Virus record (IMG/VR): IMGVR_UViG_3300006641_004726
Span: 1-53,015 of that record
DNA length: 53,015 nt
Strand: one strand, 5' to 3'
Source: a virus
The notes under the pieces were generated by a model. It was not told where the DNA came from. It did not search any database and saw only the letters and a program-made list of their open reading frames with translations. Position numbers and translations under genes: made by a program. Of this stretch, positions 1-53,015 are shown one piece after another (within the stretch, counting starts at the first letter, position 1; each line of letters begins with the position of its first letter).

Positions 1-648
1 CTTCCTGTTCGAGGAGATGATGACCTGACCAGCTTTGCCGGCCTGCTCGATGTGGGAGTCGATCAGGGCGTTGGCGTCCTGGATCGCCATCCAGAGCTTG
101 GCGTTGTTGACGTTGATCGCCGCGCCGTCGTCGATGTTCGTGAGTTGGATGGCCTCCTTCAGGCCATAGGCCATGATGAAGTCGTCCGGTGTCGCATTCC
201 GAGGATCAGGGTTGCGATTCTGGTACGGGAAGCCGTAGCCACCGATTGTGTGGCCGAGGTTCGACTGCTGGACCCAGCCGTTAGCGTTCTCGTCGTACGC
301 CACCTTGTTGGTGGCGGGCACACGATGAAAGGCGCGTACGGCCGCCCGTTTGAGGGTGGTCGCAGTCGCGCCAGCGGGCGTCGGCCCTCTCAGGCAGACA
401 TTCAGGTTGGTAGGAGGCTCATAGCTGACGAACACCTCATCGAGCTGGCTCAGGTTCTCAGCCAGTCCCAGAGCGACTACCGTGTCGCTCGAATAGAGCA
501 TCGTCGAGATGACGACTTGGCCGTAGTTCACGGTCCACGCCGTGATAGGCACTACGACATTGGTGTCGAGAGGCTCGGTGAAATAGATGAGCAGAGTTCG
601 TTGGTTCGTGACCTCGATCTGACTGACTTGTGGAGTGAGCACGGACAC
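1..648 (-). CDS. Partial virion/baseplate-region protein, Ig-like N-terminus (runs off the left edge)
   Basis: An open frame runs from a GTG at 648 to the window edge with no stop (216 codons), so the C-terminus is missing. The N-terminus (VSVLTPQVSQIEVTNQRTLL, then IYFTEPLDT) has the look of an Ig-like/SbsA-type beta domain. It resembles the N-termini of the proteins at 5653-6594 and 6594-7745 (hydrophobic strand, then a [EF]xxP motif). No ATG lies near the frame start. The GTG at 648 follows a weak AGAAGAA, and a second in-frame GTG is at 642. A GGGGTAAAAC motif lies 17 bases upstream. Its place at the end of the baseplate run suggests a virion role. No specific function is recognised. Confidence 0.7.
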   Translation of the reverse strand, partial: MSVLTPQVSQIEVTNQRTLLIYFTEPLDTNVVVPITAWTVNYGQVVISTMLYSSDTVVALGLAENLSQLDEVFVSYEPPTNLNVCLRGPTPAGATATTLKRAAVRAFHRVPATNKVAYDENANGWVQQSNLGHTIGGYGFPYQNRNPDPRNATPDDFIMAYGLKEAIQLTNIDDGAAINVNNAKLWMAIQDANALIDSHIEQAGKAGQVIISSNRK

Positions 649-665
649 ACTTCTTCTGTGAGTGT

Positions 666-675
666 GTTTTACCCC
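666..675 (-). promoter_or_regulatory. GGGTAAAAC motif copy 1, putative late promoter
   Basis: Minus strand reads GGGGTAAAAC, spanning the TAA stop of the gene that ends at 669 and lying 17 bases before the start of the partial gene at 648. One of eight copies in the window, each just upstream of a gene. Confidence 0.45.
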
Positions 676-1211
676 TCTCCGGGGACCCACTGTGGGGTCT
701 TGACCAGGTACGGATCGTAGTGTCCACCGAGAGGGAGGAACCGCTCAGACTGCCAGAATGCGATCGGATCTTTCACCACACGGAAGACGATCCCACGCCC
801 GGGCCGATACAGGCAGTTGGTGAGGTAGTTGAGACCGAGGCGGATCGGCCAGTCGTCCCTCCAGTTATAGTTCTGCCATGCCACGATGGTGATGAGCTTG
901 TCCTGAACCTCATACTCGATCGAGGCCACCTCGTTGTTGAACAGCTCGTGCTTGTTGCCCGGTGGCTCGTCGAAGAGCTTGATCTTGAGAGAACGGAACT
1001 GAGTGGGCACGGCCGTGTCAGCGGGCTTGCTGTAGTAGCCGGCGAGGATCCCCTCGGTGACGAGAGGGAAGTCCTCCACGTAGGTGTAGGCCGGGTAGTA
1101 CTCGTCAGGGTCGTACACGGCGAAGCCCGTGGCGAACTCTGTCACCTCGTACTCGAGGACGTCCTCGTAGTACCACTGCTGAGTGTAGCGGCTGGGCTTG
1201 CGAATGGCCAT
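669..1211 (-). CDS. Virion-region protein, unknown function (180 aa)
   Basis: The open frame extends further upstream, but the start was placed at ATG 1211 (MAIRKPSRYTQQ) because the upstream part overlaps the next gene out of frame and is low-complexity Arg-rich shadow sequence. The start lies 2 bases after the stop of the gene at 1214-1891. The protein is rich in Tyr, Trp and acidic residues (YYEDVLEYEV, ILAGYYSKP, AWQNYNWRDDWPIRLGLNYL), as is common for baseplate components. It ends in a TAA that is part of a GGGGTAAAAC motif. It is probably cotranscribed with the baseplate genes. No family recognised. Confidence 0.75.
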   Translation of the reverse strand: MAIRKPSRYTQQWYYEDVLEYEVTEFATGFAVYDPDEYYPAYTYVEDFPLVTEGILAGYYSKPADTAVPTQFRSLKIKLFDEPPGNKHELFNNEVASIEYEVQDKLITIVAWQNYNWRDDWPIRLGLNYLTNCLYRPGRGIVFRVVKDPIAFWQSERFLPLGGHYDPYLVKTPQWVPGEG

Positions 1212-1213
1212 AG

Positions 1214-1891
1214 TTAGGTCGTAGCGTGAGTATCGTCGTGCACCGTGTATTCGGCGTCTCCATCGGAGTCCGGATCCTGGGAGTCGTGAATGTGAAGGCG
1301 ATCCATGAGGTTCACCCACTTGTAGCCGCCAGATCTCTTCAAGCAGACCGTACACCAGTCCATCCCATCGAAACCATTCAGCTCCACAATGGCAAGACCA
1401 GCGTTCTCCTCGTTGCACGGCGGCATCTCACCGCTGCCGTAGCATGGGAGACGCACCATGGTTCCGGTGTTTGGCTGCTTGGTCTTCTCGGTGAGTACGC
1501 CCTCGTCCCAGAGGACGTCGTCGAGGACCGCGTACTGATACTGGCCGTCAGTGGCGTTGATGTTCACGCGCAGCCCTATCAGACGCTTCGGCTGCTTGCC
1601 CTTGAAAGCTGGCTTGCAGTCGACCCAGTGGCTGATGGTCTGCTTCCCCTCACGTTTCCCGTAGGAGTTGGAACCCTCGATCTGGGGCTTCTTCGGGTTC
1701 ATGTCGTCGAACACGACCTTGACCCGACCGCGCTCCTCAGGGTCGTCCACATCGACGATTGTGCCGCGAATGGTTCCTTTTGGGCCTGCGGCTGTGCTGT
1801 TGATTGCGTCCTGGTTTGCGTGGTAGCTAGCCAGGGCCTGAACCAGGGGGTTCGTCTCGAGTTTCGGCCTAGACGCATTGCCTGAGAACAT
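1214..1891 (-). CDS. Baseplate hub/spike-type protein with OB-fold-like domain
   Basis: 225 aa. Residues about 38-60 (RGTIVDVDDPEERGRVKVVF) match the OB-fold strand pattern found at the start of contractile-tail spike and hub proteins (gpV/gp5/VgrG type: G-x-V-x-x-x-x-DP-x-x-x-GRV-x-V). The C-terminal part is Cys-rich (CYGSGEMPPC, WCTVC) and acidic, with HIHDSQDPDSDGD, possibly metal-binding. The start is ATG 1891, 2 bases after the preceding stop. In the cell it would be assembled at the tail tip. The family call is inference from the motif. The rest is unassigned. Confidence 0.55.
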   Translation of the reverse strand: MFSGNASRPKLETNPLVQALASYHANQDAINSTAAGPKGTIRGTIVDVDDPEERGRVKVVFDDMNPKKPQIEGSNSYGKREGKQTISHWVDCKPAFKGKQPKRLIGLRVNINATDGQYQYAVLDDVLWDEGVLTEKTKQPNTGTMVRLPCYGSGEMPPCNEENAGLAIVELNGFDGMDWCTVCLKRSGGYKWVNLMDRLHIHDSQDPDSDGDAEYTVHDDTHATT

Positions 1892-1893
1892 AA

Positions 1894-2265
1894 TCAGCCT
1901 CGACGATCGGATCCACGGCGGCCTCGTGCGACACGAGCCACCTTATGCTGGGGTTTGGGAGCAGCCGCGGTGTGGACGGTTGGAGGAATGTAGCCCGTCT
2001 CCTTAGCAGGGTGGCGAACCTCCTGCTTGTAGAAGCCCGGGTCGAAGAAGTCCGCGACACCCTTCTCTTCCTCAGCCTTCTGCAAAGCCTCAAATGTGTC
2101 AGCAGCAGCCATGGCCAGGAAGACCTCGATGGCTTTCTCCTCCTCTTCAGGAGTCTCCTCAGCTTGGACCTCAGCCTCGCGTTCGGCTGCCACTTCGAGC
2201 ATCTCCTCGTGGGTTGGCTCGGGGTTGGATTGGGTTGTCGATGGGCGACGGCGACGTGTAGCCAT
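1894..2265 (-). CDS. Acidic coiled-coil protein, unknown (123 aa)
   Basis: Basic N-terminus (MATRRRRPS), then a long Glu/Ala-rich stretch (about residues 18-75) predicted to be helical or coiled coil, then a Pro/Ala linker and a basic Arg/Gly-rich tail (VARVARGRRGSDRRG). The charge layout resembles small phage assembly or chaperone proteins and the protein at 27331-27822 (MATRKRRARN, then Glu/Ala/Pro-rich). ATG 2265 follows the upstream stop directly (TGACATG). Function unknown. Confidence 0.75.
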   Translation of the reverse strand: MATRRRRPSTTQSNPEPTHEEMLEVAAEREAEVQAEETPEEEEKAIEVFLAMAAADTFEALQKAEEEKGVADFFDPGFYKQEVRHPAKETGYIPPTVHTAAAPKPQHKVARVARGRRGSDRRG

Positions 2266-2266
2266 G

Positions 2267-5200
2267 TCAGTTCAGTACGTATAGTGTTTGGTTCTCGACC
2301 AGTGGTTCGCGCCAGGCGACGTCCTGGCTCTGGTCGAAGAAACCGTCCTCGGCGGCGGCGAGGTCGGCGGCGAAATAGGCGTAGCCCACTTTGCAGTTGT
2401 TGGGGTTTTCATCGTAGCTCACATCGCTCTCGGGACAGAGAGGAGGGAACTTGTAGATGCTGGCGTCCCACACCGGAGCAGCGACCGGTATGACAGATTT
2501 TATCCTAAGATCGCGCTCGAGGAAGCCGGAAAGATACCCAGTGCCTGTAGGTTCAACGTAGACGCCTCTCCAGTCTCCAGAAGGAAACACCTGTCGGTAA
2601 TGTAGTGGCTCGTACTCGGCTATGTCGGCTTGGGCCCACTGGTCTCCCTGGATCTGAGGAGTATAGTCGAAATCAGCGTCTGAGTATTCCCCGACATTTG
2701 GCGTTGCTGAGAAGAAGTTGGAGAGGACAGAGATTCCCTCCACATCTGAGTAGATGAAAGGTTCGCTGTAGAGCACTGTTCCAACCGATGGGTCTTGCCG
2801 TTTGAAGATGACTTCTTCAAAGATCTGCGGAGTCTGTAGATTTGATGGGCATTCCATCTCTTTGAGGGCTCCAGACGTCCCGGCATAGGTGAAGTCCTGG
2901 ACTGAGGCCTGGGACTGCGACCACTTGACCCCGTCTCTCCCGTACTCCGAGGGAAGTCGGATGAAAGATCTGGTCCAGTCCTCGTCACCAGGGCCATTAT
3001 TGGAGTCGGCTCTGAGAGGATTGGCGTAGGCTTTTGTCGCTATGGTTTTCTCATCGCAAACCTCGAGAGACTCAGTGCGCCAAGGCCTCAGCACGCTCCC
3101 CGCATTTTGCACTGCGGGAGCAATGAAGAACCTCGTATTAGAGAACACCCTGTCGGTGATGGACACTGGAGGGTAAACAATCGCACTTGGGCCTACCCAG
3201 AGGGATGGCTGACTCTGGACCCCAGCTGGAGATAGAGCCTCGTAGTGGAAGATGTACGCGCATTCGAAGACGTCGATCTCGTACCAGATTGTGTAGTCTT
3301 CCGTTGAGTAGTGGACACTGGGCTCAAGTGCCACAAACTCGTCCGTGACATAGACGGTGAGCACTGTGAAGTCGGGTATTGGATTGGGATACTCTGAGAA
3401 CGGCCACCCGGTGTCGTACACAAGCGAAGAGTCCCAGTTGACCTCCACCCACGCCGGGTTGAAAGTGAGACCTTCATAGTACATCGCTATGCCCGGGGTT
3501 ACCGGATCTTGCCACAGATCACCATTGTCTAGATTACACGAACCAGTGGTTAGGACGGGCTTGAGGGGGAAATAGTCGCAGTCCGGAGTCCCTAGCTGAC
3601 AGGGAGAGATCGGAGCATCGATCTCGATCCACACTTTGTTGCGGTCACCGTCGAGGTAGAGCACTGAGAGCGCACCGACTTCGTTGTTCCAATAATAGTC
3701 CCCGACCTTTGCCAATGCAGGCGGTGAGTCACCAACGTAGATCTGCTTACCAGTCACCTGGTGGAGCATCCAATCGAAGTTGATTGGCTCTCTTACCGGC
3801 TCAAGGAACAGTGCCTCCTGCTCGTTGAAACCGTGGATGTCCAACGAGTCAAAGCACAGGTCCAGGGGTCTTGCTCCGCCCTTCGCCCCCCATGCTCCCC
3901 TGAAGTTGTTGAGGACTCCGAGCTCGTCGTAGGGGATTGATGTGACCTCCTCAGGGCGAGCCTTGAAGTCGTTACTGATGTCTATGGTGCTCTGAGTCGT
4001 GCCATTCACCGACAGGACCGTGATCCTGGGCACGAAATACTCACCCTCATCCGTGAGCGCCGTGTAAGTGACGTACAGATACCCGCCATCCACACTCCAG
4101 TTGATTGCGTAGCTCGGGGTTTGGTAGACTTGCGGGATGACTCGGCCGTCAACCAGAACCTCAAGGTTGGAGTTGTATGCTGGTGTGAAGATGGACTGGA
4201 AGAGAGACTGGTTGAAGAACTCGACCTCGTACCATTCCGGGTCGGTGACAAACGGGTCATTGTAGTAGAACCCATCGTCTTCTAGCGTGCCGTTGTAGAT
4301 CCAGAACCCGTCTTCGAGGTAGCTCGGGTAGTGGATGTGGAAGTTGTCTGGGTCGAACAGGTACAGACCTTGAACGTTCTGGGACGAGGGGTCAATGTAG
4401 AAGAACCCATCGATGATCCCGTTCGGGAAGAAGTAGTAAAAGTCTTGGAGACGGTAGCCTGCGTCCCAGACGTACGTGCGTCCAGTGGGGTCCTGCCAGA
4501 TGTTTCCTGGGGTGTAGTCGTAAACAACAGGAGGCGGAGCCGCGCTCCCTTTGAGTGCGATGGCAGTTCCTGCGGTGCCAACACTGACCCACTGGCCGCC
4601 GTTTAAGGCGTAGACGGTCTGAGAACCAGCGTCGAACCAAAGCGGGTTGTCTCCTAGTGGGGTGTTGTCGCCCACATGGAGGCGTGTGCCCAAGGAGTAG
4701 TTGAGACCTGCGGTGTCATAAGATTTGCTGATCTTGTAGACGTCTAGGATTGGGTTGAAGCCCTGCCCAGCCTGACCCCAGTCTGAGGGGTCTGTCCACT
4801 GAATAACCTGAATCTCCGCAGTCGCAATCGACTTCTTGGACTGTGACGCGTAGGCCCAGACGAGAAACAGACTGTTTCCAATCGCTTCAGGTGGAACATA
4901 CAGCTGCCACAGTCCCTTCGATTCGATCCACTCACACTCGACCCACGGTACGAACGAGACATTGTCAATCGAAAGGTAAACCGCACGGTCGAAGTAGTAG
5001 TAGGAACCGCCGTAGAACTGGAGGTTCTTGTACGGGACCAGAATGTTGTTCTGCGAGAATGGCGACAGAACCAGGTCGTAGTAGTCGTAGAACTGGGTGG
5101 TTCGAGTCAGGTTGCCAGTCGAGCACCGGAAGTCGGCGTCACCACTAGCGTAGGCCTCAGCGCGGTAGAAGGGGAATGGCCTATTCTGTGGGCAGTCCAC

Positions 5201-5653
5201 CTTGACGGCCGCGCCTCCCTCGAGGAGGGAGAGAATCTCCGCGCTGAGGGTTCCGACGTTGACTGCGAGGCGTGTGCCGTCTGCTTCCTCAGTGACTTCA
5301 TAGATGTAGGCTTGACGGTCGCCGATGATGACTCGCTGCCCCACCTCGATGTTCGGCTTGAACTCGGTGACGAGAACATTCTCCCAGCTGCGAATCTCAA
5401 GCAGCCTGAGGAGCGTGTAGCCGTTGTAGACGCCGAAGGTCCCACCGAGGATGGCTCGCTTCTGGTGGACAGTCTGTGGGAGGTTCGTCCAGTAGTTCTG
5501 CCCAGACCAGCCCAGAGCTTGGGCGACCCAGTCCAACTGCTGGTTGACGCGATCGGTCGCCTGGACGATGGCAGTCTGCTGCTCGTCAGAGACGAAAGTC
5601 GGAAGCTCATCCCGGAGCTCGAACTGTTCTGGGCTGAAAACTGGCTTTGCCAT
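2267..5653 (-). CDS. Large virion protein with GDxWxDP-type modules
   Basis: 1128 aa. The N-terminal 100 residues are helical (IVQATDRVNQQLDWVAQALG). The rest is aromatic, beta-rich sequence with repeated modules around G[ND][IL]WQDP near residues 385 and 710, and VGDYYWNNEVGALSVLYLDG near 650. Such 'GDLWWdtdtG-LYVYY' modules occur in phage tail fibre and virion proteins as small surface-exposed domains. Start ATG 5653 overlaps the preceding stop (TGATG), so translation is probably coupled. The length and the position downstream of the baseplate J-like gene fit a peripheral baseplate or fibre protein. The exact role is not assigned. Confidence 0.7.
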   Translation of the reverse strand: MAKPVFSPEQFELRDELPTFVSDEQQTAIVQATDRVNQQLDWVAQALGWSGQNYWTNLPQTVHQKRAILGGTFGVYNGYTLLRLLEIRSWENVLVTEFKPNIEVGQRVIIGDRQAYIYEVTEEADGTRLAVNVGTLSAEILSLLEGGAAVKVDCPQNRPFPFYRAEAYASGDADFRCSTGNLTRTTQFYDYYDLVLSPFSQNNILVPYKNLQFYGGSYYYFDRAVYLSIDNVSFVPWVECEWIESKGLWQLYVPPEAIGNSLFLVWAYASQSKKSIATAEIQVIQWTDPSDWGQAGQGFNPILDVYKISKSYDTAGLNYSLGTRLHVGDNTPLGDNPLWFDAGSQTVYALNGGQWVSVGTAGTAIALKGSAAPPPVVYDYTPGNIWQDPTGRTYVWDAGYRLQDFYYFFPNGIIDGFFYIDPSSQNVQGLYLFDPDNFHIHYPSYLEDGFWIYNGTLEDDGFYYNDPFVTDPEWYEVEFFNQSLFQSIFTPAYNSNLEVLVDGRVIPQVYQTPSYAINWSVDGGYLYVTYTALTDEGEYFVPRITVLSVNGTTQSTIDISNDFKARPEEVTSIPYDELGVLNNFRGAWGAKGGARPLDLCFDSLDIHGFNEQEALFLEPVREPINFDWMLHQVTGKQIYVGDSPPALAKVGDYYWNNEVGALSVLYLDGDRNKVWIEIDAPISPCQLGTPDCDYFPLKPVLTTGSCNLDNGDLWQDPVTPGIAMYYEGLTFNPAWVEVNWDSSLVYDTGWPFSEYPNPIPDFTVLTVYVTDEFVALEPSVHYSTEDYTIWYEIDVFECAYIFHYEALSPAGVQSQPSLWVGPSAIVYPPVSITDRVFSNTRFFIAPAVQNAGSVLRPWRTESLEVCDEKTIATKAYANPLRADSNNGPGDEDWTRSFIRLPSEYGRDGVKWSQSQASVQDFTYAGTSGALKEMECPSNLQTPQIFEEVIFKRQDPSVGTVLYSEPFIYSDVEGISVLSNFFSATPNVGEYSDADFDYTPQIQGDQWAQADIAEYEPLHYRQVFPSGDWRGVYVEPTGTGYLSGFLERDLRIKSVIPVAAPVWDASIYKFPPLCPESDVSYDENPNNCKVGYAYFAADLAAAEDGFFDQSQDVAWREPLVENQTLYVLN

Positions 5654-6594
5654 CAGGGGTTGGGTGCGTTATAGGTGAACGGAAGCTCTTTGTAGATTTG
5701 CAGCTGGGCGTCAGCAGGGAAGCCGAACTGGGCTTCAGGAGAGAGATTACCGGTCGGGCTGGCCACGCCTGGGAACTGCCAGGGCACGACACCGTCGGCA
5801 AAGACGTTGTTGCCGAAGACCCACAGTTGGACTTTACCTCTCCAGCGTGGGTAGAGGTCAATCCAACCCCCGCAGGTGTCCCAACCTGTTTGTGTGCCTG
5901 CAGAGATGACATTGTTTAGGATGGAGACCTCGGGGAACGGGTACGGAGGGAAGTCGGGAGTCTTGGTCTGAGTCAGAGGGATGCCAAACTGACTGAAGGA
6001 GTAGTAGAAGGGAGGCTCCCAAACGAAAGGAATGCCCTGAGCCTCCTGGTCTGGCTTCCAGGTGAAGTTGAGCCACATATAGAAGTTGCCACCGGACCAC
6101 ATGTCGTCGGGGATAGCCATGCTGTTGAGCCAAGGCCCGATGTTCAGTCCAATCTGAGGGGCCACGTTGTCTGGGCAGATGGCTGACTGCGGAATGACAC
6201 CTTGCGACCAGCCGTTGACACGAAGTGTGGGCGTATTGCCGAAGTAGGGGAGCAGGGTGGCGTTGTAGATGTCGAAGTCTTCGCCGATCTTGAGGTCCAC
6301 CTCATTGCCGAAGATGTCTTGAATGTTGCCGATCTTTGCGTAGACTCCCAGAGCCCCGTCAGCAAAGGGACTGACTTGGACCGTGTAGCTCAGCTGGTCA
6401 GGCACGTACTGGATTGGAGCCACAGCCATCTGGCCGAAGATCTCATTCGGGCGAGTCGGGCTCTTGCCGTAGAAGACCAGTTTGAAGTCCTCGGTCACGA
6501 CGACGGGGTGATCAAACTGCTGCACGATCGTCATGACCTGTGGCCACGACCCGACCTGTGCTTCAGTTACGGTGGTTGAGAGAAGGGTGGCCAT
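5653..6594 (-). CDS. Baseplate-region virion protein, paralogue of the next gene (313 aa)
   Basis: Beta-rich protein. It shares features with the adjacent 6594-7745 product: an N-terminal strand pattern, a VSPF-[AM]-x-G-x-L motif near residues 95-105, a W/G/P-rich middle (WSGGNFYMWLNF versus WEGGNFWYWQ), and a similar C-terminal ending (LQIYKELPFTYNAPNP versus LIQVYYQLNYLYTSAAPVP). This points to an old tandem duplication. Start ATG 6594 overlaps the preceding stop (TAATG), and its own stop overlaps the next start. Likely a virion protein in the same operon. Function unknown. Confidence 0.75.
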   Translation of the reverse strand: MATLLSTTVTEAQVGSWPQVMTIVQQFDHPVVVTEDFKLVFYGKSPTRPNEIFGQMAVAPIQYVPDQLSYTVQVSPFADGALGVYAKIGNIQDIFGNEVDLKIGEDFDIYNATLLPYFGNTPTLRVNGWSQGVIPQSAICPDNVAPQIGLNIGPWLNSMAIPDDMWSGGNFYMWLNFTWKPDQEAQGIPFVWEPPFYYSFSQFGIPLTQTKTPDFPPYPFPEVSILNNVISAGTQTGWDTCGGWIDLYPRWRGKVQLWVFGNNVFADGVVPWQFPGVASPTGNLSPEAQFGFPADAQLQIYKELPFTYNAPNP

Positions 6595-7745
6595 TAGGGA
6601 ACAGGTGCGGCGGACGTATAGAGGTAGTTGAGTTGGTAATAGACTTGGATGAGCATTGGAACAGGGTCAGTGGGTTTTGCCAACCGCCACGGAGCCAAGC
6701 AATTATTGTTCACAGAGGAAGCCACTTGGTTGGTCCAGGTTGCGGGCATGTCTTTTAGGGGGTCACCGTTGTAAGGGTTCGCCATAATCCAGCTCTCAAA
6801 GCGACCGATGGCTGAGTTCCTGCCTGAACCCTGGGTCGAGGAGCCGGTCCCGTAGTAAGGGCATGGCCAATAACCATGGTCGAGATTAGCATTCCCACCT
6901 CGAGTGTTGGAGGCCAGTTTGCTCCCGTAGCTGTTTGTTATTGTAGTGTAGTTAAACTCAGCTGTATAGGCAGGGAGCTGAGTAGAAGTAACGTCCTGTC
7001 CACCAAGGCCACAGAAAGTGTATCCGGGTGGTCCGGAGCAGGTTCGAGTGTCGTTCGTACTGTAATAGGGTCCGTAAGGGTAGCTCAAAGGGATAGGACC
7101 ATAACGGCAACCTGCTGCCTGCCAGTACCAAAAGTTACCCCCTTCCCAAGGTAGGAGAGGCTCTACAGGGAAGTCGTTGGTATGGCCAATGATAATGCTT
7201 GCTCCGGTCCATTTATTGCTCTGGGCCACTCCGGTGCAAGTCCACGGGTTGCGAATCCTGGGCAGACCGCGTAGGGGCTGGTTGTAGTCGATGCTTGTGG
7301 TGTCCGTTGGCTTCATCGCGCTGTAGTAGGCAGTGCAGCGGACGCTGTTGAAGATGCCAGGAGCGAGGAGCGCAGACCAGTCTCCCAGGGTCCCGTCAGC
7401 GGCGGTGGCGACCAGAACGAGCGGCTTGTTCCACGACTGGTTCGAGATGCGCAGAGTCCCGTTCATGAAGGGAGACACCTGAAACGACATCTGCATCGTT
7501 GTCGGGCTGAGCATCAGCACGTCTTTTCGCTGGACGAGAGTCTGACCGAGGAAGACTTGTGTAGGGGTGTTCCCATTGTCGACCGGATCGTAGCCCGTAA
7601 TCGTGATGCCCGGAACATCCTCGGTCTCGAAGATGAGATTCGTGATCTCAAAAGACTGAATGGGCTTGCTCCACTCGATGGTGATGACAATCCTCTGGGG
7701 GTAGATGGCGTAAGTGGCGTTGACGGTGACGTTAACGATCCTCAT
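6594..7745 (-). CDS. Baseplate-region virion protein, paralogue of the 5653-6594 product (383 aa)
   Basis: The start is ATG 7745 (MRIVNVTVNATYAIYPQR), preceded by GGAG with 5-base spacing. A GTG at 7751 overlapping the upstream stop is an alternative. The N-terminal Ig-like strand (IVITIEWSKPIQSFEI) also resembles the partial protein at the left edge. It contains VSPFMNGTLRIS and a long Gly/Tyr/Pro-rich central region with several cysteines. The C-terminus resembles that of the downstream neighbour. No enzymatic motif was seen. Probably a structural tail or baseplate component. Confidence 0.75.
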   Translation of the reverse strand: MRIVNVTVNATYAIYPQRIVITIEWSKPIQSFEITNLIFETEDVPGITITGYDPVDNGNTPTQVFLGQTLVQRKDVLMLSPTTMQMSFQVSPFMNGTLRISNQSWNKPLVLVATAADGTLGDWSALLAPGIFNSVRCTAYYSAMKPTDTTSIDYNQPLRGLPRIRNPWTCTGVAQSNKWTGASIIIGHTNDFPVEPLLPWEGGNFWYWQAAGCRYGPIPLSYPYGPYYSTNDTRTCSGPPGYTFCGLGGQDVTSTQLPAYTAEFNYTTITNSYGSKLASNTRGGNANLDHGYWPCPYYGTGSSTQGSGRNSAIGRFESWIMANPYNGDPLKDMPATWTNQVASSVNNNCLAPWRLAKPTDPVPMLIQVYYQLNYLYTSAAPVP

Positions 7746-7747
7746 GG

Positions 7748-9247
7748 TCACTCCACTCCAATCGTGATGGCCGTGATCTCAGGATTACCTGGAACACTGA
7801 AGAACGAGACAGACGCATCGGACAGAGAAGTGTCCTCTGGCAGTGGCGGCGTGAATGAGACTGAGGCGCCAATGAAGAGTGTCTGGGTAGGCCGTGGTGG
7901 CTGGGGCGGATAGATCGGCCCCTCGTCGCTAACGTCTATGCCAACAGCCTCGAGGTCAAAGTAGGACGTCCTAAGGAGAGTGGGGGGAGCCATGAATCCC
8001 GGCGCGTACGTGTCCACCTTCGACTTCATCTCAGTCAGCTGTTTGTCCCAGTACTGAGTCAGCCAGTTGGCGACAGGCTCGTAGTCACGCGTGATGATGC
8101 TGCGTATGTCATCCTTCCACAGCTCACCTCCGGGCTTCCTTGCGATCTTGAAATTGTCGACGCTGATGATTGCGAGACGACAGAGAGTCTCATCGTCCGG
8201 AATGCGATTAGTGGGATAAATGCACACTTGAGCCCGAGCACGCGCCGTAGATGGGCGCGTCTCGATGAAGAGAACCCCAGAGACAGTCAGATCGTACGCA
8301 TTGACCTTTGTCCCGTCTGGCCACTCAAGCTTCCACGCTTTTTGAGGCACCATGTCAGTACCGAACTCCCAGTAGTATCCTGTGGTGTCTTTCTGCGCGG
8401 CGTTGGTCTGGACAAGAGCCCAGGGATTTTCAGGATTGTCGACGCCCACGTAGAGGGAGCAAGGCGGGACATCATTGAGGAGTTTGGTCCGGAGCTTAAT
8501 GGTGTTTAGTTTCCACGGGAATTTGGACGCCCACTCCACTGATGCGAGAATCGGCTGTTCATACTCAGGGATCCCCGGTTCCACACCGTTGTTCGGCCCT
8601 GGGACGCGGTTGATAAAATCAGTGTAGTTCTTCCACTCCAACCCGCGGCTTCCCGGCACAAAGAGATTCTGCCCTGGGAAGGGCCACGGGTTAGCCTCGT
8701 CCTCGCTTTGGTTGAAAGCACGAGAAGCGCTATCTGTGACGGTAAAGTCCTGGCCGGCGAGTGAGAAGTCGGCTACCTGGAAAGGCAGGGGCTCAGGCAA
8801 GTCGTCATACAGGAGCTGATACCCTACGAGATAGCGGCCGTCCTGAACGCCAAGCTGGCGCATGTCGATGAACATTTTGTAGACCGAGGTCGTTCCCTGC
8901 TCCCAGACAATAGCGCCATTCTCAATGAGCAGGACCTCGAGGTTTTCCGACTGGTTGACGTACAGTGAGCCTGGGCCAAACTGATCCCCACCAGGCGGAA
9001 TGAGCACGTAGCCGACACCTCCATCAGCGAAGAACTCCAATTGGTACTGCGCTGAGGCAGCAGGAAGCCTCCCATAGACTGGACGCCCACCAGGAACCCA
9101 CTGCGTAGGCTGAAGCTCCAGGTTTTTCACCGCCTTGTAGGGCGCTGAGAGGTACTGGGGCTTGTTGACTTGGGTCGTCGTCGTAATCTGAGGCGTCAAG
9201 CCAATTGTACCAGACGATGTTGGAATCGGTGTGAGTTCCTGGCTCAT
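7748..9247 (-). CDS. Baseplate-region protein downstream of J/gp6-like wedge protein (499 aa)
   Basis: It follows the baseplate J-like gene with an ATGA overlap (stop of that gene at 9244). In many contractile phages this is the slot of the next wedge protein (gpI/gp7 type), but I see no diagnostic motif. The N-terminal 50 residues are Thr/Gln-rich and probably extended. The middle is beta-rich (LEVLLIENGAIVWEQGTT, DGRYLVGYQLLYDDLP). A helical part near residues 380-420 (WLTQYWDKQLTEMKSKVDTY) is followed by a Pro-rich tail. Structural role inferred from context only. Confidence 0.7.
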   Translation of the reverse strand: MSQELTPIPTSSGTIGLTPQITTTTQVNKPQYLSAPYKAVKNLELQPTQWVPGGRPVYGRLPAASAQYQLEFFADGGVGYVLIPPGGDQFGPGSLYVNQSENLEVLLIENGAIVWEQGTTSVYKMFIDMRQLGVQDGRYLVGYQLLYDDLPEPLPFQVADFSLAGQDFTVTDSASRAFNQSEDEANPWPFPGQNLFVPGSRGLEWKNYTDFINRVPGPNNGVEPGIPEYEQPILASVEWASKFPWKLNTIKLRTKLLNDVPPCSLYVGVDNPENPWALVQTNAAQKDTTGYYWEFGTDMVPQKAWKLEWPDGTKVNAYDLTVSGVLFIETRPSTARARAQVCIYPTNRIPDDETLCRLAIISVDNFKIARKPGGELWKDDIRSIITRDYEPVANWLTQYWDKQLTEMKSKVDTYAPGFMAPPTLLRTSYFDLEAVGIDVSDEGPIYPPQPPRPTQTLFIGASVSFTPPLPEDTSLSDASVSFFSVPGNPEITAITIGVE

Positions 9248-12087
9248 AGCGCTAGGGTTCCCTGACCATAGGAGACGGGCTGGAGAGCCTCCTTAGATGC
9301 GGTGGCGAAGGAGAGTTGGGGGACTTGAGTGGTGTAGTCGGTGTTCTCCCACACGAACGTGGAAGTGTTTCCTCTAAGATTGGCCTGAGTGAGGGAGATT
9401 TGGGCGATGCCAAGTTTGATTCCGCTCGTGTCCGGCCCATTGGGCGCTTTGATCTGCTCCTCGCAGGAGTATTTGTTCACCACGCGCAGAAGGTTCCCAC
9501 TCAGTTCCTCTAGACGGGCTGTAGCCGTCACTTTCTCACCGTCCCAGTTGTACACGGGACTGGACGCGGTGAAGTATCGCATGGTCCGATAGACATTCTT
9601 GCCATCTTCCGAGATGACGATGTCTTCAACCGGTCTTTCTCCAGTAGCGCTGAAGAACGGGATGGACTGTCGCCCACTTAGTTCTGAGGGAACAAGGACG
9701 CCAGCGCGAATGTACACTCCGGGCGTGAACACAGGAGAGAAGTGACGCGTAGTAAGGTACGAAACCACCGAGCCACTCTCGCGGAAGAGAGTCGTGTCAC
9801 CTGGGGAGAAGACGAACATCTTTTCAGGACCACACACGGTGGACCTTCCGGTCTCCGGATTCTGTGACGTCTGCTCGTAGAAAGCCTGGGACAGCGCGGC
9901 GTTGGTGTCCACACGGGAGATAACTCCAGCGGCTACCATCTCATCTGGATCAGCCGTCCAAGGGGTGAAGCCTGTGAGGGTGAAGTAGATCTCAGCGTTT
10001 GAACCCGAAGTCTCGTAGTAAGTCAGGTAGGTGCGAGGGGCAAATCGTGGCGAATACTGGAATAGAGGCAGCGGCCTCAAGCCATTAGACGCAGAGACAC
10101 TGGAGATGGTGCCATTATCAATGAGCTGGGAGAAGCTCTCAGCGAGAGATCTGCCCGCAGACGGCAAGAAGGTGAAATCGTCATTGACGTAGGCGTACCT
10201 GACAATGACGCCAAGAGATGTGTCGATGTAGTAGTAGTAAGGATCCACCTCTTCGTTGGTGCCACCCCCGAGAGTCGGCGTGCGGATCCAAGACCCCGCG
10301 GCGTAAGAGCCACCCGCCTTGAGGTAAGGCACACTCACACTCACATCTGAGATGATGTCCTGGTTCTGACCGCCAGACACTGTGTCGGAGGACGGTTGGA
10401 GAGTGAAGTCGGCATTCACAACGAAGCAATACCAGTTCTCTCGGTAGTAGAGGTTGTCCACTCCCGGGGGCTCAAAGAATAGCCGGTCACAGGGAGCACC
10501 GTCAGGAGCCAGTTCCTGGTCCATCAAGATCACGTCAGGATCGTAGAACCCTGTGTTCTGGTTGTTGGCATAGTAGTCGTTGCCGACCTGCCAGGGAACG
10601 AAGTCTTTTGGTGCCGAAATGTCACCGTTGAGGATGAAGACGGCTGGGGACAAAGCAGCGTCAGAGAACGAGAAATTCCTGAGAACGACCAGGAGCGAGT
10701 TCTCAACGTCGGGATTCCTGAAGACTTGGCCCATGGTGTAAGTCCCAGGTGCCCACGGGAGGATTTTCTCCAGACGCAGATTCCCGTAGAGGAGCTGCGC
10801 TGTCTTTTCAGAGCTGTAGGGAGTGAAAGCCTTCACCACCGGCCACGCGAGGTCAGTCGTGGAGAGGGAAGGATCACCCACGGTCAGGAGATCGTGGATC
10901 GAGAATACGTTCTGTTGGGTCGTAAAGTTTGCCACTCTGGCGTTGAGAACGGACGTCTGGTTGACGCCCAATGGTGTGTTGTATGCACGCGCGGCGATGA
11001 TGTCAGGTTCCGAGTAGCGGACGTCGGCTGGGAAAGTCTCCGTGAGGGCTGAGTCTACATCTGCAACAGTCGGATCGTAACCGGACGGAAACTTGGCCCC
11101 CGGTGTCAGGATACTGAAGAGGCGGTCGCGTATGTTCAACGAGAACGCCTTCAGATTGGCCGCGTAGTCAGCACTCGGCTGGTATGAGAGGTCGATCTCA
11201 TACTGGACTTGGCTGAGGTTGATCGGGTAGACGTGGCCCTGCATCTCCAGTGGCATGGAGAAGTCTACCACATTCTGAGCGCGTTGCACCTGCTCAGAGG
11301 TTGGCTCCGTGCCGTCAGGATTGAGGAAGAAGAACGAGATGTGGCCGTCAGCGCGAACGTAGTCATTGAGCCAAATGTATGACTCCTGCGCCGACCGGTT
11401 GGGGAGAACGGCTGTGAATGTGCCGGCGCCAAACAGATCATCGAAGAGATCCTGCCAGTCCTGGGCAGAGACCGGGTTGCGACGGCGGATGAGTGTGAAG
11501 AAACGCTCCTTGACGACGTCAAGGGTCTCCACATCGGAACCGCCGACGGCCGCGATCTCGTTGGTGACCGCTGTGACCTGGATGTCAAGCCCAGAACTCT
11601 GGGTGATCGTGTTGGGTGCGACGTTGTTGAACGTGCCAATCAACACAGACGAGGCAGGGACCATTCCCACCGACTCGCCCGGTGGGTAGACCAAATCCTG
11701 TGTTGTCACAAAGGTGACCGACTCGCCGCCTGTCAGGTTGGGATCTGTCGTGAACTCAGTGCCAGCAAGGATGGACGTCTGGAACTGCTGGGGTGCGATC
11801 GCAATGGTGAGGCGGGTTGTCGCTGGTGTGCCCAGACGACGCATGGCGCCAAGGAATGGGCCGATCCACTCGATGAGAATCGACTCGGGAAGCTGGTTGG
11901 CCCAGAAGAGAAACTCACTCTGAGCAAATGCCTGACCCTCAATCAGGGCCATCATGGGGTTGCCAGCACTGAAGTCATTCAGTTTGGCATTTGAAGCATC
12001 GTAGACCCTCTTCGCAGCCTCGTTAACAAGCTGCGACTCATTCCGAGGGTCAATGTTTACCGCCGGTAGCGGAGCGTAGCGAGGCAT
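9244..12087 (-). CDS. Baseplate J-like / gp6-type wedge protein
   Basis: 947 aa. Residues 1-420 follow the baseplate J family: an N-terminal helical dimerisation region (NEAAKRVYDASNAKLNDF), a PATTRLTI strand, GTEFTTDP, the GGSDVETLDVVKERF motif with R-RRNPVSAQDW (typical 'GGxDxES-ex-R-R...A-T-dDyE'), then YPINLSQVQYEIDLSY and a late helix DVDSALTETFP. These elements are shared by P2/Mu J and T4 gp6. Residues 420-947 are an added beta-rich part not usual for the short J proteins, like the longer gp6 forms. It would form the baseplate wedge inner ring. ATG 12087. An ATGA overlap joins it to the next gene. Confidence 0.85.
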   Translation of the reverse strand: MPRYAPLPAVNIDPRNESQLVNEAAKRVYDASNAKLNDFSAGNPMMALIEGQAFAQSEFLFWANQLPESILIEWIGPFLGAMRRLGTPATTRLTIAIAPQQFQTSILAGTEFTTDPNLTGGESVTFVTTQDLVYPPGESVGMVPASSVLIGTFNNVAPNTITQSSGLDIQVTAVTNEIAAVGGSDVETLDVVKERFFTLIRRRNPVSAQDWQDLFDDLFGAGTFTAVLPNRSAQESYIWLNDYVRADGHISFFFLNPDGTEPTSEQVQRAQNVVDFSMPLEMQGHVYPINLSQVQYEIDLSYQPSADYAANLKAFSLNIRDRLFSILTPGAKFPSGYDPTVADVDSALTETFPADVRYSEPDIIAARAYNTPLGVNQTSVLNARVANFTTQQNVFSIHDLLTVGDPSLSTTDLAWPVVKAFTPYSSEKTAQLLYGNLRLEKILPWAPGTYTMGQVFRNPDVENSLLVVLRNFSFSDAALSPAVFILNGDISAPKDFVPWQVGNDYYANNQNTGFYDPDVILMDQELAPDGAPCDRLFFEPPGVDNLYYRENWYCFVVNADFTLQPSSDTVSGGQNQDIISDVSVSVPYLKAGGSYAAGSWIRTPTLGGGTNEEVDPYYYYIDTSLGVIVRYAYVNDDFTFLPSAGRSLAESFSQLIDNGTISSVSASNGLRPLPLFQYSPRFAPRTYLTYYETSGSNAEIYFTLTGFTPWTADPDEMVAAGVISRVDTNAALSQAFYEQTSQNPETGRSTVCGPEKMFVFSPGDTTLFRESGSVVSYLTTRHFSPVFTPGVYIRAGVLVPSELSGRQSIPFFSATGERPVEDIVISEDGKNVYRTMRYFTASSPVYNWDGEKVTATARLEELSGNLLRVVNKYSCEEQIKAPNGPDTSGIKLGIAQISLTQANLRGNTSTFVWENTDYTTQVPQLSFATASKEALQPVSYGQGTLAL

Positions 12088-12093
12088 GGCTTA

Positions 12094-12636
12094 TCAACCA
12101 ACAGGGCACTGGTCGCTGGCGGGAGTTCCAGCGTAGTTATTGCACGCGGAATCGGCACGGGCGTAGTAGCCGTTATCGATAAACAACGTGGCGAAGCGCT
12201 GGACGAGGATCTCTTTCGTAATTAGGTCAGCATCACTCAGAGCGCTGAACTTTTGGTCGAAAGACGGGTTCGGCACGCCGCCCGCAAAGTTGAACTTGCT
12301 GTTGGTCGTGAAGGAGAGCGGGGCGTTGTACGGGTTATTGGCCGGGATGCCAAGATCGAAACAGCTAGCCCCAGTAGTTTGCTCGAAACCAAAGTTCCAA
12401 GGGCCAGTAACAGTTTTCCCGCCGGAAATGGTGGGGGTGTTATAGCAGCCTGACTGCTCACCAGCCAGAGTCACATAGCGGGCGTCAAGGCCGTTGGGAC
12501 CGCTGAACTGCATCGAGTCCAGTCCCAACTGCGGGTAGTGCCAGTCTAGATCGGCACCATCGAAATATATTTGCTTCGCTCCGTTCAGCCACTGAGAGGT
12601 GACAATTACACCACTTGAAAAGGTCGTCTTAGCGAT
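12094..12636 (-). CDS. Tail protein (fibre/tail-tip type) apparently started at a non-AUG (ATC) codon
   Basis: The frame continues upstream of the first TTG (12528) through a clearly protein-like N-terminus: IAKTTFSSGVIVTSQWLN, GAKQIYFDGADLDWHYPQ. This resembles phage proteins that begin M-A-K-T-x-F-x-x-G-x-V-V-T. The codon in the place of the expected ATG is ATC at 12636-12634, with GGGG 7 bases upstream inside the end of the HNH gene. An in-frame TGA lies just above, so no ATG, GTG or TTG can serve before residue 37. With ATC as start the protein has 180 aa. The C-terminus is Cys/Ala-rich. It lies 6 bases before the baseplate J gene. A GGGTAAAACC motif lies about 35 bases upstream. Confidence 0.6.
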   Translation of the reverse strand: MAKTTFSSGVIVTSQWLNGAKQIYFDGADLDWHYPQLGLDSMQFSGPNGLDARYVTLAGEQSGCYNTPTISGGKTVTGPWNFGFEQTTGASCFDLGIPANNPYNAPLSFTTNSKFNFAGGVPNPSFDQKFSALSDADLITKEILVQRFATLFIDNGYYARADSACNNYAGTPASDQCPVG

Positions 12637-12640
12637 GGTA

Positions 12641-13213
12641 CTACCCCGCTTTACGGGTCAACTCTGAAAAGGTTTTACCCTGTATGATGTGCTTGAGCAT
12701 GTTTTCTATGGTTCTGACCGGGACTCCAAACTCTTTTGCCAGCCTCCCCTTGCCCCAATGATAGGATGATCGAGACTCGTATCTCAATTTCACTTCATTG
12801 AAAAGTTCTTCTGACCAGTGTTTTCTTTTATGTGGATGCCCCGTAATAGCCGCAGCAGCCCGCCCGGGGGCGTTGTTTCGCTTATGGCCGCTCTTCCCCA
12901 ATGACTGGATTTGGGATTTGTCCCGAGTTTTCCAAAGCTCCACCATTCGCTCAGAGTTATTGTCTTTCCATTGCTGTGTATGCTGTTTTCCAGTAAATCG
13001 ACGTGCTCTACTAGATAGTTCAGCCCAAATCTCTTCCTTTCCTTTGATTCCTAACAGCCCTTGCGCGGCCAGTAAATCTCTCTGATCACCCTTTTCCAAG
13101 TATCGCAAATTGTGCAAAAACGCGTGCATAGCAACGTTCACACGCACACGGTTATTAGGGGAGTCATCTCCACCGTCGTACTTAGGGGTTAAGTGGTGAG
13201 TGTGAAAGATCAT
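12641..13213 (-). CDS. HNH homing endonuclease-like protein
   Basis: 190 aa. The N-terminus THHLTPKYDGGDDSPNNRVRV is an HNH nuclease core (HH, then N, then H in MHAFLHNLRY). A central basic linker (GKSGHKRNNAPGRAAAAITG) leads to a C-terminal helix-turn-helix (KGRLAKEFGVPVRTIENMLK) that would bind DNA. It is inserted between the tail tube and a tail protein, starts 1-2 bases after the T-run of a terminator, and ends 4 bases before the next frame. There is no SD apart from the GGGG in the terminator stem. Free-standing homing endonucleases of this type spread between phage genomes. Target unknown. Confidence 0.85.
   Translation of the reverse strand: MIFHTHHLTPKYDGGDDSPNNRVRVNVAMHAFLHNLRYLEKGDQRDLLAAQGLLGIKGKEEIWAELSSRARRFTGKQHTQQWKDNNSERMVELWKTRDKSQIQSLGKSGHKRNNAPGRAAAAITGHPHKRKHWSEELFNEVKLRYESRSSYHWGKGRLAKEFGVPVRTIENMLKHIIQGKTFSELTRKAG
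12671..12680 (-). promoter_or_regulatory. GGGTAAAACC motif copy 2
   Basis: Perfect 10-mer within the 3' end of the HNH gene, 35 bases upstream of the ATC start of the tail protein. It could serve that gene, since the terminator at 13215-13247 cuts it off from upstream transcription. Confidence 0.4.
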
Positions 13214-13214
13214 G

Positions 13215-13247
13215 AAAAAAGGCCCCGAAGAGCGGACTCTTGGGGCC
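13215..13247 (-). terminator. Rho-independent terminator after tail tube gene
   Basis: Minus strand GGCCCC-AAGAG hairpin with TCCG loop, closing CTCTT-CGGGGCC, followed by six T. It lies 40 bases after the tail tube stop. The T-run ends at the start codon of the HNH gene. Confidence 0.85.
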
Positions 13248-13287
13248 AGTGTAGAAAACGGGATCTGAAAGAAACCTCCCAGAAGTC

Positions 13288-13731
13288 TTAGTTTCTTTCC
13301 CAGTAGTTAACTGTCATCGAGACTTCTATGGTCTGAACATCTCCGGAGTCGCGAGCGACTTCGCCGGTGGTGATGCTGGTCAGCAGGCATTCGTAGAGAA
13401 TGTACTGACCGCCGCCAGGACCAGACTGGAGACCGTCACAGCTGCGAGGAGTCACCGTTACGGTGATCTTCTGACAGTTGTAGTCGATCCAGAACTGCTC
13501 GAGAGGTTTGAAGATCGCTGGGTCGTACGGCGCGCCGAGAGTGATCTCGTCAGCAGTACGGGGACCAACAACGTGGTAGATCCGGTTTCCTGTGCCGTTG
13601 GCGTAGGTGGACGAGTCGCTGGAGTCCTGAACTCCGGAGAACTCGGTGAAGACCGCAGTGAAGGTCGGACCGCCAGCAGCGGTGAAAGACACTTCGTATT
13701 GGGCCTTTGTTAGTGGGCGCAGAATAGCCAT
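13288..13731 (-). CDS. Tail tube protein (gp19-like)
   Basis: 147 aa, a size typical for phage tail tube monomers. Beta-rich sequence with YEVSFTAAGGPTFTAVFTEF at the N-terminus. A central segment LGAPYDPAIFKPLEQFWIDY and the end TIEVSMTVNYWERN match the layout of contractile tail tube proteins (the 'G.....P..l..w' segment and final 'v....v...e.' strand). It has the strongest ribosome binding site seen in the window (AAGGAGGTGATCCC before ATG 13731), which fits a very abundant virion protein. It lies directly downstream of the major capsid gene and is followed by a strong terminator. Confidence 0.75.
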   Translation of the reverse strand: MAILRPLTKAQYEVSFTAAGGPTFTAVFTEFSGVQDSSDSSTYANGTGNRIYHVVGPRTADEITLGAPYDPAIFKPLEQFWIDYNCQKITVTVTPRSCDGLQSGPGGGQYILYECLLTSITTGEVARDSGDVQTIEVSMTVNYWERN

Positions 13732-13748
13732 GGGATCACCTCCTTAGT
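13730..13748 (-). promoter_or_regulatory. Near-perfect Shine-Dalgarno of tail tube gene
   Basis: Minus strand AAGGAGGTGATCCC directly before ATG 13731. It is complementary to the 16S rRNA 3' end over at least nine bases and much stronger than at other starts here. Confidence 0.85.
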
Positions 13749-13759
13749 TACTAGCCTTA

Positions 13760-14815
13760 TCAGGCCAGAATGTCGGTGATCATCGCGCCAGAACCGATCA
13801 GGCCGGTGGTGCCAAGGCCCACAGGATGCACAGCACGCTCGACGGTGATCTCAGCGCGGACCACACGACGCTCGCGGATGTAGTACTCAGGACGAACGGC
13901 AGGGGTGCCGGTCAGCTGGTAGGTGTAAGCGAAGGCCGGGGTAGCAGCGTTGGCGCCGCCAGCAGGCATCACAGCGTCAGAAGGACCGTTCGGGCTGTAG
14001 AACAGCAGGATGCCATTCTCAGGGAACACAGGCAGCAGCTGACCGTTCTCGGCCAGGTAGCGACCCTCGGCCACGCGGATACCGCGCTCGAGACCGAAGT
14101 AGCGAGCAAGCATGTCCACGTCGATCGAATCGGCGGTGGTGTACTTGATACGCTCAAGGATGCTCTGGTTGGTCAGCAGCTGGTCGAAGATAGCGGTACC
14201 AACGATCATCGAGTTGGGACGGATGCCGATCTGGTAGGACACGCTACGCTTCAGGGTCAGCACAGCCTCGATCGGGTTCGAGGTGGGGTCGCCCCAAGGA
14301 GCAGCACCAGCGGCAGAACCGTAGGCGGTCTGGAACTGAGTGAAGGTCTCGAAGCCGAGTCCGGTCTGGCTGCCAGGCACGCCGTTGTAAGGCTCGTAAG
14401 GGTTGAAGGAACCGGTCACGGTCACCACTTCAGCCACGGTCTTCTCGTAGGCGTTCATCAGGCGGGACATTGCGTTGCGAGTTTCAATCGCACGCAGGTC
14501 CACCTGGGCCGGACCTTCGCCAGCGTTCTCGATGACTTCTTCGGGCAGTTCCCAAGCCACCACTTCCTGTTCCAGGGCGTAGGGCTCGCTGTCGTAACGT
14601 GTCTGCACGTACGGAATGTTGGTGCCATATGCACGACGGAAGTCGTTGATGGCGAATTGCTCCTTGCCGAAGCGCAGAATGCGGCCAGCACGAGTCGGGG
14701 TGTCCACCACGGGCGCGATGAAGTTCGCGATGTTGGTGGAGGGGAGCATGAAACCTTGTGCAAGCGTCGTCAGAATTGGATCGACGCCCGCATAGGTTTG
14801 GGCTAGGTTCATCAT
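13760..14815 (-). CDS. Major capsid protein (Mu-like, HK97 fold)
   Basis: 351 aa. It lies in the Mu order: protease-scaffold, decoration, capsid. Motifs of the family include the N-terminal helix with FIAPVVDTPTRAGRILRFGKEQF, RYDSEPYALEQEVVAWELPEE, AYEKTVAEVVTV (spine-helix-like), then NSMIVGTAIFDQL, and near the C-terminus YYIRERRVVRAEITVERAV. It is predicted to form the icosahedral shell. Start ATG 14815 (a second ATG follows). GGAG lies 13 bases upstream. A 105-base leader separates it from the decoration gene and contains short palindromes (GGAGTACTCC, GGTTGCAACC) of unclear meaning. Confidence 0.8.
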   Translation of the reverse strand: MMNLAQTYAGVDPILTTLAQGFMLPSTNIANFIAPVVDTPTRAGRILRFGKEQFAINDFRRAYGTNIPYVQTRYDSEPYALEQEVVAWELPEEVIENAGEGPAQVDLRAIETRNAMSRLMNAYEKTVAEVVTVTGSFNPYEPYNGVPGSQTGLGFETFTQFQTAYGSAAGAAPWGDPTSNPIEAVLTLKRSVSYQIGIRPNSMIVGTAIFDQLLTNQSILERIKYTTADSIDVDMLARYFGLERGIRVAEGRYLAENGQLLPVFPENGILLFYSPNGPSDAVMPAGGANAATPAFAYTYQLTGTPAVRPEYYIRERRVVRAEITVERAVHPVGLGTTGLIGSGAMITDILA

Positions 14816-14920
14816 GGGAGGGAGTACTCCGTAAGTCTATGAAGATGATTTCAACGGGTTGCAACCGCTTGGGCTTACGATCCTGAGAAGGAAATGCCAA
14901 GCGGAGAGCAACCAGATTAC

Positions 14921-15599
14921 TCAGCTGAAGGAAACGGTCACCATGCGACGGCCACCGATGTCGATGACTTCGCGGATGGTGGGGACAGTACCGTCGGCGG
15001 TCACGGCGGTGCCGGAAGCCGAAGCCTGACCGATGGCGTTCACCAGCAGAGGGCTGTTGTAGGTGATAGGAGCAGAAGCGGGATCCACTTCCACGAGCAG
15101 CAGACCGGAGGTAGCCACGGTAGCCAGACGAGGGGAAGCAGGAGCGTCAGCGAACAGGGGGATGAAGGCTTGGTTCACACCCAGGATGGTTGTGGGGGTA
15201 GCGCCAGGCAGGGTGCAGGTTCCCTGAGTGGTGCCAGCGCTCACGCAGCGGAACTCGCCGATAGCCACGGCAGGATCGCCAGTGAAGGTTTCCGCAAACC
15301 TGATGTCAAAATTGTTATCGTGGTGGCTCTTTATCCTCCACTTCTCCATGTTGCCATGGAGTTCAGACTATATCTTCACCCGCGTGGGGTGCCGGGCACT
15401 CGTGTCAGCCTCATCACTGGTCTAGTGGTACGCTGTTAGTCGTTGAACCTTCCGCCCATCCCTGGACGGCTTGGCTGCTGATTGTCCCAGAGGGAGATCC
15501 CAGCAATTCACCCGGTTTTTCACTCCACATTGCTGTGGAAGGCAGCTCTCAGGTCGACTGCTTGCCGTAGGCAGGTGCGGCGTTAGTCGAAGTAAACAT
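14921..15599 (-). CDS. Head decoration protein (DUF2190-like), split gene: exon 1 15557-15599, exon 2 14921-15318
   Basis: Exon 1 starts at ATG 15599 (MFTSTNAAPAYGKQ) and stops being protein-like at 15557. Exon 2 continues in frame at 15318 with YNNFDIRFAETFTGDPAVAI. Joining T (15557) to AT (15318) restores one 146-aa reading frame (43 + 398 bases with stop). The product, rich in Ala/Thr/Gly with AFIPLFADAPASPRLATVATSG and a closing IDIGGRRMVTVSF, matches small decoration proteins placed before the capsid gene in Mu-like phages. Between the exons lies a group I intron. Without splicing, translation of exon 1 would end at a TGA six bases into the intron. Confidence 0.75.
15319..15556 (-). ncRNA. 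Group I self-splicing intron (238 nt, no ORF)
   Basis: Minus strand shows the conserved core in order: P/Q elements AATTGCTGGGA and AATCAGCAGCCAAG, R element GGTTCAACGACTA, S element AAGATATAGTC. R GACTA pairs with S TAGTC to form P7. P1: exon end GCAGT pairs with GCTGC in the intron, leaving the usual U.G at the 5' splice site. P2 is TTCCACA-GCAA-TGTGGAG with a GNRA loop, and P9 is CTCCATG-GCAA-CATGGAG. A GTGG/CCAC hairpin then leads to the terminal G at 15319. The boundaries are supported by the restored reading frame. Confidence 0.9.
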
Positions 15600-15608
15600 G
15601 TCTCAATG

Positions 15609-16043
15609 TCAATGGGACTTTAAGGGGTGGAAGGTGGCCGTTCGTCTTCCTCGAACCCATCCTTCGCCGGGGCAAGTGTGGGATCGGGTTGACTTGATGC
15701 CATTTGTCCACCAAGGCATTTTGCCCAAAGTTCGGGCGGTTTCTGCAGCAACAGCCTTTGAATGGTCAGTTGCTGGCGCGCGTCCACCTCTCTTACCCGC
15801 ATTGCTGTGGTGTTGAGGGTGTCTCGCGATCCAATCTCGTCGTGCTTCAGCGATAGCTTCGGCTTGGGTGATTTGTCCTGAGAGCGCAAAGGCTGCCAGC
15901 CAATCTCCCAGTTCTCCGTATTCGAGGTATCGTGCGAAGTGAAGTTCTGCATGTTCCTCGACCGTGACTTCGATGAGGTTGGAAGGATCGTCAGTTCCGC
16001 CAGCGTGCTTTGGCAGAATGTGGTGGGTGTGGGTGACGGCCAT
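15609..16043 (-). CDS. Free-standing HNH endonuclease next to the intron-containing gene
   Basis: 144 aa. HNH core at the N-terminus (THTHHILPKHAGGTDDPSN, then HAELHFARYLEYGE). The C-terminus WWTNGIKSTRSHTCPGEGW is a short module common at the end of phage HNH proteins. Start ATG 16043 is preceded by an A/C-rich leader with no SD. The stop (15609) is 9 bases before exon 1 of the decoration gene, so the nuclease is outside the intron but adjacent to it. This is the arrangement of collaborative homing, where a free-standing nuclease mobilises a neighbouring ORF-less intron. A GGGTAAAACC motif lies 20 bases upstream. Confidence 0.85.
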   Translation of the reverse strand: MAVTHTHHILPKHAGGTDDPSNLIEVTVEEHAELHFARYLEYGELGDWLAAFALSGQITQAEAIAEARRDWIARHPQHHSNAGKRGGRAPATDHSKAVAAETARTLGKMPWWTNGIKSTRSHTCPGEGWVRGRRTATFHPLKSH

Positions 16044-16063
16044 GTTGTTTGTTTGGTTGAGCT

Positions 16064-16073
16064 GGTTTTACCC
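16064..16073 (-). promoter_or_regulatory. GGGTAAAACC motif copy 3
   Basis: Perfect 10-mer starting at the TAG stop of the F-like gene and 20 bases upstream of the HNH start. It would drive HNH, decoration, capsid and tube genes. Confidence 0.5.
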
Positions 16074-16900
16074 TAACGGTACTCAATGTGGCATCGACAA
16101 CGATCCCAGCATCGGCAGCCACGCCCAGGCATCGGTAGCGACCCGATGGGTTGCCAGCCAGCCTCGTCGTAACTCGCACAGTCCGGGCAGACGCGTTTGT
16201 CGTGGTGTGCGACGCGCCTCATCTGTCGGTAGCCCTTCTGTTGGCGGTCCATGAAGACCCCAAGGTTGAAGAAGCTGTACGCAGGGGAGGCGATGTAGCG
16301 GAGGACGCGACCGAAGAGTGAGCCCCACGTCTTTCCGACGGCTCTCTTCTGTGCGGTCTTTATCGCCGCTTGTTCGGCGGGTGTGGTGTCAAGCCACTCT
16401 TCCGGGTATTCCGGGTCGAACTCTGAGTCCACGTCAAGCACGGTGTTTAGGTCGATGGAGTCCAGGGAATTTGAGTCCCCAGCGTACACCAACTTGCGGT
16501 CATCGTCACCTTCCTCGAAGTCGACGGAGTCGTCCCCGTATTTCAGGGTCCCGTCATCGAGGTAGTCTTTGGTCTCTTTGAGGAAGACGTTCAGAGGGGG
16601 AAGCATCCCGCCCACGATGGACGGCCACGCTTTCTCCATTTTGTCTTTGGGCTGACTTTCCCCAGCGCCGAGGTAGACAGCTGCGAGGGCGGAGGTGAGG
16701 GTCTTGTCCACGAGAGCACGTTCGTACTCGTCGAACTTCATCTGCCGGTCACGAAGACCTTTGACGATGACCCGACCCTCAGCCTCCATCCTCTTCTCCA
16801 GCTCACTGAGGTCTGGGAATTTCTTCGCCAGACGCTCAGCTTGCTTGAAGTAGGTCTCCCTCTGACGGGTGGCTAGGCCAACCATCGAGAGAAGATCCAT
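16073..16900 (-). CDS. Mu F-like head morphogenesis protein
   Basis: 275 aa, between portal/protease and capsid genes. The C-terminus carries the diagnostic segment of the Mu F/SPP1 gp7 family: RQMRRVAHHDKRVCPDCASY, ending in PMPGRGCRCWDRCRCH, with clustered cysteines and His. The N-terminal half is helical (RQRETYFKQAERLAKKFPDL, IVKGLRDRQMKFDEYERALV). It is a minor head protein thought to act in DNA packaging or ejection. ATG 16900 is 1 base after the stop of the protease-scaffold gene. It ends with TAG immediately followed by GGTAAAACC. Confidence 0.8.
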   Translation of the reverse strand: MDLLSMVGLATRQRETYFKQAERLAKKFPDLSELEKRMEAEGRVIVKGLRDRQMKFDEYERALVDKTLTSALAAVYLGAGESQPKDKMEKAWPSIVGGMLPPLNVFLKETKDYLDDGTLKYGDDSVDFEEGDDDRKLVYAGDSNSLDSIDLNTVLDVDSEFDPEYPEEWLDTTPAEQAAIKTAQKRAVGKTWGSLFGRVLRYIASPAYSFFNLGVFMDRQQKGYRQMRRVAHHDKRVCPDCASYDEAGWQPIGSLPMPGRGCRCWDRCRCHIEYR

Positions 16901-16901
16901 C

Positions 16902-19436
16902 TCAGCTGTACATTGCCTTCTTCAGGGCTTCCACGTAGTCCATCTCGCCACCAGACTTTTCGACCATGGCGAGAGCCCTTTGGTGAGGGTCCAGGTCGGC
17001 CTCATCCACGAACTTCATGGAACCACCAGCGTACTCGCTGAAGTCCACGAGGTTGGGCAGGCGATCGAGGATGCTGAAGAGCAGGCCAGTGGCGGTCTCA
17101 CCTTCGGAGAACTCCATGGTGCCAAACTCGAGACCCTCGGCGAACTCCATGAGTTTCCGCTCGGGGATGATGGAGTCGACCATCTTGCCGGACTCGTAGA
17201 GACCTTCCACGAAGCTGTGGATCTGCTCCTTGCGATGAGCGATCTGGGCTTCACGGTACTCGTGCTTGATGCGAGCGTTCTCGGCCTTCAGGGCTTCCAG
17301 CTCAGCACGGAACTCAGAGAACTCGTCGGCTTCCTTGTAGTTCCGGCCCATGGGCTTGTTCTTGCCCATGTCACAGAACTCCTCGTCCATCTCCTCGTCC
17401 TCACCCTCTTTGTAGGTGGAGCCGAAGCCGGTCTTGGAGTAGGGGTTCTGGTCCTTCTTGTGCTCGGCGTAGCCAGTGCTCACGCCGGAAGGCCCGGTCT
17501 CTTCAGCCACACCGCCGTCGTACTCACCGCTCAGCATGTCCTTCTTGGACTTCTGAACGCCAGCCTGAGCCTCGAGGCCCTCAGCGTGCTCGTCGGAGAG
17601 CATCTCGTCCTCTTCCTTACCGAAGCGCTTGGCCATTTCGGCTTCGCCCGGCTTGCCTTCCTTCTTGAGACGCTTGGCCTCGAAAGCGCGGTCGGCAGCA
17701 GCTTTGCGCTCAGCTTTGGGCTCAGCGTGGTCAGCGCCACCAGTCACACCGGAAGGACCTGTGCGCTCAGCGGGCTCGTCATCCTCATCGGAGTCGAATG
17801 CGCCAGGAGTCAGGGCTTTCTTGCTGGACTTGGGCTCACCACGGTAGGACTCAGCGTACACACCGCCAGTCTTCAGGGTCATCTCATCGGGACCACCCTC
17901 GAACTCACCGGAGAGCTGCTTCTTCTTGCCGCCCTCGGCGTACACGCCATCCTTACCTGTCACCTCAGCGGGCTCGGGCTCGGCGTAGTCAGCCATCACG
18001 GAACCAGGAATGCCACCACCATGGGAGTGAGGCATCTTCTGGCCGCTCTTGATCTGCATCACGCGGGCGTTCTTGGCGCGAGTGGAGTTCTCCACCTTGC
18101 TTGCGAACACCTCGTCGTCAGGCATCTCCTCGGTCTCGGTGGGCATCTTGGTCTCAGAGTCCACACGACCGGCAGGGTTGGTGCCAGAAGCGGTCTCGGC
18201 GTCGTTCACGCCGTAGTCAACGTCATCATCGTAGACGTCGTTGTTGTACATCTGTTCACGACTCATTTCGTCGTACCGTCCTTCATCGTCAGGGTCTACG
18301 AAACGACCGGTCTTGCGACGGTCCTCTTCGATGTCATTGTTTTTGGCTGCGGGACGACCTGCGTCGTGCTGCTCCTTGCCTGTGGAGATCTTGTCGCGAC
18401 CGAAGGTCGCTTTCTCGGGAGTGGTCTTGCCGGTCTTGTAGCGATCGGCCTGCTGCTCGCCGCTCTTGGCGGTCTCGTAGCGATCTTCGCCGAGGTCATT
18501 CTTCGGACCGCCTTCTGCGAAGTTGGTCTTGCCGGGCTCCATGCGGGGGTTCCGCATCTTGGGGGCGTTGGCGCCCATGTCCTCCTCTTCGCCCTCCTCG
18601 TACACGTTCTCCACCACCTGGGAGACAGAACCATGCGGAGTGCTCTTCTTTTTGCGGCTGATGCCTGCTTTTTCCATGAAATCGTCCTGGGGGAACTGGT
18701 CTTCAAGATCTGCAACAGATCGGGCATTGTCCCCCTTGCGAGGACGCTCCGAAAAGTTGGAGGGGTTGCTCGGATTCTCCACCTCTGACGCCTGATCCTC
18801 AGCTTCCGCCACATCAGCGGAAGTGTCCTCCTCCTCCTGTTCCTCGGGCGTGCCCACGGCTTCGGCCACGGCAGCCTGCATCTCGCTTCGAGCCAGGTCG
18901 AGCTTCTCCTTGAGCATCTCCAGCGGAGACTGGTCACGGATCAGTGTCGGGCCGAGGTCCTCATCGAAGACGTCGGCTGGGTTCAGCTTCACGGCGAAGT
19001 CGTAGACTCCGACGCGAGTGTCCCACTCAGCGAAGTTGAAGGGCTCCAGACCTTTCACAGCCGGAGGAGCGGCACCGAGCAGCGCCAGATGGCGTGCGGT
19101 CCACTTTCCGGGGTGGGGATTGATCTGGGAGTCAGGTGAGTAGAAAGAGATCGACACCTTGCGGTAGTGACCGTCTTTCACGAGGTCTTTGGCTACATCC
19201 GTGAATGCGACGTCTGCGTAGAGGTTGTCGCCCTGACGGGTGAAACCCTTGATCCATCCGTAGGATGGCAGACTGTCCGAGTCGCCCTGGTGACCAAGCA
19301 CCAGCGGAGCCTCGTGGATCGACGGATTGTAAGAGTCGACCACCTGTTGGAGGTCTTTCTCGGAGAAGGTTCGAGCCACGCCCTGGGCTGACGTTTGATC
19401 GCCAGCTTTGAACACGTGGATGCGCTTTTGAAACAT
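16902..19436 (-). CDS. Mu I-like prohead protease with long acidic scaffold domain
   Basis: 844 aa. Residues 1-150 match the Mu gpI protease type: RTFSEKDLQQVVDSYNPSIH, APLVLGHQGD, YGWIKGF, YADVAFTD, KVSISFYSP, HLALLGAAPPAVKGL (the S of SISFY and H of LGH are candidates for the catalytic residues). Residues 170-650 are an extremely acidic, low-complexity spacer with repeated TGPSGV/TGGVYAE-like motifs. The C-terminal 200 residues are helical (ELEALKAENARIKHEYREAQ), ending in VEALKKAMYS, like a capsid scaffold. A single fused protease-scaffold is known in Mu-like phages, but this one is unusually long. ATG 19436. A GGGTAAAACC lies 84 bases upstream. Confidence 0.8.
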   Translation of the reverse strand: MFQKRIHVFKAGDQTSAQGVARTFSEKDLQQVVDSYNPSIHEAPLVLGHQGDSDSLPSYGWIKGFTRQGDNLYADVAFTDVAKDLVKDGHYRKVSISFYSPDSQINPHPGKWTARHLALLGAAPPAVKGLEPFNFAEWDTRVGVYDFAVKLNPADVFDEDLGPTLIRDQSPLEMLKEKLDLARSEMQAAVAEAVGTPEEQEEEDTSADVAEAEDQASEVENPSNPSNFSERPRKGDNARSVADLEDQFPQDDFMEKAGISRKKKSTPHGSVSQVVENVYEEGEEEDMGANAPKMRNPRMEPGKTNFAEGGPKNDLGEDRYETAKSGEQQADRYKTGKTTPEKATFGRDKISTGKEQHDAGRPAAKNNDIEEDRRKTGRFVDPDDEGRYDEMSREQMYNNDVYDDDVDYGVNDAETASGTNPAGRVDSETKMPTETEEMPDDEVFASKVENSTRAKNARVMQIKSGQKMPHSHGGGIPGSVMADYAEPEPAEVTGKDGVYAEGGKKKQLSGEFEGGPDEMTLKTGGVYAESYRGEPKSSKKALTPGAFDSDEDDEPAERTGPSGVTGGADHAEPKAERKAAADRAFEAKRLKKEGKPGEAEMAKRFGKEEDEMLSDEHAEGLEAQAGVQKSKKDMLSGEYDGGVAEETGPSGVSTGYAEHKKDQNPYSKTGFGSTYKEGEDEEMDEEFCDMGKNKPMGRNYKEADEFSEFRAELEALKAENARIKHEYREAQIAHRKEQIHSFVEGLYESGKMVDSIIPERKLMEFAEGLEFGTMEFSEGETATGLLFSILDRLPNLVDFSEYAGGSMKFVDEADLDPHQRALAMVEKSGGEMDYVEALKKAMYS

Positions 19437-19520
19437 TGTCTCAAACCTAGTAGCAACGGGGTTATTGGGGGTGAGAAGCTTTGACTCCCCAGGTGGTTTC
19501 CCGTCGCCGGTAACTGGTCA

Positions 19521-19530
19521 GGTTTTACCC
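19521..19530 (-). promoter_or_regulatory. GGGTAAAACC motif copy 4
   Basis: Perfect 10-mer immediately after the TGA of the portal gene, in the 94-base gap before the protease-scaffold gene. Confidence 0.5.
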
Positions 19531-20970
19531 TCAGGTGGGCTTCACCTTCGCCTCCTCCTCGTCCTCATCGTTGGCCATCGATGTGGCCTCGTCCTCAGTT
19601 ATTTGATCGTCGCCAAACGGCTTCTCTCCACCTTCTTCCTCTTCACCACCACCACCGAAGATCTTGTCATAGAGGTCGCCGTCCGCCTCAGGGTCGTATT
19701 CCTCAGGGGCGCCTTCCACTTCGGTGCCTGGAGCGGCAGCCTGGAAGTCCTCCTCCTCAGCGAGATCCACTTTGAAGTGGTTCTGGATCCACTCCTTCTT
19801 CGGCTTGTAGCCCGATTGGATCATGAGGCTCACATCTGCCATGGTCAGAGTGGACTCTTCCAGGTTAAACTGGCGGCTGATTTTCGGTGCCTCAACGTCG
19901 ACACCGAAGTTGAGGTCAACGATCCAACGAATGAGGGTGTCACTCAGCGTCTGAGAGATGAGCTGGGAAAGCTCCGAAGCGCGGATCACTCGCACCAGGT
20001 TTGCCACCTGAGATGAAGCTCGGCTGCCGGCTTCCGCTTGTCCCGCCTCGTCCTCACCGCAGATGAGCAGAGAGATCTCCTTGTCGATGTACTCGATGAG
20101 GTTCATGAAGATGTCCGCTGAACCCGATGGATTCAGGAACTCCAGCTCATAACCCTCGGGGAGGATCATTGCTGTCTCTTGAGACAGGTTGGAAAGGTGG
20201 TCGTACAGTGTGTCAATCTCAATGTTTGAGGCCGAGAGAGGAGCCTTCGCGATTGCGGTTGGCGTTGCGTAACGGTCGCCATACAGCACGTAAGACTCGA
20301 TAGCACGACGACGAAACTTAACGATCGGATACAGGATGCGACCCAGGCCCGTTCCATAAGGATCTCCTGTGTGAGAGAGCCAGTAGCGTTGGATGATGAA
20401 CTTGCGTGCCGGCAGTTCAATACCTTCAAACATCCGGTTGAAGGTCAGCACACGCATTGTGAAGCCAGTGTCTGCCTCCTCACTCTCCTGGAAGACAAAG
20501 CGGCGCTGGTCGCGGATGCGAACGTCAAACGGAATGATGCCTTGAGCTGTTTTCTTCCACATCACCTCGCCCACGCTGAACCCGCAGATGAGTGCCTCAC
20601 CGAGGCCTTTGTAGAGGTCGTCGACGTCCAGATACTGGAGTGCCTGTTCGACGTAGTCCTTCACTGCAAGGTCACCGGGCTTCTCGGAAGCTGGGGTCAG
20701 CAGCCAGTCACGGGAAGTGATCTCCTGGCAGAGTTTCATGAACGACGCCTGGACTGACGAGTCCCAGAACAGTCGTTTGTAGATGATGAGGGCGCGGTTG
20801 CCACCCTTCTGGATGATTAAGTCGTCGTCAGGGCGGACGATCGTGTTGCCCTGGCCAGTGAACGGGCTCGAAGACCCGAACATGTAGATGGACGACAGAT
20901 TGTACGGGTCCGTCGTATACTTCGCGACCTCTCCCGACGGAACCGGTGGGATGTTGAATCTTTTCGCCAT
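19531..20970 (-). CDS. Portal protein (Mu gp29-like, DUF935 type)
   Basis: 479 aa. Conserved elements include SSVQASFMKLCQEITSRDW, LIYKRLFWD, EALICGFSVGEVMWKK, VRIRDQRRFVF, GTGLGRILYPIVKFRRRAIE, RYATPTAIAKAP and SLLICGEDEAGQAEAGSRAS (the 'iLGqtlTt..g..GS.a' segment). They match the Mu-type portal that forms the dodecameric DNA entry vertex. The C-terminal 90 residues are acidic and Gly-rich (FGGGGEEEEGGEKPFG). Start ATG 20970 shares a base with the gp25-like stop. It is followed by the protease gene, as in Mu. Confidence 0.85.
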   Translation of the reverse strand: MAKRFNIPPVPSGEVAKYTTDPYNLSSIYMFGSSSPFTGQGNTIVRPDDDLIIQKGGNRALIIYKRLFWDSSVQASFMKLCQEITSRDWLLTPASEKPGDLAVKDYVEQALQYLDVDDLYKGLGEALICGFSVGEVMWKKTAQGIIPFDVRIRDQRRFVFQESEEADTGFTMRVLTFNRMFEGIELPARKFIIQRYWLSHTGDPYGTGLGRILYPIVKFRRRAIESYVLYGDRYATPTAIAKAPLSASNIEIDTLYDHLSNLSQETAMILPEGYELEFLNPSGSADIFMNLIEYIDKEISLLICGEDEAGQAEAGSRASSQVANLVRVIRASELSQLISQTLSDTLIRWIVDLNFGVDVEAPKISRQFNLEESTLTMADVSLMIQSGYKPKKEWIQNHFKVDLAEEEDFQAAAPGTEVEGAPEEYDPEADGDLYDKIFGGGGEEEEGGEKPFGDDQITEDEATSMANDEDEEEAKVKPT

Positions 20971-21341
20971 CAGAAGCTCAGAGTGAAGGAGAGTGGAGGC
21001 TGCGGTGCCCCGTCGATGTAGTATGTGATGATGAGGCGGTAGAATCCGGCGTCGCCGGCAACCCAGTCCCCATTGACCACCACCGCGTCCAGTTCGGGCA
21101 CATTCTCCTGTACCGCCTTCTGGATCTGGGCGTTGATGAGAGGGGGATTGAGGACCTCGAAGATGTAGTCGTCTGTGCCGTAGTTCGCTCTCATCACTCG
21201 CTCGTACCAGCGAGTCTGCACCACTGAAATCACGTGCTCGGTAACTAGATCTAGGTCACGCGATGTGGCGAGTGTTCCGTTTTTGATTTGGAGGGGATAG
21301 CTAATCCCCTGGATGCGAGGGCTGAGAGGATTGACACTCAT
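20970..21341 (-). CDS. Baseplate wedge protein gp25/gpW-like
   Basis: 123 aa. It contains the family pattern: GISYPLQIKNGTLATSRDLD, then LVTEHVISVVQTRWYERVMR (I-x-x-I-L-x-T-x-x-G-E-R-x-x-x-P position), NYGTDDYIFE, and a final beta strand LIITYYIDGAPQPPLSFTLS. These are lysozyme-fold-like baseplate components near the sheath initiation site (T4 gp25, P2 gpW). It sits between sheath and portal with an ATGA overlap upstream. Size matches the family. Confidence 0.8.
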   Translation of the reverse strand: MSVNPLSPRIQGISYPLQIKNGTLATSRDLDLVTEHVISVVQTRWYERVMRANYGTDDYIFEVLNPPLINAQIQKAVQENVPELDAVVVNGDWVAGDAGFYRLIITYYIDGAPQPPLSFTLSF

Positions 21342-21646
21342 CTACGATACCTTTTGGCCATCTCGAAGTTGATCTTCAACAGACGGGAGCGCTTTTCCTG
21401 GCTCTCCATCTTCGTATTTGCCACTCTCTGCAGCTCCTCTCGGAGGAGATTCAGGGGGAGTGTAGCGTAAAGCATTGGTTCGAACAGCTCGTTGGCTGGT
21501 TCGATTTGAGTCGCAGGTTCCCTTTCTTCGGACTCTTCAAGGAGGCGAGCGCAGAGGGCGTTCATAGAAACACCCTCCAGCGCTGCCCGTTGTTTGAGTT
21601 TCGAATGGAGGGAATCCTCGACGTCGACCAGTAGGCGTTTCGTCAT
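21338..21646 (-). CDS. Ribbon-helix-helix protein, possible regulator (102 aa)
   Basis: N-terminus TKRLLVDVEDSLHSKLKQRA followed by LEGVSMNALCARLLEESEE is the beta-alpha-alpha pattern of Arc/MetJ/HicB-type DNA-binding domains (strand KRLLVDV, helix LHSKLKQRAALEG, helix SMNALCARLLEE). The C-terminal half is helical and basic (LREELQRVANTKMESQEKRSR). The start was placed at ATG 21646. An ATG at 21661 coupled to the sheath stop (TGATG) would add 5 residues. It is odd to find a DNA-binding fold between the sheath and gp25-like genes. It could regulate the late operon or be a small assembly protein. Confidence 0.65.
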   Translation of the reverse strand: MTKRLLVDVEDSLHSKLKQRAALEGVSMNALCARLLEESEEREPATQIEPANELFEPMLYATLPLNLLREELQRVANTKMESQEKRSRLLKINFEMAKRYRR

Positions 21647-21660
21647 GGATTCCCGTCTCA

Positions 21661-24600
21661 TCAGATGGAGTTGTCTTGGCCCACGCCCAGTGCGTCGAGC
21701 TCGTTCTGCATGTTGCCGATGGCCACACGGATGAGGTCGACTTCGATGCGCTCCAGTGTTGGCACCGGAACCACGAACACCTTGGCGTGAACGATGCCAT
21801 TCTCCAGCGCTGCCGGAGTCTGGATGCGCTCGTCGCAGATCACCTGGAAGGCTTGACCCGGCTTAGCACCGAACAGCGCTCCGCGGACATACAGCTCGTT
21901 GAGGATGCTGTTGCCGATGGAGATGATCTTGTTGTAAACGAGGCCGAAACCGTCGATCACGTTGAAGATCTGGCTGTCGAAGGCGCGGCGGAGCGAACCG
22001 TACACCACGTTCATGATCACGCGAGTGTTCACGAACTGGAACAGGCGCTGCTCGGCGTCGTCCTGGTTGATGCGAGTACGACCACCCCAGATGAACACGG
22101 TAGCACCGTATCCAGGCAGTGTGCGGCAGACGTTGCAACCACGTGGGTTGAGAATGTCTTGCTGGGTGCTGTTGATCGGAATCTGAACAGCGGACACACC
22201 GTTGAGGGGGAACTTGACACCAGCAGGTGGATACTGGAAGCCCTCGCTGCGGTAGCGGCGGATGGCCACACCGGTGACGTAGGGGCTCGGAGGAATCCAA
22301 GCGCCGGAGGCGTTCTTGAGGTACGAACCGTAGTAGGCGATGAAGCCACGGGGGTTGTAGTACTGCTGGCTGTCCTCGAGCAGCTTCTGGGCATCGTCGA
22401 TGCCAGTCGCGAGCAGAACGGCAGCAGGCACGCCTTCGTTGAAGGTACCACGCAGAGCGTAGTCCACCAGCTCCTCGGAAGTAACTGCGTTGAAGCGCCA
22501 CAGGTTGGACGGAGCCTCCTTGTAGGCAGTGTAGCGCAGAGTCAGAGAAGCACCCCACAGCACGACCTTTGTGCCAGTGCCGTCTGTGTAGGTCGGGGTG
22601 ATGTAAGCCTCGGTAGCACGCTCCTGGGCGACCAGGGGCACGCAGAAGAAGCTCACAGTGTCCTGGGAAGCCAGGACGAGGTCTCCGAGGAATCCAGCGT
22701 TGTCCGGGTTCGGATAGCCAGCGTCGAACTCACCGTAGGCGGAGTAGTACTTCGCGTCGGGCTGGCTCTCCACACGGTAGAAACCGAGTGTGTGGGTGTC
22801 GCCTTGGCCGGCAGGACCGGACAGGGGATCCAGGTTCGCTGGATAGAAGGTCGGCATCACGTTGTACGTGTTGAAGCCGTACTTCCGACCGCGGATCAGG
22901 TTCACCAGACCCTCGTTGTTGTAGAGGCTGGTGTTCTCGGGAGCGATCAGCAGGGTGCTGTACGAGAGCGTGGTCTGACCAGCTGTGAGACCGCCATTCG
23001 GATAAGGAATGAAGATCCGGCTGTTGAGGTTGGTCAGTGTGGTCGCCAGCATGAACTGGTTACCGTTGATCACGTTCACGTAGTACTTCACAGAAGCCTG
23101 CGAAGTGGAGGCGTTCACCAGTGTGCCACCGCCGATCTTGGTCAGAGGGGCAGTGAAGTAGACGATGCCGCCGTTGTTCAGACCGTGATTGAGACAGTTG
23201 AACACAGCCGGGCTCGAAGACACGGAGGGATCGAGCTTGGTGATGTTTGTCTCGGCGAAGGTCCGAGTGAACTGTGCCAGCTGGAAGTTCTCTGTGCTGT
23301 CCTGGAGCGATCCGGGCAGGTGCAGAGTGTTCAGATCCAGCACTTGGTTGGTGCCGTTCAGGATAAGGTCAGAGGTCTGACCGTCGATCTCGACGTAAAT
23401 GTCCCAGGCGGGTGTCTCGTAGGACAGGATGCCGGTTCCCTTCGACTGCAGCGAGGCGTAGCCAGCAGCAGGAACGATGGGCGTACCACCGCTGAAGGTC
23501 AGGGTCAGAGGCATGTCAGCCGCCGAGTAGCCGGAACCAGCGTTGGTGATCTCCACATCCACCACACCGAAGCCGAGCTCAGCATGACCTGTAGCAGCGA
23601 CAATGGTGTTGCCCGAATCCAGAGGGGAGGGGACGAACTGCAGGAGAGGGGTGGCCAGATAGCCAGCACCACGATCCACGATGCTCACGCTCGACACAGG
23701 GAAGCCCTTGGTCGCGGTGGCAGCAGCAGCAACAGCGGGGTTGCCGTCGGAGAATGTGACGGTCACGGCATCGCTTGTAGCGTAGCCGGAGCCTTGTGTG
23801 GTCAGGGCCACGGAGGCCACAGCGCGACCGATCACGTAGGACAGGGCAGCGCCAGAACCGTAGGTGTCGCCAGGGGCGTTCACCAGGTTCACCAGGGTGG
23901 CTTCGTCGTAGCCAGTACCGCTGTTTGTCAGGTTGACAGAAGCGAGAGGGAAGCCGTAGAGCACGACGCCCGCAGCACCGTCACCAGTGGTGTCACCGGC
24001 AGCAGGTGTGATCTGCAGCACGTTGGCATCGCTGGAGGTGTAGCCAGAACCTGGAGTCACCACGTTGATGGCGGCCAGGGCACGACCCAGAACACCGGAA
24101 GCAGCAGCAGCGCCGCCAGTGCTGTCACCCACAGCGTTGGTGAAACCAATGCCGAAGGAAGTGTAGCCCGAACCGTTGGCAGTCACGCTGACCGAAGCCA
24201 CAGGGAAGCCCAGGGTGATGGTCAGGACCGGAGGTGTGAACCAAGTGCCAGGGGCCGAGTCGGTCACGGTTCCGTAGGAACCAGCCAGAGCGGCAGTCAG
24301 GTTGGCTTGAGTCCAACCAGAGCCGGCAGCACCGATGGAGAACCCAGCGGTAAAGTCCACTGCGGTCGAGTAGTCGATGACGATGTCGGTCTCAGAGCCA
24401 GCACCAGCGATGGTGATGGTTCCAACCAGACCAGGGCCAACAGCGACTTCGCCAGCGGCAGTCACGTTCACAGCCTTGCCTTCGGCGCCGAGAACGGCAG
24501 TCGCAGCAGCGAGGGTGCCGTCACCGCTCACATTCACGACAGGAGGCAGAGTGTAACCAGCGCCACCGTTGGTCACGTTCACAGCGGCCAGTCCGCCAGT

Positions 24601-26820
24601 CACTGCCAGAGTGGCAGAGAAGGTAGCGCCCACACCGGTTGTACCGGAGGGGAGGGCCACAGTCGGAACGGCCTGATAAAGGGACCCACCGCCGAAAGTG
24701 CCGATGCCCACAGCCGCACCACCAGTGGTGGCCAGAGTTGCGGTCGCACTTGCCAGAGTTCCGGAGCCAGAGAAGCTGACGGAAGGAGCGGCGATGTAGT
24801 TCTGACCAGGGTTGCCCAGGGTCAGGGTCTTGATGGTGCCAGCGGGAGCCAGAGTTGCGGTTGCAGTTGCAGCCACGCCACCAGCGCCGGCAGGAGCCGA
24901 GATGGCCACAGACGGAGCGCTCTCGTAGCCGGAACCGCCATCAGTCAGGGTCAGCTTGGCGATGTTGCCACCCACAGTTGCGAGGGAAGCTGTCACCACG
25001 CCGCCGGAACCGGGGTCGCCAGCGAGAGGCACCACGTTCACTGTCGGAACGTTGGTGTAGCCAGAACCGGCGGTGTCGACCACTGCTTCGTCGATGTTGC
25101 CGGTGTCACCCAAAATAGCGATACCGGTGGCTGTCACACCCCCTGCAGCAGCAGGAGCGGGGAAAGTCACGATCGGCTCGTCACCAGCGTTGTAGCCGGT
25201 ACCAGGGTTGGTGATCACCACGCCGGTCACAGCGTCGCCGATGTTGCCGTTGCCGCTGGAGGCATCCACGGGGATGCAGCCTGGGGGCAGGGTGTGAACA
25301 CCGGGGTACTCAGGAGTACCGTCGCCGTCCAGTCCACCTTGGCTGATGATCCAGTTGTAGGCGGTGATCGCCTGAGGATAGGTCTCAGCGAAGTAGATGT
25401 AGCCGGTGAAGGTCTTGTTCTCAGGTGTCAGGTAGGTGGGAACCACATACACTGTCAGGCCCTCGAACTCGGCCAGTGCGCCGCGGCAGTCACTCAGGGT
25501 CACGGGGGTGCCGGCTTCCTTGGTGGAAGGCCAGCTCTCACCCACCAGGTCCAGAAGACCGGGACGGTCGTAGGAAGGTGTGGTGCTTGTGGCGAAGGTG
25601 ATTTGGCCGTTGTCACGCAGGGACAGGAAACGGTCGAAAGGAACGTTCAGGTTCTGCGAGCCGTTGACGGCGTAGGAGGGGTCAGACTCAGAAGCGCTCA
25701 GCGGGGTGTAGCGCAGCTGCAGGTAGTCGGTGTCATCAGCCACCCACTCGTACACGCTGTTGCCAACCAGGAACTCCTGGCCATTCACCAGAGGAGCAGC
25801 AGCCTGATGCTGCAGGAAGTCCTCATACTCGAGGATGCTGGTCACCAGGTACGGACCTGCGTCAGCAATGGCCATCCACTTGTGGCTGTTGAGTTCGGCT
25901 TGGAAAGCCATCTCTTGGCCGATGAGGCGACGACCTTCGGGGCCGAACTTGGCGAAGGCGCAAGGAGCGGTCAGGTAACCCTGGGACTCCTCATCCACGA
26001 ATGCGGTGCGGAGGCACTGGATGTAGTCAGCAACCAGCTCGTTGGTGTTGGTGCTGTCAGGGATGACAGGGCCCACGGTGTAGGTGTTCAGAGTGAACAC
26101 GTAGTAAGCACCGTCGCTGGGAGGCTCGCTCTCAGGCACCACGCTCACAGGAGCGTTGAACTCACGACCGGCCAGGTACTCGAAAGCACACTCGCTGTTG
26201 GCAGTCTGACACACGCCGATGTCACGGACGATGGTGCCAGCCGACACGTTGGGGTCGGTGGTGATGGCGGCGGCAACAGCATCACGGATCGCGATGGCGA
26301 TCTTCTTGTTGTTGTCGTAGTTGCCCTCGACGTAGTCCACGGGAATCACCACGGGCACACCTTTCCAGGTGCCGCTGTTGGTGAAGGTGCCGAGACGGGC
26401 GCCGTTGATGAGCAGTTGGGCGTGAACAGTGTCACCAGCCTGCAGAGGGGTGGAGACACCCAGACCGTTGGTCTTGAAGCCGGAGGGGTTCAGCTGCACT
26501 TCCACCACGTTGGAGGGAGTGCCCACGCGGATCACGCGCAGGTCGCCCACGTAGCACTGAGCGAAGAATGCGTCCACACACTGGTAGGACAGCAGCTCGA
26601 TCTTGGTGGAGGGGATCACACCGCCGATCAGTCGCACATACTCGCGAGTATTGGTGACTTGGATGGGGGTGTTGAAGGGGAACAGTGTGGTGGGCACATC
26701 GGGCTCCACCTCAACCAGCATGTAGTTGGTCGAGAAGGGAGCAATAGCGGGGGTAGCCGACTGTCCGGCTACCTCGTTGATGTAGACGCCAGGAGCGCCT
26801 CCAAAGGAGATAGTTGCCAT
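21661..26820 (-). CDS. Giant tail sheath protein with an inserted GxGY-repeat array
   Basis: 1719 aa, two to three times the usual length. The N-terminal 450 residues and the C-terminal 330 residues carry the sheath signature: GVYINEVAG and SATPAIAPFSTNYMLVEVEP at the start, and near the end GYGATVFIWGGRTRINQD, QLFQFVNTRVIMNVVYGSLR-like, FGLVYNKIISIGNSILNELY, FQVICDERIQTPAALENGIV, VPVPTLERIEVDLIRVAIGN. Between about residues 525 and 1130 lie some 12 repeats of 45-50 residues with NxGSGY motifs. They form a beta-rich insertion that would sit on the outer surface of the sheath. ATG 26820. Confidence 0.85.
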   Translation of the reverse strand: MATISFGGAPGVYINEVAGQSATPAIAPFSTNYMLVEVEPDVPTTLFPFNTPIQVTNTREYVRLIGGVIPSTKIELLSYQCVDAFFAQCYVGDLRVIRVGTPSNVVEVQLNPSGFKTNGLGVSTPLQAGDTVHAQLLINGARLGTFTNSGTWKGVPVVIPVDYVEGNYDNNKKIAIAIRDAVAAAITTDPNVSAGTIVRDIGVCQTANSECAFEYLAGREFNAPVSVVPESEPPSDGAYYVFTLNTYTVGPVIPDSTNTNELVADYIQCLRTAFVDEESQGYLTAPCAFAKFGPEGRRLIGQEMAFQAELNSHKWMAIADAGPYLVTSILEYEDFLQHQAAAPLVNGQEFLVGNSVYEWVADDTDYLQLRYTPLSASESDPSYAVNGSQNLNVPFDRFLSLRDNGQITFATSTTPSYDRPGLLDLVGESWPSTKEAGTPVTLSDCRGALAEFEGLTVYVVPTYLTPENKTFTGYIYFAETYPQAITAYNWIISQGGLDGDGTPEYPGVHTLPPGCIPVDASSGNGNIGDAVTGVVITNPGTGYNAGDEPIVTFPAPAAAGGVTATGIAILGDTGNIDEAVVDTAGSGYTNVPTVNVVPLAGDPGSGGVVTASLATVGGNIAKLTLTDGGSGYESAPSVAISAPAGAGGVAATATATLAPAGTIKTLTLGNPGQNYIAAPSVSFSGSGTLASATATLATTGGAAVGIGTFGGGSLYQAVPTVALPSGTTGVGATFSATLAVTGGLAAVNVTNGGAGYTLPPVVNVSGDGTLAAATAVLGAEGKAVNVTAAGEVAVGPGLVGTITIAGAGSETDIVIDYSTAVDFTAGFSIGAAGSGWTQANLTAALAGSYGTVTDSAPGTWFTPPVLTITLGFPVASVSVTANGSGYTSFGIGFTNAVGDSTGGAAAASGVLGRALAAINVVTPGSGYTSSDANVLQITPAAGDTTGDGAAGVVLYGFPLASVNLTNSGTGYDEATLVNLVNAPGDTYGSGAALSYVIGRAVASVALTTQGSGYATSDAVTVTFSDGNPAVAAAATATKGFPVSSVSIVDRGAGYLATPLLQFVPSPLDSGNTIVAATGHAELGFGVVDVEITNAGSGYSAADMPLTLTFSGGTPIVPAAGYASLQSKGTGILSYETPAWDIYVEIDGQTSDLILNGTNQVLDLNTLHLPGSLQDSTENFQLAQFTRTFAETNITKLDPSVSSSPAVFNCLNHGLNNGGIVYFTAPLTKIGGGTLVNASTSQASVKYYVNVINGNQFMLATTLTNLNSRIFIPYPNGGLTAGQTTLSYSTLLIAPENTSLYNNEGLVNLIRGRKYGFNTYNVMPTFYPANLDPLSGPAGQGDTHTLGFYRVESQPDAKYYSAYGEFDAGYPNPDNAGFLGDLVLASQDTVSFFCVPLVAQERATEAYITPTYTDGTGTKVVLWGASLTLRYTAYKEAPSNLWRFNAVTSEELVDYALRGTFNEGVPAAVLLATGIDDAQKLLEDSQQYYNPRGFIAYYGSYLKNASGAWIPPSPYVTGVAIRRYRSEGFQYPPAGVKFPLNGVSAVQIPINSTQQDILNPRGCNVCRTLPGYGATVFIWGGRTRINQDDAEQRLFQFVNTRVIMNVVYGSLRRAFDSQIFNVIDGFGLVYNKIISIGNSILNELYVRGALFGAKPGQAFQVICDERIQTPAALENGIVHAKVFVVPVPTLERIEVDLIRVAIGNMQNELDALGVGQDNSI
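23430..25245 (-). repeat. Repeat-coding region in sheath gene (about 12 x 45-50 codons)
   Basis: Each unit encodes a strand, an [ND]xG[ST]GY motif, xxxPxVxxx, then an Ala/Thr/Gly-rich strand. The units are diverged in DNA, so this is a protein-level repeat and not a tandem DNA repeat. Confidence 0.8.
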
Positions 26821-26962
26821 TTCAATATGGTCAGAAGTCCCTTCTTTGCCTGGGCGGCGATGACGGCTTCGGGGAAGTTCCGCCTACGGTCTCCGCAGAG
26901 TCGCTGCCAGGGGTCTGTCTCTGAGTGACGGCCCGCTTTGTCCTCCGTTTCCGGCGCGGTCG
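26821..26962. other. 142-base gap upstream of the sheath gene
   Basis: No start-to-stop gene is assigned here. One minus-strand frame is open across the gap and reads protein-like (DPWQRLCGDRRRNFPEAVIA, then AQAKKGLLTILK), but it has no ATG, GTG or usable TTG before it and ends in the sheath gene. No terminator was seen. Confidence 0.5.
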
Positions 26963-27331
26963 TTAACGGTTGCCCGTCAGGGCTTCCGGTGTGTCCATGG
27001 TGTAGCCATTCAACTCATTGTAGTTCACAATGGAGTAGAGGCTGTATTTTGCCGCCTGGGCGTAGTACTGTTCGGGATACTCGAACGGGAACACCATCTC
27101 CTGCATGTTCACGTCCGGCGTGTCCACGAAGAAGCCCGGGTTTCCTGTTGCGGAAAGCTGCCGGGCCTCGTTGACGTCGAGCAGAAGGGAAGCCCCGATT
27201 GGGGGCTCCGTCATCACCGACCACTGTGGATTCTGTTCCAGAACTGCGCGGTACTGCAGCGAGTCCGTGTAGTAGAGGTAGCCAAGCTTCCTCCAAGTGT
27301 CTCCAGGATTCCAGGTGATCGTGACGTTCAT
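26963..27331 (-). CDS. LysM-like tail protein (Mu gpX / T4 gp53-like N-terminus)
   Basis: 122 aa. Residues 3-50, NPGDTWRKLGYLYYTDSLQY, VLEQNPQ, IGASLLL, follow the LysM fold pattern found in small tail proteins (W-D-x-I-a-x-x-x-Y, NP, i-P-G-x-x-L). The C-terminal half (VNMQEMVFPFEYPEQYYAQA) is specific to this family. ATG 27331 overlaps the previous stop. It lies upstream of the sheath, where such proteins help connect tail tube and baseplate. The exact family within tail LysM proteins is not resolved. Confidence 0.6.
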   Translation of the reverse strand: MNVTITWNPGDTWRKLGYLYYTDSLQYRAVLEQNPQWSVMTEPPIGASLLLDVNEARQLSATGNPGFFVDTPDVNMQEMVFPFEYPEQYYAQAAKYSLYSIVNYNELNGYTMDTPEALTGNR

Positions 27332-27822
27332 CAGATGAAACCGCCGTTGCGACGAGCGTTGAACATGAGGCGAGCAGCGATCTCACGACCGCGGGTTTTC
27401 TCCACGCCGGCTTCGGCAATGATCTGGTCCACACCAGCCTTCTCCACGGAGGCGGGGGTGATGGCGCTGGCACGAATCTCAGCCAGGCGCTCCTCAGTCA
27501 TCGGCTTCAGACCTTCGTCCTTCTGTTGAGCCGTGTTCTCAGGGTCCTTGCGCTTGTCCGCCAGCATCTCAGCAAGTGCAGTTGTGTCCACCGGAGCGGC
27601 AGCTTCAGGTGTCTCAACCGCCACAGGAGCCTCTGGTTCCACGGCAGGTTTTTCACCAGCGGGAGCTTCTTCAGGTGCCGGTGCTTCTTCGACAGCGGCT
27701 TCAGGGGCTGCTTCCTCAGCAGCCGGTGCGTCTTCCCATGCTTCGTTCACATCAGGAGTTGCGGGATTGTCACCCTTGAGGGTGCCGTCTTCGTTGCGCG
27801 CGCGGCGTTTGCGAGTTGCCAT
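27331..27822 (-). CDS. Glu/Ala/Pro-rich protein with C-terminal helical domain, unknown (163 aa)
   Basis: Start ATG 27822 (MATRKRRARNEDGTLKGDNP), 2 bases after the stop of the Mu G-like gene. An open frame extends further upstream but is shadow sequence. Residues 25-85 are low-complexity Ala/Glu/Pro (a flexible acidic linker). The C-terminal 70 residues are helical (LAEMLADKRKDPENTAQQ, ERLAEIRASAITPASVEKAG) and end with REIAARLMFNARRNGGFI. Similar charge design to the 1894-2265 product. Probably a small virion or assembly protein. Confidence 0.7.
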   Translation of the reverse strand: MATRKRRARNEDGTLKGDNPATPDVNEAWEDAPAAEEAAPEAAVEEAPAPEEAPAGEKPAVEPEAPVAVETPEAAAPVDTTALAEMLADKRKDPENTAQQKDEGLKPMTEERLAEIRASAITPASVEKAGVDQIIAEAGVEKTRGREIAARLMFNARRNGGFI

Positions 27823-27824
27823 GG

Positions 27825-28235
27825 TTACTTCCGTTTGGAGAAAAAGATGTTCTTGAAGGCGATGGCACCGAGTGCGGCCAACGCTTTTGGTGGGATGCCG
27901 ACCCACGGGCGGGCGGGCATTTTGGAGGTTCCGAACTGGTGGTACGGGCCGTAGAACGTGGTGTCCACGGCGAAACCTCTCTGGTAGGGCACGATCTTGG
28001 CCGTGTCCTCCATCTTGCCGGTCGCCCTGAGGATGGGCTGCCCGGGGTATCGCTTATCCTTCCAGGCTGCGTAGCCGGGAGATAGCTTCTGCCAGGGACG
28101 ACCGCTTGTGGGATTCTTCTCATCCTTCCAGAATGGCTTCTGAGCCTCCAAGAGGACTGGAGCCCACTCTTTCTGTGTGGGAGCCCACCAGTTGAAGTTG
28201 ATCGTCGGTAGGTTTTTGACCTTGAACTCGATCAT
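27825..28235 (-). CDS. Mu G-like virion morphogenesis / tail completion protein
   Basis: 136 aa, start ATG 28235 (MIEFKVKNLPTINFNWWAPT) overlapping the preceding stop. The segment SGRPWQKLSPGYAAWKDKRY, then LRATGKMEDTAK and YGPYHQFGTSKMPARPWVGI, is typical of the phage virion morphogenesis family (Mu gpG, P2 gpS): 'f.W.pls..y...K', 'L..tG.l..s', 'YA.iHQfG.....pRpflG'. These proteins complete the tail at the neck. It is followed by an Ala-rich C-terminal helix. Confidence 0.8.
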   Translation of the reverse strand: MIEFKVKNLPTINFNWWAPTQKEWAPVLLEAQKPFWKDEKNPTSGRPWQKLSPGYAAWKDKRYPGQPILRATGKMEDTAKIVPYQRGFAVDTTFYGPYHQFGTSKMPARPWVGIPPKALAALGAIAFKNIFFSKRK

Positions 28236-28657
28236 TTCTTCTTCTTCATCTCGGCTTCCTGTTTCTTCACGAAATCGTTCACGATGTCGATCATGAGAAG
28301 GATCTTTGGGACCGGTTGCCTTTCCAGCCAGTCGACCGACTCGCCCCACCGTTCCTTCGAGAGGTGGAATGCGTTGGTCAGCCAGTTCTCGACCGGCATG
28401 ATCTTGCCTTCGAGGAGGTTGGTGATGCCCCAGTTGAAGATCGACTGGGTCTCGCTGACGGTGAAATGCTCAAGGCCGGCTTCGTCAAGGAGGAGGCGAC
28501 GCAGGGTGGAGAATGCCATTTCCTGGTCAGATGCCCCCTCGTTCTTGAGGATCTGGATGTAGTAGTAGTCCTTCGGTGTCAGATCTCTGAACTCCGCCGG
28601 TCCCCTCTCACCGACCCAGACCTCGTAGGTGAAGTCCTCTCGGTCCCTAACCGTCAG
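28232..28657 (-). CDS. Tail assembly chaperone GT extension, made by -1 frameshift (fusion 28232-28980)
   Basis: The frame is open and protein-like from 28657 (LTVRDREDFTYEVWVGERGP, AEFRDLTPKDYYYIQILKNE) to 28232, but it has no start codon until ATG 28519. A slippery heptamer CCCAAAC lies at the end of the upstream gene, one codon before its TGA. A -1 shift there joins 108 residues of the G product to 141 residues of this frame, giving a 249-aa fusion. Such a G/GT pair is a conserved feature of tail assembly chaperones in many phages. The C-terminus is Lys-rich (KKQEAEMKKKK) and overlaps the next start by ATGA. Confidence 0.75.
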   Translation of the reverse strand: MTVRDREDFTYEVWVGERGPAEFRDLTPKDYYYIQILKNEGASDQEMAFSTLRRLLLDEAGLEHFTVSETQSIFNWGITNLLEGKIMPVENWLTNAFHLSKERWGESVDWLERQPVPKILLMIDIVNDFVKKQEAEMKKKK

Positions 28658-28980
28658 TTTGGGTCTTCATCCCCGTCAGTGCCGCTGGCCTGGGCGACGA
28701 GGTCACTCAGCTTCCGGAAGTCACGCACGCCGAGATCGAGGACCTCGTCATAGGTGATCTTGTCGGTGCCGACAACTAGGCGCTCGATAATCTTCATGCC
28801 CTTCTCGATGTCGCCGGACTTACCGAGTTCCTTCTCCATGTAGAGGAGGTCACGACCGGTCATCTCGCGGATGAAGATCTCTCGCCCGTCGCTGAGCTTG
28901 GTCGAGTAGGTGTTGACCTTGGGCTGAGGCTTGGGCTTCTGAACGATTTCAGTGCCTTCCTGTTCCGAAACGATTTTCAT
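28654..28980 (-). CDS. Tail assembly chaperone (G-like), zero-frame product
   Basis: 108 aa from ATG 28980 (MKIVSEQEGTEIVQKPKPQP). An open frame extends upstream but overlaps other genes. The segment TKLSDGREIFIREMTGRDLL, LGKSGDIEKGMKIIERLVVG, ITYDEVLDLGVRDFRKLSDL matches the tail assembly chaperone or Mu gp41-type pattern ('i..r.pt..dl...........lia.l.......l..l...D...l'). It ends GDEDPN* with the last codons inside CCCAAAC. A GGGTAAAAG motif lies 30 bases upstream, and the start overlaps the preceding stop (ATGA). No tape-measure gene follows within the window. Confidence 0.75.
   Translation of the reverse strand: MKIVSEQEGTEIVQKPKPQPKVNTYSTKLSDGREIFIREMTGRDLLYMEKELGKSGDIEKGMKIIERLVVGTDKITYDEVLDLGVRDFRKLSDLVAQASGTDGDEDPN
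28657..28663 (-). promoter_or_regulatory. CCCAAAC -1 ribosomal frameshift site
   Basis: X XXY YYZ heptamer (C CCA AAC) read in zero frame as CCA AAC, followed at once by the TGA of the G frame. The -1 frame continues as CTG ACG GTT into the GT extension. Confidence 0.75.
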
Positions 28981-29231
28981 GCTGGTGAGTTTTGTTCGGG
29001 TGTGTGATGAACTTTTACCCCAACACATGCAAGAAATGCCTCCAAGTCCTCGTAGGAGGAGCCTGGAGGCAGCTTCATGATGTTCATGCTGGCGTAGGAG
29101 AACGATGTTTTCGCTCCCCTGATGTCCCCACTGAGTAGGCGATCTAAAGCATCGATCGCCCATTCCTCAGCATAGAGAACCTCAAGACAAGGCAAACCTT
29201 GGTCGTTGCATGGAGTGGATTGATTGCACAT
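28977..29231 (-). CDS. Small protein upstream of tail chaperones, unknown (84 aa)
   Basis: ATG 29231 (MCNQSTPCNDQGLPCLEVLY) lies inside the end of the kinase gene, giving a 50-base overlap. An in-frame TTG further down is an alternative start. The body AEEWAIDALDRLLSGDIRGA, LPPGSSYEDLEAFLACVG looks like a small folded helical protein. The stop overlaps the chaperone start (ATGA). The GGGTAAAAG motif lies within its 3' part. No family recognised. Confidence 0.55.
   Translation of the reverse strand: MCNQSTPCNDQGLPCLEVLYAEEWAIDALDRLLSGDIRGAKTSFSYASMNIMKLPPGSSYEDLEAFLACVGVKVHHTPEQNSPA
29011..29020 (-). promoter_or_regulatory. GGGTAAAAGT motif copy 5 (one-base variant)
   Basis: GGGTAAAAG, 30 bases upstream of the tail chaperone start, i.e. 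at the head of the virion gene block. Confidence 0.45.
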
Positions 29232-29742
29232 TTGCCCAGACCTCTTCGGCTCCCCATTCAGGGTCTACCATGAATGAGGGGAACATGGTCACGTAGCGGT
29301 AGAAGTTCTCCATCTCGTCGATGTAGAAGTGGTGTTCATTCTGCCGCGACATGAACGCATCGCGCCTTGCCCAGTGGGCTGGCAGGTGATGCCTCTTGTT
29401 CAGTTCCTCCCAGTGAAGTGGTGCGCACCAATGCCAGGGCTTGGTCACACCGACGTGAATAACCTCGTGCCTCTTGCTCAGCTCGAATTCGAGATCCATG
29501 ATCTCCACGAGATGATCGTGGTTTCGCTTCCGGTAGCGCTCGAGAATGAACGCACAGAGATAGCTGCGGTCCCAGATCTGGTCGCCACCCTCCTCCAGAT
29601 TCCGACGGTAGATGTCAAAGATGTCGGGATCGAAGACGTCGGGGGCGTTGTGATGCTTGACCTTGAAGCCAGTGAGATCGGCGAGGTTGGCGGCTAGTGT
29701 TGATTTCCCGACTCGGTCGGGGCCACCTAACAGGATGAGCAT
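29182..29742 (-). CDS. Deoxynucleoside monophosphate kinase-like P-loop protein (copy 2)
   Basis: 186 aa. Walker A GGPDRVGKST at residues 6-15, and a DRSYLCAF segment (thymidylate kinase 'DRY/DRS' position) near residue 60. A third motif PWHWCAPLHWEELNKRHHLP is shared with the kinase at 43095-43679 (PWHWSAKHHLAEIDLLHP), which is clearly its paralogue. It would phosphorylate a dNMP, possibly a modified one, in the host cytoplasm. Start ATG 29742, 3 bases after the RlpA-like gene. Its location at the edge of the virion block, away from other nucleotide genes, is unexpected. Substrate not known. Confidence 0.75.
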   Translation of the reverse strand: MLILLGGPDRVGKSTLAANLADLTGFKVKHHNAPDVFDPDIFDIYRRNLEEGGDQIWDRSYLCAFILERYRKRNHDHLVEIMDLEFELSKRHEVIHVGVTKPWHWCAPLHWEELNKRHHLPAHWARRDAFMSRQNEHHFYIDEMENFYRYVTMFPSFMVDPEWGAEEVWANVQSIHSMQRPRFALS

Positions 29743-29745
29743 GCG

Positions 29746-30114
29746 TCAGACTCGGCTGTAGCAGACGGAAGCGACGCCTTGGGAAGGCGAAGCGATTTGG
29801 GAAAAGGCACCGTAGGAAAGGTCCAGGGAACGCCCGTAGACGTGTGGACCGTCATCGTTGATGCGCACGATGACTGATTTGCCGTTGGCTTGGTTGGTCA
29901 CTCGAACGCGAGTCCCGAAGGGGAGACTCTTGTGGGCGGCCGTCAGGCCATAAGCATTGAACCTCTCGCCGTTGGCGGTTGTTCGCCCGTGGTACCCGTC
30001 ACCCACACCGTAGTGCGAAGCTTGAGTACATGACGCCGCCTGAGCTGCATTGGGCGCTAAACCCGCAATGCCCAGGACGGTGGCTGTGAGGCTCGTGAAG
30101 ATGGAACGTAGCAT
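29746..30114 (-). CDS. RlpA-like double-psi beta-barrel protein with signal peptide
   Basis: 122 aa. A typical signal peptide ([20 protein letters not shown] then PNAAQA|AS) covers residues 1-27. The mature part [20 protein letters not shown], then [30 protein letters not shown] and [10 protein letters not shown] contains the RlpA signature (ASwYG-x-x-f-h-G-x-x-T-A-N-G-E, AAH-x-t-L-P-f-G-t, N-D-R/D-G-P, DLS). RlpA proteins are exported and act on or bind denuded peptidoglycan. The phage copy could help lysis or wall remodelling. ATG 30114. Start-proximal SD weak. Confidence 0.85.
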
Positions 30115-30146
30115 CAATTTGGATAGAATTCGACCTCCCCTATCCG

Positions 30147-30341
30147 TCAGAGGGAGAAGGCCATGCGCTCGGCCTCCTCTATTGAGTAGTAGTCTAGATT
30201 GACGGATACCCGGACCGACGAGGGAATTTCCCTCCCCCGCTTGTCAAGAGGAATGACCTCAACATGCGGGTAGAGACGACGCAACGGGGAGAGAAGCGAC
30301 GCGTGGACTCGGGATTTCTTCTTGTTTGATTTGCGTGCCAT
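30147..30341 (-). CDS. Small basic protein, unknown (64 aa)
   Basis: ATG 30341 ([20 protein letters not shown]) lies 28 bases after the polymerase stop. The open frame extends upstream into the polymerase gene, but that part is antiframe shadow. Basic N-terminus, then [20 protein letters not shown] and an acidic/aromatic end [16 protein letters not shown]. No family recognised. It is between the polymerase and an exported protein and may be cotranscribed with the polymerase. Confidence 0.65.
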
Positions 30342-30369
30342 TGGCTTGACCAGTTTAGGAAGAGGAAAG

Positions 30370-33165
30370 TTAGAGTAAACCGCGCTGGACAAGCCCGTGG
30401 CGGGTCTTGAGCCGGTCGATGGCACCCAGCTCAGCCAGCTCGCGCATGCTGAACTCCTGGCCGTCAGGCTCATCCTTGCCCTGAGGGTTGGACGGACTGA
30501 CGGTGCACTCGTGAGGTGTCTTCCGAATGCGGTTGTCGATGGCCACAGACGAGAAGAATGCTCGACTGAGAGGCACATCGGGAAGTCCCACAGAGGACTG
30601 GAAGCGAGCCCAGGTGTAGAGGTGGGCGATCTGGTAGGCGACAGCCCACAGCTCAGCGTGCTTCTCTGGAGCCATCCACCAGATCTCGTCGTGGATCGAG
30701 ATGATGAAGCGTACCTGAAGCTTGTACTCACGCATCAGCCAGTGGGCTGCGGTGAGGATTGTGGCCAGGATTTCTGCGCCCGACGCCTGAATCGTCCAGT
30801 TGATGCGACCAGTCAGGAAGTCGTCTCCCACGGCCGCGGGACGCAGTGCGGTCGAGATCTTGGTGCCGAGGCACGGAAGCTGAGGCACCTTGGTCTTGAG
30901 AGCGAGACGTTCCATGTAGTTGAAGCAACCGGAGTCGCTACCGCCTTGGAATGGCTCACTCTTGTACTGACGGTAGCCCTTCTTCGCCTCCAGCATCTTC
31001 ATCGCCAGGTTGTTGAGCTCCCTGGCGTTTCGGTCTGGGAACTTGCGGCGGATTGTGTTGGCCACAGTCCGCATGCCGGCGCCGTAGAGAACTGCGAAGC
31101 CCACACCCTTGGCAGTGTCACGGTCCACGCCGGCCGCTTTTGCCAGTGCGGAGTGAGGATCAGTTCCCTGCTCTTTCGAGCCGGAGAGCACACTGAAACC
31201 CATGGGAGAGCCGCCCACGACCCCTGTGTCCCACGCGTCACAGTAGGCGGACGCGATCTGAAGCTCCTGACCGTCAAAGTCAGCACCCACAATCTTCCAG
31301 CCGTCAGGCGCAGACACGCGGGTCTTGAGCTCTGTGCCGATGCGCCAGTTCTTGGTCGAGCACATGGTCACCATGAGCGGTTCCACAGTGCGTCGCGTCA
31401 CAGTGCCGTGAGCCAGGATCTCTGGCAGGGTGATGTAGGCGTCCTCACCGTGTGGATTGTGAGCCTTGACGAAGATGCGATCCATCACACGCTTGCGCAC
31501 GGATGTCCAGTAGGAGGTCGCGTTGGCGATCTCGAGAGCTCGCTTGGCCTCAGGCAGGTCGCTGTCGAGACGACCGACCTTCATGTCATCGACGAAATCC
31601 TTGGACAGCAGCACACCCACATTGTCCTTCTGGTTCTTGGGGTGGGGGATCTTGGTGAGCTCACCTTCTTCGTTGGTGTAGCACCAGCCCTGTTTCTTGG
31701 TGGCTACGATCGGGCTGCCTTCCCACTTCAGCTTGAGCAGCAGGTGGGCGAGCTGGTTCTTCGGCGTGATGCGTCGGTCGGGATCCTTGATGAAGTCCCG
31801 ATACCAGTTGGGGATGTGGGCGTACTTGCCTTTCACAGTCTTGACATCCCAGTCCAGCTGGTGGAGCCACGGGTCACGGTCTGCCCACGCCTGGGCTTTC
31901 TCAGGATTCTGGTCGTAGATCTCACGCCACGCCGCGTAGTGGGTCTCAGCCAGCTCACGGCAGACGTCGCCCATCTCACGGATGTAGCTGTGGTAGGTGT
32001 CCTCACAACGCTGGATCCACTTGGTCCAGTCCTCAGGCAGAGGAATCACCGAGCCGTTGAGGTGGTACATGCCACACAGACCCACCATGCTCGGAGTCGA
32101 GTCGAGGTACTTTGGCCAGATGGCTTGGAACAGCTCAGCGGTGTAGAACGCGTCCTTGACGGCATAGTCGAGAGCCTCGAAGATGGCGTGGCGGATGACA
32201 GCGAGGTCAGGTGCGGTCACGAACAGGTCTCGCACCTCCTTGTCCTCGTAGCCCAGCTTCTTGGCTTCACCACCGAAGAACTTGCGCACCTCGTAGACGT
32301 GGAAGTTGTAGCACTCGACCAGGGAGTTGGTGGAACCAGCCTCGAGCCACTTGGGGGCGAAGCGGAGCTTCCGTTTCTCCTCCTCGGTCATCTCCTCAGG
32401 TTCCTTTCCCGCAAGAACGTACAGCCAACGCTGACCAGAAGCAAGACCAGAAACCCCGATGTGAGCGGAAAGAGTGTCGAAGTAGAAGTTCTCGGGCTCG
32501 GAACGGTCGAGGGAATAGGCTTCGCGAGAACGAACGCGGTCATAAGAGATGTTGTGGCCTGCTACGAACTTGTTCTCCCCGATGGGGATCATGTCGTACT
32601 GCGTCCACTCCGACTGCGGGATCGAAGGATCGATAAGTTCCGCCGCAAGCCAGATGTAAGCCGCTTCAGAGGAGAGCGCCGTTCCGATGATAGGGAATGC
32701 GCCTCCAACCACGAAGGTCTCAGTGTCAAAGGTGAACGCTTGCTCGAGAGGGTGCGGGACTGTTTCCGTAGTCCACTTGCCATCCTTTCCAAGCGTGTAG
32801 CGAGTCCATCCAGGGTTGAGGACAAGGTCGTCAATGCCTGGGATCGGCGGGAGCGTGGCTTGAGCGAAATCATCTGCTGCTTTCTTGTGGTGGCCGATCT
32901 GCTCTTCTGCGATCTTCTCGAAGTGTTCCTCGATCGTCACTCCCTTCAGATCGGGAAGGGGGAGTGGCCCGTCGTACATGCCTTCGGCGTGAGAGACAGG
33001 GACGGGGACCTTGAACTTCTCCAAAAGAGAAACCGCCCGGTCCAACTGTTTCTGAGTCGGTTCCGGGCGGGGAACTGTGCCGAATAGCTTCCGGTGAACC
33101 TCGTCAGAGACCACCGGATAGCCGAGTTCGTTCTTGCGCATGTGCGGCACGTTGAGTTTTGTCAT
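30370..33165 (-). CDS. Family A DNA polymerase of the mitochondrial polymerase gamma type
   Basis: 931 aa. Exonuclease: Exo I FDTET (D147, E149), Exo II AGHNISYD (D209), Exo III YAVKD (Y334, D338). Polymerase: motif A VGADFDGQELQIAS (D629), motif B AKGVGFAVLYGAG (K686, F690, Y694), motif C ISIHDE (825-827). All catalytic residues are present. Family features otherwise known from POLG also occur in order: NPGWTRY before the exo domain, DTLSAHIGVSGLASGQR, NSLVECY, DPWLHQLDWD, AHGTVTRRTVEP, GGSDSGCFNYME, PCLGTKISTALRPAAV, AFFSSVAID, SPSNPQG. It lacks a 5' nuclease domain, and a separate one is at 51804. The spacer is shorter than in human POLG. Start ATG 33165. Confidence 0.95.
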   Translation of the reverse strand: MTKLNVPHMRKNELGYPVVSDEVHRKLFGTVPRPEPTQKQLDRAVSLLEKFKVPVPVSHAEGMYDGPLPLPDLKGVTIEEHFEKIAEEQIGHHKKAADDFAQATLPPIPGIDDLVLNPGWTRYTLGKDGKWTTETVPHPLEQAFTFDTETFVVGGAFPIIGTALSSEAAYIWLAAELIDPSIPQSEWTQYDMIPIGENKFVAGHNISYDRVRSREAYSLDRSEPENFYFDTLSAHIGVSGLASGQRWLYVLAGKEPEEMTEEEKRKLRFAPKWLEAGSTNSLVECYNFHVYEVRKFFGGEAKKLGYEDKEVRDLFVTAPDLAVIRHAIFEALDYAVKDAFYTAELFQAIWPKYLDSTPSMVGLCGMYHLNGSVIPLPEDWTKWIQRCEDTYHSYIREMGDVCRELAETHYAAWREIYDQNPEKAQAWADRDPWLHQLDWDVKTVKGKYAHIPNWYRDFIKDPDRRITPKNQLAHLLLKLKWEGSPIVATKKQGWCYTNEEGELTKIPHPKNQKDNVGVLLSKDFVDDMKVGRLDSDLPEAKRALEIANATSYWTSVRKRVMDRIFVKAHNPHGEDAYITLPEILAHGTVTRRTVEPLMVTMCSTKNWRIGTELKTRVSAPDGWKIVGADFDGQELQIASAYCDAWDTGVVGGSPMGFSVLSGSKEQGTDPHSALAKAAGVDRDTAKGVGFAVLYGAGMRTVANTIRRKFPDRNARELNNLAMKMLEAKKGYRQYKSEPFQGGSDSGCFNYMERLALKTKVPQLPCLGTKISTALRPAAVGDDFLTGRINWTIQASGAEILATILTAAHWLMREYKLQVRFIISIHDEIWWMAPEKHAELWAVAYQIAHLYTWARFQSSVGLPDVPLSRAFFSSVAIDNRIRKTPHECTVSPSNPQGKDEPDGQEFSMRELAELGAIDRLKTRHGLVQRGLL

Positions 33166-33172
33166 CAAGGGT

Positions 33173-33178
33173 AGTGTA
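33173..33178 (-). promoter_or_regulatory. -10-like box (TACACT) before the polymerase gene
   Basis: CGCTACACTACCC, 8 bases before ATG 33165, in the 36-base gap. It is similar in sequence and placement to boxes at 38400-38405 and 40533-40538. A transcript from it would be nearly leaderless, so the call is tentative. Confidence 0.3.
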
Positions 33179-33204
33179 GCGTGGTTTGGCTTGAGGAAAC
33201 CCTC

Positions 33205-35886
33205 TTAGGAGATAGTAACGTTGAACGGTCCGAATCTGCCTTGAGGGCCGGTGACGTAGTAGATGCCGAAGAGACCCAGAGTGTACAACTCACTCTCAGT
33301 CGCAGTAAAGGTTGTGACTCCAGTATACTTCCTTGAAGGAGTAAAAGGAGAGATGGCGCTAACCCAGATCTCAAGAGAGCTAACCTGAACTGCTCCACCG
33401 TTGTTGAAAGTCGGGAGAGTTAGAGTGCAGTTGTACGTGGTGCCTGTGCCCTTCGTGGCCGTGAAAGCCCAGGGAGTGGTGCCACCGTAAGGAATCGTGG
33501 GGTCATTCAAAGGACCGACGATGTTGCTCAGGGCTGTTGCTGAAGAGCCTGTCTTTGGGTTGACAGCGGTCCACTTAATAGCTGTGTAGTTGCCGGACCC
33601 GGGGAATGGGGTGTCACTAGGGTCGCCTGGAGGGTCAGATAGGAACTGCTTAGAGTTTGGAACGGCGGAGTTCCGCAGCAGGTAACTTCCCACGCTCGGG
33701 TAATTGTTCTGTGTCTGAATTCCTGAAGGGAGCGCACTACCAAGAGAGTTACAGAGAATGTACTCTTTTGTGATCGTGATGGGGTCTGCGCTTCCATCAG
33801 TTGCGGTTGAAGCAGAGTACGTCGCTTGAATAGAGTTGTCGTATAGGCCAACTTTCGCGAAGTTCGTGCTTCCAACTGTCAGCTGACCAACTGACGTGAA
33901 GTACACCGACGGTGCTGGGACTGGAACGGAGGAAGTGTAAGTGCCTGAGTCTGAACCGGCAGCGTTAGTTACGGTGTAGTCCACCTCGATGAGGAGTCCT
34001 ACGAAAACGTCCGAGAGGTTGAGAGTGAGACCGCCATTCTGAATCGCAGTCTTTGTTCCACCGGCTTTCACAGTGTACCAAGTCCACGCCTCGGTGTAAG
34101 CGGCAGGAATGCCGGCCTGAACGGTTGGCTTGGTGAATGTCGCCACAGTTCCGGGCTGGAACGGGATAGAAGCTGTCGAAGTGACGGTTCCGGGTGCCGT
34201 GATTATCGGGCGAGTGCCGCCGATTTTCCAGGTGGGGCTATTTTGAGTGTAGGTGTTCCCCTCGAACGTCACGCTGTAGGTAGCGTAGGCGTCTCTCCCG
34301 AACCACGAGGCGAGGATAGTGTAAGGATCGCTCGCAGATGCGCCACCTTGGAGTGTTCTCAGCTGCCCTTGGATCGGAACCGTTCCACCATACGCAGTGT
34401 TCTGAGGCTGACTTTGTGGGTACACCAACTGAACACGATCACCCACTTTAGGGGGCGCACCGGGAACAGTAAGGTTGGTGTAGCTACCTTGAGAGGTGAA
34501 GGTGAAGAAGTGGCCCGGACGAATTGGGTTGCTCAGACTCAATACACCAAGGGGGTACAGTGGGCTGAAAGCTGTGGTTCCGTAAGCGACGTCTTTCCCA
34601 ACTTCGGCTTCAGTGAGGGTGTAAGTCGTGTCTCCGATTGTACCTATGCCCACCCAGTTCGGCACGCCAGCCGTTCCGTCATTGCGGTAGAAACGGTTTA
34701 TGGTCGACGTGATGGCGGGAACAGCATCAAAAACTGCGGGTGTGCCTGTGACGATTGTGCCAGGATAAGCGGTGTCGCCAGTGTAGGAAATCACCGGTTT
34801 AGTGACCACATTGAGGTAACCCTCAGCTGGGCCAACTATCTCTGACAGACTTGTTGCGGTGAGGATGCCAATAGTGCCAATGGTCCTGAACGCGAAGCTC
34901 TTACCAAAATCAGCAGCCGTTACGGAGAAAGTCGTAGAGTCGGCATAACCCACTGGGATGGGGTTGTTCGGATCAGTGACGTCAACAAAGCCGAATGAGA
35001 CACTAGGAGGACCATACGACTGAAAGACCGCTGGTGTTCCAGTTAAACCATCTCCGACATAAAGCGGATCCTTGATGCTGATTTTTGAAGGAGACTGAAT
35101 CACAATCTCACCGCACACAGCAATGGTGTTAGTGAGAGCAAACGATGAGCCGCCCGCGCCGAACACAGTCGTACGCACAGCCACTTCGTCGCCTACAGCG
35201 GTAGGTGGAATGACAAAAGTATCGCCACCTAGTTGCCAAACCTCGTCCGAGTTGTTGGCGTTCACCCAAGTAGTGAAGGTGCTGTAATTGGGTTGTTGTG
35301 AGAAGATAGTAGCACCGGAGAATGACAAAACATCTCCGGGAACTGGACAGTAGCTTGGGTCCGAGTTAGGAATTGCAATCTCAATGGTTCCGGGATCAGT
35401 GATGATCGGAGCCGGAGCGAGACATGGCCCGTAAGGAACGGTTTGTGTGCCAACAGTGCCGACGCTGTTGGAGGCGACGGTTTGAACAACGAGGTTGTAA
35501 GCAGCGTCAGCGATCTGAACGGTATAGTTCAGTCCAGTGCCAACGATTAAGGAGGTTCCACCCGGATTGTAACGAATCCAGTTGTATTGAACGGTGATTG
35601 GGGCGGTTCCGGTTACAGTGCCGGGAACGAAAGTCAGGGCGGTCCCAACTTCTGGACTGCCGGAGATAGTGCCCGCCGACTCAATCTTCGGATCCGGAGC
35701 GTAGACGCCATCCGGATAAGTGGGGCCTTCAACTGTACTGCCTTCGCAGACGTAAGCCGCACCGAATCCCGTGTCGACGTAGGCGACGGGGAGGCGATAC
35801 AGCGGTTGACCGCCAACAATGGTCCAGCCGATGACTTCTGTTCCGGCTGCCGAGTTGGCATAATTTGGGAATTGAGGGTTTAACAT
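33205..35886 (-). CDS. Adhesin-like virion protein with repeated Ig-like domains
   Basis: 893 aa. Residues 1-60 (LNPQFPNYANSAAGTEVIGW, GGQPLYRLP) resemble the 64-aa protein at 36461. The rest consists of roughly 80-100-residue beta-sandwich repeats: GTISGSPEVGTALTF, GTVTGTAPITVQYNWIR and PGTIVTGTPAVFDAVPAI patterns, with NSVG, YTVTNAAGSDSGTYTSSV. Such arrays occur in phage tail fibres and surface adhesins that touch the host envelope. ATG 35886 overlaps the GIY-YIG stop by 7 bases. No catalytic motif. Confidence 0.75.
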   Translation of the reverse strand: MLNPQFPNYANSAAGTEVIGWTIVGGQPLYRLPVAYVDTGFGAAYVCEGSTVEGPTYPDGVYAPDPKIESAGTISGSPEVGTALTFVPGTVTGTAPITVQYNWIRYNPGGTSLIVGTGLNYTVQIADAAYNLVVQTVASNSVGTVGTQTVPYGPCLAPAPIITDPGTIEIAIPNSDPSYCPVPGDVLSFSGATIFSQQPNYSTFTTWVNANNSDEVWQLGGDTFVIPPTAVGDEVAVRTTVFGAGGSSFALTNTIAVCGEIVIQSPSKISIKDPLYVGDGLTGTPAVFQSYGPPSVSFGFVDVTDPNNPIPVGYADSTTFSVTAADFGKSFAFRTIGTIGILTATSLSEIVGPAEGYLNVVTKPVISYTGDTAYPGTIVTGTPAVFDAVPAITSTINRFYRNDGTAGVPNWVGIGTIGDTTYTLTEAEVGKDVAYGTTAFSPLYPLGVLSLSNPIRPGHFFTFTSQGSYTNLTVPGAPPKVGDRVQLVYPQSQPQNTAYGGTVPIQGQLRTLQGGASASDPYTILASWFGRDAYATYSVTFEGNTYTQNSPTWKIGGTRPIITAPGTVTSTASIPFQPGTVATFTKPTVQAGIPAAYTEAWTWYTVKAGGTKTAIQNGGLTLNLSDVFVGLLIEVDYTVTNAAGSDSGTYTSSVPVPAPSVYFTSVGQLTVGSTNFAKVGLYDNSIQATYSASTATDGSADPITITKEYILCNSLGSALPSGIQTQNNYPSVGSYLLRNSAVPNSKQFLSDPPGDPSDTPFPGSGNYTAIKWTAVNPKTGSSATALSNIVGPLNDPTIPYGGTTPWAFTATKGTGTTYNCTLTLPTFNNGGAVQVSSLEIWVSAISPFTPSRKYTGVTTFTATESELYTLGLFGIYYVTGPQGRFGPFNVTIS

Positions 35887-36461
35887 TGATCTAAGGGTTT
35901 CCGGTGCGAGGAGTCAATCCCAAGACGCTTCTGGTGCCGGGCAACGTTTCCCGCATTACCGATAAATCCTGTCTTGGTGCATACAAACTGTTTGTTCTGG
36001 GCTTTCCTAAGGAGGCCAGACTCAACATTGATTTTCCCTTGCCGTTTTCCTAGGGACTGAATGTGTCCTGACTCAATGTTATTCTTTCCTTGAGACTTCC
36101 CGCCTTTGGGAGCCCCAAGTTGTTGGACTCGGAGCATGTGCCCCGTTTTCACGTTGACCAGACCCTGAGTGTGGCCCCCTAGGGCGCACGTGTCGATTCT
36201 GCCGAAGTCGGGGGAGGGCTGATTAGCTTTGTTGGCGAAGTGGGGGTTGTCGGCAACTTCAAAGTAGCGGTGAAGGATAACCTCCGCCGCCACTGCTTGC
36301 TCCCTTGTAGGGAACTCAGCGATGATGATCTTGTCAGTGGGTTGGAAGGTTGGATCAACGTAACTTCCGAAGTACCCGTCAGTGACGGGATCCTCAGACG
36401 ACTTGACGCCGATGTACCCACGTCCCCACTCTTCGTAGGAGTAGTAGACGTAATGTTTCAT
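35880..36461 (-). CDS. GIY-YIG homing endonuclease-like protein
   Basis: 193 aa from ATG 36461. The N-terminus KHYVYYSYEEWGRGYIGVKS holds the GIY-YIG pair in the variant form VYY...YIG. It is followed by DGYFGSYVDP and AEVILHRYFEVADNPHFANK (conserved Glu and Asn region). The C-terminus has NUMOD-like DNA-binding repeats, N[VI]xxGH[MI]xxLG with Gly/Lys/Gln linkers (NVKTGHMLRVQQLGAPKGGK, NNIESGHIQSLGKRQGKINV). It is squeezed between two genes with related N-termini, overlapping both (TGATG and a 7-base overlap). Typical of mobile free-standing endonucleases. Confidence 0.8.
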   Translation of the reverse strand: MKHYVYYSYEEWGRGYIGVKSSEDPVTDGYFGSYVDPTFQPTDKIIIAEFPTREQAVAAEVILHRYFEVADNPHFANKANQPSPDFGRIDTCALGGHTQGLVNVKTGHMLRVQQLGAPKGGKSQGKNNIESGHIQSLGKRQGKINVESGLLRKAQNKQFVCTKTGFIGNAGNVARHQKRLGIDSSHRKPLDQC

Positions 36462-36655
36462 CAATATGCGGGAGGCACGGAGGTGCTACCGGTCGGGATG
36501 ATCGCTGCGCAACGCAGGTTCGGAGGCATCACCTGAGGAAGCCGGTAGAGAGGATAGCCGTTGGCGTCGTAATTGACGATGCTGGTCCAGGCAGCTGCGT
36601 AGTTGGGGTAGTGTGAGTTCAGATTGCTGCCACCCACCTGAGGAGTATCTGGCAT
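36461..36655 (-). CDS. Short adhesin-N-terminus paralogue (64 aa)
   Basis: Residues 9-55 (SNLNSHYPNYAAAWTSIVNY, ANGYPLYRLPQ) align with residues 1-45 of the 893-aa adhesin (LN-x-x-[YF]-PNYA...G-x-PLYRLP). It looks like a duplicated or detached first module left upstream of the GIY-YIG gene. ATG 36655, 25 bases after a GGGTAAAACC motif. It may be a true small virion protein, or the remnant of the adhesin 5' end after nuclease invasion. Confidence 0.65.
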   Translation of the reverse strand: MPDTPQVGGSNLNSHYPNYAAAWTSIVNYDANGYPLYRLPQVMPPNLRCAAIIPTGSTSVPPAY

Positions 36656-36680
36656 TGGGAGGAGCTAGGAGTGCTGGGAG

Positions 36681-36690
36681 GGTTTTACCC
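36681..36690 (-). promoter_or_regulatory. GGGTAAAACC motif copy 6
   Basis: Perfect 10-mer containing the TAA stop of the 85-aa gene and lying 25 bases before the adhesin module. Confidence 0.5.
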
Positions 36691-36942
36691 CGGCTCGATG
36701 TCCCAGAATGTTTCACCAGGATCTCGGTCGTTCAGGCCCAGATTGAAGTGGTCATTCACCACCTCGAGCTCCGCACGCATGAACTGATTGCACCGCAGGT
36801 GGATGCGCAGGCGCCACGTCATGTAGGCCTTCCGGTTGGCTTGTGTGGGATTCTCGACGTACTTCTCGTAAGTTGAGGCGACCTTGTTCACCAGGTCAGG
36901 ACCGATCTTGGTGTGGGACGCCTTGGGGCTGATGACTCTCAT
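36685..36942 (-). CDS. Small helical protein, unknown (85 aa)
   Basis: ATG 36942 (MRVISPKASHTKIGPDLVNK) overlaps the preceding stop (ATGA). An upstream extension of the frame is shadow sequence. The middle VASTYEKYVENPTQANRKAY, TWRLRIHLRCNQFMRAELEV is helical and basic. It ends FWDIEPG with the stop inside a GGGTAAAACC motif. No family recognised. The genes at 36.7-38.4 kb appear to be one transcription unit. Confidence 0.7.
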   Translation of the reverse strand: MRVISPKASHTKIGPDLVNKVASTYEKYVENPTQANRKAYMTWRLRIHLRCNQFMRAELEVVNDHFNLGLNDRDPGETFWDIEPG

Positions 36943-37835
36943 GAGAGGCGTGTCTGTGCTGTGTGTTGGTTGAACTCGCGGATGCGAGTCGAGTCGTAGA
37001 TCTCGCTGCGATGCTTCTGCAGCAGATCCATCGCGTCGTGGATCTTGGGGAACGCCATCATCCGGTCTGCCGGATTGTTGCGCCACACGTCGATCTCCTC
37101 CAGGGAGAACGGCCGGTCGTCTTCCCAGTCGGGGTCTGCCTCGCCGTAGATGAGGGGCAGGGCGTCACGGACCCACCACTCCTGGACTTTTGGTGCGAAC
37201 TGCTCCCACGCGCCTGGGGTGGTGATGTGGGTCTCGCACTCGCTGCGGATCCACTTGACGAACTCACGACCACGCTGCACCACGATCTCGGCGGTCACTG
37301 GGACGTCATCGAGGAGGTAGGCAGGGTCGTCACCGCTCATGACACGGTTGTAGACGGAGGGGAACACCACGCTCTGAGATGCCGCTTCGACGTCTGAAGC
37401 CTGGTCGCCGTGTGTGGACCACGAGGTGATGGCGGACAGAATCGCATCGAAGATGGCAATTGTGCGTGCTTTGCCAAGGACGACCTCATTGACAGACGCC
37501 TCGGCCTTGGAAGGCTGGTCCTTTTGGAGCTTCTCTATTTCCTTCTCAAGCTTAGCAATCCGCTTCTCATAGTCCTCACGCAACGACTTCTCATACGCGT
37601 CAAACTTGGAGATGAACTTGTCGATTCTGCCACTTGAAGAGCCGATCTCTTTGTCCATCGTGTCAATGATGGCATCCAAGGCATTAAGCTTGGATGAGAC
37701 CTGTTCTACGACGCGGCTCAGGGTGCTTCTGGTCTCATTGACCTTCTGTCGCGTGTTGGCAGTTTTCGTTGCGAGTCGCAGTTGCTCATTCTTCAGAGCC
37801 CCTGCAGCGTAGTTTAGATAGTCACGTGAGAGCAT
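36939..37835 (-). CDS. Coiled-coil protein, unknown (298 aa)
   Basis: Residues 10-125 form a long predicted coiled coil (TRSTLSRVVEQVSSKLNALD, YEKRIAKLEKEIEKLQKDQ). The C-terminal 170 residues are a separate Trp/Pro-rich domain (VVQRGREFVKWIRSECETH, VQEWWVRDALPLIYGEADPD, MMAFPKIHDAMDLLQKHRSE). ATG 37835, 1 base after the upstream stop. It could be a virion fibre or internal protein. Nothing diagnostic was seen. Confidence 0.75.
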   Translation of the reverse strand: MLSRDYLNYAAGALKNEQLRLATKTANTRQKVNETRSTLSRVVEQVSSKLNALDAIIDTMDKEIGSSSGRIDKFISKFDAYEKSLREDYEKRIAKLEKEIEKLQKDQPSKAEASVNEVVLGKARTIAIFDAILSAITSWSTHGDQASDVEAASQSVVFPSVYNRVMSGDDPAYLLDDVPVTAEIVVQRGREFVKWIRSECETHITTPGAWEQFAPKVQEWWVRDALPLIYGEADPDWEDDRPFSLEEIDVWRNNPADRMMAFPKIHDAMDLLQKHRSEIYDSTRIREFNQHTAQTRLS

Positions 37836-37836
37836 C

Positions 37837-38379
37837 TCAGTCGTTGAACACGGTTGCTTTGAGTTGGTCGGTTGCGATGTCGATCACCTCGATCTTGAAC
37901 CCAAACATTCTATCAGGGTCTGAGAGCAGGTGGAACGACCCACTGAAGAAGTCTCCGTCATCGGAGCGGAGGTACTGGTTCGAGGGCATTGGTGGGTCGC
38001 AGAGCACGATGTCTCCTGCGAACTCCGGCTTGCTCTCCTCGATGGCAGTCACGAGGCGGCGGTACATCGTGGATGTGATCGCCATCTCGTCTTCGTTGGA
38101 GATGCCAGCCACGTACTCGCCCTGAGGCCGGAGCTCTGCAGCTGTGCCTGTATCGAGGATCACTTGGATCACGCCAGGTTCGTCGGGCGACTCGCGGAAG
38201 CAGGCCTCGGTGGCGTGGAATTCTATCTCGTCTGGTTCTGAGTCGTTGATGTCAGCCTCGATCAGCTCGTAAAAGAGATCCTTGATCGTGGGTGCGTCGG
38301 GTCCGCCGATGTGTGCTGCGATCGCGAAGAAGATCTTCGGATTGGCTAGCAAACGATCGACCGGATAGATGATTTCCAT
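37837..38379 (-). CDS. Unknown acidic protein (180 aa)
   Basis: ATG 38379 (MEIIYPVDRLLANPKIFFAI). The open frame continues upstream, but a -10-like box and a GGGTAAAACC motif in that stretch argue for this start. Acidic with mixed alpha/beta pattern: AHIGGPDAPTIKDLFYELIE, GVIQVILDTGTAAELRPQGE, EMAITSTMYRRLVTAIEESK, FGFKIEVIDIATDQLKATVF. No family recognised. Confidence 0.7.
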   Translation of the reverse strand: MEIIYPVDRLLANPKIFFAIAAHIGGPDAPTIKDLFYELIEADINDSEPDEIEFHATEACFRESPDEPGVIQVILDTGTAAELRPQGEYVAGISNEDEMAITSTMYRRLVTAIEESKPEFAGDIVLCDPPMPSNQYLRSDDGDFFSGSFHLLSDPDRMFGFKIEVIDIATDQLKATVFND

Positions 38380-38399
38380 GAGTCTCAGTCTCCAGGTCC

Positions 38400-38405
38400 A
38401 GTGTA
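38400..38405 (-). promoter_or_regulatory. -10-like box (TACACT) before the 180-aa gene
   Basis: CACTACACTGGACC, 20 bases upstream of ATG 38379, just downstream of GGGTAAAACC copy 7. Confidence 0.3.
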
Positions 38406-38435
38406 GTGGGCTGGGGGCCCAGTGAACCACATCGT

Positions 38436-38445
38436 GGTTTTACCC
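38436..38445 (-). promoter_or_regulatory. GGGTAAAACC motif copy 7
   Basis: Perfect 10-mer in the 134-base gap between the topoisomerase and the 180-aa gene, 56 bases before the latter's start. Confidence 0.5.
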
Positions 38446-38513
38446 GCCCCCGAAAAGTGCTTCTCAGCTCTGCGGTTCTCTGAGTTTCCTCGGAGAAGTG
38501 GGACACTGAGATC

Positions 38514-40520
38514 TCACGCGAGCTCATCCAGACTGGCGACCTTGTTGCCCTTTGCACCTGGTCGACCCGCCTTGGCGGTGGCCAGTGTGATCTGCATCGG
38601 CTTCTTCCGCTTCGATTTGAACTCCACGGTGTAGCCATCCTCTCCGAAATGCACGAGCTCTGCTCCCTCAGGGAGAGCGCTCTTGCCCTTGCTCGTGGTC
38701 TTGCACAGATCCTCACCGCTGAGGGTCAGAGCCTTGAGCTGCCCTTCGAGCTTGAACACCATCAGGTACTTCCTGAGGGAAACCTCCGCCTCCCTCTTGG
38801 CCAGCACCACACCCGTGTAGGAGTCGGCGATGGGTCCCTTGAACGTGGCAGGCACCTTCTTGAGGAGACCGTCCTGCGTGAGGAACACCACCTTGTCCTT
38901 CTGGTCCAGCACCAGAGCACCGCGTGGTCCCTTGGCTTGGGTCACTGTGCCTTTGCGTTGGTCCACCACCATGAACCGCGGGCGAGCCGTCCTGGGTCCC
39001 TGGTCGCGCTTTGCCGCGGTGGATGAGGTTGCCTTCACAAACCCTGCCGGAGGCCCAACCAGGGGCGACCTCCTGCGCTCTCCGTGGCGCTTCGCAAGCT
39101 CCTCCATCTGAGCGAGTGCCCACGTCTTCCGTGCGTCCTTGCTCTTCACCAGGTTCTCCAGCTCTGCCACAGTGGAGATGAGTTCCTGCTCCTCAGCGAG
39201 GAGTTCCTCACGGTCCAGGCCGGTGAGTTGCCGCAGCTTCATCTCGAGGATGGCTCTGGCTTGGTCCGGTGTGAACTTCAGCGTGCGGGTCGTCACCAGT
39301 GTGGTGAGAGCATCCTTCGGTGTGGCCGAAGCGCGGATGATCTTGATGACGGCATCGATCTTGTCGATCGCCTTGAGGAAGCCACGAACGATCTCGAGGC
39401 GTGCCTCCTTCAGGTCAAGCTCGTGCTTGAACTTGACTTCCAGGCGACCCAGTCTCCACTCGAACCATCTCTGACAAATGTCAACTGGCGAGAGCTCGAC
39501 CGGTCGCGTACCGTCAATAACCAGCGTCTTTGCCGAATAGCGAGTGTCAAGATCGGTGGTTGCGAAGAGTTGCTGAGCCAGCTGTTCAGCGTCCACACCG
39601 GGCTTCGCAACAACACTGACACGGTCTCCGGAGAGATCAGACTCATCGATGACTTCTGCGATTCCGTCGATTCGCCCCTTCTCGAGGGCTTCCTTGATCT
39701 GTTCACCCAGTTTTTCAGGGTTGATCCGAGGCGGTAGGTTTGTAAACGTGACCACTCCTCGATCCTTCGCCCGACCCTCACGCTTCTGCGTAGAGACCTC
39801 GTAGCGTGCTCGACAGCGAATGCTGCCGCTACCAGTCTGAGTGTAAGTAAGTAGATTCTCATCCTGAACGATCTCGCATCCTGTGGGGAAGTCAGGGAGC
39901 AGGAGTTCCCGCGCTTTCTTGATGTTTCCAGTCGCAGCGAGCGTGGTTGCCTTCACGACGTCACGCAGGTTGTGCGGTGCGAGCGTTGTGGCGAAGCCCA
40001 CTGCGATGCCAGCGTCTCCGTTGAGGAGGATCGAAGGCACTGCAGTGTTGAAGCGCGCAGCCTCCTGACGAGAACCGTCGTAGTTCGGTCGTGTGTCCCA
40101 CGTGGCACGGTCCTGAAGCAGCAGTTCCACTGCTGAGGGACGGAGCTTCGCCTCCGTGTAGCGCTCAGCTGCAGGTCCATCGACGGAGGAACCGAAGTTG
40201 CCATGGCCGTTCACCCACGGAACGTTGTTGTTCCACTCGGTGGCCATGTTGACCAGAGTGCCGTAGCAACTGCCTTGTGGGTGGTAGTAGGCGAGTGTGA
40301 GGCCGGTGACGCGAGCGCACTTGACGAACTTCTTCTCAGGGGTGAGACCCTCCTCGATCATCGTCTGGAGGATTCTCCTCGCCGCAGGCTTCAGGCCGTC
40401 GTAGAGGTCAGGGATCGCTCGGCCGAGGAGCACGGCCATCGCGTAGTCGCCGTAGTCCTCCTTCATCTGGTTGGCCAGATTGACTGGCACCACGTTCTCT
40501 TTCACGCTTCGTTTCGGCAT
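38514..40520 (-). CDS. Type IIA DNA topoisomerase A subunit (GyrA/ParC-like)
   Basis: 668 aa. The breakage-reunion domain is complete: YGDYAMAVLLGRAIPDLYDG, LKPAARRILQTMIEEGL (QP-RR region), the GNFGSSVDGPAAERYTEAKL stretch with active-site Tyr121 after Arg120, GFATTLAPHN, and later FTPDQARAILEMKLRQLTGL (C-gate helix). The C-terminal 170 residues hold a shortened beta-pinwheel-like part (RFMVVDQRKGTVTQAKGPRG, KVVFLTQDGLLKKV). It introduces or removes DNA supercoils together with an ATPase subunit not seen in the window. ATG 40520 with an A/C-rich leader (CCAAACACACAC) and no SD. A TACACT box lies upstream. Confidence 0.92.
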   Translation of the reverse strand: MPKRSVKENVVPVNLANQMKEDYGDYAMAVLLGRAIPDLYDGLKPAARRILQTMIEEGLTPEKKFVKCARVTGLTLAYYHPQGSCYGTLVNMATEWNNNVPWVNGHGNFGSSVDGPAAERYTEAKLRPSAVELLLQDRATWDTRPNYDGSRQEAARFNTAVPSILLNGDAGIAVGFATTLAPHNLRDVVKATTLAATGNIKKARELLLPDFPTGCEIVQDENLLTYTQTGSGSIRCRARYEVSTQKREGRAKDRGVVTFTNLPPRINPEKLGEQIKEALEKGRIDGIAEVIDESDLSGDRVSVVAKPGVDAEQLAQQLFATTDLDTRYSAKTLVIDGTRPVELSPVDICQRWFEWRLGRLEVKFKHELDLKEARLEIVRGFLKAIDKIDAVIKIIRASATPKDALTTLVTTRTLKFTPDQARAILEMKLRQLTGLDREELLAEEQELISTVAELENLVKSKDARKTWALAQMEELAKRHGERRRSPLVGPPAGFVKATSSTAAKRDQGPRTARPRFMVVDQRKGTVTQAKGPRGALVLDQKDKVVFLTQDGLLKKVPATFKGPIADSYTGVVLAKREAEVSLRKYLMVFKLEGQLKALTLSGEDLCKTTSKGKSALPEGAELVHFGEDGYTVEFKSKRKKPMQITLATAKAGRPGAKGNKVASLDELA

Positions 40521-40532
40521 GTGTGTGTTTGG

Positions 40533-40538
40533 AGTGTA
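40533..40538 (-). promoter_or_regulatory. -10-like box (TACACT) before the topoisomerase gene
   Basis: CCACTACACTCC, 13 bases before ATG 40520, in the 41-base gap. Tentative. Confidence 0.3.
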
Positions 40539-40561
40539 GTGGTCACTCGGTGACGGTCACC

Positions 40562-40894
40562 TCAGTCTTTCACACCAGAGGCGATCATGTGGCGAGCCGC
40601 GACGGTGACTCCGAGGAGAGCCAGACCGAGAGGAGCGGTGCAAGCTGCTCCACAGTACAGAGCGAGGGCACCGAGGCCGACTTGTGCGCCGATCAAGTCG
40701 TCCGCTTCCTTGAGCTGCTTGCCGGTGCGAACGGCCTCAGCCATCTGACGTTGAGTCAGAGGCCGACCCACGGCGGGGGCGGCAGCGGTGCGGTTGAACT
40801 GGATCTGCTGTGTGGTCTCGACTTTCTCGACCTTTGGAGCGCGTCCTGCGTTCCAGTGGGCTTCGAACTCAGCGAAAGCGGCGTTGGTGTCCAT
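40562..40894 (-). CDS. Small protein with C-terminal membrane segment, unknown (110 aa)
   Basis: ATG 40894 after the leader CCACTAAACCACA. The N-terminal 70 residues are soluble (AFAEFEAHWNAGRAPKVEKV, RQMAEAVRTGKQLKEADDLI). A hydrophobic stretch VGLGALALYCGAACTAPLGL, ALLGVTVAAR forms one or two membrane helices near the end. No family recognised. Confidence 0.65.
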   Translation of the reverse strand: MDTNAAFAEFEAHWNAGRAPKVEKVETTQQIQFNRTAAAPAVGRPLTQRQMAEAVRTGKQLKEADDLIGAQVGLGALALYCGAACTAPLGLALLGVTVAARHMIASGVKD

Positions 40895-40900
40895 TGTGGT

Positions 40901-41101
40901 TTAGTGGAGGATGACTTTGGAGACAGTGACTTGATCGTAGACAGGATCGCCGGCGAAGCAGGCGTCATCATCATCTTCGACCATGGCCCTCAGCGTTGCA
41001 GCCTTGAGCTCAGCATCCGCCTCGTTGGCGTAGGCGGAGTGGAACACGAGGTCGTCGTAGTAGTCAGAACCACGAGCCTCGACGATGTAGATGTGAGTCA
41101 T
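40901..41101 (-). CDS. Small acidic protein, unknown (66 aa)
   Basis: ATG 41101 (MTHIYIVEARGSDYYDDLVF), 2 bases after the stop of the next gene. The sequence THIYIVEA, then HSAYANEADAELKAATLRAM, EDDDDACFAGDPVYDQVTVS resembles a compact alpha/beta domain. Several small phage proteins have this 'vy.v......d.....s.v.as.e.AE..a.....' form. No function known. Confidence 0.65.
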   Translation of the reverse strand: MTHIYIVEARGSDYYDDLVFHSAYANEADAELKAATLRAMVEDDDDACFAGDPVYDQVTVSKVILH

Positions 41102-41103
41102 GA

Positions 41104-41280
41104 TCAAGCGAGGGTCCAGAGTTGTTCGCCTTTGGCAGTGAGAGCCCAGAACTCGCTCTGCTTCATGCCCCAGACGGCACCCCAGCGGCGAGCGATGTGG
41201 CCACGCTCCTGCAGGGAGCGGAGTTGTTTCTCGGTCATCTCGTCAAGGTTGAGGATGCCGAGAGTAGCGTTGGTTTGCAT
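41104..41280 (-). CDS. Small protein, winged-helix-like, unknown (58 aa)
   Basis: The start was chosen at ATG 41280 (MQTNATLGILNLDEMTEKQL) because a -10 box TATGAT at 41305-41310 would place the transcript start near the upstream ATG 41298, leaving the sequence AAAACACCCACC as leader. The ATG at 41298 (MSKTPT) is the alternative. RSLQERGHIARRWGAVWGMK, FWALTAKGEQLW has the 'L...G.i....g.....y.LT..G...L' pattern of a small winged helix. It could bind nucleic acid. Weak inference. Confidence 0.6.
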   Translation of the reverse strand: MQTNATLGILNLDEMTEKQLRSLQERGHIARRWGAVWGMKQSEFWALTAKGEQLWTLA

Positions 41281-41304
41281 GGTGGGTGTTTTGCTCATGT
41301 AGTA

Positions 41305-41310
41305 ATCATA
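41305..41310 (-). promoter_or_regulatory. Promoter -10 box of cassette A (TATGAT)
   Basis: GCTGTATGATTACTAC directly after the terminator at 41317-41338. It is similar to the boxes of cassettes B-E. No clear -35 was seen. Confidence 0.5.
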
Positions 41311-41316
41311 CAGCAG

Positions 41317-41338
41317 AAAAGGGCCCCTTTCGGAGCCC
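41317..41338 (-). terminator. Rho-independent terminator in cassette A
   Basis: Minus strand GGGCTCC-GAAA-GGGGCCC followed by TTTT, after the 164-aa gene. Confidence 0.8.
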
Positions 41339-41339
41339 T

Positions 41340-41363
41340 TGTGCCACTTCTTCAACTGTCACA
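41340..41363 (-). repeat. 24-base 3'-end motif, copy A
   Basis: Minus strand TGTGACAGTT, GAAG, AAGTGGCACA, starting at the stop of the 164-aa gene (41364) and ending 1 base before the terminator stem. Confidence 0.75.
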
Positions 41364-41858
41364 TCATGATCTGCCCAGAATGTTGCGTTCTATCTCCTCC
41401 ATGAATGCAGGCACAGGCAGGAGGTTGGTTTCGCACGGAATTGCGAATTTCCAGTGGCGGTTGCCGTCCCTGCGCAGCAGATCCATGTCCGCGTGCTCGT
41501 AGAGGCGTGAGGTGAGCACGTCATCGAAGCGACGGCTGAGGAAGTTGTTCTCCTCCTTCGAGACGCGAACGGTCTTGCACAGCTCGGTGTAGATCGCGGG
41601 GAAGAGCTCGTCGTCGACCAGCTCAGGACGCTCCACGAAGACCTTGAAGAAGGCCTCGGGGCGGTAGAAGTGGTCACGTGTCTTCGGCTTCACGAGCGAA
41701 TCCGCAGTGCAGAGTCCTGTATCGATCTTGATCTCGTGGAAGTGCAGGTAGAAGTCCCGCTTGGCCCCGCCGTAGTCCAAGATCGAGTGATTCAGGTTCA
41801 CACGCAGCACGTCACGGAAGCGCTCCATGCGAGCGGTCAGATCGGGCGTTTTCTTCAT
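41364..41858 (-). CDS. Unknown protein (164 aa)
   Basis: ATG 41858, 3 bases after the T-run of a terminator. AAGGGGGC in the terminator stem is the only SD-like sequence (9-base spacing). Mixed helical protein with many charged residues: MERFRDVLRVNLNHSILDYG, RDFYLHFHEIKIDTGLC, FFKVFVERPELVDDELFPAI, NNFLSRRFDDVLTSRLYEHA, NRHWKFAIPCETNLLPVP. No family recognised. It lies between two terminators as a monocistronic unit. Confidence 0.7.
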   Translation of the reverse strand: MKKTPDLTARMERFRDVLRVNLNHSILDYGGAKRDFYLHFHEIKIDTGLCTADSLVKPKTRDHFYRPEAFFKVFVERPELVDDELFPAIYTELCKTVRVSKEENNFLSRRFDDVLTSRLYEHADMDLLRRDGNRHWKFAIPCETNLLPVPAFMEEIERNILGRS

Positions 41859-41861
41859 GCG

Positions 41862-41882
41862 AAAAAGCCCCCTTGCGGGGGC
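41862..41882 (-). terminator. Rho-independent terminator upstream of the 164-aa gene
   Basis: Minus strand GCCCCC-GCAA-GGGGGC followed by TTTTT. Its T-run runs to within 3 bases of ATG 41858. Confidence 0.85.
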
Positions 41883-41902
41883 GGTATGGATTGCGGAGAG
41901 GA

Positions 41903-42112
41903 TCAGAGGCCGGCGAGGCGGTCCAGAGCGGCTTGACGGCGGTCAGCCTTGACCTGCTCCTTGTAGTTCTTGACGACTTCCTCGAGGTTCCGAACCATCT
42001 GCTTGCCGAGGCCGGCAGCGGGAGTCATGGAACCGGTGCGGCCCTTGCCGCAGGCAACCTCACCAGCGCCATGCTTGGGGGCGCGGTTGGGGAGCTTGGT
42101 GATGACGGTCAT
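41903..42112 (-). CDS. Small basic protein, unknown (69 aa)
   Basis: ATG 42112 (MTVITKLPNRAPKHGAGEVA) after an A/C-rich leader (CACAAACCACACTTCAAACC) without SD. It is basic and Gly-rich at the N-terminus, with a C-terminal helix VRNLEEVVKNYKEQVKADRR, QAALDRLAGL. It is transcribed from cassette B and closed by the terminator at 41862-41882. No family recognised. Confidence 0.65.
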   Translation of the reverse strand: MTVITKLPNRAPKHGAGEVACGKGRTGSMTPAAGLGKQMVRNLEEVVKNYKEQVKADRRQAALDRLAGL

Positions 42113-42162
42113 GGTTTGAAGTGTGGTTTGTGAAAGGTGAGGGTCTCATCCCTCATGTACCT

Positions 42163-42168
42163 AATATA
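42163..42168 (-). promoter_or_regulatory. Promoter -10 box of cassette B (TATATT)
   Basis: GTCGTATATTAGGTACATGAG. It shares the context GTATATT-x-G-x-x-ACATGAG with cassette D. It lies 51 bases upstream of ATG 42112. Confidence 0.45.
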
Positions 42169-42179
42169 CGACCTCAGCG

Positions 42180-42198
42180 AGGCCAGTGACACAGGCCT
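42180..42198 (-). terminator. Hairpin in cassette B (AGGCC/GGCCT, no T-run)
   Basis: A 5-bp GC stem with a 9-base loop directly after motif copy B. It has no T-run, so termination is doubtful. Confidence 0.4.
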
Positions 42199-42222
42199 TG
42201 TGCTACTTCTCCAACCGTCACA
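42199..42222 (-). repeat. 24-base 3'-end motif, copy B
   Basis: Minus strand TGTGACGGTT, GGAG, AAGTAGCACA, immediately after the TAG of the ThyA-like gene. Confidence 0.75.
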
Positions 42223-43098
42223 CTAGTTGACCGCCACCTTGATGGCGTCGTGAGGCTGGTAGTTGGAGATGCCGAGGTCATCCAGCTGCACGTCATCCCA
42301 GCTCGTGTACTCACGCTGGTTCAGGAGGAGACGACACTCTGGGCGGGACTCACGAGCGATCAGCTCCTCAGCGATGTCGTAGCAGTTCTTGTAGATGTGG
42401 GAGTTGGAGGATGGCATGTAGACGTAGCGTGGCTCGAAGCCAGTCATCTTGGCCATCACCGTCAGGATGATCGCGTAGCGTGCGATGTCCAGAGGGAAGC
42501 CCACGATCATGTCGTTGGACCGTGCCGGAACCATGAGGTCGAGCTCATCACCGCTTGGTGTGAACTGCATCGCCAGATGGCACGGCGGACACCCCACATT
42601 CATCGCAGTGGGATTGGTCGTGATGACGGTGCCGTGACGTGAGTTTGGAGTGTCAGCGAGGAGAGCACGGACACGCTCAAGCTGGTCAACGGCACCCACG
42701 GTCACAAGAGTCTCATTTGGAACCTCAGAGCCTGCCCGTGAGGCAGGCCACTTGCGCCATTGACGATTGTAGGCGGAAGCACCGAGCTCGCCGTCATCAT
42801 CAGCAAGGAAGTCCCAGAAGTGGCGAGCAGGGCCGAGGGCTTCGACGTTCTGTGAGAGACCGATGTCAAACAGGAACTCACGAACGAGATTCTTGAACGG
42901 CATCTTGCGAAGCCGAGTCAGAGGGAAGCCGCACTGGAGGTCGACACGGACAGACGCACCGAACGTGGACTTGGTCTCACCATTCCGACCGACGAAGCCC
43001 TCACCGTAGTCCATCAGTTTCGTGATGTAGGCGCGGTAGATGTCATCCCAGTTGTTGCTGGTGATGATGGTGTCGTTGAAGACGAAGTTGTGACTCAA
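42223..43098 (-). CDS. ThyA-family pyrimidine (hydroxy)methyltransferase with dCMP-type Asp
   Basis: 291 aa. Thymidylate synthase fold: catalytic Cys in CPPCHLAMQF, phosphate-site ARSND, GFPLDIARYAIILTVMA, SHIYKN (His and Tyr of the sugar site), NRQWRKWPA, and EFLF Glu. In ThyA the GLPFNIASYA motif carries the Asn (E. coli N177) that reads uracil. Here it is Asp (GFPLDIA). Asn-to-Asp is known to switch thymidylate synthase to dCMP and is the state of T4 dCMP hydroxymethylase. The C-terminus is shortened (IKVAVN). The start is TTG 43098 with GGAGG 7 bases upstream, overlapping the kinase stop (TTGA). Predicted substrate dCMP; methyl versus hydroxymethyl product open. Confidence 0.85.
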   Translation of the reverse strand: MSHNFVFNDTIITSNNWDDIYRAYITKLMDYGEGFVGRNGETKSTFGASVRVDLQCGFPLTRLRKMPFKNLVREFLFDIGLSQNVEALGPARHFWDFLADDDGELGASAYNRQWRKWPASRAGSEVPNETLVTVGAVDQLERVRALLADTPNSRHGTVITTNPTAMNVGCPPCHLAMQFTPSGDELDLMVPARSNDMIVGFPLDIARYAIILTVMAKMTGFEPRYVYMPSSNSHIYKNCYDIAEELIARESRPECRLLLNQREYTSWDDVQLDDLGISNYQPHDAIKVAVN

Positions 43099-43679
43099 TT
43101 GATTTCCTCCAGATAGAACATGATCTCTTCTACGGCATCGGACGTGAACTCACCAGCATCAACCCAGATGGTGGGGAATGCAGTGATATTCTCAGTGAAG
43201 TCACGAATCCGCTGGTAGTATAGCTCGTGCTCTCTCATTCGTGCGATGTAGAGATCACGCTTGGCCCAGTCGGCTGCGTTGGGGTGGAGCAGGTCGATCT
43301 CAGCGAGGTGGTGCTTCGCCGACCAGTGCCAAGGGCGGTGGTAGACGACGTGGACCGTCTTGAAGGTGTCGGAGCAGCGCATGAGCTCGATCTCGAGATC
43401 CACGATGTGGCTCAGGTGACCGGCGTTTCCACGGCGGTGCGTCTCAAACACCATCGAGCACGGGTAGGAACGGTCAAAGAGGCAGAGCTCCTTCCCACCA
43501 CGAACCCACTCTTGAATCTTGTCGCGATTGATGTCGTAAGGGTCATCTTGGTCTAGAGGTGGTTCGGCGAGGTGGATCACGTCCACTCGCTTATCCCCAC
43601 GCATCTTGAGGATGGTGTCGCAGAGTGTGGACTTCCCCACACGGTCAGGACCGGAAATGATGACGAGCTTGCGTGTCAT
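43095..43679 (-). CDS. Deoxynucleoside monophosphate kinase-like P-loop protein (copy 1)
   Basis: 194 aa from ATG 43679 (MTRKLVIISGPDRVGKSTLC), with Walker A at residues 9-17. DRSYPCSM near residue 75, PWHWSAKHHLAEIDLLHPNA and WAKRDLYIARMREHELYYQR are shared with the 29182-29742 paralogue. It is translationally coupled to the ThyA-like gene (TTGA overlap), which suggests it phosphorylates that enzyme's product, as T4 gp1 kinase does for hydroxymethyl-dCMP. It is transcribed from cassette C (TATACT box). Confidence 0.8.
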   Translation of the reverse strand: MTRKLVIISGPDRVGKSTLCDTILKMRGDKRVDVIHLAEPPLDQDDPYDINRDKIQEWVRGGKELCLFDRSYPCSMVFETHRRGNAGHLSHIVDLEIELMRCSDTFKTVHVVYHRPWHWSAKHHLAEIDLLHPNAADWAKRDLYIARMREHELYYQRIRDFTENITAFPTIWVDAGEFTSDAVEEIMFYLEEIN

Positions 43680-43701
43680 GTGGTGAGGGGCGTCTGTGGA
43701 T

Positions 43702-43707
43702 AGTATA
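43702..43707 (-). promoter_or_regulatory. Promoter -10 box of cassette C (TATACT)
   Basis: GTTATACTATCC, 23 bases before ATG 43679. Confidence 0.5.
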
Positions 43708-43709
43708 AC

Positions 43710-43733
43710 GGCCGCCCCCAAGTGGAAGCGGCC
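43710..43733 (-). terminator. GC hairpin in cassette C (GGCCGC/GCGGCC)
   Basis: 6-bp GC stem with 12-base loop, only a short T-poor tail (GTTAT). Terminator function uncertain. Confidence 0.4.
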
Positions 43734-43735
43734 GA

Positions 43736-43757
43736 TGTGCCAGTTTTTCAACCGGCA
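43736..43757 (-). repeat. 3'-end motif, copy C (perfect hairpin form)
   Basis: Minus strand TGCCGGTT-GAAA-AACTGGCA then CA: a near-perfect 8-bp stem with GAAA loop. The other copies are degenerate versions. It lies 21 bases after the SGNH-like stop. Confidence 0.7.
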
Positions 43758-43778
43758 TGGATTTTCATCCTGAGTGAA

Positions 43779-44747
43779 CTACGGAGAATCGTGAAAAAGC
43801 CAGTTGGGGTCATGGCGTCTGTAGAACTCAGGTGAGAGGTGGACCGACTGAGGCTTCTCCATCCTTTCGGCGGCGTAGGTCTCAGGGTCCATAAGCAACC
43901 AGTCTTTCGGGTAGCTTATCCTCATCATATCATGATCCCTCATGAACTGGCGGATCTCCAGGACGAGATCGGCGCGCTCCTGAGGAGAACCCCAGAACGG
44001 TTGGCCCTTGTACCAGCCACTCTTCGGCAGTTTTCTTGCGGCCCACTCCACAGGCCACGGCGAGGCGTACTCGACCGTGATGCCGAGACTGTCGCCGAAC
44101 TCCTTCCACGCCAGGTAGAGTGCCTTCCAGTCTGTGGGAACACGGCAGAGGTGGTGACGCACGTCGATGTTGCCGAACACCATCGTGATGCCGATGATTT
44201 GTGGGCACTTCTCGAGGTGCTCCCTCACGTAGGCGAAATCGTCCTTGACCTGACCGAACAGAGTCTTGCCATTCTCCTTCACCACCATGCTGCCGTAGGA
44301 CGCCCACGCCGCCGTGTGACTATCGCCGATGGTCAACCACGGTAGTTCCAGATCGGTGGACCTAACCGTCTTGGCCTTGGCCTGCCACTCAGCCAGGGGC
44401 TCCAGGATGTCACGAGGCACATCCTTCCTTGACGCCAGCATCTTGGCGTAGTCTGGCATGTCGATGTCGAGGGACCACACCTTCTCGGCGAGCAGCGCAT
44501 TCCTGATCCTGAGGTCGAGCTTCTCGTCGTAGCCTCCAAACAGGTTCAAGCCGCCCCCGAAGTTCACGCCGTGATCGACGTAGATTTCCTTGAGCGGCTC
44601 GTTGTCGTGGTTGATGTCGAGGTTGAGGTTCTCAGCCCACGTTCTCGACCACCCGTACGTGTGGGAGGACTTCTTCTTTGTGAGCTTTTGGAAGACGCCT
44701 GTAATCTGAGGTGTCTCCCCAGTCTCGGAAGCTGCTGACTCGGTCAT
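43779..44747 (-). CDS. SGNH-hydrolase-like protein in the base-modification cluster (start uncertain)
   Basis: The conserved part begins around 44600 (KEIYVDHGVNFGGGLNLFGG). SGNH-like blocks: TIGDSHTAAWASYG (block I-like GDSH), VFGNIDVRHHLCR (block III-like GxxD), and SVHLSPEFY (block V-like His). PWPVEWAARKLPKSGWYKGQ, PFWGS follows. The frame overlaps the PLP gene by 116 bases if started at ATG 44747. The only nearer start is a GTG inside VDHGVNFGG. 322 aa with ATG 44747. It may act on a nucleotide or DNA adduct. Function inferred from fold and context only. Confidence 0.6.
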   Translation of the reverse strand: MTESAASETGETPQITGVFQKLTKKKSSHTYGWSRTWAENLNLDINHDNEPLKEIYVDHGVNFGGGLNLFGGYDEKLDLRIRNALLAEKVWSLDIDMPDYAKMLASRKDVPRDILEPLAEWQAKAKTVRSTDLELPWLTIGDSHTAAWASYGSMVVKENGKTLFGQVKDDFAYVREHLEKCPQIIGITMVFGNIDVRHHLCRVPTDWKALYLAWKEFGDSLGITVEYASPWPVEWAARKLPKSGWYKGQPFWGSPQERADLVLEIRQFMRDHDMMRISYPKDWLLMDPETYAAERMEKPQSVHLSPEFYRRHDPNWLFHDSP

Positions 44748-45570
44748 AGATGGTCTCGTCGTTGAGTGTGGGACTCTGGCCGACGTTCCAGAACAGGATG
44801 TCACGACCAGTGTTCTTAGGGATGTAGCGCCAAGCTTTCGCGTCGTAGGTGAGAACTGAGGGGAACGGCGGGTGGTCTTCAACCTTGACCGCCTTCGTGA
44901 AGGGCTCGGGAGCGGAGATGATGTCGGCACGACCGATCTCTCCGGATTTCATGTTGCGAGCGACCGCCACAGCGTGGAACTTGGCGTTGGGCCAAGCGAT
45001 CTGGAGTGCCCTGGTGAGAACCCCGGTCGAAACCACGGTCCAAACCTCCTCTGGCTCCGGGATCTTGAGCGCGGCATTGATGAGACCTGCGGTCACAAGC
45101 TCGTGCTTCAGACCGAGAGGAACGAAGTAGTGGCCGAACTCCTCAGCCCACTTCTTGGCGTAGCTGTTGAGTACAGGCATCGCTGCGATCCGGAAGAACC
45201 GAGCGTCGGCTCCACGCTCGATGCAACACGCTTGGTGGTGGGAGATCCGCTTTGAGGACGGCATGAAGAGGGTCAGGTCCTTGCCTCGACGTTTGCACAC
45301 ATCGAGCAGGCTCACACCGGCCAGACCGGTGCGTGGCTGGACGTACACAAGACGCTTCTCAGGGATGCGGGAAGCGAGTAGATCGCCCCCTCGAATCTTG
45401 GTGCCCACACTGAGATCGTCCCTCACCACTCTGACGCCGTCGTGAACGGTGATGACCGGGTCCGGGTATGGGCTGACGTAGTCACCGATCAGGTCGAGGT
45501 AGTAGTTGAGGGACTTCCCGTTCAGGAGATCGTTGTTGACGTTGTCAATGACGTGGTTGTCGTGAGACAT
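44632..45570 (-). CDS. PLP-dependent fold-type II enzyme (ACC deaminase / D-cysteine desulfhydrase-like)
   Basis: 312 aa. Order of elements as in fold type II enzymes: VHDGVRVVRDDLSVGTKIRG (candidate PLP lysine in GTKIRGG), LVYVQPRTGLAGVSLLDVCK, RGKDLTLFMP, ERGADARFFRI, YFVPLGLKHELVTAGLINAA, VWTVVSTGVLTRALQIAWPN, KFHAVAVAR. The usual SNH after the first domain is replaced by TGLAG, so the catalytic base may differ. ATG 45570 overlaps the upstream gene by 49 bases. It may be an amino-acid-handling step of a hypermodification pathway, as PLP enzymes are in thymidine hypermodification operons. Substrate unknown. Confidence 0.65.
   Translation of the reverse strand: MSHDNHVIDNVNNDLLNGKSLNYYLDLIGDYVSPYPDPVITVHDGVRVVRDDLSVGTKIRGGDLLASRIPEKRLVYVQPRTGLAGVSLLDVCKRRGKDLTLFMPSSKRISHHQACCIERGADARFFRIAAMPVLNSYAKKWAEEFGHYFVPLGLKHELVTAGLINAALKIPEPEEVWTVVSTGVLTRALQIAWPNAKFHAVAVARNMKSGEIGRADIISAPEPFTKAVKVEDHPPFPSVLTYDAKAWRYIPKNTGRDILFWNVGQSPTLNDETIYDRVSSFRDWGDTSDYRRLPKAHKEEVLPHVRVVENVG

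Positions 45571-53015: not shown

Follow-up and report, generated by a model that had tools for sequence, protein, structure and literature searches.

A putative head decoration gene in a 53-kb uncultured phage record (the window, by which the whole stretch of DNA analysed is meant) is interrupted by a 250-nt group I intron and is preceded by a free-standing gene for an HNH homing endonuclease. Comparison with around 100 relatives suggests, with a probability of about 70%, that the locus is one of collaborative homing, in which the upstream HNH protein would act at the insertion site of an intron that has no open reading frame of its own, the HNH gene having come separately and the intron being both a passenger and a form of protection. 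The observations that carry this reading are the identity, ends, fold and mobility of the intron, the constraint on the HNH gene, the breakpoints of exchange between alleles and an association of the HNH gene with a silent change at codon 14 of the head gene.

The interrupted head gene and its intron

The genes of the region run, on the minus strand, in the order head protease, a 275-aa gene, the HNH gene, the short head gene, the major capsid protein and the tail tube (Table 1). The closest isolate seen is the Synechococcus phage S-CBWM1, whose capsid protein is 66% identical to that of the window, and because of this relationship the host is probably a cyanobacterium; one genome scan for the host returned two distant MAG contigs only, and hence no host. 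In S-CBWM1 the homologue of the short head gene is gp172, which sits between the peptidase and major capsid genes. In this phage (L175 in the comparison) genes for a PknB-like kinase and for a virion protein lie between the major capsid gene and the homologue of the decoration gene.

The putative decoration gene thus lies between the head protease and the major capsid gene, a stretch that also holds the 275-aa gene of unknown function (gene order; phrog_976, phrog_1005). Its product has no Pfam or PHROG match and no relative in a sequence search of solved structures. A model made from an intact relative (L004) is of low confidence, with the N-terminal half affected, and the best Foldseek matches to it, a capsid chain of FCWL1 (E 0.11) and one of T1 (E 0.13), are weak. 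Alignment shows that the 14 N-terminal residues are conserved throughout the family. A leader with the motif AAAGTCC (window 15600-15630, minus strand) precedes the gene as a conserved element in relatives, whether or not they have the HNH gene, and is possibly a late promoter or translation signal.

The ends of the intron are set by intronless relatives, which start with MFTSTNAAPAYGKQYIRFAE or MATNAAPxYGKQYIRYAE without interruption; in these homologues exon 1 reads straight on as MFTSTNAAPAYGKQ-Y, and all of them contain KQYIR[FY]A. Removal of 250 nt from the window, which joins ..AACAAUUUUG to ACAUCAGG and takes out an intron ending in ..AAUUUUG, gives KQYIRFAE exactly, and judged in silico against the intronless alleles the junction CAGT/ACATC (the slash marks the splice site) restores the conserved GKQYIR start. 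The introns of two further alleles, L003 and L292, are also 250 nt long and follow the same rule (..AUUUG/ACAUCC and ..CCUUG/ACAUCC). The last intron base is G15307, with a G likewise in L003 and L292, and in P9.0 the UU before this final G can pair with the AA after P7, an arrangement that is unchanged in all three alleles. Because the intronless homologues, the ends in L003 and L292 and P9.0 all fit 250 nt, the true intron is most likely 15307-15556.

The earlier note had removed 238 nt and drawn attention to the exact restoration of the frame. The frame is indeed kept, but the 3' end was misplaced by 12 nt, and frame restoration is blind to the choice between 238 and 250 nt because 12 is a multiple of 3. 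It is highly improbable that an intron ending at 15319 (junction 15319/15318) is the spliced form, despite its intact frame: its product, KQYNNFDIRFAE, reads KQY-NNFD-IRFAE and so contains an NNFD insertion seen in no intronless homologue, L003 would by the same rule read QCNIFDIR, and the AA/UU pair of P9.0 beside the final G suits only the 250-nt end. This boundary was rejected by the homologues. Just as improbable is a dead intron with a protein that starts inside it, at ATG 15349. This ATG opens a 142-aa frame, but it is absent from L003 and L292, its use would cost the protein the 14 N-terminal residues conserved across the family, and the fold of the intron is maintained through compensatory changes; the start was rejected on the ground that the ATG is not conserved.

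The Rfam model Intron_gpI (RF00028) is matched over its complete length (model 1-253; 79.9 bits, E 9e-19) by this one intron in the window. The full group I core that had been read from the letters is borne out both by this match and by the core helices (P3-P8, P7 and the P3/P7 pseudoknot), all of which are paired in the three alleles. The same reading had proposed a P1 with a U.G splice site, GNRA caps, an intron without an ORF and a first exon of 14 codons, and each of these features was recovered: P1 pairs GCAGU with GCUGC and has U15557.G15546 at the splice site, a U.G that L003 and L292 share, P2 and P9 both carry GCAA loops, no ORF was found inside the intron, and exon 1 consists of 14 codons and one further nucleotide.

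Helices P1 to P10 were drawn by hand and their pairing was scored in the three alleles (the window, L003 and L292), giving 75 pairs with 97.8% of cells paired. Compensatory changes occur at 10 pairs (in P2, P3, P6a, P9, P9.1 and P10), a count that 0/500 shuffles match and that slid partners bring to 2 at most. The register of the putative P10 shifts together with exon 2, from ACCUGA with UCAGGU in the window to CGGAU with AUCCG in L003 and L292, and the intron region folds better than its shuffles (z -2.40). Because ten pairs change on both sides and the fold beats shuffles, the intron appears to be structurally constrained, as would be expected of an active ribozyme. P7.1/P7.2 lie between P7 and P3, which we take to suggest an IA-like subgroup.

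Table 1. Features of the locus; positions are those of the window.
Feature	Position	Strand	Evidence or remark
Free-standing HNH homing endonuclease gene, 144 aa, phrog_655-like	15609..16043	-	phrog_655 E 3.7e-11
Exon 1, putative head decoration gene	15557..15599	-	14 codons + T; ends CAG/T
Codon 14 (CAG), directly 5' of intron site	15558..15560	-	CAA in most intronless HNH carriers
Group I intron, 250 nt, ORF-less, with P7.1/P7.2	15307..15556	-	RF00028; intronless alleles, L003 and L292; covariation
P1	15542..15561	-	exon GCAGU (15557-15561) + intron GCUGC (15542-15546), U.G at 5' splice site
P2 hairpin, GCAA loop	15523..15540	-	two pairs changed on both sides, three alleles
P7 5' strand, guanosine-binding helix	15437..15441	-	partner 15366-15370
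P7 3' strand	15366..15370	-	partner 15437-15441
P9 hairpin, GCAA loop	15344..15361	-	three pairs changed on both sides
P9.1 hairpin	15320..15341	-	two pairs changed on both sides
Exon 2 partner (UCAGGU) of putative P10	15298..15303	-	intron ACCUGA (15549-15554)
Exon 2, putative decoration gene	14921..15306	-	alignment; spliced product 142 aa
Major capsid protein gene	13760..14815	-	phrog_1005 E 8.9e-49; intronless here, intron-rich in relatives
Second free-standing HNH gene, same family, 190 aa	12641..13213	-	phrog_655 E 5e-4; after tail-tube gene

Movement of the intron and the HNH gene

Pattern scans gathered 92 distinct intronless alleles of the decoration gene, set against three independent intron alleles only: those of the window (shared with L002) and L003, which have the HNH gene, and that of L292, which has no adjacent HNH. 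The last came from a scan for the 3' splice-site pattern, most matches of which were unrelated phages, L292 being the one genuine third allele. It sits in a distant branch of the decoration gene family, and between it and the window the identity is 87.2% in the intron, 68.1% in exon 2 and 61.5% in the upstream gene. Because the intron is far more alike than the genes that flank it and occupies the same insertion site, the comparison indicates that it passed horizontally from one lineage to another at a single site.

The HNH gene is kin to homing endonucleases of Synechococcus phages. Its motif residues H7 H8, N22, H31 and H35 are invariant in 10 homologues, and the Pfam HNH match to the window gene is below cut-off (E 0.0017). 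By the NG86 method, dN/dS is 0.092/0.976 (~0.09) against L011 and 0.133/0.752 (~0.18) against L003; at these values the gene is under purifying selection and, because the ratios are low, its protein appears to be kept functional. As had been noticed earlier, the gene is free-standing and outside the intron, its stop codon lying 9 nt before the ATG of exon 1, and its last codons (..HPLKSH and stop) overlap the leader that is conserved ahead of the head gene. Diverged homologues have a C-terminal zinc finger of C2H2 type (read by eye); the HNH proteins of the window, L003, L011 and L019 are without it, their ends likewise falling in that leader. The second HNH gene of the window is 31% identical to the first, and no second intron was detected near it at E up to 0.5 in a search of 9000-20000.

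An HNH-like gene occupies the slot in 12/92 of the distinct intronless alleles. On the exon-2 tree these carriers are dispersed, most of them beside HNH-less relatives, and all four combinations of HNH and intron, present or absent, occur among natural alleles. Because the HNH gene is found beside so many intronless alleles it is, judged by its distribution, an independent mobile gene that is separable from the intron. A different ORF (177-199 codons, not HNH) lies between the 275-aa gene and the decoration gene in L188, L197 and L248; that of L188 has no Pfam match.

Close pairs of alleles with and without the HNH gene show steps in similarity near the insertion site, even where both are intronless. 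L028 (with HNH) and L029 (without) differ at 11/34 positions to the left of the site and at 0/60 to the right. L003, which has HNH and intron, and L252, which has neither, differ at 4/34 positions on the exon 1 side and at 0/60 in exon 2, and their right flanks remain at least 98% identical per 100 nt over 1.1 kb. The right flanks of L279 and L269 are nearly identical beyond ~+21. L011 and L186 share the HNH gene and exon 1, with 2 differences in 520 nt, and have 85/430 differences to the right, in exon 2, nearly all from +60 on. The breakpoints are bracketed at -2..+143, -5..+566, ~+21 and +11..+60, the first two brackets being wide, and in the resolvable cases the exchange breaks at the intron site or within 60 nt of it. 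The 15 pairs in which both members lack HNH and which show 0/60 differences to the right have at most one difference to the left. Such footprints are the co-conversion patterns expected if a break is made at or near the insertion site, which suggests that the HNH target spans it, and L003 has the appearance of a joint transfer of HNH and intron into an L252-like recipient.

A further signal comes from codon 14, which precedes the codon that the intron splits (T/AC). It is CAA in 8/11 intronless HNH carriers versus 9/71 HNH-less alleles (Fisher 8e-5), and this is the strongest of 139 position tests along the gene, the next being 0.010. When related HNH versions are collapsed CAA stands at 7/10 (p 2.8e-4), and in a tree-aware test the favoured model has CAA arising only where HNH is present and being lost only where it is absent (LR 17.5, 2 df, p 1.6e-4). 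The other Gln codons of the decoration gene show no association with HNH. A general codon bias was rejected as the source of the CAA signal, Gln codons of the capsid gene being 42% CAA in both groups. The signal could be due in part to hitch-hiking, because exon 1 travels with the HNH gene; the other exon-1 positions are far weaker than codon 14. CAG is retained in 3/11 of the intronless carriers, CAA is found in nine alleles without HNH, and CAG, a requirement of P1 as well, is preserved in each of the three intron alleles. Most simply read, CAG would be the sensitive form, from which intronless carriers escape by CAA and intron carriers by interruption, so that the phage would seem to have two alternative self-protections, the intron and a silent mutation of one letter.

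These observations can be assembled into a sequence of events. The decoration-type head gene would hold a self-splicing intron of 250 nt, free of any ORF, that is presumably spliced out of the head-gene mRNA in the cell, and the product of the HNH gene upstream would be a homing endonuclease, its target in other phages most likely extending across CAR T/AC ATH, codons 14-16. The HNH protein would nick or cut intronless alleles that have CAG and lack the HNH gene near these codons, and the tract copied in repair would take in the HNH gene, the leader and exon 1, together with the intron where there is one. Carriers would be spared their own cutting either through the silent change from CAG to CAA or through the intron, which splits the site. 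The HNH gene would have reached the locus independently of the intron, a passenger that doubles as protection. The earlier note had already invoked collaborative homing: the breakpoints, the silent site change and the apparent joint transfer in L003 speak for it. HNH and intron are also separable, and L292 with no HNH speaks against, as does the missing C-terminal zinc finger of the window's HNH protein.

It is unlikely that the two elements are neighbours by accident. In that case the HNH protein would cut elsewhere, in the leader or in the gene upstream, and the intron would owe its spread to reverse splicing or to a different nuclease. The breakpoints would then cluster at the site only as a conserved stretch suited to recombination, and codons 14-20 are indeed among the most conserved DNA near the HNH gene; the intron of L292 without HNH and the three HNH carriers that retain CAG also fit such an account. 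Against this, no step appears at the site in pairs that lack HNH and whose right flanks are identical, the top association of the 139 tests lies 2 nt from the insertion site and survives the tree-aware test, and codon use elsewhere is equal between the groups.

Known homing systems and the origin of the arrangement

Collaborative homing is the name given to the action of F-CphI and the psbA intron of cyanophage S-PM2 (Zeng 2009, in PMC6083498). The system shares with the window an ORF-less group I intron, a free-standing nuclease gene that adjoins the interrupted gene, a nuclease thought to act at the insertion site and a cyanophage setting, which for the window is given by relatedness. Unlike F-CphI, which is of the Endo VII type, the nuclease of the window is a Mob-like HNH protein, predicted to cleave, and the intron interrupts a head gene; intronless alleles with a silent site change are here also commonly accompanied by the nuclease gene. 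The MobE and nrdB intron pair of T4, an example of trans homing (PMC2988022), likewise has a free-standing HNH gene directly upstream of the intron-containing gene, but there the intron itself encodes a nuclease, I-TevIII, which is defunct in T4, and the gene and the phage group are different (PMC2988022).

Intronless homing by SegF, SegG and a Skunavirus HNH (PMC2988022, PMC12724721) resembles the window in that a nuclease gene moves with a co-conversion tract and an altered target immunises the carrier, whereas here a group I intron is inserted at that very site. We infer by analogy that intronless homing may operate at the same site in sister lineages without the intron. The terminase intron of ICP1 with its adjacent T5orf172 nuclease (PMC10448857) is similar in having the HEG by a short N-terminal exon and outside the intron; the nuclease family and the host gene differ, and no series of intermediate states is described in the extract of that paper. 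L028 has between its decoration and capsid genes (2784-3450) an ORF that resembles a GIY-YIG homing endonuclease (MYHFVYNSYEAWGRNYIGVHS.., assigned by eye), so that the decoration gene is there bracketed by two homing genes, like the 'HEG-islands' of PMC10448857.

The view that a capsid gene is an unusual host for an intron does not hold, given the capsid and tail gene introns published for the mycobacteriophages LittleE and BAKA and lactococcal Tuc2009 (PMC3706429) and the heavy invasion of the adjacent major capsid gene in relatives. LittleE and Tuc2009 resemble the window in that an abundant head gene is interrupted by an intron that is group I or group I-like, and efficient splicing was shown for the capsid intron of LittleE, which in contrast to that of the window lies in the major capsid gene and has an internal nuclease ORF (PMC3706429).

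All the ingredients of the locus are known, capsid-gene introns included; the novelty lies in the natural intermediates taken together. Barth et al. 2023 (PMC10448857) call it unclear by what route a free-standing nuclease and an intron unrelated to it acquire a common target. The decoration gene family offers candidate natural intermediates (nuclease alone, both, intron alone, neither) together with a candidate one-base escape change, and the intermediates bear on that question. HEG turnover, as in the same paper (Barth et al. 2023, PMC10448857), would have the intron lose its own nuclease and the free-standing HNH gene settle next door later. It concerns the origin of the arrangement and is compatible with collaborative homing as its present function. 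Related introns with internal nuclease ORFs are found in a T7-like capsid gene (L310-L312) and among the long capsid introns of L305 and L307, but all three decoration-gene introns are ORF-less and 250 nt long and the HNH family lies beside many alleles that show no intron; such turnover is quite unlikely, and an order of events in which the HNH gene came first is favoured. Whether the locus displays the very origin of collaborative homing is evenly poised: an HNH gene that already homed at a conserved run of codons, with silent self-protection, would later have met at this site an unrelated ORF-less intron, which took over the protective role of the mutation and came to travel with the HNH gene.

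Intron-rich capsid genes of relatives

The major capsid gene of several relatives, directly downstream of the decoration gene, contains ~9-12 group I introns. These include L305 and L307, regions of contigs IMGVR_UViG_3300042569_002782 and IMGVR_UViG_3300044619_002381, and also L200, L204, L243 and L248. There are ~9-12 exons, some of only 10-19 codons, and the introns are ~240-300 nt long, apart from a few longer ones with HNH ORFs. In L307 the exons cover residues 1-12, 13-31, 32-50, 51-94, 95-106, 107-119, 120-299, 300-309 and 310-351, and L305 has further splits beyond these. Splicing in silico restores the capsid protein of L305 and L307 to full length, with 83-84% identity to that of an intronless gene; the introns inferred in these two genes number 9 and 12, with approximate boundaries. 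L243 has 13 Rfam matches above cut-off in ~3.4 kb. A literature search found no bacteriophage capsid gene with such an intron load, and the number of introns per phage gene is far above anything in the literature searched, which suggests that capsid genes of the same phage group can tolerate extreme intron loads.

Some intron sites are common to several of these genes, namely that after residue 94 in L309 (exon boundaries from a BLAST exon map), L305 and L307 and that around residue 299 in L308, L305 and L307; L308 has an additional intron immediately after the capsid start codons. The phage that contributes contig IMGVR_UViG_3300042569_002782 has three more group I introns, one after the other, in another gene region (L306, 26.5-31 kb). 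A group I intron that shares a 32-nt core with the intron of the window is found in the T7-like (Gp10A-like) major capsid gene of L310, L311 and L312, where it carries an endonuclease-like ORF.

Follow-up and report, generated by a model that had tools for sequence, protein, structure and literature searches.

The gene at positions 30370-33165 of the virus record IMGVR_UViG_3300006641_004726 is confirmed by its sequence to encode a full-length homologue of DNA polymerase gamma (Pol gamma), which replicates the mitochondrial DNA of animals and fungi and is represented below by human POLG and yeast Mip1. We will call the window the whole stretch of DNA that was analysed, namely the 53,015 nucleotides of this record. 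When the lines of evidence are read jointly, the gene is very probably the replicative Pol gamma-type polymerase of a tailed cyanophage, a diverged relative of Synechococcus phage S-CBWM1. Phage Pol gamma is not a discovery in itself. An earlier note on this DNA could not tell whether such an enzyme had been reported. It had been: according to passages of PMC7156551, which cite Chan 2011, Sabehi 2012 and Xu 2018, reports of Pol gamma began in 2011 and cover A-HIS1/2, S-TIM5 and S-CBWM1, to which Mic1 is added. The cyanophage and mitochondrial genes are proposed there to descend from a common ancestor, and the idea of a phage origin is repeated in passages of PMC3914683 and PMC4928673. The window enzyme adds a member to this known, thinly sampled group, which is both confirmed and widened by the finding.

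The reading frame lies on the minus strand, which the earlier note had left unstated, and starts at the ATG at 33165 or at a TTG at 33168, the latter giving 932 residues, and residues are counted here from the ATG. The profile search that the earlier note had proposed brings out PF18136 (E=5.6e-59, 200 bits) and then PF00476 (42.7 bits), both over cut-off, and PHROG 22619, annotated "DNA polymerase", matches the protein at 5.6e-231. The two Pfam domains are found together in 32/32 members of alignment A5, and PF18136 has matches in 0/14 cellular control genomes. The features of the window and the DUF5906 genes of other Pol gamma records are collected in the table.

Table. Features of the window, and DUF5906 genes in other Pol gamma records.
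Feature	Sequence	Position	Strand	Remarks
Pol gamma homologue, open reading frame	window	30370..33165	minus	931 aa from ATG; open, intact, full-length
PF18136, mitochondrial-type 3'-5' exonuclease domain	window	32107..32961	minus	residues 69-353; D147, E149, D209, Y334, D338
Spacer, Exo III Asp338 to RR-loop Arg591	window	31396..32151	minus	252 residues
PF00476, family A polymerase core	window	30649..31335	minus	residues 611-839; D629, R682, K686, F690, Y694, H825, D826
Phe690 codon, human Y951 position	window	31096..31098	minus	alignment and translation
Two genes, 298 and 197 aa	window	36939..38430	minus	match S-CBWM1 gp76 and gp75
DNA gyrase/topoisomerase IV subunit A	window	38514..40520	minus	52% to S-CBWM1 gp73
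Thymidylate synthase (nucleotide supply)	window	42223..43098	minus	
5'-3' exonuclease (flap nuclease), separate gene	window	51804..52685	minus	likely partner in primer removal
Portal protein	window	19531..20970	minus	nearest S-CBWM1, 58.5% identical over 91%
DUF5906 (D5/SF3-like) protein	L171	7671-9656
DUF5906 (D5/SF3-like) protein	L048	861-2675
DUF5906 (D5/SF3-like) protein	L173	593-2449
DUF5906 (D5/SF3-like) protein	L174	3232-5178
DUF5906 (D5/SF3-like) protein	L168	1513-4197

The enzyme had been described in the earlier note as a family A polymerase with intact exonuclease and polymerase motifs, collinear with POLG beyond the catalytic motifs, and this description holds. The catalytic residues that were checked are all present, and the peptide landmarks (18/18) were found in the translation in the correct order. 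In a phmmer search of the PDB, the similarity to POLG runs nearly end to end and lies far above chance, with E=9.2e-113 for yeast Mip1 (9c51_A) and E=7.2e-111 for human POLG (5c51_A); human and mouse POLG entries fall at about 1e-111 to 1e-107, against E=0.0015 for Klenow, the best non-POLG family A enzyme of the PDB. A structure was predicted with AlphaFold, which is itself trained on PDB structures; the input was the window sequence together with 31 sequences of IMG/VR, and no templates were given. The model has a mean pLDDT of 86.3 and a pTM of 0.86. In the comparison with POLG that had been suggested as a check, Foldseek ranks 1-36 against the PDB are all POLG structures, and with VIA-align POLG takes all of the first 35 places among PDB entries (Z 29.0-44.6, 752-874 residues aligned), the next being Pol theta and T7 at Z 21.1. 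The window protein as modelled adopts the POLG fold along its chain.

The conservation of single residues was read from an alignment of 151 rows (8 reference rows and 143 contig-derived rows), in which some contigs entered repeatedly, so that the counts are inflated: the exonuclease residues D147, E149, D209, Y334 and D338, the RR-loop R592 and the polymerase residues D629, R682, K686, Y694, H825 and D826 are identical in 151/151 rows. The first Arg of the RR-loop (R591) is kept in the window and is variable in the family: of these redundant rows, 98 have Arg, 46 Asn and 7 Gly. Phe690, which had been claimed as the equivalent of human Y951, is found in the translation; Phe stands at this position in 95 and Tyr in 56 rows, with the same redundancy. 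By lineage, Phe is carried by the window, S-CBWM1 and A-HIS1, and Tyr by S-TIM5, Mic1, L168, human and yeast. Phe at this fingers position confers stronger discrimination against ddNTPs, as known from work on Pol I and T7, and by analogy Phe690 predicts that the window enzyme would discriminate against dideoxynucleotides more strongly than POLG. That the PolB tyrosine is missing from A-HIS1/2 and S-CBWM1 is already stated in a passage of PMC7156551.

The spacer is shorter than in human POLG, as had been noted, with 252 residues against 452 (200 fewer), and it is also 55 residues shorter than the 307 of yeast Mip1. According to a passage of PMC4419789, the AID is specific to metazoans and absent in yeast, where Pol gamma is processive without an accessory subunit. 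The length of the spacer argues against an AID subdomain in the window enzyme, but its middle part aligns too weakly (2.4 bits, phmmer against the PDB) to tell which elements have gone; by this length the enzyme would resemble the yeast plan. As even Mip1, with its longer spacer, does without an AID, a POLG2-type accessory subunit is most likely not needed by the window enzyme.

The identity of the phage comes from the polymerase and from the genes around it. When the polymerase was searched by tblastn against 50,697 phage records, 16 matched and 11 covered at least 80% of the query: S-CBWM1 (2 records, 54% identity), the S-TIM group (5 records, 37-38%), Mic1 (1 record, 33%) and A-HIS1/2 (3 records, 32%). 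S-CBWM1 is thus the nearest named phage, and contigs of IMG/VR are nearer still, with polymerases 85-100% identical. Matches to S-CBWM1 at E<=1e-5 were obtained for 27 of the 55 ORFs of the window, these ORFs being called mechanically and some surely spurious, in a search that covered 116 of the 139 kb of S-CBWM1. In this phage, gp76 and gp75 sit between gyrA and the polymerase, and in the window gyrA, gp75, gp76, the polymerase and the downstream genes follow the same order apart from insertions; the roughly 3.5 kb (33205-36716) between the polymerase and the gp76 homologue have no S-CBWM1 match. Given the polymerase, the portal and the shared genes in kept order, the window is, on sequence grounds, a fragment of a diverged S-CBWM1-like phage. 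The source phage would probably belong to another genus, and a cyanobacterial host is suggested by its relatives. The 7/20 Pol gamma records that match PF00124 (the psbA/psbD family) include phages of the S-CBWM1 type as well as of the S-TIM5 type; the window, a genome fragment, has no such match. The window also carries a group I intron (Rfam RF00028, 79.9 bits) at 15344-15603 on the minus strand, adjoined by an HNH-like ORF (15609-16043) that weakly matches the homing endonuclease within the S-CBWM1 psbA intron. A second HNH-like ORF (12641-13213, minus strand) lies in the structural gene region and weakly matches S-CBWM1 gp28, a "putative HNH nuclease".

Polymerases of this type are carried by many metagenomic phage contigs, of several deep lineages. 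Scans of IMG/VR yielded 43, 141 (80 kept), 3 and 43 relatives, in overlapping sets, and A-HIS queries found no A-HIS-like relatives there. When 84,980 species genomes of bacteria and archaea were scanned twice with a few short peptide patterns, no Pol gamma homologue came out: 41 and 78 stretches fitted the patterns, and 0 of them encoded a relative. Plasmids, searched with the N-terminal part of Mic1 only, gave no match. One contig, IMGVR_UViG_3300033515_000021 (L168), holds a divergent Pol gamma lineage on a long branch, at 24-29% identity, which adjoins a DUF5906 protein. In a Mic1-like gene, a group I intron (Rfam) is found at polymerase motif A (L123:6779-7082), where the gene of Mic1 is split, while the Mic1-like contigs L132 and L157 have an uninterrupted Pol gamma gene; in Mic1 itself, no group I intron was found there over the Rfam threshold.

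For the trees, 156 loci gave 154 Pol gamma ORFs and 143 near-full-length entries, with Mic1-like halves joined and several contigs fetched repeatedly under different locus ids. An 85% identity cut reduced these and the 8 reference rows to 40, and further thinning left 30 (ingroup tree), 19 plus 5 outgroups, and 17 (final ingroup tree). The ingroup trees were built with IQ-TREE under LG+C20; the outgroup of the other tree was T7, CRP-171, BRock, Lbo-JY12 and E. coli Pol I. The 30-row tree resolves five phage lineages (window/S-CBWM1, S-TIM5, A-HIS, Mic1 and L168) in addition to human/yeast; several deep forks are unsupported in this tree and in the outgroup tree, and the placement of L168, a long branch, is unsure. 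The window clade groups with S-TIM5 at 99/97 with 17 rows (98/96 and 94/90 for the two halves), a grouping that is weak or unsupported when L168 is included, as in the 30-row and outgroup trees. The eukaryotic rows are human and yeast only, both opisthokont and assembled from aligned PDB fragments, and the 30-row tree came with warnings that their long branches meet and that their amino-acid composition is unusual. Mic1 groups with these two rows at 100/99 in both ingroup trees (30 and 17 rows) and at only 88/68 with the outgroup. This drop, the meeting long branches with their unusual composition and the unsupported deep forks tell against regarding the pairing as firm.

These trees, which had also been proposed as a check, bear on three other readings of the gene. 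There is next to no chance that it encodes an ordinary T7-like or Pol I-like polymerase whose POLG likeness is limited to shared family A motifs. Weak matches to Klenow, BRock, CRP-171 and Lbo-JY12 do exist, but a 100/100 branch parts all 19 Pol gamma rows, the window among them, from the five outgroup polymerases; with PF18136 at 200 bits, and other family A folds reaching at best Z 21.1 against 29-45 for POLG, such an identity is refuted by phmmer, the outgroup tree and the structure ranking. It was further suggested in the earlier note that the window lineage could itself be the phage source or the sister group of mitochondrial POLG. The near end-to-end similarity and the POLG fold of the model speak for this, and the kinship with Pol gamma stands; the window lineage as sister does not. 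When the window clade is held with human/yeast, the AU test gives p=1.2e-5 with the outgroup and p=6.8e-8 without it. Against human and yeast, Mic1 scores 517 and 514 bits and the window 436 and 406 bits, and Mic1 stands closer to these two than to any of the five other phage Pol gamma references; the pairing of Mic1 with human/yeast recurs in the exonuclease half (100/100), in the polymerase half (99/98) and with either human or yeast removed (SH-aLRT 99 and 100, quick trees). With the present sampling it is thus highly improbable that the window lineage is the source or sister; of the phage lineages sampled, that of Mic1 comes nearest to human/yeast POLG (100/99, or 88/68 with the outgroup). 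The S-TIM5-like lineage (AU p=1.9e-6) and the A-HIS-like lineage (p=3.4e-4) were also rejected as sisters of human/yeast without the outgroup; such p-values are valid if the group is named before the tree, which is true for the window clade, put forward in the earlier note, and not strictly for these two.

As to the direction of transfer between phage and eukaryote, the outgroup data, with two eukaryotic rows, fit either course. A tree in which all phage Pol gamma form one clade, with the eukaryotes outside it, trails by only 0.2 log units and is not rejected (AU p=0.49, with outgroup), as would be expected if phages had taken Pol gamma from a eukaryote, or if both had received it from an unsampled source. 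Against this, phage Pol gamma is deep and varied, with five lineages including L168 at 24-29%, a weak argument with two eukaryotic rows. We regard a eukaryotic or unsampled source as unlikely, though well short of negligible.

The gene content of the Pol gamma phages touches on the same question. In passages such as that of PMC12230644, the animal mitochondrial replisome is repeatedly said to have a single T-odd phage origin. The T7-type RNA polymerase (PF00940) and the DnaB/Twinkle-type helicase domain (PF03796) are each found in 0/21 Pol gamma records (20 including the window, plus Mic1), most of which are contigs, many of them fragments, the four genome records being S-CBWM1, S-TIM5, A-HIS1 and Mic1; both domains are matched by the positive controls T7 and CRP-171. 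For the window alone, a fragment, these absences are weak. What most Pol gamma records do carry is a DUF5906 protein under the annotation "DNA primase", the domain of the S-CBWM1 copy lying just under the Pfam cut-off. With the DUF5906 proteins of S-CBWM1, A-HIS1, S-TIM5 and Mic1 as queries, every search of the 50,697 phage records ended in one and the same set of 9, or 7 distinct phages once the double entries of S-CBWM1 and S-TIM5 are merged. This set coincides with the Pol gamma genome records of the tblastn search, whose remaining two full-length matches come from entries of a single gene. The L168 protein, which is more distant, finds only 4 of the 9. A family profile built from these five proteins matches 17/21 Pol gamma records, the five source records included, and neither T7 nor CRP-171. 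It is found in 10/10 metagenomic Pol gamma contigs longer than 104 kb (a cut-off chosen with the result in view) and in 1/22 further, shorter contigs (26-74 kb), but neither in the window nor in three contigs of 103, 92 and 86 kb. In A-HIS1 and L168, the DUF5906 gene is close upstream of the polymerase. The Pol gamma contigs of L096 (279 kb) and L103 (277 kb) are about twice the size of S-CBWM1, and their DUF5906 gene is broken into at least two pieces, perhaps by introns, inteins or frameshifts.

A "primase" is already named among the shared replication genes in a passage of PMC7156551. According to a passage of PMC9611036, DUF5906 belongs to D5-type SF3 helicases, of which it forms the AAA+ domain, so that a helicase would be a likelier product than a primase. 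Phages with true Pol gamma relatives are not T7-like, which bears on the statement of a single T-odd origin: their gene content argues against one T-odd phage having donated all three mitochondrial enzymes, although the ancestor may have had a different set. We can only tentatively propose, as a possible reading that we would not call probable, that animal and fungal mitochondrial Pol gamma came from a Mic1-like cyanophage module (Pol gamma and a D5/SF3-like DUF5906 helicase), acquired separately from T7-like Twinkle and POLRMT. The replisome would then be a mosaic from at least two phage donors, and the window lineage a distant cousin within the phages of this module.

To return to the window enzyme as the probable replicative polymerase of an S-CBWM1-like cyanophage, it is a single-chain family A enzyme of the Pol gamma type, made of an N-terminal domain, a proofreading 3'-5' exonuclease, a short spacer and a polymerase core. 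It probably copies the phage genome together with the separate flap nuclease and the gyrase, its activity and processivity being presumed, and the flap nuclease would be the likely partner for primer removal. In most of the longer relatives, the helicase partner would be the DUF5906/SF3-like protein annotated as "primase".

Among known systems, the closest is DNA polymerase gamma gp77 of Synechococcus phage S-CBWM1 (Aokuangvirus), which is 54% identical over 99% of the protein, has Phe at the Y951 position and lies in a partly collinear neighbourhood. It differs by having 92 residues between the equivalents of D629 and K686, against 56 in the window, and its phage has a GC content of 51-52%, against 57%. 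The DNA polymerase of cyanophage S-TIM5 (Aurunvirus) shares the domains of the window enzyme at 37% identity, but it has Tyr at the Y951 position and Asn in place of the first RR-loop Arg. That of Microcystis phage Mic1 (ORF85/86) has the same domain order at 33% identity (tblastn), whereas its gene is split in two and its lineage, among the sampled phages, is nearest to human/yeast POLG. Finally, human POLG and yeast Mip1 are 31-32% identical to the window protein, with the catalytic residues and the modelled fold in common; unlike it, they are nuclear-encoded mitochondrial enzymes, and they carry Tyr where the window enzyme has Phe.
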